NCBI RefSeq assembly: GCF_937425535.1
Contig: NZ_OW485601.1
Span: 2,196,501-2,260,500 of the forward strand
Source of the DNA: Rhodovastum atsumiense
GTDB lineage: Bacteria > Pseudomonadota > Alphaproteobacteria > Acetobacterales > Acetobacteraceae
Direction of reading: 5' to 3'
DNA: 64,000 bases
Below the pieces are notes generated by a model. The model was not told the origin of the DNA and ran no database searches. It saw only the letters and a program-made list of their open reading frames with translations. Within the stretch, counting starts at the first letter, position 1, and each line of letters opens with the position of its first letter. Shown piece by piece: positions 1-64,000 of the stretch. The position numbers were made by a program, and so were the translations under genes.

Positions 1-266
1 TGTTCGCCCGTGCCGAGATCCGGCCGGACGCCGCCGCGGTGCTGACCGTGCCACAGGAAGCCGTGGTGTTCCGCGAGGGCGGCCCGGTCGTCTTCGTGCT
101 GCCCGAGGGCGGCGAGCGCGTGGTGCAGCGCCCGCTTGGCACCGGCGCGCGGCGCGAGGGGCTGGTGGAAGTGACGCAGGGCCTCGCCGCCGGGGATCGC
201 GTGGTGGCGGCCGGCGCCGGGTTCCTCTCCGACGGCGACCGCGTGCGCGTCGCCACCGGCCACTGA
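1..266 (+). CDS. RND efflux membrane-fusion (periplasmic adaptor) protein, C-terminal end
   Basis: Only the last 88 or so codons are inside the window; the open frame runs in from the left edge (codons start at base 3) with no start needed. The visible protein is the membrane-proximal beta domain of a HlyD/AcrA-type adaptor: a strand-rich stretch with LTVPQEAVVF, then a VVFVLPEGG strand and a closing GLAAGDRVVAAGAGFLSDGDRVR loop, which is typical of the end of this family. It would join the inner-membrane RND pump encoded 10 bp downstream to an outer-membrane channel, which is not in the window. The family and pairing are well supported; the substrate is not visible. Confidence 0.85.
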   Translation, partial: FARAEIRPDAAAVLTVPQEAVVFREGGPVVFVLPEGGERVVQRPLGTGARREGLVEVTQGLAAGDRVVAAGAGFLSDGDRVRVATGH

Positions 267-276
267 GGCGCGCACC

Positions 277-3200
277 TTGCAGCAAGGCGAGCCCCGCAAC
301 ATCTCCGCCTGGGCGATTCGCAACCCGGTCGCGACCATCGTCCTGTTCCTGCTGCTGACCTTCGGCGGGCTGGTCGCCTTCCCGTCGCTGCGCATCAACA
401 CCACGCCCGACATCGAGCTGCCGGCGGTGGTGGTCACGGTGATGCAGCCCGGGGCCGCGCCGGCCGACCTGGAAACCGAGGTCACGCGCCGGGTCGAGGA
501 CGCGATCGCCGGGCTGGGCGACGTCAAGCACATCACCTCGACCGTGGTGGACGGCGCTTCCACCACGGCGGTGGAATTCGCGCTCGGCAAGGATCCCGAC
601 CGCGCCACCAATGACGTGCGCGACAAGGTGGCGCAAATCCGTGCCGATTTGCCGGCCGGCATCCGCGACCCGATCATCACCCGTGTCGAGGCCACCGGCG
701 GCGCGATCCTGACCTACACCGTCGCCGCCCCGTTCATGAACCAGGAACAGCTTTCCTGGTTCGTCGACGACACCGTCGCCAAGGCGCTGCTGGCCATCCC
801 CGGCGTGGCCCAGGTCAACCGCGTGGGCGGCGTCGACCGCGAGATCCGGGTGGCGCTGCGGCCGGACCGGCTGCTGGCGCTGGGCATCACCGCGGTGCAG
901 GTGAACCAGCAACTGCGCGACTGGAACCTCAACCTGCCGGGCGGGCGCGGCACGCTGGGGGCGAGCGAGCAGACCATCCGCACGCTCGGTTCCGCTGTTT
1001 CGGTGCAGGCGCTGCGGGAACGGCCGATCATCCTGCCGGGCGGGCGCACCGCACGGCTGGCCGATCTGGCCGACGTCACCGACGCCACCGCCGAGGTGCG
1101 CAGCGCCGCCCGGCTGGATGGCAGGCCAGTGGTCGGCTTCGAGGTGCTGCGCACCCGTGGCTCGTCCGAAGTGACGGTCGCCGCCGAGGTGGCGCAACGG
1201 ACCGCCGCGGTCCAGGCCGCGCATCCCGGCGTGGAGCTGCGCCGGGTCGCCTCCACCGTCACCTTCGTCGAGGCCGGGTTCCACGCCGCCATCGAGGCGC
1301 TGGTGGTGGGTTCGACGCTGGCGGTGCTGGTGGTCTGGCTGTTCCTGCGCGACACGCGGGCGACCGGCATCGTCTGCCTGGCCATGCCGCTCTCGCTGAT
1401 CCCGACCTTCCTGCTGATGAAGTGGCTTGGCTTCTCGCTGAACAACGTGACGCTGCTCGGGCTGACGCTGGTGGTCGGCGTGCTGGTCGACGATGCCATC
1501 GTGGAGATCGAAAACATTGTCCGCCACCTGCGCACCCGGCCAGGGCGCGGCGCCTGGCAGGCGGCGATGGACGCCTCGGCCGAGATCGGGCTGGCAGTGG
1601 TCGCCACCACCGGCGCCATCCTGGCGGTGTTCGTGCCGGTCGCCTTCATGCCGGGCATCCCCGGCCAGTTCTTCCGCCAGTTCGGCCTGACCGTCGCCGC
1701 CGCCGTCGCCTTCTCCCTGGTGGTGGCGCGGCTGCTGACGCCGCTGATGAGCGCCTATCTGCTGAAGCCGGCCGAAGGCCGCCCTACCGGCGAGGTCGGC
1801 GACGGGGCGATCGGGCGGCGCTACCTGGGCCTGCTGCGCTGGTGCCTGCGCCATCGCTGGGCGGCGATCGCCGGGGCGCTGGGGTTCTTCGGCCTGTCGA
1901 TCGCGCTGGTGCCGCTGATCCCTTCGGATTTCATGCCGGCCGCCGATCGCGGCCGCTCGGCGCTGTCGATCGAGCTTGCCCCCGGCGCCACCCTCACCGA
2001 CACCGAGGTGGTGGTGCAGCGCGCCACCGCCATCCTGAAGGCGCGGCCGGAAGTGGCATCGGTGTTCGCCTCGCTGGGCACCGCCAGCACCGGCGGCGGC
2101 GCGCCGATGCTTGGCAACGTCACCCGCTCGGGCGACCCGCGCACCGCCAACCTGACGGTCACGCTGGTGCCGCGTGACCAGCGCCGGCTGAGCCAGCAGC
2201 GCGTCGAGGCATTGGTGCGGCCGGAACTGGAAGCCATCCCCGGCGCGCGCGTGCGCTTCGGCGCGGACGGGCAGAGCGGGGCCAAGGTCTCGATCACCCT
2301 GATCGGTGACGACCAGGGAAAGCTCGCCGACGCGGCACGGGAACTGGAACGGCAGATGCGCGGCATCCCCGCTCTTGCCGGGGCGCGCTCCACCGCCAGC
2401 CTCGCCCGGCCGGAATTGCAGATCCTGCCGAGGGAGGCACGCGCGGCGGAACTCGGCATCTCGGCCGCCGCCATCGGCGCCACCGCCCGCATCGCCACCA
2501 TCGGCGATATCGACCAGAACCTCGCGCGTTTCAATTTACCGGACCGGCAGATCCCGATCCGGGTCATGCTGGCGGAAGCCGCGCGCGGCGACCTGGACAC
2601 GCTGCGCGCGCTGCGGGTCGCCGGACGCAACGACCTCGCCGTGCCACTGGATGCGGTGGCGGAGATCCGCTACGGCGCCGGCCCGGCACAGATCGACCGG
2701 CTGGACCGGGTGCGCAAGGCAACCATCGAAGCGGAACTCAACGGCATGCCGCTGGGTACCGCCACCAAGCTGGTGGCGGCGCTGCCGATCATGCACGTCT
2801 TGCCCGACGGCATCCGCGAACGCGAGACCGGCGACAAGGAAGTCATGCGCGAGCTGTTCGGCGGGTTCGCCGTGGCGCTCGGCACCGGGGTGCTGCTGGT
2901 CTATCTGGTGCTGGTGCTGCTGTTCGGCGGGTTCGTGCAGCCGTTGACCATCATGTCGGCTCTGCCGCTGTCGCTGGGCGGGGCGCTGATGGCGCTGCTG
3001 CTGGCACAAAAAGCGCTGGGCGTGTCCGCGGTGATCGGCGTGCTGATGCTGATGGGCATTGTCGCCAAGAACTCCATCCTGCTGGTGGAATACGCCATCG
3101 TGGCAAGGCGAACCGGGCTGGAGCGCACCGCCGCCCTGGTCGAGGCCGCCCGCAAACGCGCCCGGCCGATCGTGATGACCACCATCGCCATGACCGCGGG

Positions 3201-3402
3201 CATGGCCCATATCGCCGCGGGGATCGGTGCGGATTCGGAATTTCGCTCGCCGATGGCGCTGGTGGTGATCGGCGGGCTGATCACCTCCACGCTGCTGAGT
3301 CTGGTGGTGGTGCCGGTGGTGTTTACGCTGCTCGATGATCTCTCGCGCCTTGCCGGCAGGGTGGTACGACGCCGCCGCGCCGTCGAGGTGGTCGGATCCT
3401 GA
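277..3402 (+). CDS. RND-type multidrug efflux transporter permease (AcrB/MdtB-like)
   Basis: Inner-membrane proton/drug antiporter of the hydrophobe-amphiphile efflux family, 1041 aa, the usual length. The first membrane helix follows a short cytosolic tail (NPVATIVLFLLLTFGG). The proton-relay residues of AcrB are present: paired Asp in GVLVDDAIVEIEN near residue 404 and Lys in GIVAKNSILLVEY near residue 931. Two large periplasmic loops and the C-terminal helices are complete. The start is a TTG 10 bp after the adaptor stop, so the two are an operon; no better in-frame ATG exists upstream. Periplasmic motifs resemble the MdtB/MdtC branch more than AcrB, but the substrate cannot be read from sequence. 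Confidence 0.92.
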   Translation: MQQGEPRNISAWAIRNPVATIVLFLLLTFGGLVAFPSLRINTTPDIELPAVVVTVMQPGAAPADLETEVTRRVEDAIAGLGDVKHITSTVVDGASTTAVEFALGKDPDRATNDVRDKVAQIRADLPAGIRDPIITRVEATGGAILTYTVAAPFMNQEQLSWFVDDTVAKALLAIPGVAQVNRVGGVDREIRVALRPDRLLALGITAVQVNQQLRDWNLNLPGGRGTLGASEQTIRTLGSAVSVQALRERPIILPGGRTARLADLADVTDATAEVRSAARLDGRPVVGFEVLRTRGSSEVTVAAEVAQRTAAVQAAHPGVELRRVASTVTFVEAGFHAAIEALVVGSTLAVLVVWLFLRDTRATGIVCLAMPLSLIPTFLLMKWLGFSLNNVTLLGLTLVVGVLVDDAIVEIENIVRHLRTRPGRGAWQAAMDASAEIGLAVVATTGAILAVFVPVAFMPGIPGQFFRQFGLTVAAAVAFSLVVARLLTPLMSAYLLKPAEGRPTGEVGDGAIGRRYLGLLRWCLRHRWAAIAGALGFFGLSIALVPLIPSDFMPAADRGRSALSIELAPGATLTDTEVVVQRATAILKARPEVASVFASLGTASTGGGAPMLGNVTRSGDPRTANLTVTLVPRDQRRLSQQRVEALVRPELEAIPGARVRFGADGQSGAKVSITLIGDDQGKLADAARELERQMRGIPALAGARSTASLARPELQILPREARAAELGISAAAIGATARIATIGDIDQNLARFNLPDRQIPIRVMLAEAARGDLDTLRALRVAGRNDLAVPLDAVAEIRYGAGPAQIDRLDRVRKATIEAELNGMPLGTATKLVAALPIMHVLPDGIRERETGDKEVMRELFGGFAVALGTGVLLVYLVLVLLFGGFVQPLTIMSALPLSLGGALMALLLAQKALGVSAVIGVLMLMGIVAKNSILLVEYAIVARRTGLERTAALVEAARKRARPIVMTTIAMTAGMAHIAAGIGADSEFRSPMALVVIGGLITSTLLSLVVVPVVFTLLDDLSRLAGRVVRRRRAVEVVGS

Positions 3403-3445
3403 GCGTACGGCTCTCTTTCGGCGCGGAACGCCCGGTTTTGCCCGA

Positions 3446-3594
3446 GCGGTGCTTCTTCGAGCGCGCAACGCCCCATCCCGGAACCTGACCCGGGCAGTCT
3501 TTCGGCCGCTGCCGCCCCACCCAAGGATGGACCCGTCACAGACCGGTCCGTTCGAACGGCGTTGTGGGTCCTGTTTCGCGCGGAGAAGCACCGC
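3446..3594. repeat. Widely spaced 11-bp inverted repeat
   Basis: GCGGTGCTTCT at 3446-3456 has its exact reverse complement at 3584-3594, and the flanking GCGC-rich bases are also similar. The spacing (about 127 bp) is too wide for a simple terminator. It lies after the RND pump gene and could be the remains of two inverted copies of a repeat. Confidence 0.4.
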
Positions 3595-3649
3595 GCGCGC
3601 GAGGGCAGAGAAATTGCCTTGACATCCCAACAGGAAGCTTCCGGTTACT

Positions 3650-3688
3650 AGAGCATTTCCGGGCTGACTGTGGAGTTCGGAATGCTCT
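3650..3688. repeat. AGAGCAT...ATGCTCT intergenic palindrome, copy 1
   Basis: Arms AGAGCATTTCCG (3650-3661) and CGGAATGCTCT (3678-3688) pair with one bulged T around a 16-nt loop. A second element with the same ends lies at 15193-15239. The ends resemble AGAGCATTTTC-type intergenic palindromes that I recall as abundant in alphaproteobacterial genomes. The right arm touches the proposed -35 of the next gene. Confidence 0.6.
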
Positions 3689-3716
3689 TGCCGTTTCTTT
3701 CAACAAGAAATTTTAT
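3688..3716 (+). promoter_or_regulatory. Candidate sigma-70 promoter for the MOSC/ferredoxin fusion gene
   Basis: A -35-like TTGCCG (3688-3693) and a -10-like TTTTAT (3711-3716) are 17 bp apart. The spacer holds a small inverted repeat, TTTCTT/AAGAAA with a 5-nt loop (3694-3710), which could be an operator. The gene starts 52 bp downstream of the -10. Assigned by eye only. Confidence 0.35.
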
Positions 3717-3767
3717 CGGCGGACTGGCGCCAGTCCGGCCGATGTTGCACGGGGAAGGGGGAGCGAC

Positions 3768-5525
3768 ATGGCTCGACTATTGTCGGTGAATGTCGGACTT
3801 CCGCGCGACATCGCGTGGAAGGGGCGCATTGTGCACACCGGGATCTGGAAGAATCCGGTGCGTGGCCGCTGTCGGGTAGGCCGGTTGAACCTGGACGGAG
3901 ACGGTCAAGGCGACCTGACTGGGCATGGCGGCGAGCAGCGCGCCGTTTTCGTCTACCAGATCGAATCGTATGGCTATTGGCGGGAGCAACTGGGGAGAAC
4001 CGATTTCGTCCACGGACAGTTCGGCGAGAACTTCACGATCGAGGGATTGCCCGACGATGCGGTGTGCATCGGCGACCGTTATCGGATCGGCAGCGCGTTG
4101 TTCGAGATCACGCAACCGCGCGTTACCTGCTATCGCGTCGGCATTCGCATGAACGAGCCCCGCATGCCGGCGCTGCTGACATCGAGCGGACGGCCCGGGT
4201 TCTACTTCCGCGTCGTGGAGGAAGGCGATGTGGGCGCCGGCGACGAAATCGTAAAGGTGGGCGAGGCGACGGAGCGAATGACCGTCGCAGAGATCAACGC
4301 GCTTCTCTATTTGCCCAATCATGCGCAGGATCGACTGGAACGCGCACTGCGGATCGAAGCGCTTTCACCCGGGTGGCGCGCATCCTTCGAGGCGTTGGTG
4401 AACGGCCCAACGACCGGACGTGGCAACGCGGGCCTGGTGCCGGCAGCAGCCGCGCAACCGGCCGCACCAGGATTTCGGCGGCTCGCCGTGACGGCGATCG
4501 ATCAGGAGTCGGCGGATGTCCGCTCTCTGACGATGCAGAGCCTGGACGGGCAGCCGCTGCGAGAGGCTCTGCCCGGCCAGTACGTGGTCGTGCGGCTGCA
4601 GCCGACCGCCGGCGATCCCCCGCTCCTGCGGAGCTATTCGCTCTCGGGTCCCCTCTCAACGGAGCGCTATCGGATCAGCGTGAAACTCGAGCCGAATGGA
4701 GCAGCCGGGACCTACCTGGGGGAGCATGTCCGGGTGAACGACGTTCTCGAGGTCAGCACGCCCCGCGGAAGCTTCGTTCTGCAGCCCGGAGAACAACCGC
4801 TGGTGCTGCTCAGCGCGGGAATCGGGGCGACCCCTGTTCTGGCGATGCTGCACGCGCTGGCGGCTGTCCGGTCGACACGGCAGGTTTGGTGGCTGCACGG
4901 CGCTCGTGATCGGCAGCATCATCCGTTTTCCGCCGAAGTCCGTCGGCTCATGCCCGCGCTCGCGCACGGCCGCAGCTATGTCTGTTACAGCAGGCCAGGG
5001 TCGCGCGATGTGGTGGGGGAGGATTTCGACGCGACCGGCCACCTGTCGCGATCGGCCTTTGAAGAGTTGGAGGTCCCACGAGAAGCAGATGTCTATCTCT
5101 GCGGGCCGACCCGCTTCATGGCGGAGATGAAAGAAGTACTTTCAGATCTGGGTGTAAAACCGGAACATATCAACGTCGAAGCCTTCAACGGCGGTCAGTC
5201 GATGACCCCTGGCATCGTGGGCGCGCCGGCGCGAACCCCGCACCCGCCGGCGGACGATGCCAACACCGGTCCGCTGGTGTCGTTCGCACGCAGTGGTATC
5301 GCCGCACACTGGAAGGCCACATCCTATCAGAGCCTTTTGGAGCTGGCCGAGGCGTGCGACGTGCCCGTCCGGTGGTCGTGCCGCACTGGCGTCTGCCACA
5401 ACTGCGAGAGCGGATTGATCTCTGGGTCCGTCGCCTACCAGCCCGATCCGCTCGATTTGCCTTCGGAAGGAAATGTCCTGATCTGCTGCTCCCGGCCCCA
5501 GGAGGACGTGGTGATCGACATCTGA
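3768..5525 (+). CDS. MOSC - ferredoxin reductase - [2Fe-2S] ferredoxin fusion protein
   Basis: A 585-aa three-domain redox protein. Residues 1-220 are a YiiM-like MOSC domain with the QPRVTC motif, Cys121 being the position expected to ligate molybdenum cofactor. Residues about 235-470 are a flavin/NAD(P)H reductase: RSYSLSG for FAD near 287 and GIGATPVLAML for the nucleotide near 350. Residues about 500-585 are a plant-type ferredoxin with C538-x4-C543-x2-C546 and a final Cys at 573 or 574. The ATG at 3768 follows a strong GGGGAAGGGGGAG ribosome site; a longer open frame upstream lacks domain support. The fusion packs an electron chain (NAD(P)H, FAD, 2Fe-2S, Moco) into one chain, so reduction of N-hydroxylated compounds is a reasonable guess based on YiiM/YcbX relatives. 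Substrate unknown. Confidence 0.88.
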   Translation: MARLLSVNVGLPRDIAWKGRIVHTGIWKNPVRGRCRVGRLNLDGDGQGDLTGHGGEQRAVFVYQIESYGYWREQLGRTDFVHGQFGENFTIEGLPDDAVCIGDRYRIGSALFEITQPRVTCYRVGIRMNEPRMPALLTSSGRPGFYFRVVEEGDVGAGDEIVKVGEATERMTVAEINALLYLPNHAQDRLERALRIEALSPGWRASFEALVNGPTTGRGNAGLVPAAAAQPAAPGFRRLAVTAIDQESADVRSLTMQSLDGQPLREALPGQYVVVRLQPTAGDPPLLRSYSLSGPLSTERYRISVKLEPNGAAGTYLGEHVRVNDVLEVSTPRGSFVLQPGEQPLVLLSAGIGATPVLAMLHALAAVRSTRQVWWLHGARDRQHHPFSAEVRRLMPALAHGRSYVCYSRPGSRDVVGEDFDATGHLSRSAFEELEVPREADVYLCGPTRFMAEMKEVLSDLGVKPEHINVEAFNGGQSMTPGIVGAPARTPHPPADDANTGPLVSFARSGIAAHWKATSYQSLLELAEACDVPVRWSCRTGVCHNCESGLISGSVAYQPDPLDLPSEGNVLICCSRPQEDVVIDI

Positions 5526-5703
5526 TACCGGCAGCCCGAAGGGCTGACCGATCCGACATTGGACCAATACTTCGGACGGCCGGTACAGGCAAAGTCGCAA
5601 GCGTGGCGGCACGGGAGGAGCCGCCCAGGTGCAGCCGGGGATGCCGATGCCACCAGACGCCAGACACTGAGCAGATCCACAGCCCCGGTTTCCCGGAAAC
5701 GCC

Positions 5704-7242
5704 TTACGGACGTTCGACCGCCGCGAGCCGTCCGTCCTGGGCAACAGCCAATGTCCCTGCACGCAGCAGCGCCTCGGCGGCGACGTTGACCAGCAACGGC
5801 CCGCCGCTCGCATCCACCAGTACCTTCGCTGTCTCCAGCATGGCATAGCCGTCGCCACCACCGGCCAGGTAGTCGCTGGTGGCCAGACGATAGGTCCGGG
5901 TCACGTCCAGCGCCTTGCCGCCGATCTCCACCGCCTTGACCCGGCTGACGCGCGTGGCCGCAGGGTCATAGGTGACCTTCATGCCGGACACCTGCGGGAA
6001 CCGCCCTGCCCCTTTCTCGATGCCGGACAGCCCGTGTTCCAGCGCCGCCAGCAGCACCGCCCCGTTCACCTCCAGCAGCGTGACGGCATTGTTGAACGGC
6101 ATCTCGGCCAGCAAATCGCGCCGGGTCAGCACATGGCCGACCGGATAGACCCGGTTGCCGCGCAACCCACCGCCATTGATCAGCGCGGCATCCGCCCCGA
6201 AATGCGCGCGCAGCGCATCGGCAACGACATCGCCGAGCGCCGATTCCTGCCGGCGCACCACCGCGGTCCGGCTGTCCAGCGGTGCCGCCAGCGTGGCCAG
6301 CGGCTGCGAGAGGATGCCCTCGAGCTGCGCCGCCACGCCGGCCACCAGCGGCGCCAGGCGCGGCGACGGCGCCACATCGACATTGGGCACCAGGCGCCAG
6401 CCCACCGCCGCCACGCGCGACCGCCCGGGTGCCCCTGCATCGGGGCGGGTGAAACGCAATTCCACCACGCCCAGCCACTGCGCATCCGATCCGGCCTTCA
6501 TCACCGGGGCGCCGGTTTCCTGCAGCGCGTAGGGGTCGTGGTCGTGCCCGCCCAGGATCAGGTCGATGCCCTTCACCGTGCGCGCCATGCGCATGTCATC
6601 GGCGAGGTCCTGGTGCGTCAGCGCCACCACCAGTTCCGCGCCCTGGGCCCGCAACGCCTCCGCCCCAGCGCGCAGGGCCGCTTCCTCCGCGCCGAAGGTC
6701 ACGTCGGTGACGCCCACCGCCAGTTCCCCCGTCCGCCGGGTCAGCACGCCAACGAAGCCCACCTTCATCCCGTCGCGCTCCAGCAGCACCGTGCCGGCGC
6801 CGGAGAACGGCCGGCCATCCGCCGCCAGCACATTCGCCCCGAGCCAGGGAAAACGGGATTCGGCGATGCGCTGCCGCGCCACCGCCGAGCCGAAATCGAA
6901 CTCGTGGTTGCCCAGCACCGCCACGTCCACGCCAAGCGCATTCAGCAGCGTGATCATGTGCGCGCCCTGGGTGACGCTGGAGGTCAGCGACGGCGAGATC
7001 AGGTCACCGCCGAAGGTGACGAAGAACGGCCCGCGCGCCTGCGCCCGCGCCGCGGTCAGCAGCGTGTCCAGCTCGGCCAGCCCGCCCCGCCCGTCCACCG
7101 GCTCGTGCTGGTAGATGTCGTTCACATGGGCAAAGGTCACGGTCAGCGTCTCGGCGCGCGCGGCAGACGGCGCGGCCCAGAGCGGGGCGGACAGGATGGT
7201 CGCCAGCCCGGCCGTCGCGCGCCGGCGTGTGATCGGGAGCAT
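5704..7242 (-). CDS. Periplasmic bifunctional metallophosphatase / 5'-nucleotidase
   Basis: A 512-aa UshA/SoxB-type enzyme that would hydrolyse nucleotides or related phosphate esters outside the cytoplasm. The signal region has a TRRRATAG stretch followed by a hydrophobic run and AARAE, suggesting Tat or Sec export. Metallophosphatase motifs are in order: FAHVNDIYQ, GGDLISPS, GNHEFDFG, then a 5'-nucleotidase C-terminal domain with NGGGLRG and the substrate-stacking type loop YLAGGGDGY. The start is set by the ribosome site AAGGAGG lying just before the ATG at 7242; an ATG five codons earlier has its own codons inside that site and is unlikely. Transcribed away from the acyltransferase gene. 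Exact substrate unknown. Confidence 0.88.
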   Translation of the reverse strand: MLPITRRRATAGLATILSAPLWAAPSAARAETLTVTFAHVNDIYQHEPVDGRGGLAELDTLLTAARAQARGPFFVTFGGDLISPSLTSSVTQGAHMITLLNALGVDVAVLGNHEFDFGSAVARQRIAESRFPWLGANVLAADGRPFSGAGTVLLERDGMKVGFVGVLTRRTGELAVGVTDVTFGAEEAALRAGAEALRAQGAELVVALTHQDLADDMRMARTVKGIDLILGGHDHDPYALQETGAPVMKAGSDAQWLGVVELRFTRPDAGAPGRSRVAAVGWRLVPNVDVAPSPRLAPLVAGVAAQLEGILSQPLATLAAPLDSRTAVVRRQESALGDVVADALRAHFGADAALINGGGLRGNRVYPVGHVLTRRDLLAEMPFNNAVTLLEVNGAVLLAALEHGLSGIEKGAGRFPQVSGMKVTYDPAATRVSRVKAVEIGGKALDVTRTYRLATSDYLAGGGDGYAMLETAKVLVDASGGPLLVNVAAEALLRAGTLAVAQDGRLAAVERP

Positions 7243-7412
7243 CGGTGCCTCCTTCATCGGGGCGGCGGATTGCGGGGTTCAACCTGCCGGTGACCGGCCG
7301 CTATCATCGCCGCGTCCATCCGTCGAGCCCCACGAGGCCCCCGCCCCCAAGGCTGGCCGGCGCTCGCCTGCCCATGCTCGACGACCGGCCCGGGTTATGC
7401 TGCAGTCCGGGA

Positions 7413-8327
7413 ATGACAAGCCTGACCTGGCGGCGAAGCCTGCGGTTCCACAGTGAGGCGATGCTCGCGCGCCTGGCACTCGCGTTGTTACGGGCGCTCG
7501 GTCCCGTCACGGCCTCCAATCTCGGCGGGGCGGTCTGCCGGACGGTCGGCCCGCTGCTGGCGGCGTCGCGCATCGCCGAGACCAACCTGCGCCATGCCCT
7601 GCCGGAGCTCGACCCGCCCGCAAGGCGACGCATCATCCACGGCGTGTGGGACAATCTCGGCCGCACCGTCGCCGAACTGCCGCATCTGCCGGATCTGCAT
7701 CGCACCGCGCACGGCCCGGGGTGGGAGATGGTTGGCGAAGAGATTGTCCGCGCCCAGGCTCTCCGGGGCGGCCCGCTGGTCTTCGTGTCAGCCCATTTCG
7801 GGAACTGGGAATTGCTGCCGCGCGCCGCCGCCGCCTGCGGGCTTCCCTGCGCGAGCTTCTACCGGACTGCCTCCAACCCGGTCACCAACCGTATCATCGC
7901 CGACCTGCGCACCTCCGCGGTCGGGGCCGACATGCCCGCCTTTTCCAAAGGGGCATCCGGCGCGCGCGGGGCCCTGGCCTATCTCGCCCGCGGCGGCGCG
8001 GTCGCCATGCTGGTCGACCAGAAGATGAACGAGGGCATCGAGGCACGGCTGTTCGGGCACCCCGTCATGACGCCGGTTGCCGCCGCCGCCTTCGCGCTGC
8101 GCTTCCGCTGCCCGGTGATCGCGGCCCATGTGGAACGCCTCGGCCCGGCACGCTTTCGCGTGCTGGTGGACGCGCCGCTCGACCTGCCCGCGACCGGCGA
8201 CCGGCATGCCGATATCGCGGCCCTGACCCAGGCGATCAATGACCGGCTGGAGCAGTGGGTCCGCGCGCAGCCGGAATCCTGGCTATGGCTGCACCGGCGC
8301 TTCCCGAAGGAAGTCTACCGCCGGTAA
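7413..8327 (+). CDS. LpxL/HtrB-family lysophospholipid or lipid A acyltransferase
   Basis: Inner-membrane acyltransferase of about 304 aa, close to the family's usual 290-310. An amphipathic N-terminal region is followed by the catalytic H-x4-E motif HFGNWE, a conserved MLVDQKMNEG stretch and FPVMTP-like substrate loop, and the family ending ESWLWLHRRFP. It should transfer a secondary acyl chain to lipid A or a lysolipid. Two starts are plausible: ATG 7413 (used; poor ribosome site) and ATG 7461, which has GAGG upstream but trims 16 residues. Ends 1 bp before the convergent CorA gene. Confidence 0.85.
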   Translation: MTSLTWRRSLRFHSEAMLARLALALLRALGPVTASNLGGAVCRTVGPLLAASRIAETNLRHALPELDPPARRRIIHGVWDNLGRTVAELPHLPDLHRTAHGPGWEMVGEEIVRAQALRGGPLVFVSAHFGNWELLPRAAAACGLPCASFYRTASNPVTNRIIADLRTSAVGADMPAFSKGASGARGALAYLARGGAVAMLVDQKMNEGIEARLFGHPVMTPVAAAAFALRFRCPVIAAHVERLGPARFRVLVDAPLDLPATGDRHADIAALTQAINDRLEQWVRAQPESWLWLHRRFPKEVYRR

Positions 8328-8328
8328 C

Positions 8329-9354
8329 TCACAGCCAGCGGTCGCGCCGGAATTTCCGGTACAGCATGGCGCAGCTCAGCAGGATCACGCCGAGCACGGC
8401 GAAATAGCCCACATGCCATTTCAGCTCCGGCATGTATTCGAAATTCATGCCATAGATGCCGGCCACCGCCGTCGGCACCGCGAGAATCGCCGCCCAGGCG
8501 GCAAGCTTGCGGGTGATCGCCGTCTGCTGCGCCTGCCCGATCATCTGGCTGGCCTCGAAGGCGAAGGCCAGCACCTCGCGCAGCGCGTCGATCTCCTCCT
8601 GCACCCGGTAGACATGGTCGGTGACGTCGCGGAACAGCGGCTGCATGGCCGCGTCGATCGCCAGCGCCTCGACATGCTCGAGCCGCCGGCACACCTCCAC
8701 CAGCGGCCGCACCGCCGTGCGCAGGCGCAGCAGGTCGCGGCGCAGCATGTACAGCCGCTCGACCGCATGCTCGCCGAGATTGGAGGCCAGCACGCAATCC
8801 TCGATTTCCTCCACCTCGGCCTGGATGGTCTCCAGCACCGGCCGGTAATTGTCCACGATGAAGTCGAGGATGGCGTAGAGGATGTAGTCCTCGCCATGCG
8901 CCAGCATCAGCGGCGATGCCTCGGCACGGCCCCGGACCCCGGCATAGGAGGTCGAGGCGCCGTGCCGGACCGAAACGACATAGCCGTGGCCGACGAACAG
9001 ATGCGTCTCGCCGAAGGCGATGCGGCCCTCGACCATCTGCGCCGTCCGCGCCACAACGAACAGCGCATCGCCATATTGCTCGATCTTGGGACGCTGGTGC
9101 GCCTTGCCGGCGTCCTCGATGGCCAGGTCGTGCAGGCCGAACTGGACCTGCACCCGGTGCAGCAATTCGGGCGAGGGTTCGCACAGGCCCAGCCAGACGA
9201 CATGGCCGGGACGGCGCGCCCACTGGCCGGCTTCCTCGATCGCGACATCGGCGATACGCCGGCCGCCGACATAGACCCCGGAGGCGACGACGCCCTGGGT
9301 CCCGCAAACCACGGAAGGGTGATCCGGCAGCCAGTCCATCCGCCCATCATGCAT
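8329..9354 (-). CDS. CorA/ZntB-like divalent metal ion transporter
   Basis: A 341-aa member of the CorA family: a long cytosolic alpha/beta domain, a long stalk helix, then two C-terminal membrane helices with the signature YGMNFEYMPEL at the end of the first. The short positively charged tail RKFRRDRWL is typical. In this family the fixed pore motif carries Mg2+, Co2+ or Zn2+; the MPEL following GMN is the usual Mg/Co form but does not settle the ion. A second ATG five codons in (9339) is an alternative start. It converges on the acyltransferase gene with a 1-bp gap. Confidence 0.9.
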   Translation of the reverse strand: MHDGRMDWLPDHPSVVCGTQGVVASGVYVGGRRIADVAIEEAGQWARRPGHVVWLGLCEPSPELLHRVQVQFGLHDLAIEDAGKAHQRPKIEQYGDALFVVARTAQMVEGRIAFGETHLFVGHGYVVSVRHGASTSYAGVRGRAEASPLMLAHGEDYILYAILDFIVDNYRPVLETIQAEVEEIEDCVLASNLGEHAVERLYMLRRDLLRLRTAVRPLVEVCRRLEHVEALAIDAAMQPLFRDVTDHVYRVQEEIDALREVLAFAFEASQMIGQAQQTAITRKLAAWAAILAVPTAVAGIYGMNFEYMPELKWHVGYFAVLGVILLSCAMLYRKFRRDRWL

Positions 9355-9559
9355 GCGGATGGAGGCACTTCGCCAATCGCAGCCGCGTGGCCAGGACCTG
9401 ATGAAGTGCTGTGCCGATCAGCAAATTTTCGCCACCGTCATGCAACCCCGCCCCCCCTCTCCCCTGTACGTGCATGCGGCAGCGTGCGAAGCCGGACCGC
9501 CTTTGCCATCCTGCCCACGCCATCAGGCAGCCGGACATCTCCGGACACGAGGAGAAGCC

Positions 9560-10234
9560 ATGCGTATTGAAACCGTTTTCCTGTTCGATCTCGACGGCAC
9601 CCTGGTGGACAGCGTCTACCAGCACGTGCTCGCCTGGAAGGCGGCGCTCGACCAGGAAGGCATCGAGCTGTCGGTCTGGCGGATCCATCGCCGCATCGGC
9701 ATGAGCGGCGGCCTGTTCACCAACCAGTTGCTGCGCGAGACGCATGTGGAGATCAACGCGGAGCGCATCGACCGCCTCCGCCGCCTGCATGCCGAGGCCT
9801 ACGGGGACCTCGCCGCCGGGGTGCGGCCGCTGCCCGGGGCGCTGGAGCTGCTGCAGGCGCTCAGCGACGCCGCGATCCCCTGGGCGATCGCCACCAGCGG
9901 ACGCATGGAAACAGCGAAGCGGAATCTCGATGCGCTCGGCATCGACCCCGCCCAGGTGGCGATCGTGACCCGCGACGACGTGAAATACGCCAAGCCCGAT
10001 CCGGACCTGTTCCTCGCCGCCGCCGAGCGGATCGGCGCCCCGATCGAAAGCGCCGTCGTGGTCGGCGACAGCATCTGGGACATGCTCGCCGCCCGCCGCT
10101 GCCGTGCGCTCGGGGTCGGGCTGCTCGCCGGTGGCTACGGCCAGGAAGAACTTGAGCGCGCCGGCGCCGTGCGCGTCTACGAGGATCCGGGCGACCTGCT
10201 GCGCCATCTCGACGAGGTCGGCGGGCGGCGCTGA
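9560..10234 (+). CDS. HAD-superfamily phosphatase (phosphoglycolate phosphatase-like)
   Basis: A 224-aa cytosolic hydrolase with all four HAD motifs: DLDGT (D10 nucleophile, D12 acid/base), ATSG near residue 115, Lys in KYAKPDP near 141, and GDSIWD near 172. A helical cap follows motif I, as in the beta-phosphoglucomutase/Gph subfamily. ATG 9560 is preceded by GAGGAGAAGCC, a strong ribosome site; the longer open frame upstream is not needed. The substrate, probably a small phosphate ester, cannot be assigned. It stands alone, upstream of the 38-bp palindrome. Confidence 0.9.
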   Translation: MRIETVFLFDLDGTLVDSVYQHVLAWKAALDQEGIELSVWRIHRRIGMSGGLFTNQLLRETHVEINAERIDRLRRLHAEAYGDLAAGVRPLPGALELLQALSDAAIPWAIATSGRMETAKRNLDALGIDPAQVAIVTRDDVKYAKPDPDLFLAAAERIGAPIESAVVVGDSIWDMLAARRCRALGVGLLAGGYGQEELERAGAVRVYEDPGDLLRHLDEVGGRR

Positions 10235-10269
10235 GGCACCCGCCCGGCCGGGCGCCTTGCGCGACGGGA

Positions 10270-10307
10270 CAGATATGATATGTCGTACGTAAGATATATC
10301 GTATCTG
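10270..10307. promoter_or_regulatory. 38-bp near-perfect AT-rich palindrome (candidate operator)
   Basis: The left 19 bases and the reverse complement of the right 19 bases agree at 16 of 19 positions. Each half contains GATAT-TC type steps and the centre is GTAC. It is AT-rich in GC-rich surroundings and lies 43 bp before the NifX-like start codon. Dyads this long usually bind a dimeric regulator, or two dimers; the regulator is not identified. Confidence 0.6.
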
Positions 10308-10350
10308 CCGCGCCGCTCCGGCGTGGCGCCATCGCAGGATCGCGCCCATC

Positions 10351-10770
10351 ATGAAGATCGCCGTCACCAGCCAGAATTTCCGCCAGGTCACCGGCCATGC
10401 CGGCCGGGCCCGCCGCTTCCTGATCTATGACGTGCAGCCCGGTGCCGCCCCGCAGGAAACCGCCCGCCTCGATCTCGAGGCCGGGCAGTCCTTCCACGAC
10501 ATGGAAGGTGTCGGCGCCCATCCGATCGACGGCGTGCATGTGCTGTTGTCCGCCGGCTTCGGCGGCCATTTCGCCCAGGTCATGGCCGAGCGCGGCATCG
10601 AGGTCGCCATCACCGACCGGGAAGATCCCGTCGAGGCGGTCAAGGACTACCTCGCGCGCCGCGCCACCGGCATGCTGCTGCCGGTGGTCGGCTGCGACTG
10701 CGCCGGCTCGTGCCATGGCGAGGACGAGGCCGGGCACGATCACCATCCGCAACCCGCGCCGGCCGGCTGA
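10351..10770 (+). CDS. NifX/NifB-like dinitrogenase iron-molybdenum cofactor family protein
   Basis: A 139-aa protein of the NifX/NafY/NifB C-terminal fold. It opens with the family pattern MKIAVTSQNFRQVTGHAG, has GxHPI and the glycine strand LLSAGFGGHF, and ends in a Cys/His-rich tail (GCDCAGSC, then GHDHH, residues about 113-131) that looks able to bind metal. No other nif gene is in the window, so a role in nitrogenase assembly is not implied; many non-diazotrophs carry such proteins of unknown function. A 38-bp palindrome lies in its upstream region. The AGGA ten bases before ATG 10351 is a weak ribosome site. Confidence 0.8.
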   Translation: MKIAVTSQNFRQVTGHAGRARRFLIYDVQPGAAPQETARLDLEAGQSFHDMEGVGAHPIDGVHVLLSAGFGGHFAQVMAERGIEVAITDREDPVEAVKDYLARRATGMLLPVVGCDCAGSCHGEDEAGHDHHPQPAPAG

Positions 10771-10786
10771 GCCCCCCGCCACAGGC

Positions 10787-11104
10787 TCAGTGGCGCAGGC
10801 TCAGGATATACGCCACGAGATTGTCCATCTCCGCCCGCGAGAGGCGGAGATTGGGCATGTTGGCATGCGGCGTCGCAAGGAAGGCGTGCAGCCCCATCGA
10901 CGTGGTGTCCGACCTCGCGGCAATGGCGGGGAAGGACGGCACGGCGTCGTTGCCCCGGGCCTGCCGGGATTCGATCATGTGGCATTCGCTGCACCAGGCC
11001 TGCGCGATTTCCCGCCCGGTCGCCGGATCACCGCTCTGCTGCGCGGCGGCTGGCACCGCCGACATTGCCAGAGCCGCCACGAAAATCGCCGAGGACCGCA
11101 TCAT
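10787..11104 (-). CDS. Small periplasmic monohaem cytochrome c
   Basis: A 105-aa class I type cytochrome: a signal peptide (residues 1-21, ending PAAAQ), haem motif C38-S-E-C41-H42, and a likely distal Met ligand in NMPNLRLS. It should carry electrons in the periplasm; partner unknown. The start is ATG 11104 or the next codon, ATG 11101; AGGAG sits 4 or 7 bases away, so 11101 has slightly better spacing. It converges on the NifX-like gene with a 16-bp gap. A 43-codon in-frame extension upstream lacks signal-peptide logic and was not used. Confidence 0.87.
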   Translation of the reverse strand: MMRSSAIFVAALAMSAVPAAAQQSGDPATGREIAQAWCSECHMIESRQARGNDAVPSFPAIAARSDTTSMGLHAFLATPHANMPNLRLSRAEMDNLVAYILSLRH

Positions 11105-11229
11105 CGCTCTCCTGACCGGCGCCCTGCCGCGCAGGGTGGCGCGGCAGGCCCCTGTCTCTTTTAAGCGCGTGTATCTTTCCACCCGGCGACGACACGGGTG
11201 CAAGCCGGACAGCGCCGCGATGCGGCCCG

Positions 11230-11535
11230 TCACGTCTCCGCTTCGGCTTCCTGCAGGAGCGGCGCGCCCAGTTCCTCGAACCGGAACAGCCGGAACGCGC
11301 GCTGGCCGTCGAGGTCGAGGACACGCAGATCATCGATGTCATCGAGATCCTGCTCGACCACGAAGAAATGCCCGGCATAGCGCTGCCGTGCCAGTTCGAG
11401 CGGAATCTCGTAGGCGATGAACTTGCCGATCCCTTTTCGCTTCAGGCGCTTCAATAATCCCGGATGCGTGAGCGAAGGATAAGTGGAGAGGAACACCACC
11501 GCTCCGCTGGCCGTCAGCAGCAATATTGCTTTCAT
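11230..11535 (-). CDS. Conserved hypothetical small protein (101 aa)
   Basis: I do not recognise a named domain. The 101-aa product begins with a hydrophobic strand (AILLLTASGAVVFLST), then a mixed alpha/beta segment with KGIGKFIAYEIPLELARQRYAG and an acidic DLDDIDDLRVLDLDG stretch, so it looks like a small soluble protein, not a membrane protein. GGGGAG precedes the ATG at good spacing. It is divergent from the MaoC gene, and the shared 175-bp region holds an FNR/FixK-type dyad centred about 81 bp upstream of this start, so oxygen-responsive control is possible. Confidence 0.7.
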   Translation of the reverse strand: MKAILLLTASGAVVFLSTYPSLTHPGLLKRLKRKGIGKFIAYEIPLELARQRYAGHFFVVEQDLDDIDDLRVLDLDGQRAFRLFRFEELGAPLLQEAEAET

Positions 11536-11609
11536 CGACGCGCTCCCCGCCTGGGACCGTTCCTTCAGAACGACCGCTGATACGTTAGCGGCACCCGCTC
11601 AGCGCCACC

Positions 11610-11623
11610 TTGACTTTGGTCAA
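11610..11623. promoter_or_regulatory. FNR/FixK-type dyad TTGA-N6-TCAA
   Basis: TTGACTTTGGTCAA matches TTGA-N6-TCAA exactly and its halves are complementary (CTTGAC/GTCAAG with one more base pair outside). It lies between divergent genes, about 81 bp from the 101-aa hypothetical start and 95 bp from the MaoC start. CRP/FNR-family regulators such as FNR, FixK and NnrR bind this pattern. No such regulator gene is in the window. Confidence 0.5.
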
Positions 11624-11710
11624 GTTTCGTTCCGATCCGGCGATGCACCTCGACCGTTTCCCGCGCGTTCAGAGCCGCGCCAGCCAACCGCAACGGAAAC
11701 CCACGCCACC

Positions 11711-12226
11711 ATGCCCGAGAGCCCGCCTGACCGACCGGATCATCACGCTGATGTGACCGCACACGACGCACCGGCGGACTCCCTTTACCTCGACGACCTG
11801 CAGGTGGGGCAGCGCTTCGCCAGTGCCACGCATCCCCTGGACGAAGCCCAGATCCGGCAGTTCGCGGCGCAGTTCGATCCACAGCCTTTCCATCTCGATG
11901 CCCAGGCGGCGCAGCGCACGCTGTTCGGCGGCCTCGCCGCGAGCGGCTGGCATACCGCCGCCATCACCATGCGCCTGCTGGTCGGCGGCGGTGCTCCGAT
12001 CGCCGGGGGCGTGGTCGGCGCGGGGGGCGAGATCTCCTGGCCGCGTCCCACCCGGCCGGGCGACGTGCTGCGGGTGGAAAGCGAAGTGCTGGACATCACG
12101 CCCTCGCGCTCGCGCCCGGACCGGGGCATGGTCACGCTGCGCAGCGAGACCCGCAACCAGCATGGCGATGTCGTCCAGATCCTCACCGCCCGACTGGTGG
12201 TGCCGCGGCGGCCAACAGACAGGTGA
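11711..12226 (+). CDS. MaoC-family dehydratase / enoyl-CoA hydratase
   Basis: A 171-aa single hot-dog protein of the MaoC/(R)-hydratase family. After about 25 disordered residues it has the family opening LYLDDLQVGQRF and the hydratase catalytic region QFAAQFDPQPFHLD (Asp and His), then FGGLAASGWHTAAI and the strand pair that ends with LTARLVVPRR. It should hydrate or dehydrate an acyl-CoA thioester; some relatives feed (R)-3-hydroxyacyl-CoA to polyhydroxyalkanoate synthesis, which would fit the phasin 3 kb downstream, but that is only inference. Ribosome site before ATG 11711 is weak. The next gene starts 100 bp later. Confidence 0.85.
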   Translation: MPESPPDRPDHHADVTAHDAPADSLYLDDLQVGQRFASATHPLDEAQIRQFAAQFDPQPFHLDAQAAQRTLFGGLAASGWHTAAITMRLLVGGGAPIAGGVVGAGGEISWPRPTRPGDVLRVESEVLDITPSRSRPDRGMVTLRSETRNQHGDVVQILTARLVVPRRPTDR

Positions 12227-12325
12227 CGATTCGTGCCGCATCCGACACTTCCCGCCGCCCCCGGACGGCGCGATCCTGCACGCCACGAGCCGATGACCAC
12301 CAACAAGGAAGCAGGGAGGGCCCGG

Positions 12326-13786
12326 ATGCGCGACCCCGGTGCGCCCATGGCGGGCGTGGCGCCGCGTTTCGTCACCGGCCCGACCATGCACCATGTCGTG
12401 GTGATGGCGGGCACCGGCGCGATCGGGCTGGTGGCGGTGTTCGCCGTCGACCTGGTGAACCTGTTCTACATCTCGCGCCTCGGCGACCGCGCCATCGCGG
12501 CAGCGGTCGGCTTCGCCGGCGTGGTCGGGTTCTTCCAGATCTCGCTGACGATCGGACTGGCCATCGGCGCCAGCGCGACGGTTTCGCGGGCGCTCGGGGC
12601 TGGCGCGGTCGCCGAGGCCCGGCACCTCGCCAGCGTGAGCACCCTGCTGAGCGTGATCCTGTGCGCCGTCATCGGCCTCGGCACGGTCGCCCTGCTCGGC
12701 CCGATCCTGGACCTGCTGGGGGCGAGCGGCGAAACCCGCCGGCTTGCCACGAGCTTCCTGACCATCAGCGCGCCCTCGCTGCCGTTGATGGGGGTGGGCA
12801 TGTGCCTCTCGGGCGTGCTGCGCTCGGCGGGAGATCCGCGGCGGGCGATGAACACCACCCTGCTGGCCGCGGTCGCCACCGCCGCCGTCGATCCGGTGCT
12901 GATCTTCGGCCTGGGCCTCGGGCTGGAGGGGGCGGCGATCAGCCTGGTGATCTCGCGCCTGATCCTCGCCGGGGCCGCCTGGCACGGCGTGGCCCGCCGG
13001 CACGGCCTGCTGGGGAAGGTCGTACCGGGGCGGCTGGGCAGCGACCTGCGCGCGATCCTGGGGGTCGCCCTTCCGGCGATGGCGACCAACATCGCCACCC
13101 CGGTGGGGGCGGCCTATGTCACCTACAGCATGGCGACCTTCGGGCCGGAAGCGGTTGCCGGACTGGCCACCATCGACCGCATCTCGCCGGTCGCGTTCGG
13201 GCTGGTCTACGCCCTTTCAGGCGCGGTCGGCCCGATCCTGGCACAGAATCACGGTGCCCACCGGCCCGACCGGGTGCGGCGCACGCTCCGCGACAGCCTG
13301 GTGTTCGCGCTGGCCGCGGTCTGCGGCGCCTGGGTCGTCCTGGCGCTCGGGCAGGGCCTGATCGTCCGCGCCTTCTCGGCCGAGGGCATCACCGCGGAGC
13401 TGGTGCGGCTGTTCTGCTCGGTGCTCGCCTTCAGCTTCATGTTCACCGGCTCGCTGTTCGTGGCGAATGCCGCCTTCAACAATCTCGGCCACCCGCTGCT
13501 CTCCACGCTGTTCAACTGGGGGCGCGCCACGCTCGGGACCATTCCCTTCGTCACCCTGGGCGCCCGGTTCGGCCCCGAGGGCGTGCTGGTCGGCCAGGCG
13601 CTCGGGTCGGTCGCCTTTGGCATCGCCGCGGTGATCGTGGCCTTCCGCGTGCTGCCGCGGCCGGAAGTCGCGGAGCCCCGGCCCGGCCACACTTTGTGCT
13701 TCCCCGGCGGCACCGGCGTGGTGGCGCTCGCGGCGATGGCGGTGCGACCGCTGCGCCGCTGGGAGCACCGTTCCGGCAATGGATAG
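12326..13786 (+). CDS. MATE-family multidrug/toxin exporter
   Basis: A 486-aa polytopic inner-membrane protein with twelve predicted helices in two MatE repeats. Family features include the first-helix region with DLVNLFYISRLGDRAIAAAVG and its echo in the second half (ATIDRISPVAFGLVYALSGAVGPILAQNHG). Such proteins export cationic drugs or metabolites using H+ or Na+. The start at 12326 is chosen because GGGAGGG lies seven bases before it; the open frame continues 31 codons upstream without hydrophobic or conserved character. Confidence 0.9.
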   Translation: MRDPGAPMAGVAPRFVTGPTMHHVVVMAGTGAIGLVAVFAVDLVNLFYISRLGDRAIAAAVGFAGVVGFFQISLTIGLAIGASATVSRALGAGAVAEARHLASVSTLLSVILCAVIGLGTVALLGPILDLLGASGETRRLATSFLTISAPSLPLMGVGMCLSGVLRSAGDPRRAMNTTLLAAVATAAVDPVLIFGLGLGLEGAAISLVISRLILAGAAWHGVARRHGLLGKVVPGRLGSDLRAILGVALPAMATNIATPVGAAYVTYSMATFGPEAVAGLATIDRISPVAFGLVYALSGAVGPILAQNHGAHRPDRVRRTLRDSLVFALAAVCGAWVVLALGQGLIVRAFSAEGITAELVRLFCSVLAFSFMFTGSLFVANAAFNNLGHPLLSTLFNWGRATLGTIPFVTLGARFGPEGVLVGQALGSVAFGIAAVIVAFRVLPRPEVAEPRPGHTLCFPGGTGVVALAAMAVRPLRRWEHRSGNG

Positions 13787-13831
13787 TGCCGTGGCTCCCC
13801 CGTTCCTGTTTCCCATGAAAGGCTGCTGACC

Positions 13832-14362
13832 ATGCCCATCTATGCCCTGGACGAACATGCCCCCTCCCTGCCCGGCCCCGGGCGCTTCTGGATCGCGCCC
13901 GATGCGCAGGTGATCGGGCGGGTGCGGCTCGGGGAGGATGTCAGCATCTGGTTCGCCGCCGTGCTGCGCGGCGACAACGACCCCATCGACATCGGGGCGC
14001 GCAGCAACATCCAGGATGGCGCGATGCTGCACACCGACCAGGGCTTCCCGCTGACCATCGGCGCCGACGTCACCGTCGGGCATCACGCCATCCTGCACGG
14101 CTGCAGCATCGGCGATGGCGCGCTGATCGGCATGGGCGCCACGATCCTCAACGGCGCCCGCATCGGCGCGGGCTGCCTGGTCGGCGCCAATGCCCTGGTC
14201 ACCGAGGGCAAGGAGTTCCCCGACAACAGCCTGATCGTCGGCGCCCCCGCCAAGGTGGTGCGCACGCTCGACGCGGCCACGGTCGCGTTGCTGCGCGGCT
14301 CGGCCCAGCATTACGTCGCCAATGCCCACCGCTTCGCCGCCGGCCTCAGGCGCCTGGACTGA
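13832..14362 (+). CDS. Gamma carbonic anhydrase family protein (YrdA/PaaY-like)
   Basis: A 176-aa left-handed beta-helix protein with hexapeptide repeats across most of its length (for example IGADVTV, IGDGALI, IGAGCLV) and a C-terminal helix. Zinc-binding His candidates are in LHTD and in VGHHAILHG, placed as in trimeric gamma carbonic anhydrases. It may hydrate CO2 or act as a thioesterase-like relative; activity cannot be told from sequence. It lies 45 bp after the MATE gene on the same strand. Confidence 0.88.
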
Positions 14363-14432
14363 TCCGGCAAGACGAGATGATGGATGCTCCTGAAGGTTTC
14401 AAATCCTCCTGGGCATATGTCGGCATTTTTTG

Positions 14433-14448
14433 ATCACAATATTGTGAT
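14433..14448. promoter_or_regulatory. Perfect 16-bp palindrome upstream of the phasin gene
   Basis: ATCACAAT followed by its exact reverse complement, directly after a run of six T. It is AT-rich and lies about 80 bp upstream of the proposed phasin -35. The half-site order is the inverse of a CRP site, so CRP is not implied. Candidate operator of unknown regulator. Confidence 0.45.
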
Positions 14449-14485
14449 ATCCTGCGACACGGCTATCAGATTGATCTGACATTGC

Positions 14486-14508
14486 AGAATGCTGCAGCGC
14501 AGCATTCT
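14486..14508. promoter_or_regulatory. PhaR-type operator 1 (CTGC-N3-GCAG in a 23-bp perfect dyad)
   Basis: Ten-base arms AGAATGCTGC and GCAGCATTCT around AGC. The core CTGC-N3-GCAG (14492-14502) is the pattern described for PhaR of Paracoccus and Rhodobacter, the polyhydroxyalkanoate-responsive repressor of phasin genes. It ends 4 bp upstream of the -35 of the phasin promoter. Confidence 0.75.
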
Positions 14509-14512
14509 CGCC

Positions 14513-14541
14513 TTGACCCGGGACAATGCCTTCCCTATCTA
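14513..14541 (+). promoter_or_regulatory. Sigma-70-type promoter of the phasin gene
   Basis: -35 TTGACC (14513-14518) and -10 TATCTA (14536-14541) are separated by 17 bp. PhaR-type sites flank it on both sides, so a bound repressor would cover both promoter edges. The phasin ATG is 136 bp after the -10. Confidence 0.65.
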
Positions 14542-14546
14542 TCGAT

Positions 14547-14561
14547 TGCTGCACTGCAGCA
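14547..14561. promoter_or_regulatory. PhaR-type operator 2 (CTGC-N3-GCAG)
   Basis: TGCTGC and GCAGCA flank ACT, a perfect 15-bp dyad with the CTGC-N3-GCAG core at 14549-14559. It lies at about the expected transcription start of the phasin promoter. Confidence 0.75.
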
Positions 14562-14676
14562 TGATCTTTCGGTACTGCATCGTTGCCACCGCAGGACCTG
14601 GGTCCTCGCGGATTGACCAATCCCGCCCGCCACCCCGGCGAGACGGGTCGAACAGGTAAGAAAAGGCAAGAAGAAG

Positions 14677-15036
14677 ATGGAAAAGGCCTTCAGGATCTCC
14701 GAAGAACTCGCCAATTTCGGCAAGGGAAACGTCGAGGCGTTCGTGGCCTCCGGACAGGTCTGGAGCGCCGGGGTGCAGGCACTTGCCCAGGATCTTGCCA
14801 GCACCACGCAGGCACATCTCGATGAAGGCGTGGCCACTGTGAAGGCGTTCGCCGCGGCGAAGTCGGTGAAGCAGTTGTTTGACCTGCAGACCGCGTACGC
14901 CCGCAGCACCATGGAAAAGGCGCTCGCCGAGACCACCCGCTTCACCACGGCGTCAACCAAGCTCGCCACCGACGCGCTGGCGCCGCTCGGTGATCGCGTG
15001 AAGGCGGCCGGCCAGGCTTTCAACACCGCCGCGTGA
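14677..15036 (+). CDS. Phasin (polyhydroxyalkanoate granule protein)
   Basis: A 119-aa helical protein of the phasin family, which coats polyhydroxyalkanoate granules and controls their number and size. The sequence has the family's amphipathic helices without Cys or Trp-rich core: FGKGNVEAFVASGQVWSAG, then LFDLQTAYARSTMEKALAE and an Ala-rich end. A purine-rich AAGAAGAAG precedes ATG 14677. The upstream region carries a sigma-70-type promoter between two PhaR-type operators, which independently supports the assignment. No PHA synthase gene is in the window. Confidence 0.92.
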   Translation: MEKAFRISEELANFGKGNVEAFVASGQVWSAGVQALAQDLASTTQAHLDEGVATVKAFAAAKSVKQLFDLQTAYARSTMEKALAETTRFTTASTKLATDALAPLGDRVKAAGQAFNTAA

Positions 15037-15056
15037 GTCGTCCCGCCTTATCAAGG

Positions 15057-15098
15057 GCCGTGCCGCGACGCGACGGCCGCAACCGTCGCAGTCACGGC
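15057..15098 (+). terminator. Likely terminator hairpin after the phasin gene
   Basis: GCCGTG (15057-15062) pairs with CACGGC (15093-15098) and an inner GCGACG/CGTCGC stem extends it. It begins 20 bp after the phasin stop. There is no U tract, so it may act with Rho or as an RNA-stabilising structure. Confidence 0.45.
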
Positions 15099-15446
15099 AC
15101 GAGGGCGTTTCCAGCTTGACCAGGAACTCTGCTTCCTGGTGCTGGCGAGCAATTGCATCGGTGGGCCGCACAGGTCGGGCCGATATTGCTCCAGAGCATT
15201 TTTTTCGACGCGTTTTCGCGTAGAATTCAAAGATGCTCTTACCGGATGACGCCGCCGGCGCGGCTGGGTCACCCGCCTGAACCAGCCCATCACGGTATTT
15301 GATCGTATGCGCCTGCCCGGCGTTGCCGGAGCAGCAGCATGCGACCCGCAGATCGCACGTCGCCGACCTTGGCACCGCCCCATCGCAGCCGCCGCGCGGC
15401 TGCCGGACGCATCGGCAGGGGGTGCCACAACGAGGGGAACGGAACG
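15099..15446. other. Intergenic region before rlpA
   Basis: About 350 bp between the phasin hairpin and the rlpA-like TTG start. It contains the second AGAGCAT palindrome (15193-15239). Short open frames on both strands lack ribosome sites and conserved character. I see no RNA gene here. Confidence 0.5.
15193..15239. repeat. AGAGCAT...ATGCTCT intergenic palindrome, copy 2
   Basis: AGAGCAT (15193-15199) pairs with ATGCTCT (15233-15239). Inside it a second perfect hairpin, ACGCG-TTTT-CGCGT (15208-15221), forms the tip, with a T-rich strand facing an A-rich strand between the two stems. Same ends as the element at 3650-3688. Confidence 0.65.
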
Positions 15447-15881
15447 TTGAAGAACCTGCTTGCTTTCATACCTTTCCTGGCATTCCTGCAGGTGCTGCCC
15501 GCCTATGCCGGACAGCATCCCCAGCACCCCATGCACAAGGGCACGCCGCCCCCGCCCAAGGCTGCCGCCAGCCAGATCGGCACGGCATCGTGGTATGGCC
15601 GCTCGCATGCCGGGCGGCTGACCGCCAATGGCGAACGCTTCAACCCCAGGGCGATGACCTGCGCGCACCGCACCCTGCCGCTGGGATCGGTCGTCGCGGT
15701 CACCAACGTCGCCACCGGCACCCAGGTGACCTGCCGGATCAACGATCGCGGCCCCTATATCAAGGGGCGCATCCTCGACCTGAGCGAACGGGCGGCGACC
15801 CGGCTCGGCGTGGGCGACAAGGGGCTCATGCGCGTGCGCATCGACCTGGTGAGCCGCAGCAGCTCCGACGCGGAAAGCTGA
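15447..15881 (+). CDS. rlpA: RlpA-like septal ring lytic transglycosylase family protein
   Basis: A 144-aa exported protein: signal peptide to about residue 20 (LPAYAGQ), a short Pro/Lys linker, then the double-psi beta-barrel RlpA domain with GTASWYG, GRLTANGERFN, MTCAHRTLPLGS, VTNVATG and the ending INDRGPYIKGRILDLS. RlpA proteins cut glycan strands lacking peptide at the division septum. The C-terminal SPOR domain of longer RlpA proteins is absent, so it would not be septum-targeted by SPOR. The TTG at 15447 is used: GAGGGGAACGGAAC precedes it and it starts exactly at a signal peptide. Confidence 0.83.
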   Translation: MKNLLAFIPFLAFLQVLPAYAGQHPQHPMHKGTPPPPKAAASQIGTASWYGRSHAGRLTANGERFNPRAMTCAHRTLPLGSVVAVTNVATGTQVTCRINDRGPYIKGRILDLSERAATRLGVGDKGLMRVRIDLVSRSSSDAES

Positions 15882-15897
15882 CCGCCCCCCGCCCCGG

Positions 15898-17232
15898 TCA
15901 GTCGGCGCCTGCCCCCGGCCGCCGCAGCCCCACGGGGCGCACCGCCGCCGAGATCTTCGCGGCGAGCACCTTGTCGATGCGGTGCCCGTCCATGTCCATC
16001 ACCTCGAAGTGCCAGCCCAGCGTCTCCACCACATCGCCCGCCTGCGGCACGCGCCCCATCGCCTGCAGCACCAGCCCGGCCACCGTCTGGTAGGCCCGCG
16101 GCTCCGGCAGTTGCAGGCCGACCAGATCGGCCGCCTCGTCCGCAGGCATCGAGCCCGACAGCAGCCAGGAGCCATCGTTGCGCTGCACTGCCGGGGGTTC
16201 GCCCATCCCTTCGGCATCGGCACGGAAGGCCCCGACGATCGTTTCGGTCAGGTCGGTCGGCGTGACCACGCCCTCGAAATTGCCGTACTCGTCATGCACC
16301 AGCGCCATCGGCACCTCGGCGTCGCGCAGCACCGCCAGCACATCGAGCGCATCAGCGCCATCCGGCACCACCGGCGCCGTTCGCACCAGCGCGCGGATGT
16401 CGAGCTGGCCGTCGCGCAGCAGGGCGGCCAGCACGTCGCGCGTGCGCACCACGCCCACGATGACGTCGGGCGCGCCTTCGCCGACCGGCAGCAGCGTGTG
16501 CCGGGTCGCCAGCGTGATCTCTTTCAGCGACGCAAGATCCGCCCGTGCGTCCAGCCAGTCCACCTCGCCACGCGGCGTCATCACGCCACGCACCGGCCGG
16601 TCACCGAGCCGCAACACGCCGGTGATCATGCGCCGCTCCGCCGGCTCGATGGCGCCGTGGCGCTGTGCCTCGGCCACCAGGACACGGACATCCTCCTCGG
16701 TGACGCGCTGATCCGGTTCCTCGGCCAGCCCGATCAGGCGGAACACCAGGTCGGTCGAATTGTCGAGCAGCCACGCCACCGGTGCCGCCACCCGCGAGAG
16801 GATCGCCATCGCCGGCGCCATCGCGCAGGCCAGCCCCTCGGCATTGCGCAAGGCGAGCCGCTTGGGCACCAGCTCGCCGACAACGATGGAGAGATAGGTC
16901 ACCGCCACCACCACCAGCGCGAAGCCGAGCGGCTCGGCCACGGCCGGCGGCAGGCCGGTGGCGGCGAACCAGACCGCCAGCCGCGCGCCGAAGGTCGAGC
17001 CCGAGAAGGCCCCCGCCAGCACGCCAACCAGGGTGATGCCGATCTGCACGGTCGAGAGGAAACGGCCGGGATCCTCGGCCAGCGCCAGCGCCGCCTTCGC
17101 GCCGGGCCGCGCCGCCTCGGCCAGCGCCCGCAGCCGCGGCCGCCGGGCGGACACCACCGCCAGTTCGGCCAGGGCGAAGACGCCGTTCAGGACGACGAGA
17201 ACGAGGATGAGAAGCAGTTCGAGCATGAGCAT
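15898..17232 (-). CDS. Hemolysin C/CorC-family membrane protein (CNNM, CBS pair, CorC domain)
   Basis: A 444-aa inner-membrane protein. Residues 1-190 are a CNNM/DUF21 domain with four hydrophobic segments and the ELVPKRLALRN motif; about 200-320 are a CBS pair (GVMTPRGEVDWLD and ALVHDEYGNFEGVVTPTDL); about 345-425 form the CorC/HlyC domain (DGSWLLSGSMPADE). Relatives handle Mg2+/Co2+ efflux or general membrane stress; haemolysin activity is a historical name. The ATG at 17232 or 17226 begins the first helix; the open frame upstream is basic and unsupported. Ends 16 bp from rlpA, convergent. Confidence 0.87.
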   Translation of the reverse strand: MLMLELLLILVLVVLNGVFALAELAVVSARRPRLRALAEAARPGAKAALALAEDPGRFLSTVQIGITLVGVLAGAFSGSTFGARLAVWFAATGLPPAVAEPLGFALVVVAVTYLSIVVGELVPKRLALRNAEGLACAMAPAMAILSRVAAPVAWLLDNSTDLVFRLIGLAEEPDQRVTEEDVRVLVAEAQRHGAIEPAERRMITGVLRLGDRPVRGVMTPRGEVDWLDARADLASLKEITLATRHTLLPVGEGAPDVIVGVVRTRDVLAALLRDGQLDIRALVRTAPVVPDGADALDVLAVLRDAEVPMALVHDEYGNFEGVVTPTDLTETIVGAFRADAEGMGEPPAVQRNDGSWLLSGSMPADEAADLVGLQLPEPRAYQTVAGLVLQAMGRVPQAGDVVETLGWHFEVMDMDGHRIDKVLAAKISAAVRPVGLRRPGAGAD

Positions 17233-17625
17233 GGGGAGGCGTGCAGCCGATCCTTCCAGACTGATGTCCCGCCCGTGCATCCGGCGGGCAGGAACGAGGC
17301 GTGACGATGCGCCGCACCGGATAGGCGGCGCCTGGGATGTCCGGCGTTGCTTTAACAGATCACCGCGACGATGGGGCATGGCCGATCTGGCCAGCCACGC
17401 CACGCGGCCCGGGAAGCGTCCTTGCGGGGCAAGCCCTATCCACCGTCACCGGCGCCCCCAGCCAAGAGTAGGACACATTCTCAAAAATAACTATTTTTCA
17501 ACAGAACATCGCGTAGAAATCGAAATTGACGATGGGCGGTCCCGCTGCCGGCAGGGGGACGGTACAATTCGTTCCCCGGCCGAGCGTAGTGCTTGCAACC
17601 ACCATCGATAACGTTCATGAAGAGT
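17233..17625. other. Intergenic region between the CorC-type gene and the small open frame at 17722
   Basis: About 390 bp. A locally AT-rich patch (about 17475-17525) may hold promoters for either side. No gene of reasonable quality is seen; antisense reading frames here look like GC-bias shadows. Confidence 0.45.
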
Positions 17626-17653
17626 TTACGGGAGCCCCTTACCGCTCCCGTAA
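17626..17653. promoter_or_regulatory. Perfect 10-bp-arm hairpin upstream of a small open frame
   Basis: TTACGGGAGC (17626-17635) and its exact reverse complement (17644-17653) flank an 8-nt loop. No T tract follows. It lies about 70 bp before the small open frame at 17722, so it may be an operator or a 5'-UTR structure. Confidence 0.5.
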
Positions 17654-17721
17654 GCGACAGGCTTGGCGTTTAGGCCGCCTGTTCAGCCCCGTGTCTCTCA
17701 CTGACGAGAAAGGCCATGATC

Positions 17722-17898
17722 ATGAGTGACCTGACGGTGCTCGGCTGCGAAGACAGGAACGGCGAGACGGCGACGATCGAAAGCCCTGAGACGCAGGACC
17801 GGATCACCGCCGAACGTGCCCCGCCGCAACGCGTGGAGGCCACCACGACAAGCGGCCACCCGACACCGGAAGTGTTGGCTGGCTGGCTGGCCGCCTGA
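17722..17898 (+). CDS. Small hypothetical protein (58 aa), tentative
   Basis: A 58-aa acidic, polar product without a membrane segment; I recognise no family. ATG 17722 is preferred because AAAGG lies eight bases before it; an ATG two codons earlier (17716) is too close to that site. It stands alone after a 10-bp-arm hairpin and ends with an Ala-rich helix-like tail (VLAGWLAA). The reading frame is short and could be chance. Confidence 0.35.
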   Translation: MSDLTVLGCEDRNGETATIESPETQDRITAERAPPQRVEATTTSGHPTPEVLAGWLAA

Positions 17899-17976
17899 CC
17901 GGACCGCGCCTCCTGCCCCCGGGCGACTGCCGGACCGGATCTTCATCCGACCGCATGCAGGTCGCCCAACCCCGTC

Positions 17977-18843
17977 TCATGCTCCCTGCCCCGCGGGCAG
18001 GGGACTCATCCGCAGCTTAACGTCGCGCGGCGTCGCGTAGTACGGCGCCGAGGTCACCAACAGGTCGGCGCCCGCGGCTGCGAAGGCCGCGGCGTTGGTT
18101 TCGTTGATGCCACCAGCGGCAGCAAGCAGCGGCCGGGGTGAGCACGCCTGGAACGCGGCCGCGAGCCGGGCGACGCTCTCGGGGGTTGCCTTGTCGATCT
18201 GCACCACGTCCACCCCGGCCCTGGCCAACGCCAGGGCCTCTGCCTCGGTCTCGGCCTCGGCGCGGAGACAGCGTTCCGGCGCGTGCGCACGCAGGCGCCG
18301 GAACACCGCCGCGAGGTCGGTGCCCTCGGCGAGGAAGACGCGGTGATCGGCGAAGACCAGGACGGAATCAGACAGGCCCAGGCGGTGCGGCACCGCGCCC
18401 CCGGCCATGATCGCCTTGAGCGCGATCCGCTTGGCGCCCGGCATGTGCTTGCGGGTGCAGGCGACGGCGACCTGCGGCGCGACGGCACGCGCGGCGGCGA
18501 CGATGGCGGCGGCACGGCTGGCGATGCCCGAGGCCAGTTCGATCAGCACCTGCGCCGTCTTGCCGGCCCGGTGCAGCGCGCCCGCATCGCCGGTGGCCTC
18601 CAGCAGCAACGTGCCGCGCGCGACGGCGGTGCCGCTGCGCACATGGCAGACGCTGCGGCAGCCGCACAGATCGAGCAGCCGCGCGGCGTCCTCGACGCAG
18701 GCGGCCACCATGTCCGCCGCGGCGGTGAAGCCGGCCCGGCCCGGCCTGGCGGCGATGCCGAGCCCCTCGGTGGTGACGTCGTCGTACGGGACGTCCTCCT
18801 GCACCAGGCGGAGAAGCTCGGAATCCGGGATCGGGAAGGACAT
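17977..18843 (-). CDS. modD: ModD-like protein (nicotinate-nucleotide pyrophosphorylase homologue, molybdenum-associated)
   Basis: A 288-aa protein of the quinolinate phosphoribosyltransferase fold: an N-terminal ISDSE-like opening (IPDSELLRLVQEDVPYDDVTTEGLG), the TRKHMPGAKRIALKAIMAGG segment and a C-terminal barrel with VVQIDKATPESV and AAGGINETNAAAFA. The Ser/Pro substitutions around TRKHMPG and the replacement of NadC active-site context point to ModD rather than NadC. ModD genes are often linked to molybdate transport, but their reaction is not established. It is divergent from a DUF364 gene, another molybdenum-linked family. ATG 18843 was chosen by alignment with the family; its ribosome site is weak. 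Confidence 0.78.
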   Translation of the reverse strand: MSFPIPDSELLRLVQEDVPYDDVTTEGLGIAARPGRAGFTAAADMVAACVEDAARLLDLCGCRSVCHVRSGTAVARGTLLLEATGDAGALHRAGKTAQVLIELASGIASRAAAIVAAARAVAPQVAVACTRKHMPGAKRIALKAIMAGGAVPHRLGLSDSVLVFADHRVFLAEGTDLAAVFRRLRAHAPERCLRAEAETEAEALALARAGVDVVQIDKATPESVARLAAAFQACSPRPLLAAAGGINETNAAAFAAAGADLLVTSAPYYATPRDVKLRMSPLPAGQGA

Positions 18844-18990
18844 GGGTGCACTCGTCGCGTTCATCGGCACGGCAACGCACCATAGCCCCGCCGCTGGTTC
18901 AAGCGCCGCCGCCACGGGAGAACGGCTCACGCGTCGGTAGGAGCGGCGCCGCAACGGCGCTATATCCACGCCGACCCAGGAGACGTGACC

Positions 18991-19851
18991 ATGCCCCAGG
19001 ACGGCATTCTCGCCGACATCATCGCCGATGTCGCCGCCACACTCGGGACCGGGCTGGCGGACATCGCCGTCACGCGCGCCGTGGTCGGCCTCTATTTCAC
19101 CGGCGTGGCGCTCGACACCGGCAGCGCGGGCGTGTGCGTCACACCGGCGAAGACCGCGATCCATGCCACCTGCTGCCCCACCGCCGACGACACCGTCGTG
19201 GCCCCGGGCACGCTGCGTGGCCGACGCGCCGTGGACCTGCTCGACGAAATCGCTTCACCGCATCCGCTGCGCCGCGCGCTCGCCATCGCCACGTTGAACG
19301 CGCTCGCCGAAACCTGCTGGCAGCGCCGGCCGCATCCGGACGTGCTGCTGCGGCCGGATATGGACGCCTTCGACGCGGCCGCCATCGCACCGGGCGAGCA
19401 TGTCGTGCTGGTGGGCGCCTTCGTGCCCTTCCTACGCGCGCTCAAGCGCATGCGCCAGGACTACACCGTGCTGGAACTGAGCGCGGACATGCTCAAGCCC
19501 GAGGAACTGCCGCATTTCCGGCCCGCCGCTGCGGCCGCCGAGGTGATCCCGCATGGCGACGTGGTGCTGCTGACCGGCAGCACGCTGCTCAACGACACGC
19601 TCGAGGATCTGCTGCTGCTGGCGCGCCCTGAGGCACGGGTGGTGGTGGTCGGACCGACCGTGGGACTGATGCCGGAAGCATTCCTGCGTCGCGGCGTGGA
19701 CATCCTGGGTGGCGTGCGCATCACTGCGCCGGAAACCTTCCTGGACGTGCTGGCCGAGGGCGGCTCGGGCCATCACTTCTTCGGCCGTTCGGCCTCCAGG
19801 ATGGTCATGCTGCGGCAGTCGCCGAAACAGGCCACGGCACGGGCCGCCTGA
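18991..19851 (+). CDS. DUF364/DUF4213 putative heavy-metal chelation domain protein
   Basis: A 286-aa cytosolic protein. The N-terminal third (DUF4213-like) has the enolase-fold opening with VVGLYFTGVALDTGSAGVC; the C-terminal part (DUF364) has EHVVLVGAFVPF, LELSADML, ADVVLLTGSTLLNDTLEDLL and VVVVGPTVGLMPEAFLRRG. The family is annotated as putative heavy-metal chelation and is frequent near molybdenum and nitrogenase genes. AGGAG eight bases before ATG 18991 sets the start; a GTG two codons upstream is too close to it. Divergent from the ModD gene, with which it probably shares a metal-related role (inference). Confidence 0.8.
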   Translation: MPQDGILADIIADVAATLGTGLADIAVTRAVVGLYFTGVALDTGSAGVCVTPAKTAIHATCCPTADDTVVAPGTLRGRRAVDLLDEIASPHPLRRALAIATLNALAETCWQRRPHPDVLLRPDMDAFDAAAIAPGEHVVLVGAFVPFLRALKRMRQDYTVLELSADMLKPEELPHFRPAAAAAEVIPHGDVVLLTGSTLLNDTLEDLLLLARPEARVVVVGPTVGLMPEAFLRRGVDILGGVRITAPETFLDVLAEGGSGHHFFGRSASRMVMLRQSPKQATARAA

Positions 19852-19959
19852 AGCGACCGCGGCAAAGACACAGGCGGGTCGGCAAACCGGGCGCCGGCGG
19901 AAGGCGGGAAGCCCGGTCCGGGCTGCCGGTCACCTTCACCGACGCAGGCAATGCGCTCG

Positions 19960-20475
19960 TCACTGCAGGCCGGCGACGGTCGCCCATTGCTTGTCGTGCA
20001 AGGCCTGCGCCGTCTCCGGATGCCTGAGTTCCCAGGACGCGGCGGTCAACTGGTCCAGTTCGCGCCTGGAGACAGTGAGGTCGACCGAAGGACCGCAATC
20101 CTCCGCGGAAAAGCTGGTGCGCCCGCCTTCCCAGTGCACGCGATAGCTGCCCTGGGCGTCATTCGGCTCGTAGCCATGCACCAGCAGGCTGCCGCGCTCG
20201 GCGGCCAGGGTCTGCGGCTCCAGCACGCAGGAAGCGCGGGCGACCTCGTTGCCGGACGGAACACGCGCCCGCACGGGCAGGTCGGCATAGGTGAACCCGT
20301 CGGCCTTTGCCTGGGCCGGACGTTCGAAGACGATGATCTGGCCGACGCGGGCGGCGGCCTGGTGCGGCCCGGTCACCGCCTTGCTGGCACCGACCAGCGT
20401 GACCGTGGTGGCGAGCATGGTCGCGCAGGCCAGCAGCAAGCTCTCCCCCTTGCTCGGGAGACCTCGGAAGTCCAT
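19960..20475 (-). CDS. Hypothetical protein with one N-terminal membrane segment (171 aa)
   Basis: No family recognised. Residues about 10-32 are a hydrophobic signal or anchor (SLLLACATMLATTVTLVGAS), followed by a region with strand-like segments (VGQIIVFERP, FTYADLPVRARVPSG) and two Cys about 63 residues apart that could form a periplasmic disulfide. The protein is probably held in or exported across the inner membrane. AGGAAAAAAGCC precedes the ATG. A perfect 23-bp dyad ends 10 bp upstream of the start codon and overlaps the ribosome site, suggesting tight regulation. Confidence 0.65.
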   Translation of the reverse strand: MDFRGLPSKGESLLLACATMLATTVTLVGASKAVTGPHQAAARVGQIIVFERPAQAKADGFTYADLPVRARVPSGNEVARASCVLEPQTLAAERGSLLVHGYEPNDAQGSYRVHWEGGRTSFSAEDCGPSVDLTVSRRELDQLTAASWELRHPETAQALHDKQWATVAGLQ

Positions 20476-20484
20476 GGCTTTTTT

Positions 20485-20507
20485 CCTATGTTGCGATGCA
20501 ACATAGG
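20485..20507. promoter_or_regulatory. Perfect 23-bp dyad abutting a start codon (operator or RNA hairpin)
   Basis: CCTATGTTGC and its exact reverse complement GCAACATAGG flank GAT. On the minus strand the second arm runs into the ribosome site of the 171-aa hypothetical gene. It could block transcription as an operator or hide the ribosome site as an RNA hairpin. Confidence 0.6.
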
Positions 20508-20763
20508 TAGGGGCCCAGTGTGAGGGTGCAAGCTTATGGCAGGGGTACTGAATTATCAGGGCTCCTCATGGCATGCATGCACTGGAAGCGGGCCAGGACG
20601 CGTCCGGGACCACCGGATCGCGGGGAAGTCACCCGCCGGAACAACGGCATACCGCTGAACCGCGCCCTCCTACGACCGGACCCGGCACCGGCAACCCGGC
20701 CGCCGGACGCCGGCGGCGCCCCCGAAGCTGACGAAGACGTGACAGGTGCCCCGGGCGTCGCCG

Positions 20764-21528
20764 TCAGGCGGGGGGCGGGGTGAGGATCCTGAGCAGGTCG
20801 ACCGGGAAGGGAAACACGATGGTGGAGTTCTTCTCGATGGCGATTTCGCCGAGCGTGCCGAGATAGCGCAGTTGCATCGCGCCCGGGGTCGCAGACAGCA
20901 CGCGGGCGGCCTCGGTCAGTTTTTCCGCCGCCTGCTGCTCGCCCTCGGCATTGATGACCTTGGCCCGGCGCAGGCGCTCGGCCTCCGCCTGGCGGCCGAT
21001 CGCGCGCACCATGCTCTCGTTGAGGTCGACCTGCTTGATCTCCACGCTGGAGACCTTGATGCCCCAGGTCTCGGTCTGCGCGTCCAGGATCTCCTGGATG
21101 TCGCTGTTGAGGCGGTCGCGCTCGGCCAGCATCTCGTCGAGCGTGTGCTTGCCGAGCACCGAGCGCAACGTGGTCTGGGCGAGCTGGCTGGTGGCGAGCA
21201 GGAAATTCTCCACCTGGATCACCGCGCGGTCGGCGTCGACCACCCGGAAATACAGCACCGCATTGACCTTCACCGCGACGTTGTCGCGCGAGATCACGTC
21301 CTGGCTCGGCACGTCGAGCACCACGGTGCGCAGATCGACGCGCACGACCTGCTGCACCAGGGGAATGATGATGATCAGGCCGGGCCCCTTCACCCCGGTG
21401 AAGCGGCCGAGCGTGAACATCACCGCCCGTTCGTACTCGCGCAGCACGCGCACCGTCGCCGCCAGGATGGCGACCAGCACCGCGATGACCAGCGGGAACA
21501 TCAGGACGCCGGGGCCGAAGCTCCCCAT
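20764..21528 (-). CDS. Slipin (stomatin/prohibitin family, SPFH domain)
   Basis: A 254-aa membrane-anchored SPFH protein. One N-terminal helix ([16 protein letters not shown]) is followed by the stomatin signature: [45 protein letters not shown] and the coiled segment [19 protein letters not shown]. Slipins scaffold membrane microdomains and are paired with NfeD proteases. CAGGAGGATCCG precedes ATG 21528. It follows the NfeD gene by 32 bp, the standard operon. Confidence 0.92.
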
Positions 21529-21560
21529 CGGATCCTCCTGTGGGCGCGCCGGCGCCCGGT

Positions 21561-22892
21561 TCAGACCGCCTCGACGAGCAGGCGCAACCCGTCGCGGCCG
21601 GTCACCCGGACCTTGCCGCCGACCACCAGCGCCCGCCCCGGGCCGGCATTCGAGCGGGCATTCCAGTATTCGCCCCGCACGCACACCTGGCCTTCGGTGC
21701 CGTGCCAGGCGGTGACCTGCCCGGCGGCCCCGATCAGCATCGCATCCCCGCTCACCACCGGCCGCCGCCGCGCCCGCAGCAGCATCGCCAGCACGCCGGC
21801 GAACAGCGCCAGACAGGCGAGGGTGGCGCCGAGGATCAGCGCGAGCGGCGGCCGGAAGCCCGGGTCCTCGAACATCATCAGCGAGCCGATCAGGAAGGCC
21901 GCGGCACCCCCGATCCCCAGCGCCCCGAAGCTCGGCACCCAGGCTTCGGCGACCATCAGTGCCAGGCCGAACAGCAGCAGGGCGGCGCCGGCATGGTCGA
22001 TGGGCAGCAGGTTCAGGCCATAGGAGGCGAGCAACAGGCAGATCACGCCGAGCACGCCCGGGGCGAGGATGCCGGGATGGGACAGCTCGAAGGCAATCCC
22101 GGCCATCCCGGCCAGCAGCAGCAGATACAGCAGGCCGGGATTGGTGAGGGTGGCGAGCAGGCGGTCACGCCAGTCCGGCGCCACGGGACGGATCACCGCG
22201 TCCCGCGTGGCCAGCCGGACCGGCCGGCCCGCCGCCACCACCTCGCGGCCATCGGCGGCAGCGAGCAGGTCCGGCAGCCCGGAGGCGACCAGGTCGACCA
22301 CATGCTCGCGCAACGCCGCCTCGTAGGACAGGCTGACCGCCTCGCGTACCGCGCGCTCCGCCCAGGCGGCATTGCGCCCGTGCAGCGCGGCGAGCCCGCG
22401 GATATAGGCGGCGGCGTCATTGACGGCCTTGAGCCGCCCGGCATCGAGGGGGCGTGCCGGCCCGGGCAGCGGCGCCTCGCCGCCCAGCGGCACCGGCGTC
22501 GCGGCCCCGAGATTGGTGCCCGGCGCCATCGCCGCGATGGCACTGGCATAGAGGATATAGGTGCCGGCGCTGGCCGCCCGGGCCCCGGCCGGGGCGACAT
22601 AACCGATCACCGGCACCGGCGAGGCCAGCATCGCGCGCACGATCTCGCGCATCGCACTGTCCAGGCCACCGGGGGTGTCGAGCCGCAGCACGACCGCCGT
22701 CGCATGGTCCTGCACGGCGAGATGCAGGTTGCGCACGACATAGACCGCGGTCGCCGGCCCGATCGCCCCGTCGAGCGCGATCACCGGAACCAGGGGCCGG
22801 TCGCCCCGCGCAGCACCACCCGCCCCGAGCAGGACGGCGCCGGCCAGCAGCATCGCCATCCACGCCTGCGCCCGCCGGCGCCGCCCCTGCAT
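21561..22892 (-). CDS. NfeD-family membrane serine protease partner of slipin
   Basis: A 443-aa protein: signal region to about residue 30, a ClpP-fold 1510-N-type protease domain with [14 protein letters not shown] and the nucleophile region [10 protein letters not shown], four or five membrane helices (about 235-370), and a soluble OB-type NfeD domain at the end ([20 protein letters not shown]). Long NfeD proteins cleave the C-terminus of their partner stomatin in archaea. It is the first gene of the NfeD-slipin operon. Confidence 0.9.
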
Positions 22893-22943
22893 GTCCGCGT
22901 CCCTCTTCCGCCGCGCCGGCCCGTGACGACCGGCGCGTCACGG

Positions 22944-23417
22944 TCAGACCGGCTCGACGATCTCGGCCGGCGCCGTCGCCACGGCACGCACGATGTCGGC
23001 CCGGCTGACGATGCCGATCACCCGGCCATCGCGCAGCACCGGCACCCGTTTCAGATGGTGCCGGTCGAGCAGATCGGCGATCGCCGGCAGGGACGCCTCC
23101 TCGGTCACGGTGACCACGGAGGGCTGCATCAGTTCGCGCACCCGCCGCTGGTCGAGGCGAATGTACTCCAGGAAGTCCGGCGCGAACTCCAGGCCCTCGG
23201 CGATGACGTTGAGCCACCAGGCCCGGTGCATCTGCTTCTCGCGACCAAAGGGCCGCATCAGGTCGCCCTCGCTGACGATGCCGAGCAACCGGCCCTCGGC
23301 ATCCAGAACCGGTGCGGCACTGACGCCACGCCCGGCCAGCTTGCGCGCGGCCTCGGCGACGGTGTCGTCGGGGCCAACGGAGAGCACGTCCCGTGTCATG
23401 ACACTTGCTGCGTCCAT
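22944..23417 (-). CDS. CBS-domain pair protein with BON-less regulatory fold
   Basis: A 157-aa cytosolic protein built almost only of two CBS motifs: VMTRDVLSVGPDDTVAEAARKL...GIVSEGDL, and LMQPSVVTVTEEASLPAIADLLDRHHLKRVPVL...GIVSRADIV. Between them sits a helical insert (QMHRAWWLNVIAEGLEFAPDFLEYI), common in alphaproteobacterial CBS proteins. Such pairs sense adenine nucleotides. The GGGAGGAG site before ATG 23417 sets the start. An imperfect FNR-type dyad lies about 110 bp upstream. It is 51 bp from the NfeD gene on the same strand. Confidence 0.88.
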   Translation of the reverse strand: MDAASVMTRDVLSVGPDDTVAEAARKLAGRGVSAAPVLDAEGRLLGIVSEGDLMRPFGREKQMHRAWWLNVIAEGLEFAPDFLEYIRLDQRRVRELMQPSVVTVTEEASLPAIADLLDRHHLKRVPVLRDGRVIGIVSRADIVRAVATAPAEIVEPV

Positions 23418-23523
23418 TGCCCACTCCTCCCGGATACGGGCGGGCCGCCGGCGGTTGGAGAGCAATCCGCCTCGCCCTCGCCCTTGGTGTTACTCAGCAT
23501 AGCGGCAACCGCCTGACCCGCGC

Positions 23524-23537
23524 CTGATCCTGATCAA
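23524..23537. promoter_or_regulatory. FNR-type dyad with one mismatch upstream of the CBS gene
   Basis: The minus strand reads TTGAT-N4-ATCAG, one base from the TTGAT-N4-ATCAA consensus. It is about 110 bp from the CBS-protein start and also downstream of the DUF1127 gene. Weak evidence on its own. Confidence 0.3.
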
Positions 23538-23572
23538 TCTCACCCGCCGGTCATGGCCGCCCTGTCCGGGCA

Positions 23573-23851
23573 TCAGGGGTCAAGATCACGGTCCCCGGCA
23601 TGCCGGGGCGAGGGGTGGATATCCCACGCCCAGCGCGACGCCTCGATGCGGGCGTCGCCCGGAGAGAGGCCGATATCGGCCAGCATGCGCGCATCCATGG
23701 CGGCGAGCATGCGCCGGGTCCGTATCACCTCGGCCATGTGCAACAGGCGATGCCAGCCGCGCCGCGCGGTCCTTGAGAGCCACGTCCGCAGCGACGGCCG
23801 GTCCGGTTGCGTTATCGGGAGAGAAGGTGTAGCGTTACTGATTATGTTCAT
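23573..23851 (-). CDS. DUF1127 domain-containing protein
   Basis: A 92-aa basic protein with the DUF1127 pattern in its second half: RTRRMLAAMDARMLADIGLSPGDARIEASR. Small DUF1127 proteins in alphaproteobacteria have been tied to RNA turnover and phosphate or stress responses; the role here is unknown. The N-terminal 30 residues are not conserved in my memory of the family. Its ATG (23851-23849) shares two bases with an ATG of the divergent MocR gene. Confidence 0.75.
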   Translation of the reverse strand: MNIISNATPSLPITQPDRPSLRTWLSRTARRGWHRLLHMAEVIRTRRMLAAMDARMLADIGLSPGDARIEASRWAWDIHPSPRHAGDRDLDP

Positions 23852-25253
23852 GAATACTAATAACAGCTCCGACCGCGTTACTCAACACCTGCGTGCCCTG
23901 GCGGCCGGTGCGCCGCCGGGCACACGGCTGCCGTCGGTGCGCGAGCTGATGCGGGAATTGCGGGTCAGCCCGGTGACGGTGCAGCAGGCGCTGGAGCGGC
24001 TGCGGCGGGAAGGCGTGCTGGAGGCCCGGCCGGGGCAGGGCACCTTCGTGGCGGAAATCCCTGCTCCGGCGGCCGCCCCCGCCGACATGGCGTGGCAGAG
24101 CATCGCCCTCGGCCCGGGGCGGGCGGTGGCGGACGGGCTGGCGGCACTGACCGCCCTGGCCCCGTCGCGGGCGCATCTGCTCAATATCGGCTACCTGCCG
24201 GAGGACCTGCAGGCGACCGCGCTGCTCGGGACGGCGGCGGCGCGGGCGTTGCGGCGGCCGGGCGTGTGGGGGCGCATGCCACTGGAGGGGCTGGCGGAGC
24301 TGCGCGCCTGGTTCGCCGAGGCGACCGGCGGTGCCTATGCCGCGCACGAGGTCACCATCTGCCCAGGCACCCAGCCGGCGAATGCCGCGGCGTTCCGCGC
24401 ACTGGCCGCCGCGGGCGATGCAGTGCTGGTGGAAAGCCCGACCTATAGCGGCGCGATCGCGGCGGCGCAGATGGCGGGGCTGCGCGTCATCCCGGTGCCG
24501 ACCGATGCCGAGGGAGTACGCCCGGACCTGCTGGAGGAAGCGTTCCGGCGCAGCGGCGCCCGCCTGTTCTACTGCCAGCCCAACTGCGCCAATCCCACCG
24601 GCACCGTGCTCTCAGCCGCACGGCGGCCCGAGGTGCTGGACGTGGTGGTGCGCGCCGGCGCCTTCCTGATCGAGGATGACTGGGCACACGAGTTCTATTT
24701 CGACGGCCCGCAGCCGCCGCTGCTGGCCTCGGCCGCACGGGACGGGCACGTGGTCTATGTCCGCTCGCTCACCAAATGCGCTTCCCCCGGCCTGCGCATC
24801 GGCGCGGTCTGCGCCCGCGGCGCGGCGCTGGAGCGGCTGCGCATGGCCCGGCTGGTGGACGATTTCTTCGTGCCCGGGATCATGCAGGAAACCGCGCTGC
24901 AACTGGTCACCGCACCGGCCTGGCCACGCCACCTGCGCGCCCTGCGCACGTCCCTGCGGGAGAGGCGGGACCTGCTCGCGCAGGCGGTGCGCAGCCGGCT
25001 CGGGACCGAAAGCCTGCCCAACGTGCCCCCCGGCGGCCTGCATCTGTGGGTGCAGTTGCCACGCGGCGTGTCGGACCTGGAGGTGGTCCGCGCGGCTGCG
25101 CGCCGCGACGTGCTGGTCAGTGCCGGCCGCCACTGGTTTCCCGCCGAACCACCCGGCACCTATCTGCGCCTGAGCTTCGCCGCCGTGGAGGCGGACTGGG
25201 TGGGCGAGGCCGTCCAGGTGCTGGCCGAGGCCATTGCCGCGTCAGGCGCCTGA
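23844..25253 (+). CDS. MocR-type transcriptional regulator / PLP-dependent aminotransferase-like protein
   Basis: A 469-aa fusion. Residues 10-75 are a GntR winged helix (PPGTRLPSVRELMRELRVSPVTVQQALERLRREGVLEARPGQGTFV in parts), and residues about 100-469 are a fold-type I aminotransferase with PGTQPANAAAFRAL, FYCQPNCANPTGTVLS, IEDDWAHEFYFDG and the PLP lysine in YVRSLTKCASPGLRIG. MocR proteins use PLP or an amino compound as effector and often activate a divergent gene. Start ATG 23844 or 23850; neither has a clear ribosome site. The start overlaps the DUF1127 start on the other strand inside an AT-rich dyad, so the promoter of each lies in the other's coding DNA or the annotated starts need moving. 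Confidence 0.85.
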   Translation: MFMNTNNSSDRVTQHLRALAAGAPPGTRLPSVRELMRELRVSPVTVQQALERLRREGVLEARPGQGTFVAEIPAPAAAPADMAWQSIALGPGRAVADGLAALTALAPSRAHLLNIGYLPEDLQATALLGTAAARALRRPGVWGRMPLEGLAELRAWFAEATGGAYAAHEVTICPGTQPANAAAFRALAAAGDAVLVESPTYSGAIAAAQMAGLRVIPVPTDAEGVRPDLLEEAFRRSGARLFYCQPNCANPTGTVLSAARRPEVLDVVVRAGAFLIEDDWAHEFYFDGPQPPLLASAARDGHVVYVRSLTKCASPGLRIGAVCARGAALERLRMARLVDDFFVPGIMQETALQLVTAPAWPRHLRALRTSLRERRDLLAQAVRSRLGTESLPNVPPGGLHLWVQLPRGVSDLEVVRAAARRDVLVSAGRHWFPAEPPGTYLRLSFAAVEADWVGEAVQVLAEAIAASGA

Positions 25254-25259
25254 GCCGCT

Positions 25260-25376
25260 CCGGGGCGCTGCCCATCGGTCCGCTTCGCGGCCCGATCCTG
25301 CCAGGAGGCGTTGCCTCCTGGACCTCCACGTCACGCGAAGGCGTGCTGCGCACGACGGGCAAAGCCCTTGGATCCC
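25260..25376 (-). repeat. Triple-hairpin repeat, copy D (reverse orientation, diverged)
   Basis: Reading the minus strand gives the order of the other copies: GGATCCAAGGGC-N3-GCCC, then CTCC..., a perfect CAGGAGGC-N3-GCCTCCTG hairpin (25302-25320) and a partial GGGCAGCGCCCC element (25261-25273). About 40 bp of unrelated sequence is interposed, so this copy is decayed. Confidence 0.6.
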
Positions 25377-25400
25377 GGTTCGGGGGGCAGGAGCCTCGGC

Positions 25401-26642
25401 TCAGGTCCGCAGCATCGGGCAGCCACCGGCCCCGAGCGGGCGTGCCGCCTGTTCGGCCGGCGTGGTCGCGACCCGTTTGTAATAATCCCATGGCCCCCGG
25501 CTCTCGGCGGGCGACTTCACCATGAACAGGTGGGCGGGGTGCAGCTTGCGCCCGTCCTCGCGGATATGGCCGGGGCCGAAAGCGTCATCGTCGGTGGGCA
25601 TCGCCTTCATGCGGGCAACCGTGGCGCTGCCGGAGCGTTTCGCCGCCGCGGCCCCGAGGGCGTGAGCGGCCTTGAGGTAGTGCAGCGCCCCCGCGTAAGA
25701 GCCGGCATGTTCCATGTTCGGCCGCCAGTCCGGCCGCATCTTCGGCAGGATACGCCGGGTGAAGTCGCGGGTGCGGTCGTCGAGATCCCAGTAGAAGCTC
25801 TCGGTCAGCAACAGCCCCTGCGCCGCCCGCAGGCCAAGGGCGTGGACGTCGCCGATGAAGATCAGCATGGCGGCGATGCGCATGCCGCCGGCACCGGGCC
25901 GGGTCAGGCCGAACTCGGCGGCCTGCTTGATGGCGTTGATGGTGTCCGCGCCGGCATTGGCCAGGGCGAGCACCCTGGCGCCGCTGCTCTGTGCCTGCAG
26001 CAGGAAGGAAGAGAAATCGGTGGTCTGCGGGAAGGGATAGCGGACCGCCCCCAGCACCCGGCCCTTCGCCGCCTCGATCACGCCGGTGGCGTCGCGCTGC
26101 AGGGAATGGCCGAGGGCATAGTCAGCGACCAGGAAGAACCAGCGGTCGTGCCCCGCCTGCACCAGCGCCCCGCCGGTGGAGCGGGCGAGCATGTAGGTAT
26201 CGAAGGTCCAGTGCACCGTGGTGGGGGCGCAGCGCGGGCCGGTCAGGTCGGTGGTGGCGGCACCGGTCGCGAGGAACACCTTGTCCTTTTCCTGGGCCAC
26301 CCCGGCGATCGCCAGGCCCACGGCACTGTTCGGCACATCGACGATGGCATCGACATCGTCGCGATCGAACCATTGCCGGGCGATGCCGGCGCCGACATCC
26401 GCCTTGTTCTGGTGGTCGGCCTGCAGCACCTCCACGCGCAGGCCGGGCAGGGCGGCCTGCGCCTCCTCGGCGGCCAGCCGCACGCCCGCGACCGCGCCCG
26501 GACCGGCGGTGTCGCGAAACGGCCCGGACAGGTCGGTGAGTACGCCGAGGCGCAGCACCGCCGCGTCCTGCCCACGGGCCCGCGACAGAGGCACGGCGGC
26601 GGCGAGTGCCCCGCAAAGAGCGCCACGGCGGGGGATGATCAT
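25401..26642 (-). CDS. ABC transporter substrate-binding protein, branched-chain amino acid (LivJ-like) family
   Basis: A 413-aa periplasmic binding protein of the Peripla_BP_6 class. A short signal (residues 1-24, IPRRGALCGALAAAVPLSRARGQ) precedes LRLGVLTDLSGPFRDTAGPGAVAGVRLA, the family opening, then EVLQADHQNKADVG, DVPNSAVGLAIAGVAQEKDKVFL and YALGHSLQ. Such proteins bind leucine-type amino acids, amides, urea or aromatic acids; the ligand is not readable. No permease or ATPase is adjacent, so its partners are elsewhere. GAAGGAGAGG precedes ATG 26642. Confidence 0.87.
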   Translation of the reverse strand: MIIPRRGALCGALAAAVPLSRARGQDAAVLRLGVLTDLSGPFRDTAGPGAVAGVRLAAEEAQAALPGLRVEVLQADHQNKADVGAGIARQWFDRDDVDAIVDVPNSAVGLAIAGVAQEKDKVFLATGAATTDLTGPRCAPTTVHWTFDTYMLARSTGGALVQAGHDRWFFLVADYALGHSLQRDATGVIEAAKGRVLGAVRYPFPQTTDFSSFLLQAQSSGARVLALANAGADTINAIKQAAEFGLTRPGAGGMRIAAMLIFIGDVHALGLRAAQGLLLTESFYWDLDDRTRDFTRRILPKMRPDWRPNMEHAGSYAGALHYLKAAHALGAAAAKRSGSATVARMKAMPTDDDAFGPGHIREDGRKLHPAHLFMVKSPAESRGPWDYYKRVATTPAEQAARPLGAGGCPMLRT

Positions 26643-26725
26643 CGAGGGGCCTCTCCTTCTCGCCGGTCAGGTACGACCATGAACCGGTCGTAACGGCTTC
26701 GCATTATGCAATCGCCCGGCGCCTG

Positions 26726-28066
26726 TCACCTCCGCCCGGGCGTGAAGTGCCGGCGCAGCCCGCTCCAGCACGCGAGGTAGTCCTGCTGCAGCCCGGGCAG
26801 CGCGGCGGCGTACTGCGTCAACCGTTGCGGGAAGCGGGTCTCGAACATGAAGGCCAGGGTGTCCGCAAGCTTGTGGGGTTTCAGCTCCGCCTCGCTCGCG
26901 GCGGCAAAGGCGGCGGCATCGGGGCCGTGGGGCAGCATGCAGTTGTGCAGCGAAAACCCGCCGGGCACGAAGCCATGCGGCTTGGCATCATACTGGCCGA
27001 AGACCAGCCCCATGAACTCGCTCATGATGTTCACGTGGTACCAGGGCGGGCGAAACGTGTCCTCGGCCACCATCCAGCGTTCCGGGAAGATCACCAAATC
27101 GACGTTCGCGGTACCCGGTATCTCCGAGGGCGCGGTGAGCGTGGTGAAGATCGAGGGATCGGCATGGTCGAACAGCAGCGGCCCCACCGGCGAAAAGCGC
27201 CGCAGGTCGTATTTGTAGGGCACGTAGTTGCCATGCCAGGCGACCACGTCGAAGGGGGAATGATCGAGATCGGTGCGCCACAGCGTGCCGCCCCATTTCA
27301 CCACCAGCCGGCACGGCGTCTCACGGTCCTCGTAGGCGGCGACGGGGGTGAGGAAGTCGCGGGGATTGGCGAGGCAATTGGCGCCGATCGGGCCGCGCTC
27401 GGGCAAGGTGAAGGGGCTGCCGTAGGTCTCGCAGAGATAACCGCGCGCCGGCCCGTCCCGGAGTTCCACGCGCAGCTTCACGCCGCGCGGGATGACGACG
27501 ATCTCGGCGGGCGCGGCATCAATGACGCCGAACTCGGTGACGAAGCGCATCCCGCCCTGCTGCAGCACGAACAGCATCTCGCCGTCGGCGTTGCTGAACG
27601 CCTCGTCCTGCATCGAGCGGGTGACCAGGTAGACATGCGCGGCCATGCCGCTCTGCATCGCGGCATCGCCGGCGGTGGTGATGCTGTGCACGCCGTCGAT
27701 GAAGGACAGCTTCGCCTCGGGGATGGGAATGGGATCCCAGCGCATCGGCGCGATCGGCGGCTCGACCTCGGTGCAGGGCGCGGTGCGCCACCAGCCGGCA
27801 TCGATCTTCTCGAAGCGGCCCCAGTGCCGCACGCTCGGGCGGATGCGGTACAGCCAGGAACGCTGGTTGGCAGCGCGTGGCGCGGTGAAGGGCGAGCCGC
27901 TGAGCTGCTCGGCATAGAGTCCGTAGGCGCAGCGCTGCGGCGAATTGCGGCCGACGGGCAGGGCGCCGGGCAGCGCCTCGGTCTCGAAGCCGTTGCCGAA
28001 ACCCGAGAGATAGCCGGGCGACGTCGTTGCCTCGGCCTGAGCGCGGGGGCTGGCGAAGCCGGACAT
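26726..28066 (-). CDS. hmgA: Homogentisate 1,2-dioxygenase
   Basis: A 446-aa non-haem iron enzyme that opens the ring of homogentisate to maleylacetoacetate in tyrosine/phenylalanine breakdown. The sequence matches the family from [19 protein letters not shown] and [11 protein letters not shown] to the iron ligands: His and Glu in [12 protein letters not shown] and His in [12 protein letters not shown]. Length is standard. The start is ATG 28066, ten bases after GGGAGGAG; the ten codons upstream are dropped. Maleylacetoacetate isomerase and fumarylacetoacetase genes are not adjacent. Confidence 0.95.
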
Positions 28067-28187
28067 GGATGGTGTTCTCCTCCCTGAGCCCCACAAGGTG
28101 GCGACCGTTCACGGTCGGCATCCTTGCAGGGATCAGGCGGAGATGCGGTCGCGCCGCCGGATGTCCAGGCCGGCGATGACGGCCCGG

Positions 28188-28832
28188 TCAGGCGGCCGAG
28201 GAATAGCGCCAGACGCTCGCCGGCGGCAGGTTCAGCGGAGTCCAGGCCTCGCGGCGGGCGACCAGCCCGTGGCGGCGCGCCGGCAGCGGCGAGGTCAGGC
28301 AATAGCTGTACTGCAGGAACCCGCGCCCCGGCGCCACCGCGGTCATGGCGTCGATGAAGCGGCGCTGCTCCTCAATCGGCAGCATGACCAGCGGCAGGCC
28401 GCAGATGACGCTGCCGATCCGCCCCTGCCAGCGGGCCGGCAGCAGCTCCGGCAGGGCCCGCGCATCGCCCTCGATCACCGTGGCCTCGGGAAAGCAGGCG
28501 CGCAGGTGGGCGGCCATCTGCGGGTCGATCTCCACCAGGATCAGGCGCTCCGGCGCCAGGCCCGCCGCCAGCATGGCACGGGCCACCACGCCGGTGCCGG
28601 CGCCGAGTTCGAGCACCGCCTTGCCCGGCGCCGGCCAGGCGAGGCGGGCGATATGGCGGCACAGCGTCTCCGAGGACGGCACGATGGAGGCGGTGCGCAA
28701 CGGATGCGCGAGCCACCGGCGCAGGAACAAGGCCGGACGGGCAACGGCCGTGGGCTGGGCCGGAGGCTCGTCGATGCCGGGCGTGGAGAACTCAACCCGC
28801 GCAAGCACGCTCTGCACGCCGTCCGTCATCAT
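28188..28832 (-). CDS. SAM-dependent methyltransferase, phospholipid N-methyltransferase (PmtA)-like
   Basis: A 214-aa class I methyltransferase. The N-terminal RTASIVPSSETLCRHIARL and the SAM motif VLELGAGTGVVARAML, followed by LILVEIDPQMAAHLR, GDARALPELL and LQYSYCLTSPLP, match the Rhodobacter-type PmtA group, which methylates phosphatidylethanolamine toward phosphatidylcholine. The rRNA-adenine methyltransferase family shares motifs, so this is a probable rather than certain assignment. AGGAG lies nine bases before the double ATG at 28832/28829. Confidence 0.75.
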   Translation of the reverse strand: MMTDGVQSVLARVEFSTPGIDEPPAQPTAVARPALFLRRWLAHPLRTASIVPSSETLCRHIARLAWPAPGKAVLELGAGTGVVARAMLAAGLAPERLILVEIDPQMAAHLRACFPEATVIEGDARALPELLPARWQGRIGSVICGLPLVMLPIEEQRRFIDAMTAVAPGRGFLQYSYCLTSPLPARRHGLVARREAWTPLNLPPASVWRYSSAA

Positions 28833-29109
28833 CCGTCATCGCTCCTGTCACTGCGCCCGCGGCCACCAGGGCCGCGTATCGCGCGTCGCAGGCGGCGTTT
28901 ACGCGACCCACCATGTCTCTTCGGTGACGGTCCGATGCAGGCTGCGTGACATCTGTCGGTCGGGGTCGCGTCGGAATGGTTTCATGCCGGGCGGGGAAGC
29001 GAGGCCGGCCCCATCTTCCTGCCCGTGCCTTTGGATCGGCACCATCCTGCCCCCCCAGGCCGGACCGGCCATCGCGATGATGTCATGACCGGCGCCGACC
29101 CGGGCGGTC

Positions 29110-30156
29110 TCAGGCGACCTTCGGTTTGAGGATGGGCGCCTGGACCGGATAGTAAAGGGACACGGTATAGCGGTAGCGATCCAGGCTGATCCTTTCCCGG
29201 AACAGGCGCAACGACTCGGCCCCCTCCGGCACGCCGGCGAAGCTGAAGAACATCGTCTCCTGCTGGCCCAGCTTGCGGGCCATGTCCGCCAGGAAAGCCT
29301 TGCCCGCGATAGAGAGCGGCAGGCGCACCACCCACTGGCCGACATCCATCACGCAGGTTTCGTCGGTGAACTCGACATGCGAGGCACCGACCTTGACCGC
29401 CCAGTCCAGCGGCTTGTCGACCGCGGCGGGAAGGTCCGCCCCCAGCACCGCCGGCCAGATCAGCACCGGCGGCTTCTTGGTGCGTTCCGGCACCTGCAGT
29501 TCCAGCCGGCATCTGCGGCCGGCCACCTTCAGGTCCAGATTGCGCCCGAACACCGCGCGACGCGGCTTGACGGCCTGGGCATAGCCACCCGCCGCCTCCA
29601 GCACCGCGGTATTGGGAAGCCGGTCCTGCAGCAGCGCCGTCAGCCAGGCTTCGACCATCCAGAGCGCCGCGTGCTCGCCCGCGTTCGCCACCAGTTCAAG
29701 CGCGGGGGCCCGTTCAAGCCGGAAATGCTCCTGTGCCGTCCGCGGATCGACAGAGGCACCGCTCAGCTTTTCGCTCAGTTCGCTGCGGACGGTTTCGCGG
29801 GCCTCGGGGGCGAACAGGCTGCCCACGTAGCGCAGCAACAGATTGCCCCAGGTCTCGTTGGAAAGCAGGAATGTCCTGATGGCGTTCTGGTATTTTTCCT
29901 CGGCAGCGGCGGCCATTTCCATGCCGCGGGCCATGGTCGCCAACTGCTTCTGGAAGTCGTCGAGGGGGAAATCCGCAGCGGACGCCGCGACCACGTAGCG
30001 CTCTGCCTCGCTGCGTTCCTGGATGGCCAGAGCGCAAGGCTTGAGGAACGTCTGCTGGAGTTCCGCGGTGATTTCAGTCGCACGCGCAGAGGCGAACTCT
30101 AGCCAGTCTCGGTCACACTGGAGAAAACTCGGGGACGTCAGTACCTGGCGAGTCAC
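29110..30156 (-). CDS. Hypothetical protein (348 aa), family not recognised
   Basis: I cannot place this protein. Residues 1-150 look mostly alpha-helical and charged (for example DFQKQLATMARGMEMAAAAEEKYQNA), phasin-like in texture but with no clear match. Residues about 160-348 look strand-rich, with AVFGRNLDLKVAGRRCRLELQV, two short basic stretches and a closing RYRYTVSLYYPVQAP. No signal peptide or membrane helix. The start is a GTG (30156) preceded by GAGAGGCGG. The DNA just upstream (30157-30300) is clearly more AT-rich than the surroundings, which may mark acquired DNA. Confidence 0.7.
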   Translation of the reverse strand: MTRQVLTSPSFLQCDRDWLEFASARATEITAELQQTFLKPCALAIQERSEAERYVVAASAADFPLDDFQKQLATMARGMEMAAAAEEKYQNAIRTFLLSNETWGNLLLRYVGSLFAPEARETVRSELSEKLSGASVDPRTAQEHFRLERAPALELVANAGEHAALWMVEAWLTALLQDRLPNTAVLEAAGGYAQAVKPRRAVFGRNLDLKVAGRRCRLELQVPERTKKPPVLIWPAVLGADLPAAVDKPLDWAVKVGASHVEFTDETCVMDVGQWVVRLPLSIAGKAFLADMARKLGQQETMFFSFAGVPEGAESLRLFRERISLDRYRYTVSLYYPVQAPILKPKVA

Positions 30157-30361
30157 GCCGGCCGCCTCTCATAAATGGTTGACGATAGTTATATATCGCA
30201 AAACCGCTGATGTTTTGCTTGTGTTCTACTGTTAGGCGATTCGAATGGCGTAGGTCAATTTTCTTTTTGGTTCGTTTATGAACAAGCGGCCACGCGTTTT
30301 CATTCCCGATCCCGCGCGCGCAGCGGCGTGACCCCGGGCCAACCTTGCAGGAGGGGGCGGA
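30157..30361. other. AT-rich intergenic stretch
   Basis: Contains ATATATCGCAAAACC and TTTTCTTTTTGG type segments in otherwise very GC-rich DNA. It separates the 348-aa hypothetical from the cobalamin operon end. Probable promoter region for the hypothetical; no gene seen. Confidence 0.45.
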
Positions 30362-30892
30362 TCAGGCGGCGGCTTCGAGACGGTGCACGCTGCCGGGGGG
30401 GACGGCGATGCTGAAGGCATCGGCATAGGGGATGCCGCGCCGGGCCGCGAGCAGGGCCCGGATGACCCCGGCATGGGTCACGGCCACCACGCAGGCGCCG
30501 GGATGGCGGCGTGCCATGTCGGCGGCAAAGGCCAGGGCACGGGTGGCGAGATCGGTGAAGGATTCACCGCCGGGCGGGGAGAGGGTGACGAAGCCGGCAC
30601 ACCAGCGGTCGAGCTCCGGGCGCGGCAGATCGTCCCAGCTTTGGCCTTCCCAGGCGCCGAAATCGAGTTCGTGCAGCCGCGGATCGATGCCGACCGGACC
30701 GCCCAGCCGGTCCGCGAGCCGGCGGCAACGTTGCGCGGGGCTGGCCTGGAGCACCCAGGGACCGGGCGGGAGGGCGGCGCGCACCGCTTCGGCATCGGCC
30801 GGGAAGCTGTCGGCCAGCGCGACCTCGGTGCGGCCGTAGCACAGGCCCTGCACGCCCGCGACCGCGGTATGGCGCACCAGGATAAGTTTCAT
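30362..30892 (-). CDS. Histidine phosphatase, CobC-like alpha-ribazole phosphatase
   Basis: A 176-aa phosphoglycerate-mutase-fold enzyme: catalytic LVRHTAV at the N-terminus, ASPAQRCRRLADRLG, the acid ELDFGAWEGQSW, and VVAVTHAGVIRALLA with the second His. As the last gene of a cobalamin operon it most likely removes the phosphate from alpha-ribazole phosphate or adenosylcobalamin phosphate. It is 10 bp after cobS on the same strand. The assignment rests on fold plus context; several histidine phosphatases share the motifs. Confidence 0.85.
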   Translation of the reverse strand: MKLILVRHTAVAGVQGLCYGRTEVALADSFPADAEAVRAALPPGPWVLQASPAQRCRRLADRLGGPVGIDPRLHELDFGAWEGQSWDDLPRPELDRWCAGFVTLSPPGGESFTDLATRALAFAADMARRHPGACVVAVTHAGVIRALLAARRGIPYADAFSIAVPPGSVHRLEAAA

Positions 30893-30902
30893 GGGGCCAG
30901 TC

Positions 30903-31658
30903 TCATGCCTGCGCCAGCACGGCGAGCAGCATTCCGATCTCGCCCAGTTGCTGCAGGGCGCCCAGGCAATCCCCGGTGTAGCCGCCGAGGCGATGGCGGA
31001 ACCACAGGAAGCACAGCCCCCAGATGCCGGCCACCACCACCAGTCCGGCCAGCCGGGCAGGGGGCGGCAGGAGCAGCAAGGGCATCAGGGCGGTGATGGC
31101 AACGCCGATCAGCCGCGCCCCGGGATGGCCCACGATCGGGCGGGCGCGGCTGGCGTCGGTGCGCGCATAGGGCAGCACCACCATCATCGCCACCGCGGCG
31201 CCGCGGCTGAGCGCATGCGCGGCGATGACCGCGGCGGGCAGCAGTGCCGGCGGCAAGGCGGCCATGGCCTGCCATTTCAGCCCGAGCAGCATCACCAGCC
31301 CGATCGCCCCGAAGGCGCCGATGCGGGAATCGCGCATGATCTCCAGCACGCGGTCCCGCGTCGTGCCGCCGCCGAAGCCGTCGCAGACATCGGCGAAGCC
31401 ATCCTCGTGCAGCGCGCCGGTCAGCAGCAGCCCCGCGGCCAGGGCCAGGCCAACCGCCACGCCGGGCGGGAACAGCGTCGCCGACACCGCCCAGACGCCG
31501 GCGACCGCCGCCCCCACCGCCGCGCCGACCAGGGGCCAGTAGGCGCTGGCGCGGCGCTGGTCCTCGGGAACCAGCTCCGGCAGCGAGGGCAGCGGCACCC
31601 GGGTGAAGAACATCGCCGCCGCCCAGACGGCGCGCGCCTCGCGGACCAGCAGCGTCAT
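30903..31658 (-). CDS. cobS: Adenosylcobinamide-GDP ribazoletransferase (cobalamin synthase)
   Basis: A 251-aa integral membrane enzyme that joins adenosylcobinamide-GDP and alpha-ribazole, the last assembly step of adenosylcobalamin. Motifs: FFTRVPLPSLP near the start, YWPLVGAAVGA, and LHEDGFADVCDGFGGG with the acidic residues that bind Mg2+, then IMRDSRIGAFGAIGL. Six or seven hydrophobic segments. ATG 31658 overlaps the cobT stop as ATGA, so the genes are translationally coupled. Confidence 0.95.
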   Translation of the reverse strand: MTLLVREARAVWAAAMFFTRVPLPSLPELVPEDQRRASAYWPLVGAAVGAAVAGVWAVSATLFPPGVAVGLALAAGLLLTGALHEDGFADVCDGFGGGTTRDRVLEIMRDSRIGAFGAIGLVMLLGLKWQAMAALPPALLPAAVIAAHALSRGAAVAMMVVLPYARTDASRARPIVGHPGARLIGVAITALMPLLLLPPPARLAGLVVVAGIWGLCFLWFRHRLGGYTGDCLGALQQLGEIGMLLAVLAQA

Positions 31659-32728
31659 GGCTGCGGCGCCACGCCCGTCCGTTCGCTGACCCCGGCGGCC
31701 TCGAAGGTCGCCATCTCCTCCAGGAAGCCGGCGGCGGCGCGCACCAGCGGCCAGGCCAGGGCCGCGCCGGTGCCTTCGCCCAGGCGCAGGCCCAGATCGA
31801 GCAGCGGGCGCCCACCGAGGGCCTCGACGGCGAGGCGATGCGGGCCGTCGCCCGAGACATGGGCGAACACGGCGTAGTCGAGCATGGCCGGCGCGAGCCG
31901 GGCGGCGACGAGGGCGGCCGAGGTGGCGATGATGCCGTCCACCAGCACCAGCATGCGCCGCGATGCTGCCGCCAGCATGGCGCCGGCCATCATGGCGATC
32001 TCGCAACCGCCGAAGGCGGCGAGCGCTTCCAGCGGGTCGCGCACGCCGGGGTGGCGGGCCTGCACCCGCGCCAGGATCTCGCGCTTGCGGGCGTGTCCGG
32101 CCGGGTCGTGCCCGGCGCCGATGCCGACGCAGTCGGCAAGCGGGATATCGAGCAGGGCGCTGGTGATCAGCGCGGCGGCCGAGGAATTCCCGATGCCCAT
32201 CTCGCCCGGCAGGATGGCGTTGCAGCCCCGGGCGGCGAGGTCGGCCACCACCTGTCCGCCGCGGTCGAGGCAGAGCGCGACCTCGTCCGGCGTGAGCGCG
32301 GTCTCCTGCAGGGCGTTGCGGGTGCCATGGCGGACCTTGAGGTCGATCAGGTCGGGATGGGGCGGCAGGTCGACGGCGACGCCGGCGTCGATCACCTTCA
32401 CCGGCAGGCCGGCGAGGCGGGCGAACACGTTGATGCCGGCGCCGCCCGCGAGGAAGTTGGCCACCATTTGCGGCGTCACTTCCGGCGGAAAAGGGCTGAC
32501 GCCGTCGCGGGCGAAGCCGTGGTCGCCGGCGAAGACCAGCACCGCCGGCGCGGTCAGCACCGGCCGTGTGGTGCCCTGCATCAACCCGAGCCGCAGCGCG
32601 AGGTCTTCGAGCCGGCCCAATGAGCCGGGTGGCTTGGTCTTGGCGTCGATGCGGGCCTGCAGGGCGGTGGTGAGATCGTGGGCAAGCGGCGGGATCGCGG
32701 GGGCCTGCCAGGACGCGGGATGGCTCAT
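31655..32728 (-). CDS. cobT: Nicotinate-nucleotide-dimethylbenzimidazole phosphoribosyltransferase
   Basis: A 357-aa enzyme (called cobU in some nomenclatures) that makes alpha-ribazole phosphate for the lower ligand of cobalamin. Motifs: KTKPPGSLGRLEDLA, FAGDHGFARDGVSPFP, GEMGIGNSSAAALI, GAGHDPAG and the catalytic-Glu region RLGEGTGAALAWPL. Of two starts, ATG 32728 begins at the conserved region; the longer form adds 11 residues. It is 104 bp after cobQ, the gap being a triple-hairpin repeat. Confidence 0.95.
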   Translation of the reverse strand: MSHPASWQAPAIPPLAHDLTTALQARIDAKTKPPGSLGRLEDLALRLGLMQGTTRPVLTAPAVLVFAGDHGFARDGVSPFPPEVTPQMVANFLAGGAGINVFARLAGLPVKVIDAGVAVDLPPHPDLIDLKVRHGTRNALQETALTPDEVALCLDRGGQVVADLAARGCNAILPGEMGIGNSSAAALITSALLDIPLADCVGIGAGHDPAGHARKREILARVQARHPGVRDPLEALAAFGGCEIAMMAGAMLAAASRRMLVLVDGIIATSAALVAARLAPAMLDYAVFAHVSGDGPHRLAVEALGGRPLLDLGLRLGEGTGAALAWPLVRAAAGFLEEMATFEAAGVSERTGVAPQP

Positions 32729-32751
32729 GGAGGTGTCACTTCGGGGAAAAA

Positions 32752-32830
32752 GGGGATCCAAGGGCCTTTGGCCCTTGGTGGAGGTGCAGGAGGCAAAGCC
32801 TCCTGCCGGGGCCGGGGCAGCGCCCCGGGC
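32752..32830 (+). repeat. Triple-hairpin repeat, copy A
   Basis: Three perfect hairpins in a row: CCAAGGGCC-TTT-GGCCCTTGG (32758-32778), CAGGAGGC-AAA-GCCTCCTG (32787-32805) and CCGGGGC-AGC-GCCCCGG (32812-32828). It fills the cobQ-cobT gap and may act as a processing or attenuation point inside the operon. Confidence 0.85.
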
Positions 32831-32832
32831 GT

Positions 32833-34287
32833 TCAGATCCCAAGGTATCGCCGCACCGGATCAAGGTTGACGTGTGCGGCGACGTGTTCGGCCATGGCGG
32901 CGTAGAGCGCGCGGCGCTGTTCCGCCCAAGGAACGGCATGTGGTTTGTAGTCTGTGAACCCCGCGGCCGTGGCAAGGCGGGCGCGGGAGCGGGGGGATTC
33001 GAACCAGCCGTGCAGGTAGGTGCCCCAGACCCGCCCAGCCTGTGTCCCTTCCGGGCGTGGGGTTCCGTCGTTCCACACCTGGTGCAGGGGCGTGCAGGGC
33101 CCGGTGGCGATGGTTTCGCCCATGTGGATTTCGTAGGCGGACCAGCGGTCACCGTCGCATTCGGCTTCGGTCGCGCGCAGGGTCTTGGCGGCGTGGAAGG
33201 TGGTGGCCACCGGCAGCAGGCCGAGCCCGGCTTCGTCGCCGGCATCCCCGGCCACGCCCGTGGGATCGTGCAGCCATTCCCCCAGCATCTGGTAGCCGCC
33301 GCACAGCCCGACCACGAGCGTGCCGGCGGCGGCGGCGTCGCGGATCACCCGGTCCAGGCCGCGGGCGCGCAGCCAGCGCAGGTCGGCGATGGTGTTCTTC
33401 GAGCCCGGCAGCACGATGGCGCGGGCGCGGGCCAGCACGTCGGCGTCCTCGGTCCAGCGCACGCGCACGCCGGCATCGTCCCACCAGGGCTGGCAGTCGG
33501 TGAGGTTGGAAGCGTGCGGGGTGCGCACCCAGGCCAGGGTGTCGCCCTGTCCGCGATCCTGGTCGGCGGCGGAGAAGCCGTCCTCCTCCTCGGGCTGCAG
33601 GTCGCGGCGCAGCGGCACGGTGCCGAGCACGGGGAAGCCGGGCGCGTAGGGGGCGAGCCAGGATTGCGGGTCTGGAAAGAGCGACGCGTCGCCACGGAAG
33701 CGGTTGACGATGGCGCCGAGGCAGCGGGCGCGATCCGCCTCGTCCAGCAGGGCCCAGGTGCCGGCGAGCTGGGCGAAGATGCCGCCGCGGTCGATGTCGC
33801 CCACCAGCAGCCAGCGTCCGTCCAGGTGGCGGACCGGCCGCAGGTTGGCGATGTCGCGGGCCATCAGGTTCAGTTCCACCGGACTGCCGGCGCCTTCCAT
33901 CACCAGCACGTCGCAGCGTGACCGCCAGGTTTCCAACGTGTCGGCGACGACCTGCCAGAGCCGCTCGGCGCGGCCGTAATAATCGCGGGCGGCGCAATGG
34001 CCCTCGGCGCGGCCGAGCACGATCACCTGCGATCCCATGCCGCCGGAAGGCTTGAGCAGCACCGGGTTCATCTCCACCGTCGGCAGCAGGCCGCAGGCCT
34101 CGGCCTGCACCGCCTGGGCGCGTGCCATCTCGCCGCCGTCGAGGGTGACCCAGGCGTTGTTGGACATGTTCTGCGCCTTGAATGGCGCGACGCGCACGCC
34201 TTCGCGGCGCAGCCAGGCGCACAGCGCCGCGGTCATCCAGCTTTTGCCGGCACCCGATCCGGTGCCGAGCACGCCAAGCGCCTTCAT
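32833..34287 (-). CDS. cobQ: Cobyric acid synthase (adenosylcobyric acid amidase)
   Basis: A 484-aa glutamine amidotransferase that amidates four side chains of adenosylcobyrinic acid a,c-diamide. N-terminal ATP-binding domain: LGTGSGAGKSWMTAALC, PFKAQNMSNNAWVT, EMARAQAVQAEAC, NPVLLKPSGGMGSQVI, EGAGSPVELNL and GDIDRGGIFA. C-terminal class I glutaminase domain: LPGSKNTIADL, GLCGGYQMLGEW with the nucleophile Cys, and GTYLHGWFES with the His. AGAGAGG precedes ATG 34287. First gene of the operon, 158 bp downstream of a cobalamin riboswitch. Confidence 0.97.
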   Translation of the reverse strand: MKALGVLGTGSGAGKSWMTAALCAWLRREGVRVAPFKAQNMSNNAWVTLDGGEMARAQAVQAEACGLLPTVEMNPVLLKPSGGMGSQVIVLGRAEGHCAARDYYGRAERLWQVVADTLETWRSRCDVLVMEGAGSPVELNLMARDIANLRPVRHLDGRWLLVGDIDRGGIFAQLAGTWALLDEADRARCLGAIVNRFRGDASLFPDPQSWLAPYAPGFPVLGTVPLRRDLQPEEEDGFSAADQDRGQGDTLAWVRTPHASNLTDCQPWWDDAGVRVRWTEDADVLARARAIVLPGSKNTIADLRWLRARGLDRVIRDAAAAGTLVVGLCGGYQMLGEWLHDPTGVAGDAGDEAGLGLLPVATTFHAAKTLRATEAECDGDRWSAYEIHMGETIATGPCTPLHQVWNDGTPRPEGTQAGRVWGTYLHGWFESPRSRARLATAAGFTDYKPHAVPWAEQRRALYAAMAEHVAAHVNLDPVRRYLGI

Positions 34288-34444
34288 GGGACCTCTCTGA
34301 CAGGGGGATCGTCGGGCATGCATGGCGTCCTGCAGGCGTGCCGGGTGGGCTGCACCGCGGCCGATCCGATACGGCGAGTGCCGCCTGCGGGTCTTTCTCC
34401 CGCCGCGTCCGGTTCATCCCGCCCGGGCGCACGCGCGCATTCTC

Positions 34445-34622
34445 GACGCCGGCCGGTTTCCTGGCTCGCAGGTCCTCGCCGGTGTCCGCCTTCTCACCCC
34501 GGTGGCGAGGCAATGGCTCGTTGGACCCGGCTCGCTGCCAACAGTTGCGGGAGCAGCCGCGCCCCGGACTGCCATTGCGGCCCGGGCGCGTTCCCGTTTC
34601 AGCCCTTGCGGGCACCGGCGCC
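34445..34622 (-). ncRNA. Cobalamin (B12) riboswitch
   Basis: Read on the minus strand, the conserved aptamer blocks occur in order: GGTGCCCGCAAGGGCTGAAA, then CGGGAAC, CCCGCAACTGT, GAGCCATTGCC, GGGTGAGAAGGCGG and the closing B12 box GAGCCAGGAAACCGGCC. The outer stem pairs GGCGCC (34617-34622) with GGCGTC (34445-34450), one G-U pair. It precedes cobQ by 158 nt and should shut off the cobQ-cobT-cobS-cobC operon when adenosylcobalamin is plentiful. Confidence 0.95.
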
Positions 34623-34752
34623 TGCCCCAGGTGTTAGGCCCGATCGCCCCGGCACGCAACCGGTCCAACCGCGCGGCGATTGCGCGGGCGTATCGGCATG
34701 GCGCGAAGCGGCCCGGCAATCAGGACATTGGAATGTCCTGGTCAGGGAAGCT

Positions 34753-35748
34753 ATGAGACAGGGTGAAGCAGGATTTCAACGGACGATGACCATGATGCTG
34801 CGGCGTGGTGTGGTGGCGGGCCTGATCGGCGGTGCGGCAGCGCTCGGGGCCGTGCCCCTGTTGACGAGCTCGCCGGCGCCAGCGCCGGCCCCGGCGGCCC
34901 CGCCGCCGCCTGCCCCGGTGCCGCAGCCGGTGGCGCTGACCACGCCGGTGCTGCAGCCGGCGGTGTTGCCGCCGACAGTACCGGCCCGTCCGGCCACGCT
35001 GCTGCCGCCCTGGCGCCGCTATGCCATCTCCCCCGCCGCCGCCGAGGGGAAACCGGTGATCAGCATCGTCATCGACGACCTCGGGGCGACGCGCCTGACG
35101 GAGCGCACGGTGGCGCTGCCGGGGCCGCTGACGCTGGCCTGGTTCCCGTTCGCGCCGCGCCTGCCCGAGCAGGTGGCCGCCGCCGCCGCCCGGGGCCACG
35201 AGGCGCTGCTGCACATGCCGATGCAGTCCTTCTCCAACAGCACCAGCCAGACCGGGCCCGATCCGCTGCGCATCGACCTGCGCCCGGAAGTGAACCTGGC
35301 GCGGCTGCGCACGGCGATCGCGGCGGTGCCGGAGGCGGTGGGGCTGAACAACCACATGGGCAGCGTGGCGACGCGCGACCCCGCCCTGATGTCACTGGTG
35401 GCGGCCGAGACCCACCGGCAGGGCATGCTGTTCCTTGACAGCGTGGTGATCCCGCACAGCCAGGGCCTGCCCTGCGCGCTGCAGGCCGGCGTGCCGGCCG
35501 CGGGCAACGACATCTTCCTCGACCCGGTGAAGGGCACCTATTCGGTGATGGAGCAGCTCGCGCGGGTGGAGCACATCGCGCGGCATCGCGGCTACGCCAT
35601 CGCCATCGGCCATCCGCATCCGAAGACCCTGGACGGGCTGGCGGCCTGGCTGCCCGGCGTGGCCGCCAAGGGGTTCGTGCTGTGGCCGGTCTCGGCGTCC
35701 GTGGCGTTCCGCAACCGGATCGACCTCTCGACCCTGGGCTCCGCCTGA
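34753..35748 (+). CDS. Divergent polysaccharide deacetylase family protein (YibQ-like)
   Basis: A 331-aa exported or membrane-anchored protein. After a hydrophobic N-terminal segment (about residues 17-38) comes a Pro/Ala-rich linker of 60 residues, then the divergent polysaccharide deacetylase domain: ISIVIDDLGATRLTERTVALPGPLTLAWFPFAP, EALLHMPMQS, LNNHMGSVATRD, LFLDSVVIPHS and AIGHPHPKTL. The His/Asp metal residues of the fold are present. Function in the envelope is unproven. AGGGAAG sets ATG 34753; an ATG 11 codons later (34786) is an alternative. Confidence 0.87.
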   Translation: MRQGEAGFQRTMTMMLRRGVVAGLIGGAAALGAVPLLTSSPAPAPAPAAPPPPAPVPQPVALTTPVLQPAVLPPTVPARPATLLPPWRRYAISPAAAEGKPVISIVIDDLGATRLTERTVALPGPLTLAWFPFAPRLPEQVAAAAARGHEALLHMPMQSFSNSTSQTGPDPLRIDLRPEVNLARLRTAIAAVPEAVGLNNHMGSVATRDPALMSLVAAETHRQGMLFLDSVVIPHSQGLPCALQAGVPAAGNDIFLDPVKGTYSVMEQLARVEHIARHRGYAIAIGHPHPKTLDGLAAWLPGVAAKGFVLWPVSASVAFRNRIDLSTLGSA

Positions 35749-36132
35749 CCCCCCTGCGCCGCGGCCCCCGACGCGGCCGCGGCGGCCCCTGGCTGGCGAG
35801 CCCGATCAAATCAAAGACCAGCATCGAAGCAGCAACGGGAAGTAGCACCGCGAACGGAACACCTGTGCTCCGCTCACGAGGAATATGTGCGTTTTGTCAC
35901 GTGAATCGTGATGCGAAAACAGGAACCAATCCTGCTTACCCCAGCTACTTTCTGCCAAAACCGCGGCACTAGCGAAAATTCCGCGCGGCCGCCTTGCGGG
36001 CAGCCACGGACTGGCCCGGTGCCGATCATGGCGCTGAAACCCTATAAGTTGACCTTCGAGTTTGACCGTTTCTCTCTGCTGGCCCGCCGAGCTGCCGTCT
36101 CGCCCTCCGGTCCAGGATCAGAAAGGCTTCAT
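35749..36132. other. Intergenic region before the SH3 lipoprotein gene
   Basis: About 380 bp, moderately AT-rich around 35800-35990. A reading frame continuous with the lipoprotein runs through part of it, but the lipoprotein signal places the start at 36133. No RNA gene or strong palindrome seen. Confidence 0.45.
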
Positions 36133-37041
36133 GTGCGCATGCGCTGGACCAGGATCGTTGCCGCTGTGAGCCTGCCGGCTCTGCTGCTTGCCGGATGCAA
36201 GGACGATAAAAAGCAGGAGACGTTGCAGCCGGCCTTCGACATGACCGGCTATGCCCGGCAGCTCGTCGAGCAGAACCTGCGTGCCCTTTCGGACTCGCCG
36301 CCCGCCGTCAGGATCCGCGGCGTGCAGGTGTATCCGCAGGCCATGCCACGGCAGATCGCCGTCTGCGGCCAGGTCGACCTTGCGCGCGGCAATGGCGGCA
36401 TGTTCACGCTGTTCGTCTCCGTGGTGTCCTACGAGGACGGATCCGGCGCGAAACCCCCCGGCTTCCAGGTGGACCAGACCGTTGCCGAGACGGTCGAGGC
36501 AGCAAACCGGGTGTGGGCCAAGATGATCACCTACTGCTACGAGAACGGCGGGCCGCCGCCGCCTCCACCACCCACCGCCGCGAGCGCACCCCAGCCCCCG
36601 GCGACGGCCGCGACCGAACCTGCGGCCACGCCGCCGGCGGCGTCGGCCGCCACCCCGGCGGACAGCGGCCATGCCCAGCCCCCGCCCCGCCGCGAGCGCA
36701 CGGCCACGAAGGACCCGGCAACGGCCAGCCCGCGGGAAGCCCCGCCCCCTCCGCCGCCCCCCCGGGAGGTGCCGCACCCGCCGGCCGTCACGCCGGCGCG
36801 CGAACCAACCCCGCCCAAGGTCACGGCTGACACACCGGCCAGGGCGCCGGCCTCCGGCAGCGTGGTGCTGCGGCAGCCCGGAAACCTGCGCGCAGGCCCG
36901 AGCGGCGGCGGCGAGGTCATCCGCGTCGTGCCCAGGGACACGACCTTGCGGGTCTTCGGGGAAGCGCCCGGCGGCTGGTATCAGGTCGGCGACGCCGCGC
37001 CGTGGGGGTGGATCCACAGCAGCATGGTGCAACGGCAATAG
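36133..37041 (+). CDS. SH3-domain lipoprotein with long proline-rich linker
   Basis: A 302-aa probable outer-membrane lipoprotein. The N-terminus is a lipoprotein signal with lipobox LLLAGC at about residue 23. Residues 30-130 form an alpha/beta domain with two Cys (ICGQ and TYCYE) that may pair; residues about 135-235 are a Pro/Ala-rich spacer; the last 60 residues are an SH3b domain (VLRQPGNLRAGPSGGGEVIRVV, WYQVGDAAPWGWIHSSMV) as found in cell-wall-binding proteins. GTG 36133 lies six bases after AAAGG and is preferred; ATG 36139 is the alternative. Confidence 0.78.
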   Translation: MRMRWTRIVAAVSLPALLLAGCKDDKKQETLQPAFDMTGYARQLVEQNLRALSDSPPAVRIRGVQVYPQAMPRQIAVCGQVDLARGNGGMFTLFVSVVSYEDGSGAKPPGFQVDQTVAETVEAANRVWAKMITYCYENGGPPPPPPPTAASAPQPPATAATEPAATPPAASAATPADSGHAQPPPRRERTATKDPATASPREAPPPPPPPREVPHPPAVTPAREPTPPKVTADTPARAPASGSVVLRQPGNLRAGPSGGGEVIRVVPRDTTLRVFGEAPGGWYQVGDAAPWGWIHSSMVQRQ

Positions 37042-37066
37042 ATCGCGGCCGGCACGTTGCCCTTCC

Positions 37067-37210
37067 ATGTTCAAGGGCGATGCAGACGGCCCTAGAGGAT
37101 ACCCCGGCCGCCGCGGCGGGCCGCAGGAGCCCGCGGGCACGCCCCTTTCCGGCATGCTGCTCGGCTACGGCGCCACGGTGCTGATCCTGATTGGGGCCGC
37201 GCTGGCCTGA
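37067..37210 (+). CDS. Very small open frame with one membrane segment (47 aa), doubtful
   Basis: The C-terminal 19 residues (GMLLGYGATVLILIGAALA) are a clear hydrophobic helix. No recognisable ribosome site. It may be the front part of a broken small membrane protein continued by the next open frame. Confidence 0.25.
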   Translation: MFKGDADGPRGYPGRRGGPQEPAGTPLSGMLLGYGATVLILIGAALA

Positions 37211-37240
37211 CATGCCGAGGGCCGAACCACCACAAGGCTG

Positions 37241-37423
37241 GTGGACCTGACCGTGCTGTGGGCGGCCACCATCCTGGCCTTCCTCGGCGGGGTGCGGCGC
37301 GGCCTTGCCTTCCGCACGGTGAACCCGCCCCCTGCCGGCGCGGTCGCGGCGGCGTTGGGGCTGTTCGCGCGGGTCTTGCTGGCCCTGCTGGGCGAACTGG
37401 TTCTGCTGTGGACCCGGGCCTGA
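37241..37423 (+). CDS. Small membrane protein (60 aa), tentative; possible DUF3429 remnant
   Basis: A GTG-initiated 60-aa product with two hydrophobic segments. ATILAFLGGVRRGLAF resembles the FLGGVRWGLA motif I recall from DUF3429 proteins, which are about 150 aa. Together with the open frame at 37067-37210 it might be a decayed copy. AAGG is only three bases from the GTG, so translation is uncertain. Confidence 0.3.
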   Translation: MDLTVLWAATILAFLGGVRRGLAFRTVNPPPAGAVAAALGLFARVLLALLGELVLLWTRA

Positions 37424-37438
37424 ACGGGACAAGCGGCC

Positions 37439-37467
37439 GGGCCCCATGCCGAAACGGCATGGGGCCC
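37439..37467 (-). terminator. Terminator-like hairpin after the OprB gene
   Basis: GGGCCCCATGCCG and its exact reverse complement (13-bp arms) around a 3-nt loop, beginning 9 bp after the OprB stop on the minus strand. Very stable; no U tract follows. Confidence 0.65.
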
Positions 37468-37475
37468 AAGCCGCG

Positions 37476-38951
37476 TCAGAAGGTGATGGTGCTGCGCAGT
37501 CCGAAGATGGCGGCGTCGCCGATGCGCTTGGTGGGATCGAGCGGATCGGGCACGCCGCCGGCCGGGCGGAACACGTACTGGAAGTCCGGCTGCACGATCA
37601 GCCATGGCGTGACCTGCGCCTGGTAGGTCAGTTCCAGCACCGTCTCGCTGTTGCGGATCGGATAGGACGCATCGGTGAAATACGTCACGTCGCGATCGTA
37701 GCGGCGGGCCTTGGCACCGATATGGGCATAGCCGATGCCCAACCCGATCGTGTCGTCCTCGCGGGCGGGGATCGCCCCCTTCCAGGTGACGCCCACGTTC
37801 ATGAAGAAGTTCACCGGATTGCGGTCATTGGTGGTGCCGGTGATGCGGCCGAACACGCCGATGCCCTGGTCCTTGGTGCCGGGCTTGCGCCAGACCATCT
37901 GGTCGGCCACGGCATAGAGGCTCCAGTTGTTGGTGCGGCCCAGCGCCACCCCGCTGCTCGACGGATCGGCGAGCAGCAGGCCGTCATTGGCATAGCGCTG
38001 GTCGGAGAACTGGTTGGAGTTGTACCAGCCACCGACCTTGTAGGTGCCGGGAAGCCCGGTCGCGTCCTCGCCGCCGTTGATGCTGTACTGCACCTCGCCG
38101 ATGACGAAGACGCCGCGGTTCAGGGTGAACGAGGTGCCGGAGGGGTTGCGCACCTGCGGATCCGGATTCTCCCCGACCGGGGCGGGGTCGCCGCTGTAGA
38201 CGCCGAGCAGGACAGCGAGATCCTCGCGCGGCTTCACCTTCAGCCGCACGCCGGGGGTGGCCAGCGGATAGGCCGGGCCGCCGGAGGGCAGGTCTACCGC
38301 CGCCAGGGTCGGCCAGCCGAACGATGCATTGATGAACAGCCCGCCATACTGGGAAACCTGGAATTCCTGGTCGGCCGCCTGCTGGCCGACGCGCACCGAG
38401 ACGCGGTCGTCGAACAGCGCCTGCTCGTACCACAGCTCGAACAGCCGGGTGGCGCGGGTGGCCTCGATGCCGCTGACGGTGTTGATGTTGCCGATGTTGT
38501 TGGAACTCAGGCCACGGCCGTGGATCTGGTAGGCGCTGGCGTTGAAGGTGCCGCCGGGCAGGCCGAACGCCTTCCCGGTATCGACCTGCACCCCCATCAG
38601 CGTGGCGCCCTCGTAGACCGCGCCCTGGCGGAAGCCGCCGCTGACATTGCCGAGCACCTCGCTGGTCTCCTGCAGGGTCAGGGTGACGCCGGCATCCTCC
38701 AGCCGGGAGCGGAGCCCGCCGAGATCACCGAGCATGTGCTCGCGTTCCCAGAAGCCTTTTTCCGGCTCGGCCCCGGTCTGCGGGCCGGCACCGAGCGGCT
38801 GCTGCTCACGGGTTTCGGGGGCGGCCGGAAGTGGTGTCTGCGCCAGCGCCGGCAGCGCGGCGACGCTCGCAAGCAGCAAGGCGAGGAGGGACCGGGACAC
38901 CGCAGGCGATGATGCCAGGACGGCCGGACGGAATGATGAATGCGGATGCAT
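37476..38951 (-). CDS. OprB-family carbohydrate porin
   Basis: A 491-aa outer-membrane protein. A signal peptide (residues 1-38, ALPALAQ) is followed by FWEREHMLGDLGGLRSRLEDAGVTLTLQETSEVLGNVSGG, the OprB opening, a long series of amphipathic strands and a C-terminal Phe (LRSTITF), as required for outer-membrane insertion. OprB porins let glucose and other sugars pass. It is the last gene after the Ftr-like iron genes (56-bp gap), which may be coincidence or mean a substrate other than sugar. Start ATG 38951 was placed at the signal peptide. Confidence 0.9.
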   Translation of the reverse strand: MHPHSSFRPAVLASSPAVSRSLLALLLASVAALPALAQTPLPAAPETREQQPLGAGPQTGAEPEKGFWEREHMLGDLGGLRSRLEDAGVTLTLQETSEVLGNVSGGFRQGAVYEGATLMGVQVDTGKAFGLPGGTFNASAYQIHGRGLSSNNIGNINTVSGIEATRATRLFELWYEQALFDDRVSVRVGQQAADQEFQVSQYGGLFINASFGWPTLAAVDLPSGGPAYPLATPGVRLKVKPREDLAVLLGVYSGDPAPVGENPDPQVRNPSGTSFTLNRGVFVIGEVQYSINGGEDATGLPGTYKVGGWYNSNQFSDQRYANDGLLLADPSSSGVALGRTNNWSLYAVADQMVWRKPGTKDQGIGVFGRITGTTNDRNPVNFFMNVGVTWKGAIPAREDDTIGLGIGYAHIGAKARRYDRDVTYFTDASYPIRNSETVLELTYQAQVTPWLIVQPDFQYVFRPAGGVPDPLDPTKRIGDAAIFGLRSTITF

Positions 38952-39007
38952 CGTGGATCTACGCTTCTTTCGACGTTCGCGGGAGGTACGGAGGGGCACG
39001 AGGGGCA

Positions 39008-40411
39008 TCACCACACCCAGAACAGCAGAACCCAGGCGAAGGCCGAGAAGCCGGCGGCAAGCGCAACACAGCCCGTGGTCGCGGCCCGGTGGATCCGATT
39101 GGCGACGGGCCAGGTGCCGCCGACCCGCCAGGCCAGCCAGCTCGACCAGGCCAGCGCGCCGGCCAGCAGCAAGGCACGGATGACAGCGAGGCCCGGGACG
39201 CTCACGCCCTCGGCATGCAGCAGGGTGATGGTGGTGGCACTGAGGCCAAGGAAGACGCCGCAGCCGGCCATCGGGATCAGCGTCTGGGCGAGATGATGGA
39301 AACGGCCCCAGGACCAGGGACCGGCGAGGCGCACGCCCGCGGCCAGCAGGGCGGCAAGCGACAGGCCCCAGGCCAGCGCGGTGGCGCCGACATAGGCCAG
39401 CAGCATGGCGCCATCGAGCAGCGACAGCACGTCGTTCTGCGCGGGATAGTCAGTCAGCAGCCACCACGGCGCCGAGCGCTCCAGCGGCCAGAGCACGCCG
39501 GCCTCGACCAGCCAGTCGGCGGCGAATTGCTTGGCGGCGATGAACCAGGGGCTGGACGACCAGTGGAAGGCACCGACCGCCACCCCCATCAGGCCGAACA
39601 GGATCAGCGCCGTTTCCCAGGGATTGGCGCGGGAGCCGGCCACGTGCACGACCTCGTGGGCGGGGGAGCGGGCGGCGAGGGTGATGGCGTCGCGGAAGCC
39701 GCTGCAGCGGCCGCACATATGGCAACCGCCGGCGCTGGTCATGGTGCGGATCGGCACCAGCGGCGCGCAGTTCACCGGCGGCGGAATCTCGCGGCGGCGT
39801 TGCGAAGCCTGCCACGCCACCGGATCGACCCGGAAATGAACAGGGGCAAGGCGGGCGAGCAGGTCGAACACGCCGTTGACCGGGCAGAGATAGCGGCACC
39901 AGACCCGCTTGTTGCGGCCATAGACCAGCCCGACCGCGATCGCCGCCAGCGTCGAGCCGCCGAGCACCACCAGCACCGGCGCCGGATACTGGTAGACGCT
40001 GACCATCTGGCCGTAGACGGTGGTGGCGACGAAGGCGACGAAGGGCCAGCCGCGCCAGGTGATCCAGCGCGGCACCGCCCGGCCGAGGCTGCGGCGGCTG
40101 GCGAATTCGCTGAGCGCGCCTTCCGGGCAGAACAGGCCGCACCAGCTGCGCCCGACCAGCACCATGCTGAGCAGCACGAAGGGCCACCAGATGCCCCAGA
40201 AGGCAAACTGGGCGAACAGGGTCAGGTCGTTCCACACATGCGCGGTGCGCGGCGGCAGCGGCAGGAAGGCCGGCACCGCCACCAGCACCACGTAGCAGCC
40301 GACGACCCCCCATTGCAGGATCCGGATCCGGTGCCGGTTGCGGGCGAGCCAGTCGCCGAACCGCGCCAGCGCCTGGTGCAGCGCGACGCGGCCCGGCGGG
40401 CGGGCAAGCAT
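39008..40411 (-). CDS. NapH/FtrD-like membrane polyferredoxin (4Fe-4S)
   Basis: A 467-aa inner-membrane iron-sulfur protein. The first half has helices interleaved with two CxxxCP motifs (WCGLFCPEGALSEF and WCRYLCPVNGVFDLL), then a cytosolic-side cluster region with CHMCGRC; the second half has six more helices. In Bordetella and Brucella FtrABCD, FtrD has this type of domain and passes electrons for iron uptake. ATG 40411 is used; GTG 40423, eight bases after AGGA, is a good alternative. It follows the cupredoxin gene by 22 bp. The long second membrane half is not part of FtrD as I know it. Confidence 0.8.
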   Translation of the reverse strand: MLARPPGRVALHQALARFGDWLARNRHRIRILQWGVVGCYVVLVAVPAFLPLPPRTAHVWNDLTLFAQFAFWGIWWPFVLLSMVLVGRSWCGLFCPEGALSEFASRRSLGRAVPRWITWRGWPFVAFVATTVYGQMVSVYQYPAPVLVVLGGSTLAAIAVGLVYGRNKRVWCRYLCPVNGVFDLLARLAPVHFRVDPVAWQASQRRREIPPPVNCAPLVPIRTMTSAGGCHMCGRCSGFRDAITLAARSPAHEVVHVAGSRANPWETALILFGLMGVAVGAFHWSSSPWFIAAKQFAADWLVEAGVLWPLERSAPWWLLTDYPAQNDVLSLLDGAMLLAYVGATALAWGLSLAALLAAGVRLAGPWSWGRFHHLAQTLIPMAGCGVFLGLSATTITLLHAEGVSVPGLAVIRALLLAGALAWSSWLAWRVGGTWPVANRIHRAATTGCVALAAGFSAFAWVLLFWVW

Positions 40412-40433
40412 GACCGACGACACGGAACTGATC

Positions 40434-40778
40434 CTAGCGCGCAATCAGAACGGCCTTGGCATCCGGGTGAAAGTCATCGAAGAAATCGTACTCACCAGGA
40501 GCGAGTCGCCGAAACACAAGACTCGACGTAGCACCGCCGATCAATACTTTCTCTTTGTGCAGCGATGCACTTTCGAATTCCACCGGCGACACGCCGGTAT
40601 TGCTGATTTCCAGCTTGAATGGCTGGTTCGCGGGAACCTCCAGCCGCGTCGGCTCGATGGTGCCGTCCTTCATGATGATGCGGAACACCGGCATCTCGTC
40701 GGCCCGGGCAACCGGCGCCGCGGCCAGCGCGCCGGCAAAAGCCAGCGCGTTGACCAGAAGGAGGAAGCGCCCCTGCAT
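40434..40778 (-). CDS. Periplasmic cupredoxin-domain protein (FtrB-like)
   Basis: A 114-aa exported protein: signal peptide to about residue 27 (PVARADE), then a compact cupredoxin fold (FRIIMKDGTIEPTRLEVPANQPFKLEISNTG ... LAPGEYDFFDDFHPDAKAVL in parts). FtrB partners are proposed to oxidise Fe2+ bound by the P19 protein. Classical blue-copper ligands are incomplete: two His and Glu are visible, no Cys. It starts 7 bp after the P19 stop with GAGG before its ATG, so it is in the same operon. Confidence 0.82.
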   Translation of the reverse strand: MQGRFLLLVNALAFAGALAAAPVARADEMPVFRIIMKDGTIEPTRLEVPANQPFKLEISNTGVSPVEFESASLHKEKVLIGGATSSLVFRRLAPGEYDFFDDFHPDAKAVLIAR

Positions 40779-40785
40779 GCGGGCC

Positions 40786-41325
40786 TCAGTAGCCGCCCTT
40801 CTTGCCGATGCCGGCGAAGGTGAATTCATGGGAAACCTGGAACGGCTTGAACCACGGACCGACGCCGGTCTCCTTGTCGACATGGCGGCCGAAATGCTGC
40901 ATCTCGCCCGGGGGGGCAATGGTCACCGTCAGCTTGTACTTGCCCGGACCAAACAGTTTCACGTTGTCCCCATAATGCGGGCCGTCATTGGCGACCATCG
41001 CCATCATGTCGCCTTCGACCTTCTGGCCGTTGTCGATCCTGACCACCTCGTAGCGCACGGCCAGGGCCGGCACCCACTCGCCGTCGGGAAAGCCGTTGCG
41101 GTTGCCGGCGGTGGCCTTGATGTCGGCTTCGAGATGGACGTCGGAGTCAGCGGCGGCACGCATCATGCCCAGCGGATCCATTTCGATCGGCTGCAGATAG
41201 ACAGTGCCGATTTCCATGCCGGACTGCTTGACCGGCTTGCCGATCGGGTATTCGCGCGCGAAGGCGGTGCCGCCGGCGAGCGCAAGGGCGGCAAGAGTCA
41301 GGGGAAGCAGTCGGGGGATGCGCAT
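40786..41325 (-). CDS. Periplasmic iron-binding protein, P19/FtrA (FetP-like)
   Basis: A 179-aa protein of the P19 family that binds Fe2+ (and Cu2+) in the periplasm for ferrous uptake. Signal peptide residues 1-23 (AGGTAFARE), then YPIGKPVKQSGMEIGTVYLQPIEMDP, DVHLEADIKAT and the Met/His-rich part GEMQHFGRHVDKETG ... FKPFQVSHEFTFAG. First gene of the Ftr-like operon, AGAGG before ATG 41325. A perfect 25-bp palindrome lies 46 bp upstream. The FTR1-type permease that normally follows is missing from this locus. Confidence 0.92.
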   Translation of the reverse strand: MRIPRLLPLTLAALALAGGTAFAREYPIGKPVKQSGMEIGTVYLQPIEMDPLGMMRAAADSDVHLEADIKATAGNRNGFPDGEWVPALAVRYEVVRIDNGQKVEGDMMAMVANDGPHYGDNVKLFGPGKYKLTVTIAPPGEMQHFGRHVDKETGVGPWFKPFQVSHEFTFAGIGKKGGY

Positions 41326-41370
41326 GATGGCCTCTGGACGAAACGGAACAATGACGCAGGGCTGGCTAGC

Positions 41371-41395
41371 GCAATTGCAAGTAACTTGCAATTGC
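41371..41395. promoter_or_regulatory. Perfect 25-bp palindrome (candidate Fur-family operator)
   Basis: GCAATTGCAAGT, a central A, and the exact reverse complement. TTGCAA-N5-TTGCAA inside it resembles alphaproteobacterial Fur/Mur-type boxes, and a third TTGCAA overlaps the right edge. It is 46 bp upstream of the P19 iron gene. Regulator inferred from context. Confidence 0.7.
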
Positions 41396-41674
41396 AATCT
41401 CGGAAGCGAGAAGCTCTGCCCTACCGAGTGCGCCATCGAATGCGCCATCGAATGCGCCCCTGGGAACCCCCGCCCCAGCCTGATAGGTTGCTGCCGCCCC
41501 GGAGCCCCCTTGCCTCCGGCGGCCGTCACGCCGGTCCATCGGCCCAACGGTTGGATTGCCGTTCCTTGACACCAGATTCCTTGCTGCGTCGTCCTGCTTC
41601 CCCCGGCCCCGGGCTGCACCCGCTTCCGTGCCCGCCCGGCCCCGGCGACACCTTCCCCCATTCGTAGGATGACG
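41396..41674. other. Intergenic region between the iron operon and tonB
   Basis: About 280 bp. Holds a 12-bp unit (TGCGCCATCGAA) repeated twice plus half a copy at 41429-41458. No gene is supported. Confidence 0.4.
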
Positions 41675-42793
41675 ATGGGATTTGCAGGCCCCAGGGATCC
41701 GGGAATGCGACTGGCAGACAGCATGACCGCCGCCCGCCGGCACCGGCGGTCCGCCACCAGGTCACGGCACGCGCGGCGCTGGCGCCTGCCGTCCTGGGTG
41801 GTGCTGTCGCTGCTGCTGCACCTGGCAATCCTCATCGCCATCCTGGTCCACCCGCAGCGCGAGGTGACACTGCCGCAGGCCGCCCAGCCGCCCTCGGTGG
41901 ACATGGTGATGGTCGAGCCCGGCAGCCCGGATGCGGCGCCCTCACCAACCCCCGAACCCAACCCGACCAGCCCGGAGGCCGGCAGGAACGGGGTCCCAGC
42001 ACCGCCGCTGCCGACCCCATCGCCCCCGCAGCCAACCCCCGAACCCACGCCGGCGCCCGCGCCGAGGGCAGCGGTCGAACCCGCCCCTGCCTCGCCTCCA
42101 CCGCCACCCGCCCCCGCGCCTCGCCCGGCCGAGATCCCCGCCCAGCCACCGGCGCCGCCCGCCAGCGCACAGGCGCCGTCAGAGGCGGAAGAACCACTGC
42201 CCACGCCACCGATCCCGCCGCCGGAACCCGCGCCCATGCCGCAGCGACAGGCGGCACTGTCCGTGCCGAGGCCACCCACGACGGCGGCACCCCGCCCGTC
42301 GCCCGCCTTTCCGCAGCCCATGGCCCGGTCATTGGATTTCGGCTCGGCCGCCGTGCTGCGGGCCGCGCCGTCCGCGCCCGCCTCGCCGCCGCGCATGCGG
42401 GGCATGGACCTCGCCATCGGCCCGGCGGCCCGCGCGAGCAAGGGCGCGATCCCGCGCAATCCCACCGTGGCCAACGGCATGGTCCGGGTCGAGGGCGCGG
42501 ATCTCGGCGATGACTGGCTGCGGCAACTGCACGAGTGGTGGAACCGCCACAGCTACTACCCGCCACAGGCGGCGGCGGCGGGCGAGGACGGCACCACACG
42601 CATCCGTGTGGTCGTCAACCGCTCCGGCCGGGTGGAGAAGGTCGAGCTGGAGATGCGCTCGGGCAGCCAGTGGCTGGACCTGGGCTCGCTCGCGATCTTC
42701 CGCAATGCGATGCTGCCGCCATTCCCGCTGTCGACACCGCAGGATCGCGCCGACCTGCTGCTGACGCTGAACTTCATCCTGGTCCGGCACTGA
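41675..42793 (+). CDS. TonB-family energy transducer
   Basis: A protein of about 372 aa: cytosolic basic N-terminus, one membrane helix (WVVLSLLLHLAILIAILV, about residues 41-58), a Pro-rich periplasmic spacer of about 150 residues, and a C-terminal TonB domain with YYPPQAAAAGEDGTTRIRVVVNRSGRVEKVELEMRSGS in parts and an ending FPLSTPQDRADL. It would drive outer-membrane receptors with proton motive force. The start is unsure: ATG 41675 (AGGA five bases away), ATG 41669 or ATG 41705. No ExbB/ExbD genes are adjacent. It faces the iron operon and may share its control. Confidence 0.85.
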   Translation: MGFAGPRDPGMRLADSMTAARRHRRSATRSRHARRWRLPSWVVLSLLLHLAILIAILVHPQREVTLPQAAQPPSVDMVMVEPGSPDAAPSPTPEPNPTSPEAGRNGVPAPPLPTPSPPQPTPEPTPAPAPRAAVEPAPASPPPPPAPAPRPAEIPAQPPAPPASAQAPSEAEEPLPTPPIPPPEPAPMPQRQAALSVPRPPTTAAPRPSPAFPQPMARSLDFGSAAVLRAAPSAPASPPRMRGMDLAIGPAARASKGAIPRNPTVANGMVRVEGADLGDDWLRQLHEWWNRHSYYPPQAAAAGEDGTTRIRVVVNRSGRVEKVELEMRSGSQWLDLGSLAIFRNAMLPPFPLSTPQDRADLLLTLNFILVRH

Positions 42794-42817
42794 GGCCGGG
42801 TCGCGCCGCCATCCGGG

Positions 42818-43552
42818 TCATGGACGTCCCTCCAGTCCGGCTGCGCCCCCGCCGCCGCGACGCAGGTGCCGGATGCCGTCGCAACCGGCGATGACCACGT
42901 CATGCGCGATGCCGAGGAACAGCCCGTGCTCCATGATCCCGGCACGGGCGGCGAGTGACCGCGCCAGGTCCGCGGCATCGGCAATCGGACCGAACCGGCA
43001 GTCCAGGATCAGGTTGCCCTGGTCGGTGCGCAGCTCGGCGCCGGCCGCGTCCCGGCGCAGCGCCACCTCCGCGCCGAGCGTGGCCAGGTAGCGCGCCTGC
43101 GACTGCCAGCCATAGGGCAGCACCTCCACCGGCACCGGCCAGCGCGTGCCGAGGCACGGGGACAGCTTGCCGTCATCGGCGACGATGATGACGCGGCGGC
43201 TTGCCTCGGCCACGATCTTCTCGCGCAGCAGCGCGCCGCCGCCGCCCTTGATCAGGTCGAGCCGTGGATCGATCTCGTCGGCGCCGTCGATGGTCAGGTC
43301 GATCGCACGCGGCATGTCGTCGGCAAGCAGGGGAATGCCGAGGCTTTCAGCTTCGCGCCGAACGGCCACCGAGGTGGCGAAGGCGACGACCTCACGCAGC
43401 GCCCCTTCCTGCAACAGGGCGGCAATGTGGCGCGTGGCGAAGATCGCGGTCGAACCGGTCCCCAGCCCGACGGTCATCCCCGACTGGACGAACGCCACGG
43501 CGTGCTCCGCGGCCTGACGCTTCAGCATGGATGTCGCGGTCTCGTCGCCCAT
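42818..43552 (-). CDS. rpiA: Ribose-5-phosphate isomerase A
   Basis: A 244-aa enzyme of the pentose phosphate pathway converting ribose 5-phosphate and ribulose 5-phosphate. Motifs: GMTVGLGTGSTAIFA, DLTIDGADEIDPRLDLIKGGGGALLREKIVAEAS (in parts, with the catalytic Asp, Glu and Lys), IVADDGKLSPCLG and LPVEVLPYG-like PVPVEVLPYGW. GGAGG six bases before ATG 43552 sets the start. It converges on tonB with a 24-bp gap and is divergent from the metal-binding protein gene. Confidence 0.95.
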   Translation of the reverse strand: MGDETATSMLKRQAAEHAVAFVQSGMTVGLGTGSTAIFATRHIAALLQEGALREVVAFATSVAVRREAESLGIPLLADDMPRAIDLTIDGADEIDPRLDLIKGGGGALLREKIVAEASRRVIIVADDGKLSPCLGTRWPVPVEVLPYGWQSQARYLATLGAEVALRRDAAGAELRTDQGNLILDCRFGPIADAADLARSLAARAGIMEHGLFLGIAHDVVIAGCDGIRHLRRGGGGAAGLEGRP

Positions 43553-43649
43553 GCACTGCCTCCATGAAACGGGTTCGTCCTCGCGACCATGACCTGTGGC
43601 GCGCGGGGGCGGCTTCAACCGCCGCCATCCGCCACGGGCCTGGACGCCA

Positions 43650-43672
43650 GGGATATAACGTTATAACATTAC
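43650..43672. promoter_or_regulatory. Zur-box-like site
   Basis: Contains the 12-bp palindrome TATAACGTTATA (43654-43665). Its right half, TTATAACATTAC, fits the conserved half-site of Zur boxes closely; the left half is weaker. It lies about 80 bp upstream of the metal-binding protein gene. Confidence 0.6.
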
Positions 43673-43753
43673 ACTCAAGGTCAGCGACGGAACCGCCTGG
43701 TCCACTCCCCACCGTGCCGGCATCCGGCGAATGCAGATGCAAAGGAAGGCGCC

Positions 43754-44647
43754 ATGTATCGACGCAGGATGCTGTTCACTCTGGCCGGAGCCGCCATCGC
43801 CGGCCCCATCGCACGCGCAGAGCAGACCGTGCCGGTCGTGGCCAGTTTCTCCATTCTCGCCGACATGGTTCGCCAGATCGGCGGCTCGGCCGTCTCGGTG
43901 CGCTCCCTGGTACCACCCGATGGCGATGCCCACACCTACGAGCCGCGCCCCTCCGATCTACAGGCGGTACACAGCGCACGTCTTGTGGTGATCAACGGCC
44001 TTGCCTTCGAAGGGTGGATGCAACGCCTGCTGCCGGCCTCCGGCTATCAGGGGCCGGTCGTCACCACGACCGAGGGCGTGACGTCGCGGACCATGCGCGA
44101 GGAAAGCGGGCAAGTGGCAACCGATCCGCATGCCTGGCAGGATCCGCGCAACGGCGTCATCTATGCCCGCAACATCGGCGAGGGACTGGCCAAGGCAGTG
44201 CCCGACCATGCGGCGGCGTTCCGGGCTGCGGCCGCCGACTATGCCCGTCGCATCGCCGAGACCGATGCCTGGATCGAAAAGCAGATTGCCGCAGTGCCTC
44301 CCGGCAAGCGCCGCATTCTCACCAGCCACGATGCGTTCGGCTATTTCGGGGCACGTTACGGGATCGAGTTCCATGGCATCGAAGGCATCAGCACCGAATC
44401 GGAACCCTCCGCGGCGAGCATCGCGGCATTGGTGAAACTCATCCATGAGGAAGGCATCAAGGCCGTCTTCGTGGAGAACATGACGAGCCCGCGCATCGCT
44501 CGCACGGTGGCACGGGAAAGCGGCGCCGTGCTCGGCCCGGCAGTCTATTCCGACGCGCTCTCACAGCCGGGCGGGCCCGCGGATACTTATCTGAAAATGT
44601 TCCGTCACAATGTGCCGCTGTTCGTGAAAGCCATGATGGCAAACTGA
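43754..44647 (+). CDS. Zn2+/Mn2+ ABC transporter substrate-binding protein (ZnuA/AztC class)
   Basis: A 297-aa cluster A-I periplasmic binding protein. Signal peptide residues 1-22, then VVASFSILADMVRQIGG, the first metal His in DGDAHTYEPRPSDL, the second in ATDPHAWQDPRN, the third in ILTSHDAFGYFGARYG and an acidic ligand near the end (VYSDALS). The His-rich loop of classical ZnuA is absent, more like AztC or Mn-binding members. AAGGAAGG precedes the ATG. A Zur-like site supports zinc. No permease or ATPase gene is adjacent. Confidence 0.9.
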   Translation: MYRRRMLFTLAGAAIAGPIARAEQTVPVVASFSILADMVRQIGGSAVSVRSLVPPDGDAHTYEPRPSDLQAVHSARLVVINGLAFEGWMQRLLPASGYQGPVVTTTEGVTSRTMREESGQVATDPHAWQDPRNGVIYARNIGEGLAKAVPDHAAAFRAAAADYARRIAETDAWIEKQIAAVPPGKRRILTSHDAFGYFGARYGIEFHGIEGISTESEPSAASIAALVKLIHEEGIKAVFVENMTSPRIARTVARESGAVLGPAVYSDALSQPGGPADTYLKMFRHNVPLFVKAMMAN

Positions 44648-44695
44648 TATCCTGCGGCGAAATCCGGAACTTTCGCAAGGCGCGATGATGCGGCG

Positions 44696-44721
44696 GCGTC
44701 CCCCCGGTGACGAGGGGACGC
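44696..44721 (+). terminator. Terminator-like hairpin after the metal-binding protein gene
   Basis: GCGTCCCC (44696-44703) and GGGGACGC (44714-44721) are exact reverse complements with a 10-nt loop, about 50 bp after the stop. No T tract. Confidence 0.5.
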
Positions 44722-44827
44722 GCTAAACGTGTTTGAAGGCCGCGCCGGCCTTCCTATACTCCCCCCGCCGGCAGGGTGCGTCCATTCCGGACCACCCGCC
44801 CAACCGGAGACGATCAGGGGGGGTGGG

Positions 44828-46945
44828 GTGATTACCAGGCATTTTCAACTCGGCGCGGATTTCCCCGAGGTCAGCTACGCCGACTGGCGCAAGGCCGTGG
44901 AAGGCGATCTCAAAGGGGCTCCCTTCGAGAAACGCATGATCTCGCGCGGCTACGAGGGAATCGAGCTACAGCCGCTCTACACCGAGGACATCTTCCCGAC
45001 CCGCGAGGATCCGTCCGGCGTACCGGGCCATCCGCCCTTCGCCCGTGCGGCCTCGGTCCTGGGCAACCGTCTGCAGGGCTGGGACATCCGCCAGGAACCC
45101 GATCATCCCGATCCGGCGCAGGCGAATGCGCAGATCCTTGATGATCTCGCGGGGGGCGGCACTTCGGTGTCGCTGCGCCTGGATGCGGCCGCATGGCACG
45201 GCCTCGATGCCGACGCCCCGCAGGCCGGGCAGTGGTTCGGCCGGGATGGCGTCGCGATCTCCACCACGGCCGATCTGGCGCAGGTGCTGGACAAGATCCG
45301 GCTCGACGTCGCCGGGGCATGGCTGCATGCGGGCGCGGCCTTCCTGCCGGCCGCGGCGCTCTATGTCGCCACGGCGCAGGCCAACGGCGTCACGCCCGAC
45401 CGGCTGCTCGGCGGCTTCAACGCCGATCCGCTCGGCACGCTGATGCATGATGGCAGCCTGCCGGTGCCGGTGGAACGGGCGCTCGCCGACACCGCCGACC
45501 TTGCTTCGTGGACCGCGGCGAACGCACCGCGCATGACCGCGGTCGAGGTGAACACCTCGCCTTATCATGATGCCGGCGCGAATTCGGTGCAGGACCTGGC
45601 ATTCCTGCTCGGGAGCGGGGTCGCCTACCTGCGGGCGCTGACCGATGCGGGGCTCGACGTGAGCCTGGCCGCCCGGCAGATCCAGTTCAGCATCAGTGTC
45701 GGCGCCCGGTTCTACCAGGCAATTGCCAAGCTGCGGGCGGCACGGGTGCTGTGGGCCGCGGTGGTGGCGGCCGCCGGAGGCACCCCGGACGCGCAGGCCA
45801 TGCGGATGCGGGTCGCGACCGGGCGCCGCGTGCTGACCACGCGCGGCCAGTCCGTCAACATCCTGCGCAACACCGTGGCCGCCTATGCCGGCGCGATCGC
45901 CAGCGCCGAGGCCATCACCACCATTCCCTTCGACGCGCCGACCGGCATCAGCACAGAGCAAAGCCGGCGCAACGCCCGCAACACGCAGATCGTGCTGGCC
46001 GAGGAATGCCACCTCAACCATGTCGTCGATCCGGCCGGCGGGGCCTGGTACATCGAGTGGTATACGCAAACCTTCGTTGAACAGGCCTGGGCGCTGTTCC
46101 AGCAGATCGAGGCGCAGGGCGGCATGATCGCAGCCATCGCCAACGGCTGGGTGGCAGAGCGCATCGCCGCCGTCGAGACGAAACGCGAGCGTGACATCGC
46201 CAGCCGCAAGGTGCCGATCACCGGCATCAGTGAGCATCCCAGCATCCACGAATTGCGCACGCCGCAACAGGTGATCGACCGGGCCGCCCTGCGCGACGCC
46301 ACGGCCCGGAAGCTGGCGGCGTGGCGGTCGGGGCACGCATCGGGTACGGCGCTGGCCGCGCTCGCCGCCTCCCAGGACGGACGGACCGCGGCCGCGATCG
46401 CGGCGGCCCAAGCCGGTGCGACCCTGGGCGAAATCGCCGCTGCGCTGGTGCCGCCGGGCAGCGAGCCGGCCCATGTGTCGCCGCTGGTCGTGCATCCCTA
46501 CGACGAAGCCTTCGAAGACCTGCGTGACGCCGCCGAGGCTTTCGCGACCCGCAAGGGCCATCCGCCGCGCGTGTGGCTCGCCGGCATCGGCAGCATCGCC
46601 GAGCAGACGGCCCGCCGCAACTTCAGCCGCAACCTGTTCGAGAGCGGCGGCTTCGAGGTGCTCGGCCACGAGGCCGCCACGGATGTGGAACAGGCTGCTG
46701 CTGCCTTCGCGCAGAGCGGTGCCACGGTCGCGGTGATCTGCTCGACCGACAAGCGTTACCCGGCCGTGGTGCCCGAGCTGGCGCCGAAGCTGAAGGCGGC
46801 CGGTGCGCGCCATGTCATCCTGGCCGGCAATCCCGGTGCGGCGGAAGCAGCCTACCGGGAAGCCGGCGTGGACCGGTTCATCTTTGTTCGCTGCGACGTC
46901 CTGGAAACCTTGTGGTCGCTGCTGCGCGCGGAGGAGGCGGTGTAA
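44828..46945 (+). CDS. mutA: Methylmalonyl-CoA mutase small (non-catalytic) subunit
   Basis: A 705-aa subunit of the heterodimeric adenosylcobalamin enzyme that interconverts succinyl-CoA and (R)-methylmalonyl-CoA. The N-terminal barrel is complete ([43 protein letters not shown], the internal [18 protein letters not shown] and [14 protein letters not shown]). The C-terminal Rossmann domain has lost the cobalamin D-x-H-x-x-G motif, as expected of MutA. The start is a GTG (44828) after a G-rich ribosome site. The stop overlaps mutB by one base (TAATG). Confidence 0.93.
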
Positions 46946-49134
46946 TGAGCCGGATCCCGAACTTCGCCACCAAGTCCTGGGCGGACGTCCGTCCCGCGGC
47001 CACCGCCCCGCAATCCTGGCAGGAGGCCGCCACGCGGCAGGCCGGGCGGCCGCCGGCCGAACTGGCCTGGAACACCGAAGAAGGCATCGCCATCCGGCCG
47101 CTCTATACCGGCGCCGATATCGCCGGGTTGGAGCATCTGCATACCTATCCGGGCTTCCCGCCTTTCGTGCGCGGCCCGTACGCGTCGATGTACGTCACGC
47201 GCCCCTGGACGGTACGGCAATATGCCGGCTTCTCCACCGCCGAGGCCTCCAACGCGTTCTACAAGCGCAACATGGCGGCGGGGCAGAAGGGGCTGAGCAT
47301 CGCCTTCGACCTGCCGACGCATCGTGGCTACGATTCCGACAACCCGCGCGTGGCCGGCGATGTCGGCATGGCCGGCGTCGCCATCGACAGCATCCTTGAC
47401 ATGCGCATCCTGTTCGACGGCCTGCCGCTCGATCAGATCAGCGTGTCGATGACAATGAACGGCGCCGTGCTGCCGGTGCTGGCGATGTACGTCGTCGCCG
47501 CGGAAGAGCAGGGGGTGAAGCAGGCGCAACTGACCGGGACCATCCAGAACGACATCCTCAAGGAGTTCATGGTCCGCAACACCTTCATCTATCCGCCCAC
47601 GCCAAGCATGAAGATCGTGGGCGACATCTTCCGCTACACCAGCCAGCATATGCCGGCGTTCAACAGCATCAGCATCTCCGGCTATCACATGCAGGAGGCT
47701 GGGGCGACCGCCGACCTTGAGCTCGGCTACACGCTCGCGGACGGGCTGGAATACCTGCGCACCGGCATCGCCGCCGGACTGAAGGTGGACGAGTTCGCGC
47801 CGCGGCTGTCGTTCTTCTGGTCGATCGGCAAGAACGTCATGATGGAAGTCGCCAAGATGCGCGCCGCGCGCATGCTGTGGGCGAAGATCGTCAATCAGTT
47901 CGACCCGCACAACCCCAAGAGCCTGTCGCTGCGCACGCACAGCCAGACCAGCGGCTGGAGCCTGACGGCGCAGGACGTATTCAACAACGTCGTGCGCACC
48001 TGCGTCGAGGCCATGGCGGCGACCCAGGGCCAGACGCAAAGCCTGCATTCCAATTCGCTGGACGAGGCGCTCGGCCTGCCGACCGAATTCTCCGCCAACA
48101 TCGCCCGCAACACCCAGCTTTTCCTGCAGGAGGAAACCGACACCGACCTGGTGATCGATCCCTGGGGCGGCAGCTACTACGTCGAATGGCTGACCAACGA
48201 GCTCGCCCAGAAGGCCTGGAGCCATATCGTCGAATGCGAGGAGCATGGCGGCATGACCAAGGCCATTGAGGCCGGGCTGCCGAAGATGCGCATCGCCGAC
48301 GCCGCGGCCCGCACCCAGGCGCTGATCGACAGCGGCCAGCAAACCATCGTCGGGCTCAACCGCTACCGGCCCACGCATGACGATCCGATCAACGTGCTGA
48401 AGATCGACAACACCGCGGTGCGCGAGGCGCAGATCCGCCGGCTGCAGGAACTGCGGGCGTCGCGCGACCAAAACGCGGTGACCGCGGCGCTGGAGGCGCT
48501 GACCGCCAGCGCCCGCAGCGGCGAGGGCAACCTGCTCGCGCTGTCGATCGAGGCGGCCCGGCTGAAGGCCAGCGTCGGCGAGATCAGCGACGCACTGGAA
48601 AAGGTCTATGGCCGCTTCCAGCCGCAGCCCCAGCTCGCCACCGGCGTCTACGCCCGCCAGATGGGAGAAGGCATCACCATCGTGCAGCGCATCCGCGAAA
48701 GGGTCGACGCCTTCCTGGAGGCCGAGGGACGACGCCCGCGCATCCTGGTCGCCAAGCTCGGCCAGGATGGGCATGACCGCGGCCAGCAGGTGGTCGCCTC
48801 GGCCTTCGCCGATCTGGGCTTCGATGTGGATATCGGCCCGCTGTTCCAGACCCCCGAGGAAGCCGCGCAGGCAGCGGTGGACAACGACGTGCACATCGTC
48901 GGCGCGAGCTCGCTGGCGGCCGGGCACCTGACGCTGATCCCGGCGCTCAAGCGCGCTTTGGTCGCCCTCGGCGCGCCGCATATCCTGGTGGTGGCCGGCG
49001 GCGTGATCCCGCCGCAGGACTACGACGAGCTGCGGCGCAACGGCATCGACGCGATCTTCGGGCCCGGTTCGGTGATCGCCGACTCCGCCGGGGCCCTGCT
49101 GGACATGCTGGACCGGCGGGCGGCGGCGGACTGA
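46945..49134 (+). CDS. mutB: Methylmalonyl-CoA mutase large (catalytic) subunit
   Basis: A 729-aa catalytic subunit. N-terminal TIM barrel with [25 protein letters not shown] (in parts), [49 protein letters not shown] and the substrate region [13 protein letters not shown]. The C-terminal cobalamin-binding domain has D608-x-H610-x-x-G613 (GQDGHDRG) and [18 protein letters not shown] precedes the ATG. Tightly coupled to mutA, and 8 bp from meaB. The cofactor could come from the riboswitch-controlled cob operon 10 kb away. Confidence 0.97.
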
Positions 49135-49142
49135 CAGCGCGC

Positions 49143-50159
49143 ATGTCCGCGATGACCGAGCCGGCGCCCCGGCGTGGGCCAGGGGTCGACGAGTACGCCG
49201 CGGGACTGCTCGCCCGCAACCGCGGCATGCTCGCCCGCGCCATCACCCTGGTGGAATCACGCCGGCCCGAGCATCAGGCGATGGCCGCCGAATTGATCAA
49301 CCGGTTGCTGCCGCACACCGGCCGCGCCATCCGCGTCGGCCTGACCGGGGTGCCCGGCGCGGGCAAGAGCGCCCTGATCGAGGCGCTCGGCAGTTGGCTC
49401 ACCGCGCGCGGCCATCGCGTCGCGGTGCTGTCGATCGATCCGTCCTCCACCCGCTCCGGCGGCAGCCTGCTCGGCGACAAGACCCGCATGACGCGGCTGA
49501 GCGCCGATCCCAACGCCTTCATCCGCCCCTCGCCGAGCGGGCTGGTGCTCGGCGGCATCGCCCGGACCACGCGCGAGACCATGCTGCTGTGCGAGGCGGC
49601 CGGCTACGACGTGGTGCTGATCGAGACCGTCGGCGTCGGCCAGTCCGAGGTCTCGGTCGCCGACATGACGGATTTCCTGCTGGTGCTGATGCTGGCCGGT
49701 GCCGGCGACGAATTGCAGGGCATCAAGCGCGGCCTGCTGGAACTGGCCGACATGATCGCCATCACCAAGGCCGATGGCAGCAACGTCACCGCGGCCCGGC
49801 GGGCGGCAACCCAGTACAGCTTCGCCATGCACCTGCTGTGCGAGCCTGGGGAGCCGGAACCAGTGGTGACCACCTGCAGCGCCCTGGAAGGCACCGGACT
49901 CGCAGAAATCTGGCAGGCCATCAGCGACCGTCAGGCCGAACGCGAACGCTCCGGGTCGTTGGCGGCCCGCCGCGCCCGGCAGAACACGGTGTGGATGTGG
50001 TCACTGGTCGACCAGCATATCCGCACCATGCTGCGGGCCGGCGACATGATCGGACGAACCGCGGCCGAGGTCGAAATCGAAGTGCGGGCCGGCACGCTCT
50101 CGCCGATGAGCGGGGCCGATATGATCCTGGGGGCACTTGGGTTGCCGTCTCTGAAGTAA
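49143..50159 (+). CDS. meaB: Methylmalonyl-CoA mutase-associated GTPase MeaB
   Basis: A 338-aa G3E GTPase that loads and protects the mutase cofactor. Walker A LTGVPGAGKSALIEALG near residue 62, switch region DPSSTRSGGSLLGDKTRM, Walker B VVLIETVGVGQSEV, base recognition ITKADG, and a C-terminal dimerisation arm. Ends with the usual GADMILGALGL region. It completes the mutA-mutB-meaB operon; two repeat elements follow its stop. Confidence 0.95.
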   Translation: MSAMTEPAPRRGPGVDEYAAGLLARNRGMLARAITLVESRRPEHQAMAAELINRLLPHTGRAIRVGLTGVPGAGKSALIEALGSWLTARGHRVAVLSIDPSSTRSGGSLLGDKTRMTRLSADPNAFIRPSPSGLVLGGIARTTRETMLLCEAAGYDVVLIETVGVGQSEVSVADMTDFLLVLMLAGAGDELQGIKRGLLELADMIAITKADGSNVTAARRAATQYSFAMHLLCEPGEPEPVVTTCSALEGTGLAEIWQAISDRQAERERSGSLAARRARQNTVWMWSLVDQHIRTMLRAGDMIGRTAAEVEIEVRAGTLSPMSGADMILGALGLPSLK

Positions 50160-50165
50160 GCAAGG

Positions 50166-50208
50166 CCAGGGCTTTGCCCTGGACCCAGCAGGGGCCACAA
50201 GGCCCCTG
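50166..50208 (+). repeat. Partial double-hairpin repeat next to copy B
   Basis: CCAGGGC-TTT-GCCCTGG (50166-50182) then CAGGGGCC-ACAA-GGCCCCTG (50189-50208): same plan as the first two hairpins of the triple-hairpin repeat but with different bases in the stems. It directly follows the meaB stop and may serve as its terminator. Confidence 0.65.
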
Positions 50209-50240
50209 CACCCCACTAGCGCTGCGCGGCACAGAAAATC

Positions 50241-50314
50241 GGGTTCCAAGGGCGAAGCCCTTGGTGGAAGTGCAGGAGGCGGAGCCTCCTGCCGGGGCCG
50301 GGGCAGCGCCCCGG
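50241..50314 (+). repeat. Triple-hairpin repeat, copy B
   Basis: CCAAGGGC-GAA-GCCCTTGG (50246-50264), CAGGAGGC-GGA-GCCTCCTG (50273-50291) and CCGGGGC-AGC-GCCCCGG (50298-50314). It fills the gap between the convergent meaB and mmdB genes and could terminate both. Confidence 0.85.
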
Positions 50315-50317
50315 ATC

Positions 50318-51448
50318 TTACGACGGCATCAGCAGCGCCAGCATGATCCCGCCCGACAGGGCCGTGCCGAACACGCCGGCCAGATTCGGCCCCATCGCAT
50401 GATAGATCAGGAAGTTTTCCGGATCGTCCTTCAGCGCCACCACATGCGTCACGCGCGCCGCGATCGGCACAGAAGCGATGCCGGCCGAACCGAGCAGTGG
50501 GTTGATCGGCTCCTTGAGGAACAGGTTCATGACCTTCGCGCCCAGCACGCCGGAAGCGGTGCCGAAGACGAAGGCCACCAGCCCCAGGAACACGATCATG
50601 ATGGTCTGCACGGTCAGGAAGCGGTCGGCCGCCATGGTGGAGCCGATTGCCACCGTCAGGATCACGATCACCACGTTCATCACGCCATTCGCGGCGGTCC
50701 GCGCCAGGCGTTCCGTCACCAGCACCTCGCGGAACAGGTTGCCCAGCATCAGCATGGTGATCAGCGGCGCCACCGGCGGCAGGAACAGGTTGACGATGAT
50801 GGCGATGACGACGGGGAAGGCGATCCGCTCGATGCGCGAGACCGGGCGCATCTGCGGCATGCGGATCATGCGCTCGCGCTTGCTGGTCAGCAGCCTCATC
50901 ACCGGCGGCTGGATCAGCGGCATCAGCGCCATGTAGGAATAGGCGGCGACCGAGATCTGCGGCAGCAGATGCGGCGCCAGCTTCACTGCCATGAAGATCG
51001 CCATCGGCCCGTCGGCACCGCCGATGATGCCGATCGCACCGGCCTCGTTGATGGTGAAGCCCATCACCTTGGCGAAAATCAAGGCGACGAAGATGCCCAG
51101 ATGCGCGGCCGCGCCCAACACCACCAGCTTCGGGTTGGCGATCATCGGCCCGAAATCGGTCATCGCGCCGACGCCGAAGAAGATCAGCGGCGGCAGGATC
51201 AGCAGTTCCACGCCCTTGTAGGCGTAGTGGAACAGCCCTCCTTCCAGGATCAGGTCGGACCCCGGGACATTGGAGACGACGCAGGAGAAGCCGATGCCGA
51301 CGAGCAGCAGCGGCTCGTATTTCTTGATGATCGCCAGCCCGATCATGGTGATGCCAACGGCGATCATCACCAGGTTGCCCCACCAGAAATGGGCAAGGCC
51401 GGTCTGGGCCGCGAGCGCCGCGAAGAAGGCCTCGAACTGGCTGAACAT
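50318..51448 (-). CDS. mmdB: Na+-translocating decarboxylase beta subunit (MmdB/OadB)
   Basis: A 376-aa polytopic membrane protein, the Na+-pumping and CO2-releasing subunit of biotin-dependent decarboxylases. Diagnostic sites are intact: GGADGP with the Na+-site Asp146, NPLLGSAGIASVPIAARV, and the C-terminal helix HAMGPNLAGVFGTALSGG with the Asn, Gly and Ser of the channel. The start is ATG 51448, nine bases after AAAGGAGG; a TTG upstream sits inside that site. Last gene of the operon. Whether the substrate is methylmalonyl-CoA or another acid comes from the alpha subunit and neighbours. Confidence 0.95.
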   Translation of the reverse strand: MFSQFEAFFAALAAQTGLAHFWWGNLVMIAVGITMIGLAIIKKYEPLLLVGIGFSCVVSNVPGSDLILEGGLFHYAYKGVELLILPPLIFFGVGAMTDFGPMIANPKLVVLGAAAHLGIFVALIFAKVMGFTINEAGAIGIIGGADGPMAIFMAVKLAPHLLPQISVAAYSYMALMPLIQPPVMRLLTSKRERMIRMPQMRPVSRIERIAFPVVIAIIVNLFLPPVAPLITMLMLGNLFREVLVTERLARTAANGVMNVVIVILTVAIGSTMAADRFLTVQTIMIVFLGLVAFVFGTASGVLGAKVMNLFLKEPINPLLGSAGIASVPIAARVTHVVALKDDPENFLIYHAMGPNLAGVFGTALSGGIMLALLMPS

Positions 51449-51469
51449 GACGGTCAACCTCCTTTCGGC

Positions 51470-51628
51470 TCAGTGATGGCGGAGGCTGTCGTCATCGAGC
51501 CGGACGACCCGGTTGAGCAGCGGCAGCAGCGCGAGCACCACACCGATGCCGCCGATCATGACGATGCTGAGGAAGAAATCGATCACGCTCAGGATGATGG
51601 CACCTTGCAGCGAATCCGGAACGATCAT
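51470..51628 (-). CDS. 52-aa single-span membrane protein, candidate small subunit of the decarboxylase
   Basis: A short but well-formed gene: ATG 51628 follows AGGAGG at normal spacing, and the frame ends 21 bp before the mmdB start. The product begins MIVPDSLQGAII, has a hydrophobic core of about 28 residues (IILSVIDFFLSIVMIGGIGV and LALLPLL) and ends in a charged tail (NRVVRLDDDSLRHH). Its position between the biotin carrier and beta subunit, and its size, recall the 55-residue epsilon subunit of the Veillonella methylmalonyl-CoA decarboxylase, but I see no clear sequence match; epsilon is related to the end of delta. Likely to stabilise the complex or anchor the carrier to the beta subunit (inference). 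Confidence 0.75.
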   Translation of the reverse strand: MIVPDSLQGAIILSVIDFFLSIVMIGGIGVVLALLPLLNRVVRLDDDSLRHH

Positions 51629-51683
51629 TCGAGCCTCCTGTGGCCGACCCGGGCTGGGGCGCCGGCTTGCATGGTCTTCGGTG

Positions 51684-52094
51684 TCAGCCCAGCGTCATCA
51701 GCACCTGGCCGGTTTCGACGCTGTCATTCGGCTTGACGGCAATGGTGGTGACCGTGCCCGAATTCTTGGCGAGCACAAAGGTTTTCATCTTCATCGCCTC
51801 GATGGTGGCGATCCGGTCACCCGGCTTCACCGCCTGCCCGACATGCGCGTCGATGGCGACCACGACGCCGGCCAGGGGTGCGACCTCGGCACCGGCGCCG
51901 CCGCCCTCCAGCACGGCCACCGGGGACGCCGCAGCCGGGGCTGGGGCTGCCGCCGACGGAGCGGCGGCGGGAACGACGGATGCAGCAGGGGCTGAAGCCG
52001 GCTGCGGCGCGCCCGGCTGGGCCGGTGCGGTGAGATCCTCGACGACGACATTGTAGCTGCGGCCATCGACGGTGATCCGAAAAGTCCTCTGCAT
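51684..52094 (-). CDS. mmdC: Biotin carrier subunit of the decarboxylase (MmdC-like)
   Basis: A 136-aa biotinyl protein. A short N-terminal strand region (FRITVDGRSYNVVVEDL) is followed by a flexible Pro/Ala linker of about 40 residues and the biotinyl domain with the acceptor Lys102 in EAMKMKT. It shuttles CO2 from the carboxyltransferase to the beta subunit. CGAGGAGCC precedes the ATG. There is no attached biotin carboxylase, and no such gene nearby, which favours decarboxylation over ATP-driven carboxylation. Confidence 0.93.
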   Translation of the reverse strand: MQRTFRITVDGRSYNVVVEDLTAPAQPGAPQPASAPAASVVPAAAPSAAAPAPAAASPVAVLEGGGAGAEVAPLAGVVVAIDAHVGQAVKPGDRIATIEAMKMKTFVLAKNSGTVTTIAVKPNDSVETGQVLMTLG

Positions 52095-52221
52095 GGCTCC
52101 TCGATTTTCCGGGTTCAGGCGTCTGGCGACGCAAACCGCTGCGGGCTTGCATCTTCATTCAGGGCCGGGCGGCGGGTTGGCGATGGCATGAGCGTTTCGT
52201 CCTGGTTCCGCGCCGGCCGGC

Positions 52222-52563
52222 TCAGTGGGGGCGATGGGATGTCTGGTGCAGCCACCGTCCCTGCGAGGACCAGACCTGCCCACGGGCAGTGTCCTCGATA
52301 TGCACGATGCGATGGCTGTCGAACATGGCAGCGACCGCGGCTGCGATCACCGGCAGATCCTCGGCAAGCCCGGGCGGGGAGGTCGCCGCCACCGCGGCCC
52401 GCGCCGAGACCAGCTCGGTCGTGGGGGCGCGGGTGTCGGTCGGCGAGTCCTGCGCGTAGCGGATCAGCGCCACGAGCAGGCGCCATCCCCAGTAGAAGCA
52501 GCTCAGCAGCCCGATGACGGCCAGCCAGTCACCGATCTGGCCGCGGAAGAGGGGCTCATACAT
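52222..52563 (-). CDS. mmdD: OadG-like membrane-anchor subunit of the decarboxylase (MmdD)
   Basis: A 113-aa protein with one N-terminal membrane helix (WLAVIGLLSCFYWGWRLLVALI, about residues 12-33), a flexible acidic/Pro stretch and a C-terminal segment PVIAAAVAAMFDSHRIVHIED plus GRWLHQTSH, the pattern of OadG/MmdD delta-type subunits that tie the carboxyltransferase to the membrane. AAGGAGG precedes the ATG. It follows the alpha subunit gene by 25 bp. The gap to mmdC is 127 bp and holds only a 24-codon open frame of doubtful value. Confidence 0.85.
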   Translation of the reverse strand: MYEPLFRGQIGDWLAVIGLLSCFYWGWRLLVALIRYAQDSPTDTRAPTTELVSARAAVAATSPPGLAEDLPVIAAAVAAMFDSHRIVHIEDTARGQVWSSQGRWLHQTSHRPH

Positions 52564-52588
52564 GGGGGAAACCTCCTTGCCCTGCGCG

Positions 52589-54136
52589 CTACAGCGGGAT
52601 GTTGCCGTGCTTCTTGGGCGGCCGGGTCTCTCGCTTGGTCGCGGCCTTGCGCAGCGACAGCACCACCGTCCAGCGGGTCGCCGCCGGATCGATCACATCG
52701 GTGATGTAGCCGTGGCCGGCGGACAGATAGGGTGTCGCGAATTCGGCGCGATAGGCAGCGGCCAGCTCGGCGGCCTTGGCGCGACGATCCTCGGCGGCCT
52801 TCAGTTCCTTGCTGTAGAGCACGTTGACCGCGCCTTCGGCCCCCATCACCGCGATCTCGGCGGTCGGCCAGGCATAGACGAAATCCGCCCCCATTTCCTG
52901 GCTGCACATGGCAAGATAGGACCCGCCATAGGCCTTGCGCAGGATCACCGTGACCTTCGGCACCGTCGCCGAGGCATAGGCGAACAGCATCTTGGCGCCA
53001 TGGCGGATGATGCCGCCGCGCTCCTGCTCCACGCCCGGCAGGAAGCCGGGCACGTCGACCAGCGTGACCAGCGGGATGTTGAAGGCGTTGCAGAAGCGGA
53101 TGAAGCGGGCCCCCTTGTCGGCGGCGTCGATGTCCAGCGCGCCCGCCTTCACCAGCGACTGGTTGGCGATCAGCCCCACCACGAAGCCGCCGATGCGGGC
53201 GAAGCCGACGATCAGGTTGCCGGCGAAGTCGGCATGCACTTCCAGCAGCTCGCCGTCATCGACCAGCCTCGCGATCACCGGCCGCACATCCATCGGCAGC
53301 GTCGGGTCATCGGGGATCAGGTCGTGGATGGCGAGGTCGGGTGTCTCGTCGATGTCCAGGCTCGGCCGGTGCGGCGGATCCTCGGCGTTGTTGGACGGCA
53401 GGTAGCTGAGCAGCCGACGCACCAGGGAAACGGCATGGGCATCGTCCTCGGCGAGGAAATGCACGTTGCCGCTGACCGCGGCATGCATCGCCGCGCCGCC
53501 GACCTCGTCCATCGTCACCGTTCGCCCGGTCACCGCCTTGATCACCTCCGGGCCGGTGATGAACATGCGGGCGTTGTTGCGGGTCATGACGACGAAGTCC
53601 ATCAGCGCCGGCGAATAGGCCGCGCCCCCCGCGCAGGGCCCGCAGACCACCGCGATCTGCGGCACCACGCCCGAGAGCAGGACGTTCTGGAAGAACACCT
53701 CGCCATAGCCCGAGAGCGCGTCCACCGCTTCCTGGATGCGCGCCCCGCCGGAGTCGTTGAACGCCACCACCGGCATCCCGGCGCGGCCGGCAAGCTGCAT
53801 GGCCCGCACGATCTTGGCGGCATGCATCTTCCCGAGCGTGCCGGCGGCCACCATGAAATCCTGGCTGAAGGAAGCGACCGGCCGACCATCGACATAGCCG
53901 GTGCCGGCCACCACGCCATCGGCCGGGAAGTCCTTGGTCACGCCACCCTGCGGGTTGGCGCGAATATGCATGCCGATTTCCTGGAAGGTGCCCTCCTGGA
54001 ACAGCCCATTCAGCCGCTCGCGGGCGGTGAGTTGCCCCAGCTCGTGGCGGGCCTTGGCCTTGTCCTCGCCGCCAGCAGTGGCGATCCTGGCGCTGCGCTC
54101 GCGCAGTTCTTCCAAAAGCTTGGCAGACAGCGTCAT
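52589..54136 (-). CDS. mmdA: Methylmalonyl-CoA decarboxylase alpha (carboxyltransferase) subunit
   Basis: A 515-aa acyl-CoA carboxyltransferase of the PccB/MmdA type: ARERLNGLFQEGTFQEIG, SQDFMVAAGTLGKMHAAKI, DSGGARIQEAVDALSGYGEVF, CGPCAGGAAYSPALMDFVVM, then GFARIGGFVVGLIANQS, LVDVPGFLPGVEQE and KAYGGSYLAMCSQEMGADFVYAWPTAEIAVMG in parts. It moves CO2 between methylmalonyl-CoA and biotin. PccB has the same fold, so the substrate is inferred from the neighbours: mutase, epimerase and Na+-pump subunits. The ATG at 54136 lies after GGTGGAAAG. It follows the epimerase gene by 61 bp. Confidence 0.93.
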   Translation of the reverse strand: MTLSAKLLEELRERSARIATAGGEDKAKARHELGQLTARERLNGLFQEGTFQEIGMHIRANPQGGVTKDFPADGVVAGTGYVDGRPVASFSQDFMVAAGTLGKMHAAKIVRAMQLAGRAGMPVVAFNDSGGARIQEAVDALSGYGEVFFQNVLLSGVVPQIAVVCGPCAGGAAYSPALMDFVVMTRNNARMFITGPEVIKAVTGRTVTMDEVGGAAMHAAVSGNVHFLAEDDAHAVSLVRRLLSYLPSNNAEDPPHRPSLDIDETPDLAIHDLIPDDPTLPMDVRPVIARLVDDGELLEVHADFAGNLIVGFARIGGFVVGLIANQSLVKAGALDIDAADKGARFIRFCNAFNIPLVTLVDVPGFLPGVEQERGGIIRHGAKMLFAYASATVPKVTVILRKAYGGSYLAMCSQEMGADFVYAWPTAEIAVMGAEGAVNVLYSKELKAAEDRRAKAAELAAAYRAEFATPYLSAGHGYITDVIDPAATRWTVVLSLRKAATKRETRPPKKHGNIPL

Positions 54137-54197
54137 TCTTTCCACCCGTCGTTGCATCGCCAGGCACCGCCCTCGCGGCGGTGCCCGCATCGTTGCG

Positions 54198-54602
54198 TCA
54201 GGCCTGCTGCAGCTCCACCAGCGTGCCGTTGAGATCCTTTGGATGCAGGAACAGGACCGGCTTGTCATGCGCGCCGATCTTCGGCTCGCCGTCGCCCAGC
54301 ACCCGCAATCCGACGGATTTCAACTGGTCGCGGGCGACCAGGATATCGTCCACCTCGAAACACATGTGATGGATGCCGCCCGAGGGATTCTTTTCAAGAA
54401 AGGCCGCGATCGGCGAGCGCTCGCCCAGCGGGTTGATCAGCTCGATGCGGGTGTTGTCGACATCGACGAAGACCACGGTGACACCGTGCGCGGGCTGCGG
54501 CAGCGGGTCGGACACCGTGGCACCGAGCTTCTCGCGATAGGTCCGGGCCGCCGCCTCGAGATCGGGCACGGCGATCGCGACATGGTTCAGCCTGCCAAGC
54601 AT
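54198..54602 (-). CDS. mce: Methylmalonyl-CoA epimerase
   Basis: A 134-aa glyoxalase-fold enzyme swapping the (R) and (S) forms of methylmalonyl-CoA. Motifs: LNHVAIAVPDLEAAARTY with a metal His, HGVTVVFVDVDNTRIELINPLGE, GGIHHMCFEVDDI with the second His and LHPKDLNGTLVELQQ with the metal Glu. CAGGAGGGC precedes the ATG. First gene of the mce-mmdA-mmdD-mmdC-mmdB operon, which links the mutase and decarboxylase stereochemically. Confidence 0.95.
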   Translation of the reverse strand: MLGRLNHVAIAVPDLEAAARTYREKLGATVSDPLPQPAHGVTVVFVDVDNTRIELINPLGERSPIAAFLEKNPSGGIHHMCFEVDDILVARDQLKSVGLRVLGDGEPKIGAHDKPVLFLHPKDLNGTLVELQQA

Positions 54603-54875
54603 GGACGCCCTCCTGTGTTTCGTCTTGCCGGACGAGCATGGCGGTATGGACGCAAGGTCCCCGTCACTCTTTGCCCTTTCGCCGGCATCCTGCGTCTTCC
54701 ATGACGCACAGTGTCCCTCATCACGGTCGATTGCTCAACAGTGCCGGGATCCGTTGAAGGGTACGAAAAATCACGAGTCCGATTCCCCGTGACACATCGG
54801 CGACGCCGAAGGACGGGTGGCAAGCCACCCGTCCCTGGTTTCACCCTGCCTGCAGGCAGATCCGAGCTGTGCGGC

Positions 54876-56726
<1,851 letters not shown>

Positions 56727-57130
56727 GCGATCCTTCCCGATTGGCGCGCCGGTATCGCCGTGGGTTGAGAGAAGGCGAACGGCGCCTGATCAGTGGCCGG
56801 CATCCCCCCGGCGCGATGGCATTCATTCGAAAATGCCCTGAAACCACGGACAGCAGCAACCGAGGTGTCTGGACCCGTTGCGATCAGTTCGGATCGCCAT
56901 GCCGGCGACGCTGACCGCACCGCTTCCCTGCTCCGGAGTATGCCTTCTGCCGAGCGGACAGGATACAGCCATTTGATCGGATGCGAACCCGCATTCGTTC
57001 GAAATCCGGCCCAATCGGACAGACGACCCCGCAGGGAGGCCGCATGCACCGTCCCGCTCGCCCGGGATGGCGATCCCGGTCATGGTTCCACGCATGGGTG
57101 GCGGAGAACAAGCCCCCTGAGGCACCGCCG
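56727..57130. other. Intergenic region between pckG and the dodecin gene
   Basis: About 400 bp. Near 56815-56840 GGCATT and AATGCC flank an AT-rich 8-mer, a possible operator upstream of pckG. Open frames on both strands have no ribosome sites or conserved features. Confidence 0.4.
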
Positions 57131-57147
57131 CCCGGCATGGCCGGGCC
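57131..57147 (-). terminator. GC-rich hairpin downstream of the dodecin gene
   Basis: GCCCGGC and GCCGGGC type arms around a 3-nt loop about 35 bp after the dodecin stop on the minus strand. No U tract; low certainty. Confidence 0.35.
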
Positions 57148-57181
57148 GGTGAGGACCCTCCGGCACAGCCTCGACCTTTGG

Positions 57182-57394
57182 TTATGCCTCTTCGAGGGTG
57201 AAGCCGACCTTGAGCGTCACCTGGTAATGGCCGACCTTGCCGTCCACCACCTCGCCCCGCACCTGGACCACCTCGAACCAGCGGATGTTGCGAACTGTCT
57301 CGGCGGCCCTGGCAATGGCCACCTGGATCGCGTCCGAGACGCTCTCACGCGAGGTGCCAACGAGGTCGATCATCTTGTAGACGTGTCCGGTCAT
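57182..57394 (-). CDS. Dodecin family flavin-storage protein
   Basis: A 70-aa protein that assembles into dodecamers binding riboflavin or related flavins. It shows the family order: VYKMIDLVGTSRESVSDAIQVAIARAAETVRNIRWFEVVQVRGEV in parts, with the Trp in IRWFEV that stacks on the isoalloxazine ring, and the ending YQVTLKVGFTLEE. GGGAGGGGGC precedes ATG 57394. Confidence 0.93.
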   Translation of the reverse strand: MTGHVYKMIDLVGTSRESVSDAIQVAIARAAETVRNIRWFEVVQVRGEVVDGKVGHYQVTLKVGFTLEEA

Positions 57395-57572
57395 GAATGC
57401 CCCCTCCCGTCCCCGACCTGTGCACGACCACGGCCACCGGCGGCGGCTGCGTCGTGGCACCTCCTTTTGATACCGGTCGGGTCCGGCGCCGGGGAGATGG
57501 CATCGTCCCGGGCCGGATGACGTTCCCGTGGGTCGCACCGCAGCGTCGGGGCCAGTGGTCCGCTGCTACCGC

Positions 57573-58859
57573 TCAGGGCGGGGCGTACCCGGCCTGCGCC
57601 ACCGCCGCCGGCCGGCCGGGCAGATGCAGCCGCGTGTGACGCGGCGGCGATTCCGCAATGACGGTTCCGCGTCGCACCACGGCAAGCCGCGCGGCGCGCA
57701 GGCGGATCGCCTCGATCGGATCGGCCGCGTCCAGCAGCACCATGTCGGCATGACACCCCGGTGACAGGCCATACTCCGCCAGCCCGAGGATGCGCGCGGC
57801 ATTGGTCGTCACCGCATCAAAACAAAACCGCATGCCTTCGCGGCTGGTCATCATGCCCACGTGCAGCCCCATATGCGCCACGTCCAGCATGTCCGCGCCG
57901 CCGAGCGGGTACCAGGGATCCATCACGCAGTCATGACCGAACGCCACCGTGACCCCCGCCTGACGCAGCTCCGGCACCCGCGTCATGCCGCGCCGCTTGG
58001 GATAGGTGTCGTGCCGCCCCTGCAGCGTGATGTTGATCAGCGGATTGGCGATCGCGGCGACCCCGGCCTCCGCCATCAGCGGCAGCAGCTTCGAGACGTA
58101 GTAATTGTCCATCGAATGCATCGAGGTCAGATGCGACCCGGCCACGCGGCCCGCCAGGCCCAGGCGCTGCGTCTCGGCGGCCAGGGTCTCGATGTGGCGC
58201 GAGTGCGGGTCATCGCTCTCGTCGCAATGCATGTCCACCATCAGGCCACGGCGTGCGGCGATGGCACAGAGCGCGCGCACCGACTCCGCGCCATCGGCCA
58301 TGGTCCGCTCGAAATGCGGGATGCCGCCAACCACGTCCACGCCCATGTCGAGCGCCCGCTCCAGGTTGGCCGCGGCCCCGGGTGCGCGTAGATAGCCGTC
58401 CTGCGGAAAGGCGACCAGTTGCAGGTCGATCCAGGGCCGGACGCACTCGCGCACCTCCAGCAGGGCCTCGACCGCGAGCAGGCGTGGGTCGCAGACATCC
58501 ACATGGCTGCGAATCGCCAGCAGCCCCTGCGCCACCGCCAGGTCACAGTAGCGCAGGGCGCGTTCCACCACTGCCTCCCGGGTCAGGGTCGGCTTCAGTT
58601 CCCCCCACAGCGCGATCCCCTCCAGCAAGGTGCCGGACTGGTTCAGCCGCGGCAGCCCGAGCGAAAGGGTCGAATCGAGATGGAAATGAGCATCCACGAA
58701 AGGCGGCGAGACCAGTCGCCCGCCGGCATCGATCACCCGCCCGGCGGCGGCGGTGATGCCGGGGGCGACGGCCTGGATCCTGCCCTGGGCGCAGGCGATG
58801 TCCACGCCACGCTGCCCATCCGGCAGGCAGGCGTCATGGATGATCAGGTCGAAGCTCAT
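57573..58859 (-). CDS. Amidohydrolase, cytosine deaminase-like
   Basis: A 428-aa metal-dependent amidohydrolase of the CodA group. Metal and catalytic motifs: HFHLD near residue 58, IRSHVDVCDP, HCDESDD (His and Glu), SHLTSMH and the late Asp in FGHDCVMDPWYPLGGADML, which is close to the CodA motif. It would deaminate cytosine, isocytosine or another N-heterocycle. It is divergent from a nucleoside/base ABC transporter, consistent with salvage of imported bases. A neighbouring-family substrate (for example creatinine or isoguanine) cannot be excluded. Confidence 0.88.
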   Translation of the reverse strand: MSFDLIIHDACLPDGQRGVDIACAQGRIQAVAPGITAAAGRVIDAGGRLVSPPFVDAHFHLDSTLSLGLPRLNQSGTLLEGIALWGELKPTLTREAVVERALRYCDLAVAQGLLAIRSHVDVCDPRLLAVEALLEVRECVRPWIDLQLVAFPQDGYLRAPGAAANLERALDMGVDVVGGIPHFERTMADGAESVRALCAIAARRGLMVDMHCDESDDPHSRHIETLAAETQRLGLAGRVAGSHLTSMHSMDNYYVSKLLPLMAEAGVAAIANPLINITLQGRHDTYPKRRGMTRVPELRQAGVTVAFGHDCVMDPWYPLGGADMLDVAHMGLHVGMMTSREGMRFCFDAVTTNAARILGLAEYGLSPGCHADMVLLDAADPIEAIRLRAARLAVVRRGTVIAESPPRHTRLHLPGRPAAVAQAGYAPP

Positions 58860-59058
58860 CAGGGCCTCCGCGCTCGGGCGATCTGGTCATGATTATGACG
58901 GCTTGGCCCCGGCTCGCCCATCCGCCAGACTGCGCGGCCGTGAGCACGAGCGCGCCGCCTTCGGCACGATATTTGCCTCTCCGCGGGTTTTCCTGCGCGG
59001 GGTGTCGTTCGCTGCCCGCAGGTCCAAACCGGGCGCATCCCAGGGTGAAGGCATATCA

Positions 59059-60072
59059 ATGACGACTCGAACCGATTCCCCCGCCGGCCTCGGCCGCCGC
59101 GGCGCGCTGACGCTTGGCGCTGCCACCCTGCTCGGGGCCCTGCCGGCGCGCGGGCATGCCGCGGCACCGCTGAAGGTGGGCGCCATCTTCTCCACCCCGA
59201 TCGAGGAGCCGTGGGACCACCAGATCCATGTCGCCCTGGTGCAGGCGCAGAAGGTGCACGGCATCGCCTATCAATGGTCCGAGCACGTCGCCGCCGCCGA
59301 TTTCGGCCGGGTGATGCGCGAATATGCCGAGAAGGGCTGTGCCCTGGTGGTGGGTGACGCCTTCGCCGCCGAAACCATCGCCCGCCGCGTCGCGCGATCC
59401 TATCCCAAGGTAGCCTTTGCCTTCGGCTCCGGCCAGGGCCCGGTCAATCCGAATTTCAGCGTATTCGACAACTGGATTCACGAGCCCGCCTATCTCAGCG
59501 GCATGATCGCCGGCAAGATGACGAAGTCGGGCGTGGTCGGCTCGGTCGCCGCCATGGACATCCCGGAGGTCGCCCGGCTGGTGAATGCCTTCAATCTCGG
59601 CGCCCGTGATGCCCGTCCGGACGTGAAGTGCAAGGTCACCTTCATCGGTTCGTTCTTCGATCCCCCCAAGGCAAAGGAAGCCGCGGTCGCGCAGATCGAG
59701 GCCGGGGTGGACGTGATCTTCGCCGAGCGCTTCGGCGTCATCGAGGCGGCAAAGGAACGAAACATCCTGGCCATCTCCAACATGTCCGACCAATCGGCGC
59801 TGGCGCCGGACACGGTCATCACCGGCCCGGTCTGGGATATGTGGCCGACGATCGACGCGGTGGTGAAGATGGTGAAGGCCGGTGTGTTCACCGCGCAGGA
59901 TCTCGGCAGTTTCTCCTTCATGGCCAAGGGTGGCGCGAAGCTGGCCCCGTTCCATGCCTGGGAGCAGAAGCTGCCCGCCGATGTGCGCAAGCTGGTGGCG
60001 CAGAAGCAGGCCGAGATCATCGACGGCACGTTCCGCGTACCGGTGATCGAGACCACGCCGAAATCCGAGTAG
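59059..60072 (+). CDS. BMP-family ABC transporter substrate-binding protein
   Basis: A 337-aa periplasmic lipoprotein-like binding protein of the basic membrane protein (PnrA/Med) family, which binds nucleosides, purines or related bases. The N-terminus has a Tat-like GRRGALTLGAATLLG run. Family features: KVGAIFSTPIEEPWDHQIHVALVQAQ, FGSGQGPVNPNFSVFDNWIHEPAYLSGMIAG and VDVIFAERFGVIEAAKE (each in part). GAAGG nine bases before ATG 59059 sets the start. First of four transporter genes; ends 6 bp before the ATPase start. Confidence 0.92.
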   Translation: MTTRTDSPAGLGRRGALTLGAATLLGALPARGHAAAPLKVGAIFSTPIEEPWDHQIHVALVQAQKVHGIAYQWSEHVAAADFGRVMREYAEKGCALVVGDAFAAETIARRVARSYPKVAFAFGSGQGPVNPNFSVFDNWIHEPAYLSGMIAGKMTKSGVVGSVAAMDIPEVARLVNAFNLGARDARPDVKCKVTFIGSFFDPPKAKEAAVAQIEAGVDVIFAERFGVIEAAKERNILAISNMSDQSALAPDTVITGPVWDMWPTIDAVVKMVKAGVFTAQDLGSFSFMAKGGAKLAPFHAWEQKLPADVRKLVAQKQAEIIDGTFRVPVIETTPKSE

Positions 60073-60077
60073 CATTC

Positions 60078-61643
60078 ATGTCCGGGATCCAAGGGCCTCC
60101 GGCCCTTGGCGAGGTGCAGGGGCAGAGCCCCTGCCGGGGTCCGGGGCAGCGCCCCGGCGCGCTGGTCGCCATGCGCGGGATTTCCAAGCGTTTCGGCACG
60201 GTGCAGGCCTGCGCCGGGATCGATCTCACGGTCCATGCCGGCGAGATCCTGGGTTTGCTGGGCGAGAACGGTGCCGGCAAGACCACGTTGATGAACATCC
60301 TGTTCGGCACCTATGCGGCCGATGCGGGATCGATCGAGGTGGATGGTCGTCCCGTGCGCGTCGCCAGTTCCGCGGATGCGCTGCGGCTTGGCATCGGCAT
60401 GGTGCACCAGCATTTCCAGCTCGTGCCGCGACACACCGTGCTGGAAAATCTGCTGGTCGGCCGTGGCCTCGACCGCGCCACCGCGCTGGCGCGGCTGGAA
60501 GCAATCGGCCGTGACTTCCGTCTCATGCTCGCCCCGGATGCGCTGGTCGGTGACCTGTCGGTGGGTGAGCAGCAGCGGGTCGAGATCGCCAAGAGCCTGG
60601 TGCGTGGCGCGCGCGTGCTGGTGCTGGACGAGCCCACCGCCACGCTGACGCCCGAGGAAAGCCGTGGCCTGTTCGCCGCCTTGCGGGCGATGGCGGCGCG
60701 TGGGCTCGGCGTGATCTTCATCAGCCACAAACTTGGCGAAGTGCTTGATCTCACCTCGCGCATCACCGTGCTGCGCCATGGCCGCGTGGTGGCGGCGTGC
60801 GACAACGACGGCACGCTGTCAAGGGCCGGTCTGGCGCGCATGATGTGCGGGCGGGAACTGGCGCCGCCGGTGCGCGAGGCGCTCGCGCCAGGCCGTCCCC
60901 TGCTGCAGATCGAGACCGTCTCCGCCCGCCGGGGCCGCAGTGCGCTGCACGAGGTTTCGCTGACAGTGCGCGCGCATGAGATCGTCGGCATCGCCGGGGT
61001 CGCCGGCAACGGCCAGCGGGAACTCGCGGACCTTGTTGCCGGCGTGCTGTCGCCGGAACGGGGCCGCGTGCTGGTGGAAGGGGTCCCCGTGCCGCGTCCC
61101 GATCCCAGGGAGATGCAGGCACGGGGGATCGGTCGCGTGCCGGAGGACCGGCTGGTCACCGGCATGATCCCCAGCCTGTCACTGGCCGAGAGCATGGCGC
61201 TGCCACGCTTCGGCCAGAAGCCGTTCAGCCGCTTCGGCCTGCTCGACCGCGCCGCCATGCGGCGTTTCGCCCAGGAGCAGATCTTCCGCTTCGATATCCG
61301 CACCAGCGGGCCGCAGGCGCGCAGTGGCACGCTTTCTGGCGGCAATCTGCAAAAGGCGCTGCTGGCACGCGAGCTTGCCTGGAATCCGCGCCTGCTGCTG
61401 GTGGCGCAGCCGACGCGCGGCATCGATATCGGGGCCGCCGAGCGCGTGCACCGCTGCTTTCTCGACCTGCGCCGCGCGGGTGGCGGGGTGCTGCTGATCA
61501 GCGAGGACCTGGAAGAATTGTTCGCGCTTTCCGACCGCATCGCGGTGATGTTCGCCGGCCGCATCGTCGCCGACCTGCCCGTGGCCGAGGCGAGCGTCGA
61601 GCGCATCGGCCTGCTGATGGCCGGCGTGGCCGAGGCGGCATGA
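60078..61643 (+). CDS. Nucleoside/base ABC transporter ATP-binding protein (two ABC domains)
   Basis: A protein of about 521 aa with two ATPase halves. First half: Walker A GENGAGKTTLMNIL, signature LSVGEQQRVEIAKSL, Walker B VLVLDEPTATLTPEE. Second half: degenerate GVAGNGQRELADLV, signature LSGGNLQKALLAREL, and LLVAQPTRGIDIGAAE, the arrangement of RbsA/YufO-type importers. Starting at ATG 60078 makes the first 28 residues the translation of a triple-hairpin repeat (MSGIQGPPALGEVQGQSPCR...). The alternative ATG 60171 gives 490 aa but trims the first strand of the domain and lacks a ribosome site. Stop overlaps the next start by ATGA. Confidence 0.9.
   Translation: MSGIQGPPALGEVQGQSPCRGPGQRPGALVAMRGISKRFGTVQACAGIDLTVHAGEILGLLGENGAGKTTLMNILFGTYAADAGSIEVDGRPVRVASSADALRLGIGMVHQHFQLVPRHTVLENLLVGRGLDRATALARLEAIGRDFRLMLAPDALVGDLSVGEQQRVEIAKSLVRGARVLVLDEPTATLTPEESRGLFAALRAMAARGLGVIFISHKLGEVLDLTSRITVLRHGRVVAACDNDGTLSRAGLARMMCGRELAPPVREALAPGRPLLQIETVSARRGRSALHEVSLTVRAHEIVGIAGVAGNGQRELADLVAGVLSPERGRVLVEGVPVPRPDPREMQARGIGRVPEDRLVTGMIPSLSLAESMALPRFGQKPFSRFGLLDRAAMRRFAQEQIFRFDIRTSGPQARSGTLSGGNLQKALLARELAWNPRLLLVAQPTRGIDIGAAERVHRCFLDLRRAGGGVLLISEDLEELFALSDRIAVMFAGRIVADLPVAEASVERIGLLMAGVAEAA
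60084..60157 (+). repeat. Triple-hairpin repeat, copy C, in frame with an ABC ATPase
   Basis: CCAAGGGCC-TCC-GGCCCTTGG (60089-60109), CAGGGGC-AGA-GCCCCTG (60117-60133) and CCGGGGC-AGC-GCCCCGG (60141-60157). All 74 bases are open in the reading frame of the ATPase gene. Confidence 0.85.
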
Positions 61644-62701
61644 TGCACCTGCGCCTGGAACGCCGCGAGACCACGCCCCTCTGGCTGCAACTGGTGCTGC
61701 CATTGGCGGCTGTCCTCGTCACCCTGCTCCTGTGCGCGGCGCTGGTGCGCCTGGCGGGGGCCGATGTGCTGGATGCCTATGCCGAGTTGTTCCTTGGCCC
61801 GGTGCGCAGCAGCTTCGACCTGCAGCAGACGCTGATCAAGACGGCACCGCTGGTGCTCACCGGACTTGCGGTCACGGTGGCCTTCCGCGCGAAGTTCTGG
61901 AACATCGGCGCCGAAGGGCAACTGCTCGCCGGTGCGGTCGCCGCCGGGTTCGTCGGCCAGCGCATGATCCTGCCGGACGTGGCGCTGGTTCCCCTGATGC
62001 TGGCGGCCGGGGCCGCGGGGGGCGCCGCTATCGCCCTGCTGCCCGCCTTGTTGCGGGTGCGGCTGCGGGTGGACGATGTGGTCACCACGCTGCTGCTCAA
62101 TTCCATCACGCTTTACGCGCTGATGGCGTTGCTGGAAGGAGCCTGGAAGGATCCGCATGGCGGCTTCCCCAGCTCCGCGCCGATCCGGCCGGAAGCGGAA
62201 TTCCCGATGCTCGGCGGCAGCGACCTGCATCTCGGCGTGGTGGTCGCGCTGGTCGCGGCGGTGCTGACCTGGGCCCTGATCGCGCGCACCACGCTCGGCT
62301 TTGCCATCCGGGCCGTGGGGGCAGGGGCCCCGGCGGCACGCTACGCCGGCATCCGCGTCGACCGCGTGCTTGTCACCGCCGCGGCGATCTCCGGCGCACT
62401 CGCCGGCCTGGCCGGGGCGGGCGAGGTGGGCGGAGTGCATTTCCTGGTCATCTCCGACATCTCGCCGGGCTACGGCTATGCCGGCATCGTCGTCGCCATG
62501 CTGGCCGAGCTGAATCCGCTCGGCGTGGTGCCGGCGGCGCTGTTCTTCGCGATGGTGCTGACCGGGGCGGAATCGATGTCGCGCGCCACCGGGGTGCCCG
62601 TGTACCTGGCCCAGGTCATCCAGGGCGTCGCCCTGCTGGCCATGGTCGGCATCCGGCTGTTCGCGACCTATCGCCTGCGAGTGGGACGCGATCATGCCTG
62701 A
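61640..62701 (+). CDS. ABC transporter permease, BMP/nucleoside type (YufP-like)
   Basis: A 353-aa inner-membrane protein with eight to ten helices. Family features: TAPLVLTGLAVTVAFRAKFWNIGAEGQLLAGAV (in parts), RVDDVVTTLLLNSI and GISGALAGLAGAGEVGG. It starts at a double ATG overlapping the ATPase stop by four bases and ends 8 bp inside the second permease gene, so all are co-translated. Confidence 0.93.
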   Translation: MMHLRLERRETTPLWLQLVLPLAAVLVTLLLCAALVRLAGADVLDAYAELFLGPVRSSFDLQQTLIKTAPLVLTGLAVTVAFRAKFWNIGAEGQLLAGAVAAGFVGQRMILPDVALVPLMLAAGAAGGAAIALLPALLRVRLRVDDVVTTLLLNSITLYALMALLEGAWKDPHGGFPSSAPIRPEAEFPMLGGSDLHLGVVVALVAAVLTWALIARTTLGFAIRAVGAGAPAARYAGIRVDRVLVTAAAISGALAGLAGAGEVGGVHFLVISDISPGYGYAGIVVAMLAELNPLGVVPAALFFAMVLTGAESMSRATGVPVYLAQVIQGVALLAMVGIRLFATYRLRVGRDHA

Positions 62702-63638
62702 CCTGCTGCAACCCTTCCTGGAAGCCGGCTTCGTCGCGGCCCTGCTGCGCATCGCCACGCCACTGCTGTTTGCCACCCTCGGCGAGCTGTTCAGCGAACG
62801 CGCCGGCGTGCTCAACCTGGGCATCGAAGGCACCATGCTGCTCGGCGCCATGGTCGGCTTCACCGCCGCCCATGCCAGCGGCAGCCTGTGGCTGGGCATC
62901 CTGGCCGCCGCCCTCGCCGGCGCCGCCTGCGGCGCCCTGCTGGCGAGCTTCACCGTGGGCCTGGGGGTCAGCCAGCACGTCTGCGGCATCGGCGTGACCC
63001 TGCTCGCGACCGGACTCGCGTTCTTCTTCTACCGTTTGGTATTTGGACAACCCGCTGTTCCCCCTGCGGTAGTTCCGTTCGCGCCACTGCCGGTACCGGG
63101 ACTGGCATCACTGCCCTGGCTTGGCCCGGCTTTGTTCCAACAGACCGCTTTGACCTATCTGGCATTGCTCGCCGTGCCGCTGACGGGGCTCGTGTTGTTC
63201 CGCACGCGCTGGGGCCTGAACCTGCGCACCGTGGGCGAAAATCCTCGCGCGGCGGACGCGGCCGGCGTGAACGTGGCGGCGATGCGTACCCAGGCCGTGG
63301 TGCTGGCCGGCGCATTGATGGGCATCGGCGGCGCCTATCTCTCGCTGGCCCAGTTCAGCTCCTTCACCTTCGGCGTGGTGTCCGGACGCGGCTGGGTCTG
63401 CATCGCCCTGGTGGTGTTCGGCCAGTGGCGGCCCTGGCGGAGCGCCGCGGGGGCCCTGCTGTTCGCCCTGCTGGAAGCCCTGCAGTTGCGGCTGCAGGCC
63501 GCCAACATCCTGCAACTGCCCTACGAAGTGTTCCTCATGCTGCCCTTCGTGCTGACCATCGCGGTGATGGCGCTGGTCTCACGCGATGCCCGCGCACCGG
63601 CCAGCCTGCTGATCCCGTTCCGCAAGGAAGAAAGATAG
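62694..63638 (+). CDS. ABC transporter permease, BMP/nucleoside type (YufQ-like)
   Basis: A 314-aa partner permease. Features: TPLLFATLGELFSERAGVLNLGIEGTMLLGAM (in parts), the family's G-rich loop, RTRWGLNLRTVGENPRAADAAGVNV and GALMGIGGAYLSLAQFSSFTFGVVSGRGW. Together the two permeases, ATPase and binding protein make a complete importer for a nucleoside or base; the divergent deaminase suggests a pyrimidine-type substrate (inference). It converges on the Enzyme I-like gene with an 18-bp gap. Confidence 0.93.
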   Translation: MPDLLQPFLEAGFVAALLRIATPLLFATLGELFSERAGVLNLGIEGTMLLGAMVGFTAAHASGSLWLGILAAALAGAACGALLASFTVGLGVSQHVCGIGVTLLATGLAFFFYRLVFGQPAVPPAVVPFAPLPVPGLASLPWLGPALFQQTALTYLALLAVPLTGLVLFRTRWGLNLRTVGENPRAADAAGVNVAAMRTQAVVLAGALMGIGGAYLSLAQFSSFTFGVVSGRGWVCIALVVFGQWRPWRSAAGALLFALLEALQLRLQAANILQLPYEVFLMLPFVLTIAVMALVSRDARAPASLLIPFRKEER

Positions 63639-63656
63639 CCGGGAACTGCCTATTCT

Positions 63657-64000
63657 TCAGTTGCGCAAAGCCCCGGCCACCACAGCGAACGCGGCGGGGC
63701 TCATGCTCAGCCGCGTCACCCCAAGCTCCACCAGCAAGGCCGCAATCCGTGGATCACCTGCGGCCTCGCCGCAGACCGATACCGGGCGATCACAGGCACA
63801 ACCGGCTTCCACCACGTCCCGGCACAGCCGCAGCACAGCCGGATGTGACGCATCGGCAAAACGCCCGAGTGCGGGATGTCCCCGCTCGGCCGCCAGCACG
63901 TACTGCGTCAAATCATTCGTGCCGATCGAGAAGAAATCCGCACAGCCCGCCAAGGCCTTTGCCTCCAGCGCTGCCGCCGGCACCTCCACCATGATCCCGA
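63657..64000 (-). CDS. PEP-utilising Enzyme I-like protein, C-terminal end (cut by the window)
   Basis: The 3' end of a gene that continues beyond base 64000. About 114 residues are visible: MVEVPAAALEAKALAGCADFFSIGTNDLTQYVLAAERG (in parts), then VSVCGEAAGDPRIAALLVELGVTRLSMSP. These are the PEP-binding barrel motifs of PTS Enzyme I (PtsI) and multiphosphoryl relatives, with the active-site Cys in VCGEAAGDP. It is probably the C-terminal part of a fused PTS protein or PtsP; the domain order cannot be seen. Confidence 0.88.
   Translation of the reverse strand, partial: GIMVEVPAAALEAKALAGCADFFSIGTNDLTQYVLAAERGHPALGRFADASHPAVLRLCRDVVEAGCACDRPVSVCGEAAGDPRIAALLVELGVTRLSMSPAAFAVVAGALRN

What the first reader, a model, noticed from the sequence alone, without database searches (positions are those of the whole stretch)
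44828..54602. Complete propionyl-CoA/succinyl-CoA interconversion module built around a Na+-pumping methylmalonyl-CoA decarboxylase
Two facing operons hold every enzyme between succinyl-CoA and propionyl-CoA: mutA-mutB-meaB on one strand, mce-mmdA-mmdD-mmdC-(52-aa gene)-mmdB on the other. The CO2 step is a membrane Na+-translocating type: beta subunit with the GGADGP and channel residues, OadG-like subunit, free biotin carrier, and no biotin carboxylase. Such systems are classically known from anaerobic fermenters (Veillonella, Propionigenium). Here the genome otherwise looks aerobic (homogentisate dioxygenase, phasin, cytochrome c), so the complex may run as a Na+-driven propionyl-CoA carboxylase or allow propionate-forming growth without oxygen. 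GTP-PEP carboxykinase lies next to it.
Basis: partly seen in the sequence, partly recalled or inferred. Interest (0 to 1): 0.78.

Follow-up and report, generated by a model that had tools for sequence, protein, structure and literature searches.

The report
Sodium-pumping methylmalonyl-CoA decarboxylase gene cluster
A purple photosynthetic soil bacterium carries a complete gene set for a known kind of membrane enzyme that links propionate metabolism to sodium pumping; what is worth testing is which way it runs, because the usual propionyl-CoA carboxylase was not found in this genome.

Summary
Two convergent operons encode MutA-MutB-MeaB (+ strand) and Mce-MmdA-MmdD-MmdC-52aa-MmdB (- strand), with GTP-PEPCK beside them. 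The 52-aa gene is a conserved membrane-anchor subunit, found with mmdB in 79 of 82 loci. MmdA resembles other MmdAs (71-76%) more than PccB (47-50%). "Otherwise aerobic" misreads the genome: it has pufL/pufM and fits Rhodovastum atsumiense, a purple nonsulfur phototroph. The enzyme occurs in other phototrophs and fermenters, and a succinate-to-propionyl-CoA role is already proposed for some: a new member of a known kind. Direction stays open. Eight of eight tested non-Acetobacteraceae proteobacteria with mmdA and mmdB in one locus also have PCC; none of seven Acetobacteraceae genomes gave a PCC_BT hit. I favour decarboxylation to propionyl-CoA as an anoxic electron sink. The Na+-driven, ATP-free carboxylase reading is not excluded, since of the methylcitrate cycle only prpB was found.

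The parts
44828..46945 (+). mutA, methylmalonyl-CoA mutase small subunit (no B12 domain)
   Evidence: PF01642 458 bits; TIGR00642 426 bits, below its cut-off 617
46945..49134 (+). mutB, methylmalonyl-CoA mutase large subunit with B12-binding domain; start overlaps mutA stop
   Evidence: NF006944 1243 bits, PF02310
49143..50159 (+). meaB, mutase chaperone GTPase
   Evidence: NF006958 458 bits
50318..51448 (-). mmdB, membrane carboxybiotin decarboxylase / Na+ pump beta subunit
   Evidence: PF03977 465 bits, TIGR01109 438 bits; aligned to 6iva; Asp203, Tyr229, Asn373, Gly377 counterparts invariant in 83 of 83 rows
51470..51628 (-). 52-aa single-helix membrane anchor subunit (epsilon/gamma-like; role inferred)
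   Evidence: relative beside mmdB in 79 of 82 loci; in 5 of the 19 longer versions an MmdD-like stretch follows in frame (L063, L066, L069, L077, L080)
51684..52094 (-). mmdC, free biotin carrier, EAMKM biotinylation site
   Evidence: PF00364; NF047903 75.5 bits, below cut-off 200
52222..52563 (-). mmdD-like / OadG-like delta subunit
   Evidence: NF047902 E 0.0086 only; conserved in position in Acetobacteraceae loci
52589..54136 (-). mmdA, carboxyltransferase alpha subunit
   Evidence: PF01039 593 bits; 71-76% to MmdA at 8 other mmd loci, 47-50% to carboxyltransferases beside PCC_BT genes at 3 loci
54198..54602 (-). mce, methylmalonyl-CoA epimerase
   Evidence: TIGR03081 165 bits, over cut-off
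54876..56726 (-). pckG, GTP-dependent PEP carboxykinase, neighbour; an inverted repeat lies between it and mce
   Evidence: NF003253 1003 bits; repeat read by eye

Best explanation
This is a biotin-dependent, Na+-translocating methylmalonyl-CoA decarboxylase (MmdABCD plus a small anchor subunit) with the mutase, its chaperone and the epimerase, in a purple nonsulfur acetobacterium. Shown by sequence: the subunits, no dedicated biotin carboxylase, no recognisable PCC in the genome. Inferred mechanism: MmdA moves CO2 from (S)-methylmalonyl-CoA to MmdC biotin; MmdB decarboxylates carboxybiotin and exports Na+. Most likely main direction (inferred): under anoxia, PEP + CO2 gives oxaloacetate (GTP-PEPCK), reduced via malate and fumarate to succinyl-CoA; MutAB, Mce and Mmd then yield propionyl-CoA, CO2 and a Na+ gradient. 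That disposes of electrons, with propionyl-CoA going to 3-hydroxyvalerate polymer or propionate. The pump is reversible in principle.
For: Families and order. MmdA is MmdA-like rather than PccB-like. The MmdB rows of Acetobacteraceae form one clade (100/99) inside a 31-row clade (100/99) with Telmatospirillum, Rhodoblastus and Roseiarcus. Outside the Acetobacteraceae, 8 of 8 tested proteobacterial genomes with mmdA and mmdB in one locus keep a PCC too (10 such loci known; L035 and L044 not tested), so there Mmd is not needed for carboxylation. This genome has a methylisocitrate lyase candidate (PrpB 425 bits, cut-off 354) as a possible other propionyl-CoA exit. GTP-PEPCK is adjacent. A like role is proposed for Defluviicoccus and type II Accumulibacter (passages).
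Against: This genome and its Acetobacteraceae kin with mmd gave no PCC_BT hit, so the comparison with PCC-bearing relatives does not transfer cleanly. PrpB stands alone among polyphosphate kinase, CoxG- and CoxE-like genes; prpC and prpD were not located. The motif sample covered only 2.17 of 7.42 Mb and missed even the housekeeping citrate synthase. One betaproteobacterium with mmdB, Formivibrio (L071, no mmdA in the locus), also lacks PCC. PEPCK adjacency was seen only in this genome and one same-genus locus (L024) among 82, many of them short upstream. No expression, flux or Na+ data exist here.
Confidence: 0.6

Rival explanations
1. The complex runs mainly backwards as an ATP-free, Na+-gradient-driven propionyl-CoA carboxylase that stands in for the missing PCC, feeding propionyl-CoA from valine, isoleucine or odd-chain acids into succinyl-CoA.
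For: No PCC recognised: two biotin carboxylases only, AccC (TIGR00514 709 bits, over cut-off) and one with a BT_MCC_alpha domain in an operon of an acyl-CoA dehydrogenase, a carboxyltransferase and HMG-CoA lyase. 0 of 7 distinct Acetobacteraceae genomes with mmd have PCC_BT. Reversibility of decarboxylase Na+ pumps is cited in PMC7274780 (passage).
Against: PrpB over cut-off is present in this genome and in 14 of 17 distinct Acetobacteraceae genomes tested (this one counted), with or without mmd. PCC_BT is found in only 6 of 200 family genomes (5 over cut-off), so its lack is common in the family and need not be a swap for mmd, as OAD_beta is in 3 of 200. No Nqr or Rnf to energise Na+.
Confidence: 0.22
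2. Reversible buffer: decarboxylates in dark anoxia, carboxylates in light or air, according to the Na+ gradient and the propionyl-CoA level.
For: Both needs can be argued for a phototroph without PCC; the pump type is reversible (passage).
Against: No direct evidence; PCC-bearing relatives keep a separate route.
Confidence: 0.15
3. The CT subunit pairs with a biotin carboxylase as an ordinary propionyl-CoA carboxylase, and MmdB is a bystander.
For: The best PDB hit is named PCC beta subunit (1vrg).
Against: No spare biotin carboxylase; MmdA is 47-50% to PccB-type genes against 71-76% to MmdA; the order mce-mmdA-mmdD-mmdC-52aa-mmdB is kept in Acetobacteraceae loci.
Confidence: 0.03

Closest known systems
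Na+-translocating methylmalonyl-CoA decarboxylase of Veillonella/Propionigenium (recalled, no call)
   Same: subunit types: CT alpha, biotin carrier, OadG-like delta, small epsilon, MmdB beta
   Different: host is a purple nonsulfur acetobacterium; mutase, MeaB and epimerase adjoin it; the Veillonella gene order was not compared here
Succinate-propionate (methylmalonyl-CoA) pathway of Defluviicoccus, proposed in PMC9041414 (passages read)
   Same: mutase, Mmd and a Na+ motive force proposed for anoxic redox balance and 3-hydroxyvalerate
   Different: Defluviicoccus has PCC and its two mmdB loci L045 and L055 show no mmdA within 8 kb; here one module and no PCC
Oxaloacetate decarboxylase beta subunit of Salmonella (PDB 6iva/6iww)
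   Same: family; Asp203, Tyr229, Asn373, Gly377 counterparts in 83 of 83 rows; Glu40 and Asn412 counterparts in the pairwise alignment
   Different: Ser382 counterpart is Ala with Ser one residue on, in all 83 rows

Membership tests
Na+-translocating methylmalonyl-CoA decarboxylase | carboxyltransferase alpha subunit of the methylmalonyl/propionyl-CoA type | tested here: met
   (TIGR01117 732 bits is below that model's cut-off 998.8)
Na+-translocating methylmalonyl-CoA decarboxylase | membrane beta subunit with conserved ion-site residues | tested here: met
   the Ser382 counterpart is displaced by one residue in all 83 rows
Na+-translocating methylmalonyl-CoA decarboxylase | separate biotin carrier with EAMKM | tested here: met
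   motif read from the DNA
Na+-translocating methylmalonyl-CoA decarboxylase | delta/OadG-like and small epsilon subunits | tested here: inconclusive
   52-aa gene conserved in 79 of 82 loci, no curated model; MmdD match E 0.0086
Na+-translocating methylmalonyl-CoA decarboxylase | Na+-dependent, avidin-sensitive activity | not testable with these tools
   needs membranes
Propionyl-CoA carboxylase | dedicated biotin carboxylase subunit PccA | tested here: not met
   2 biotin carboxylases in the genome, AccC and one of MCC type; no PCC_BT
Methylcitrate cycle as alternative propionyl-CoA exit in this genome | prpB, prpC and prpD/acnD | tested here: inconclusive
   prpB only; its tested neighbours are not prp genes; a 2.17 Mb motif sample gave no citrate synthase of any kind

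The most novel reading that the evidence does not exclude
In the Rhodovastum/Rhodopila lineage, in which no PCC was found, light-driven Na+ gradients power this complex in reverse as the cell's only propionyl-CoA carboxylase: ATP-free carboxylation in a phototroph.
Probability: 0.15. Interest if true: 0.72.

Novelty: new member of a known kind. Interest (0 to 1): 0.38.

Why it matters
It places a complete Na+-pumping methylmalonyl-CoA decarboxylase module in a purple phototroph for which gene deletion has been reported (PMC9938234, passage) and in which no propionyl-CoA carboxylase was found. Whether these pumps can serve as Na+-driven carboxylases in a living cell could be tested there with one gene deletion.

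Tried and rejected
FNR-like sites: 16 matches with up to 2 mismatches in the window, more than the shuffles gave (mean 5.6), but none lies just upstream of mutA or mce; not used. Ethylmalonyl-CoA pathway as a propionyl-CoA source here: no Ccr over cut-off in this genome. Nqr/Rnf partner: none. A first ORF clustering of loci was noisy from shadow ORFs in high-GC DNA and gave way to targeted tblastn. Paper searches for a phototroph or methylcitrate link to this enzyme gave nothing on point by their listings (the listed papers were not opened); likewise the Roseiarcus and Rhodopila-propionate searches and the first Na+/PCC search.

Phototrophy as a predictor of mmd: OAD_beta is in 3 of 200 family genomes, of which 2 have puf genes (the third, G091, is a draft in about 1110 contigs); puf genes are in 67 of 200 (66 over cut-off), so phototrophy alone does not predict it.

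Not given: L028, L035, L044 and other loci beyond the 37 named there.
Full report
Observation. The two convergent operons are present as described. Families: mutA, mutB, meaB on the + strand (44828-50159); mce, mmdA, mmdD-like, mmdC, 52-aa, mmdB on the - strand (50318-54602); pckG at 54876-56726. The MmdD assignment is weak by model (E 0.0086), and MmdA, MmdC and MutA score below the cut-offs of their NCBIfam subunit models. An inverted repeat without a clear T-run lies between pckG and mce (read by eye), so co-transcription of pckG is uncertain.

Organism. The genome has 9 contigs and 7,423,543 bases, the largest contig 6,482,810, and carries pufL and pufM. PMC9938234 (passages read) gives one 6.48-Mb chromosome and eight plasmids for Rhodovastum atsumiense G2-11. 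The match of size and number is my basis for naming it; no sequence comparison was made. PMC7005127 (part 1 of 2 of its text read) describes the species as an acidophilic nonsulfur purple bacterium isolated from paddy soil.

Substrate and partner. MmdA is 71-76% identical to MmdA at 8 other proteobacterial mmd loci, 47-50% to carboxyltransferases beside PCC_BT genes at three loci (L114-L116; two further PCC regions, L112 and L113, gave no hit), and 35% to this genome's own MccB-type gene. Solved relatives are PCC beta, transcarboxylase 12S and a 'hypothetical methylmalonyl-CoA decarboxylase alpha subunit'; glutaconyl-CoA decarboxylase is distant (106 bits against 626 for the best). Biotin carboxylases number two: AccC (TIGR00514 709 bits, cut-off 627) and one with a BT_MCC_alpha domain (49 bits, cut-off 31) in an operon with an acyl-CoA dehydrogenase, a carboxyltransferase and HMG-CoA lyase, as in leucine breakdown (pathway knowledge). 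The six carboxyltransferase matches are MmdA, that MccB-type gene, malonate decarboxylase beta and gamma, AccA and AccD. No gene is left over for PccB.

Beta subunit. MmdB aligns over residues 8-373 with Salmonella OadB. In 83 of 83 rows (81 different) the counterparts of Asp203, Tyr229, Asn373 and Gly377 are kept; that of Arg389 is Arg in 79 and Lys in 4; that of Ser382 is Ala in all, with Ser at the next position. In the pairwise alignment Glu40 and Asn412 also have Glu and Asn counterparts. PMC7274780 (passages) reports that S382A abolishes Na+ binding in Salmonella. Since the shift is shared with Veillonellaceae and Sporomusaceae rows, I read it as a subfamily trait and not as loss of Na+ coupling; this is inference and a point against a simple residue match.

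52-aa gene. A relative lies by mmdB in 79 of 82 loci (the 3 without are L093, L097 and L099, all cut short by a contig end near mmdB; L016/L024 and L017/L023 are the same two genomes). 19 of 79 frames are longer than 75 aa, 15 of them downstream of mmdB; 60 are short. In L063, L066, L069, L077 and L080 an MmdD-like stretch follows in the same frame, and Pfam sees a sub-threshold OAD_gamma match in the L063 protein (22.1 bits, cut-off 27); the longer L087 protein matched nothing. I take the 52-aa protein as the anchor half of a split gamma/delta subunit.

Distribution. OAD_beta occurs in 3 of 200 family genomes, this one included. The 80 best loci elsewhere (293 stretches encoded a relative, 80 kept) come from Acetobacteraceae MAGs, Rhodoblastus, Roseiarcus, Telmatospirillum, Blastochloris, Rubrivivax, Rhodoferax, Accumulibacter, Competibacter, Defluviicoccus, Geobacteraceae, Verrucomicrobiota and Negativicutes among others. 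MmdB of Acetobacteraceae form one clade (100/99, 10 rows). mmdB lacks an mmdA in the same locus in 28 of 45 loci with full flanks, so many listed genomes are not evidence for a module of this shape. The mutase genes adjoin mmd in L022, L024 and L025, mutB and meaB in L023, but not within the held flanks of L026 and L027.

PCC against Mmd. PCC_BT was found in 25 of 40 handles, 38 distinct genomes after merging. Limited to loci with mmdA and mmdB together: 8 of 8 tested non-Acetobacteraceae proteobacteria have PCC (L029, L030, L036, L039, L042, L052, L059, L069; in L030 mmdA lies on the other strand), 0 of 2 Geobacteraceae (L064, L088), and 0 of 7 distinct Acetobacteraceae genomes with mmd. Formivibrio (L071), without mmdA in the locus, has none either. 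PCC_BT is one domain: G091, G204 and G205 have three biotin carboxylases each, so a PCC without a recognisable BT domain is not excluded there; G000, G076, G200 and G203 have two. In the family as a whole PCC_BT is in 6 of 200.

Other routes. PrpB over cut-off is in 16 of 26 handles (14 of 17 distinct Acetobacteraceae genomes, this one included) and in none of 7 non-Acetobacteraceae handles, some of which have weaker matches. In this genome it lies between a membrane-protein-like frame (no Pfam match) and CoxG-, AAA- and CoxE-like genes, with histone-deacetylase-like and polyphosphate kinase genes further on; similar neighbours recur in several relatives. A motif scan of 2.17 of 7.42 Mb found no citrate synthase of any kind, so it says nothing about prpC. 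An isocitrate lyase family gene is present. Ccr over cut-off is in 6 of 26 handles and Nqr/Rnf in 6 of 26, in neither case in this genome.

Reading. The enzyme and its chemistry are known. For Defluviicoccus, PMC9041414 (passages) proposes the same pathway with a Na+ motive force and valerate polymer, and denies it for Accumulibacter; PMC12604563 (passages) reports higher mmd transcription in type II Accumulibacter under low phosphate. Relatives that keep PCC beside Mmd favour Mmd working towards propionyl-CoA, and the PEPCK neighbour fits a CO2-neutral PEP-to-propionyl-CoA branch (pathway knowledge, not tested). PEPCK adjacency is narrow: this genome and L024 (same genus) among 82 loci, several of which are short upstream. 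Against this stands the lack of PCC here. I put decarboxylation at 0.6 and mainly carboxylation at 0.22.

Verdict. Real, complete, a new member of a known kind, of moderate interest because the direction question becomes testable.

Noticed in passing
L011:4949-11002 (same genome, C1 5080948-5087001): A second Na+-pump-type beta subunit: MadB (TIGR03136 775 bits, cut-off 597) next to malonate decarboxylase MdcA, acyl carrier, beta and gamma genes, in a purple phototroph.
   Followed up: partly
L045, L051, L055, L075, L086, L090, L098, L101: An mmdB with the small anchor gene, without mmdA in the locus, lies within a few kb of a sensor kinase and response regulator pair in Defluviicoccus, Competibacter and Geminisphaera. 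KdpD was confirmed by Pfam in L045 and L098 only; the kinase match is 33% in L051 and L055, 61-100% in the best piece of the others.
   Followed up: partly
L110:7005-8180 (-) and L119, L122-L125, L128: A stand-alone methylisocitrate lyase-like gene near conserved CoxG-, AAA- and CoxE-like genes (family-tested in L110 only) in several Acetobacteraceae.
   Followed up: partly
50318-51448: The Ser382 counterpart of the Na+ site is shifted by one residue in all 83 MmdB rows.
   Followed up: partly
57573-63638: An amidohydrolase-like gene facing a lipoprotein-ABC-permease set that looks like a nucleobase/nucleoside importer (names recalled from the look of the frames, no family search).
   Followed up: no
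window: FNR-like palindromes with up to 2 mismatches: 16 found against 5.6 expected, no shuffle of 100 reached it; not explained.
   Followed up: no
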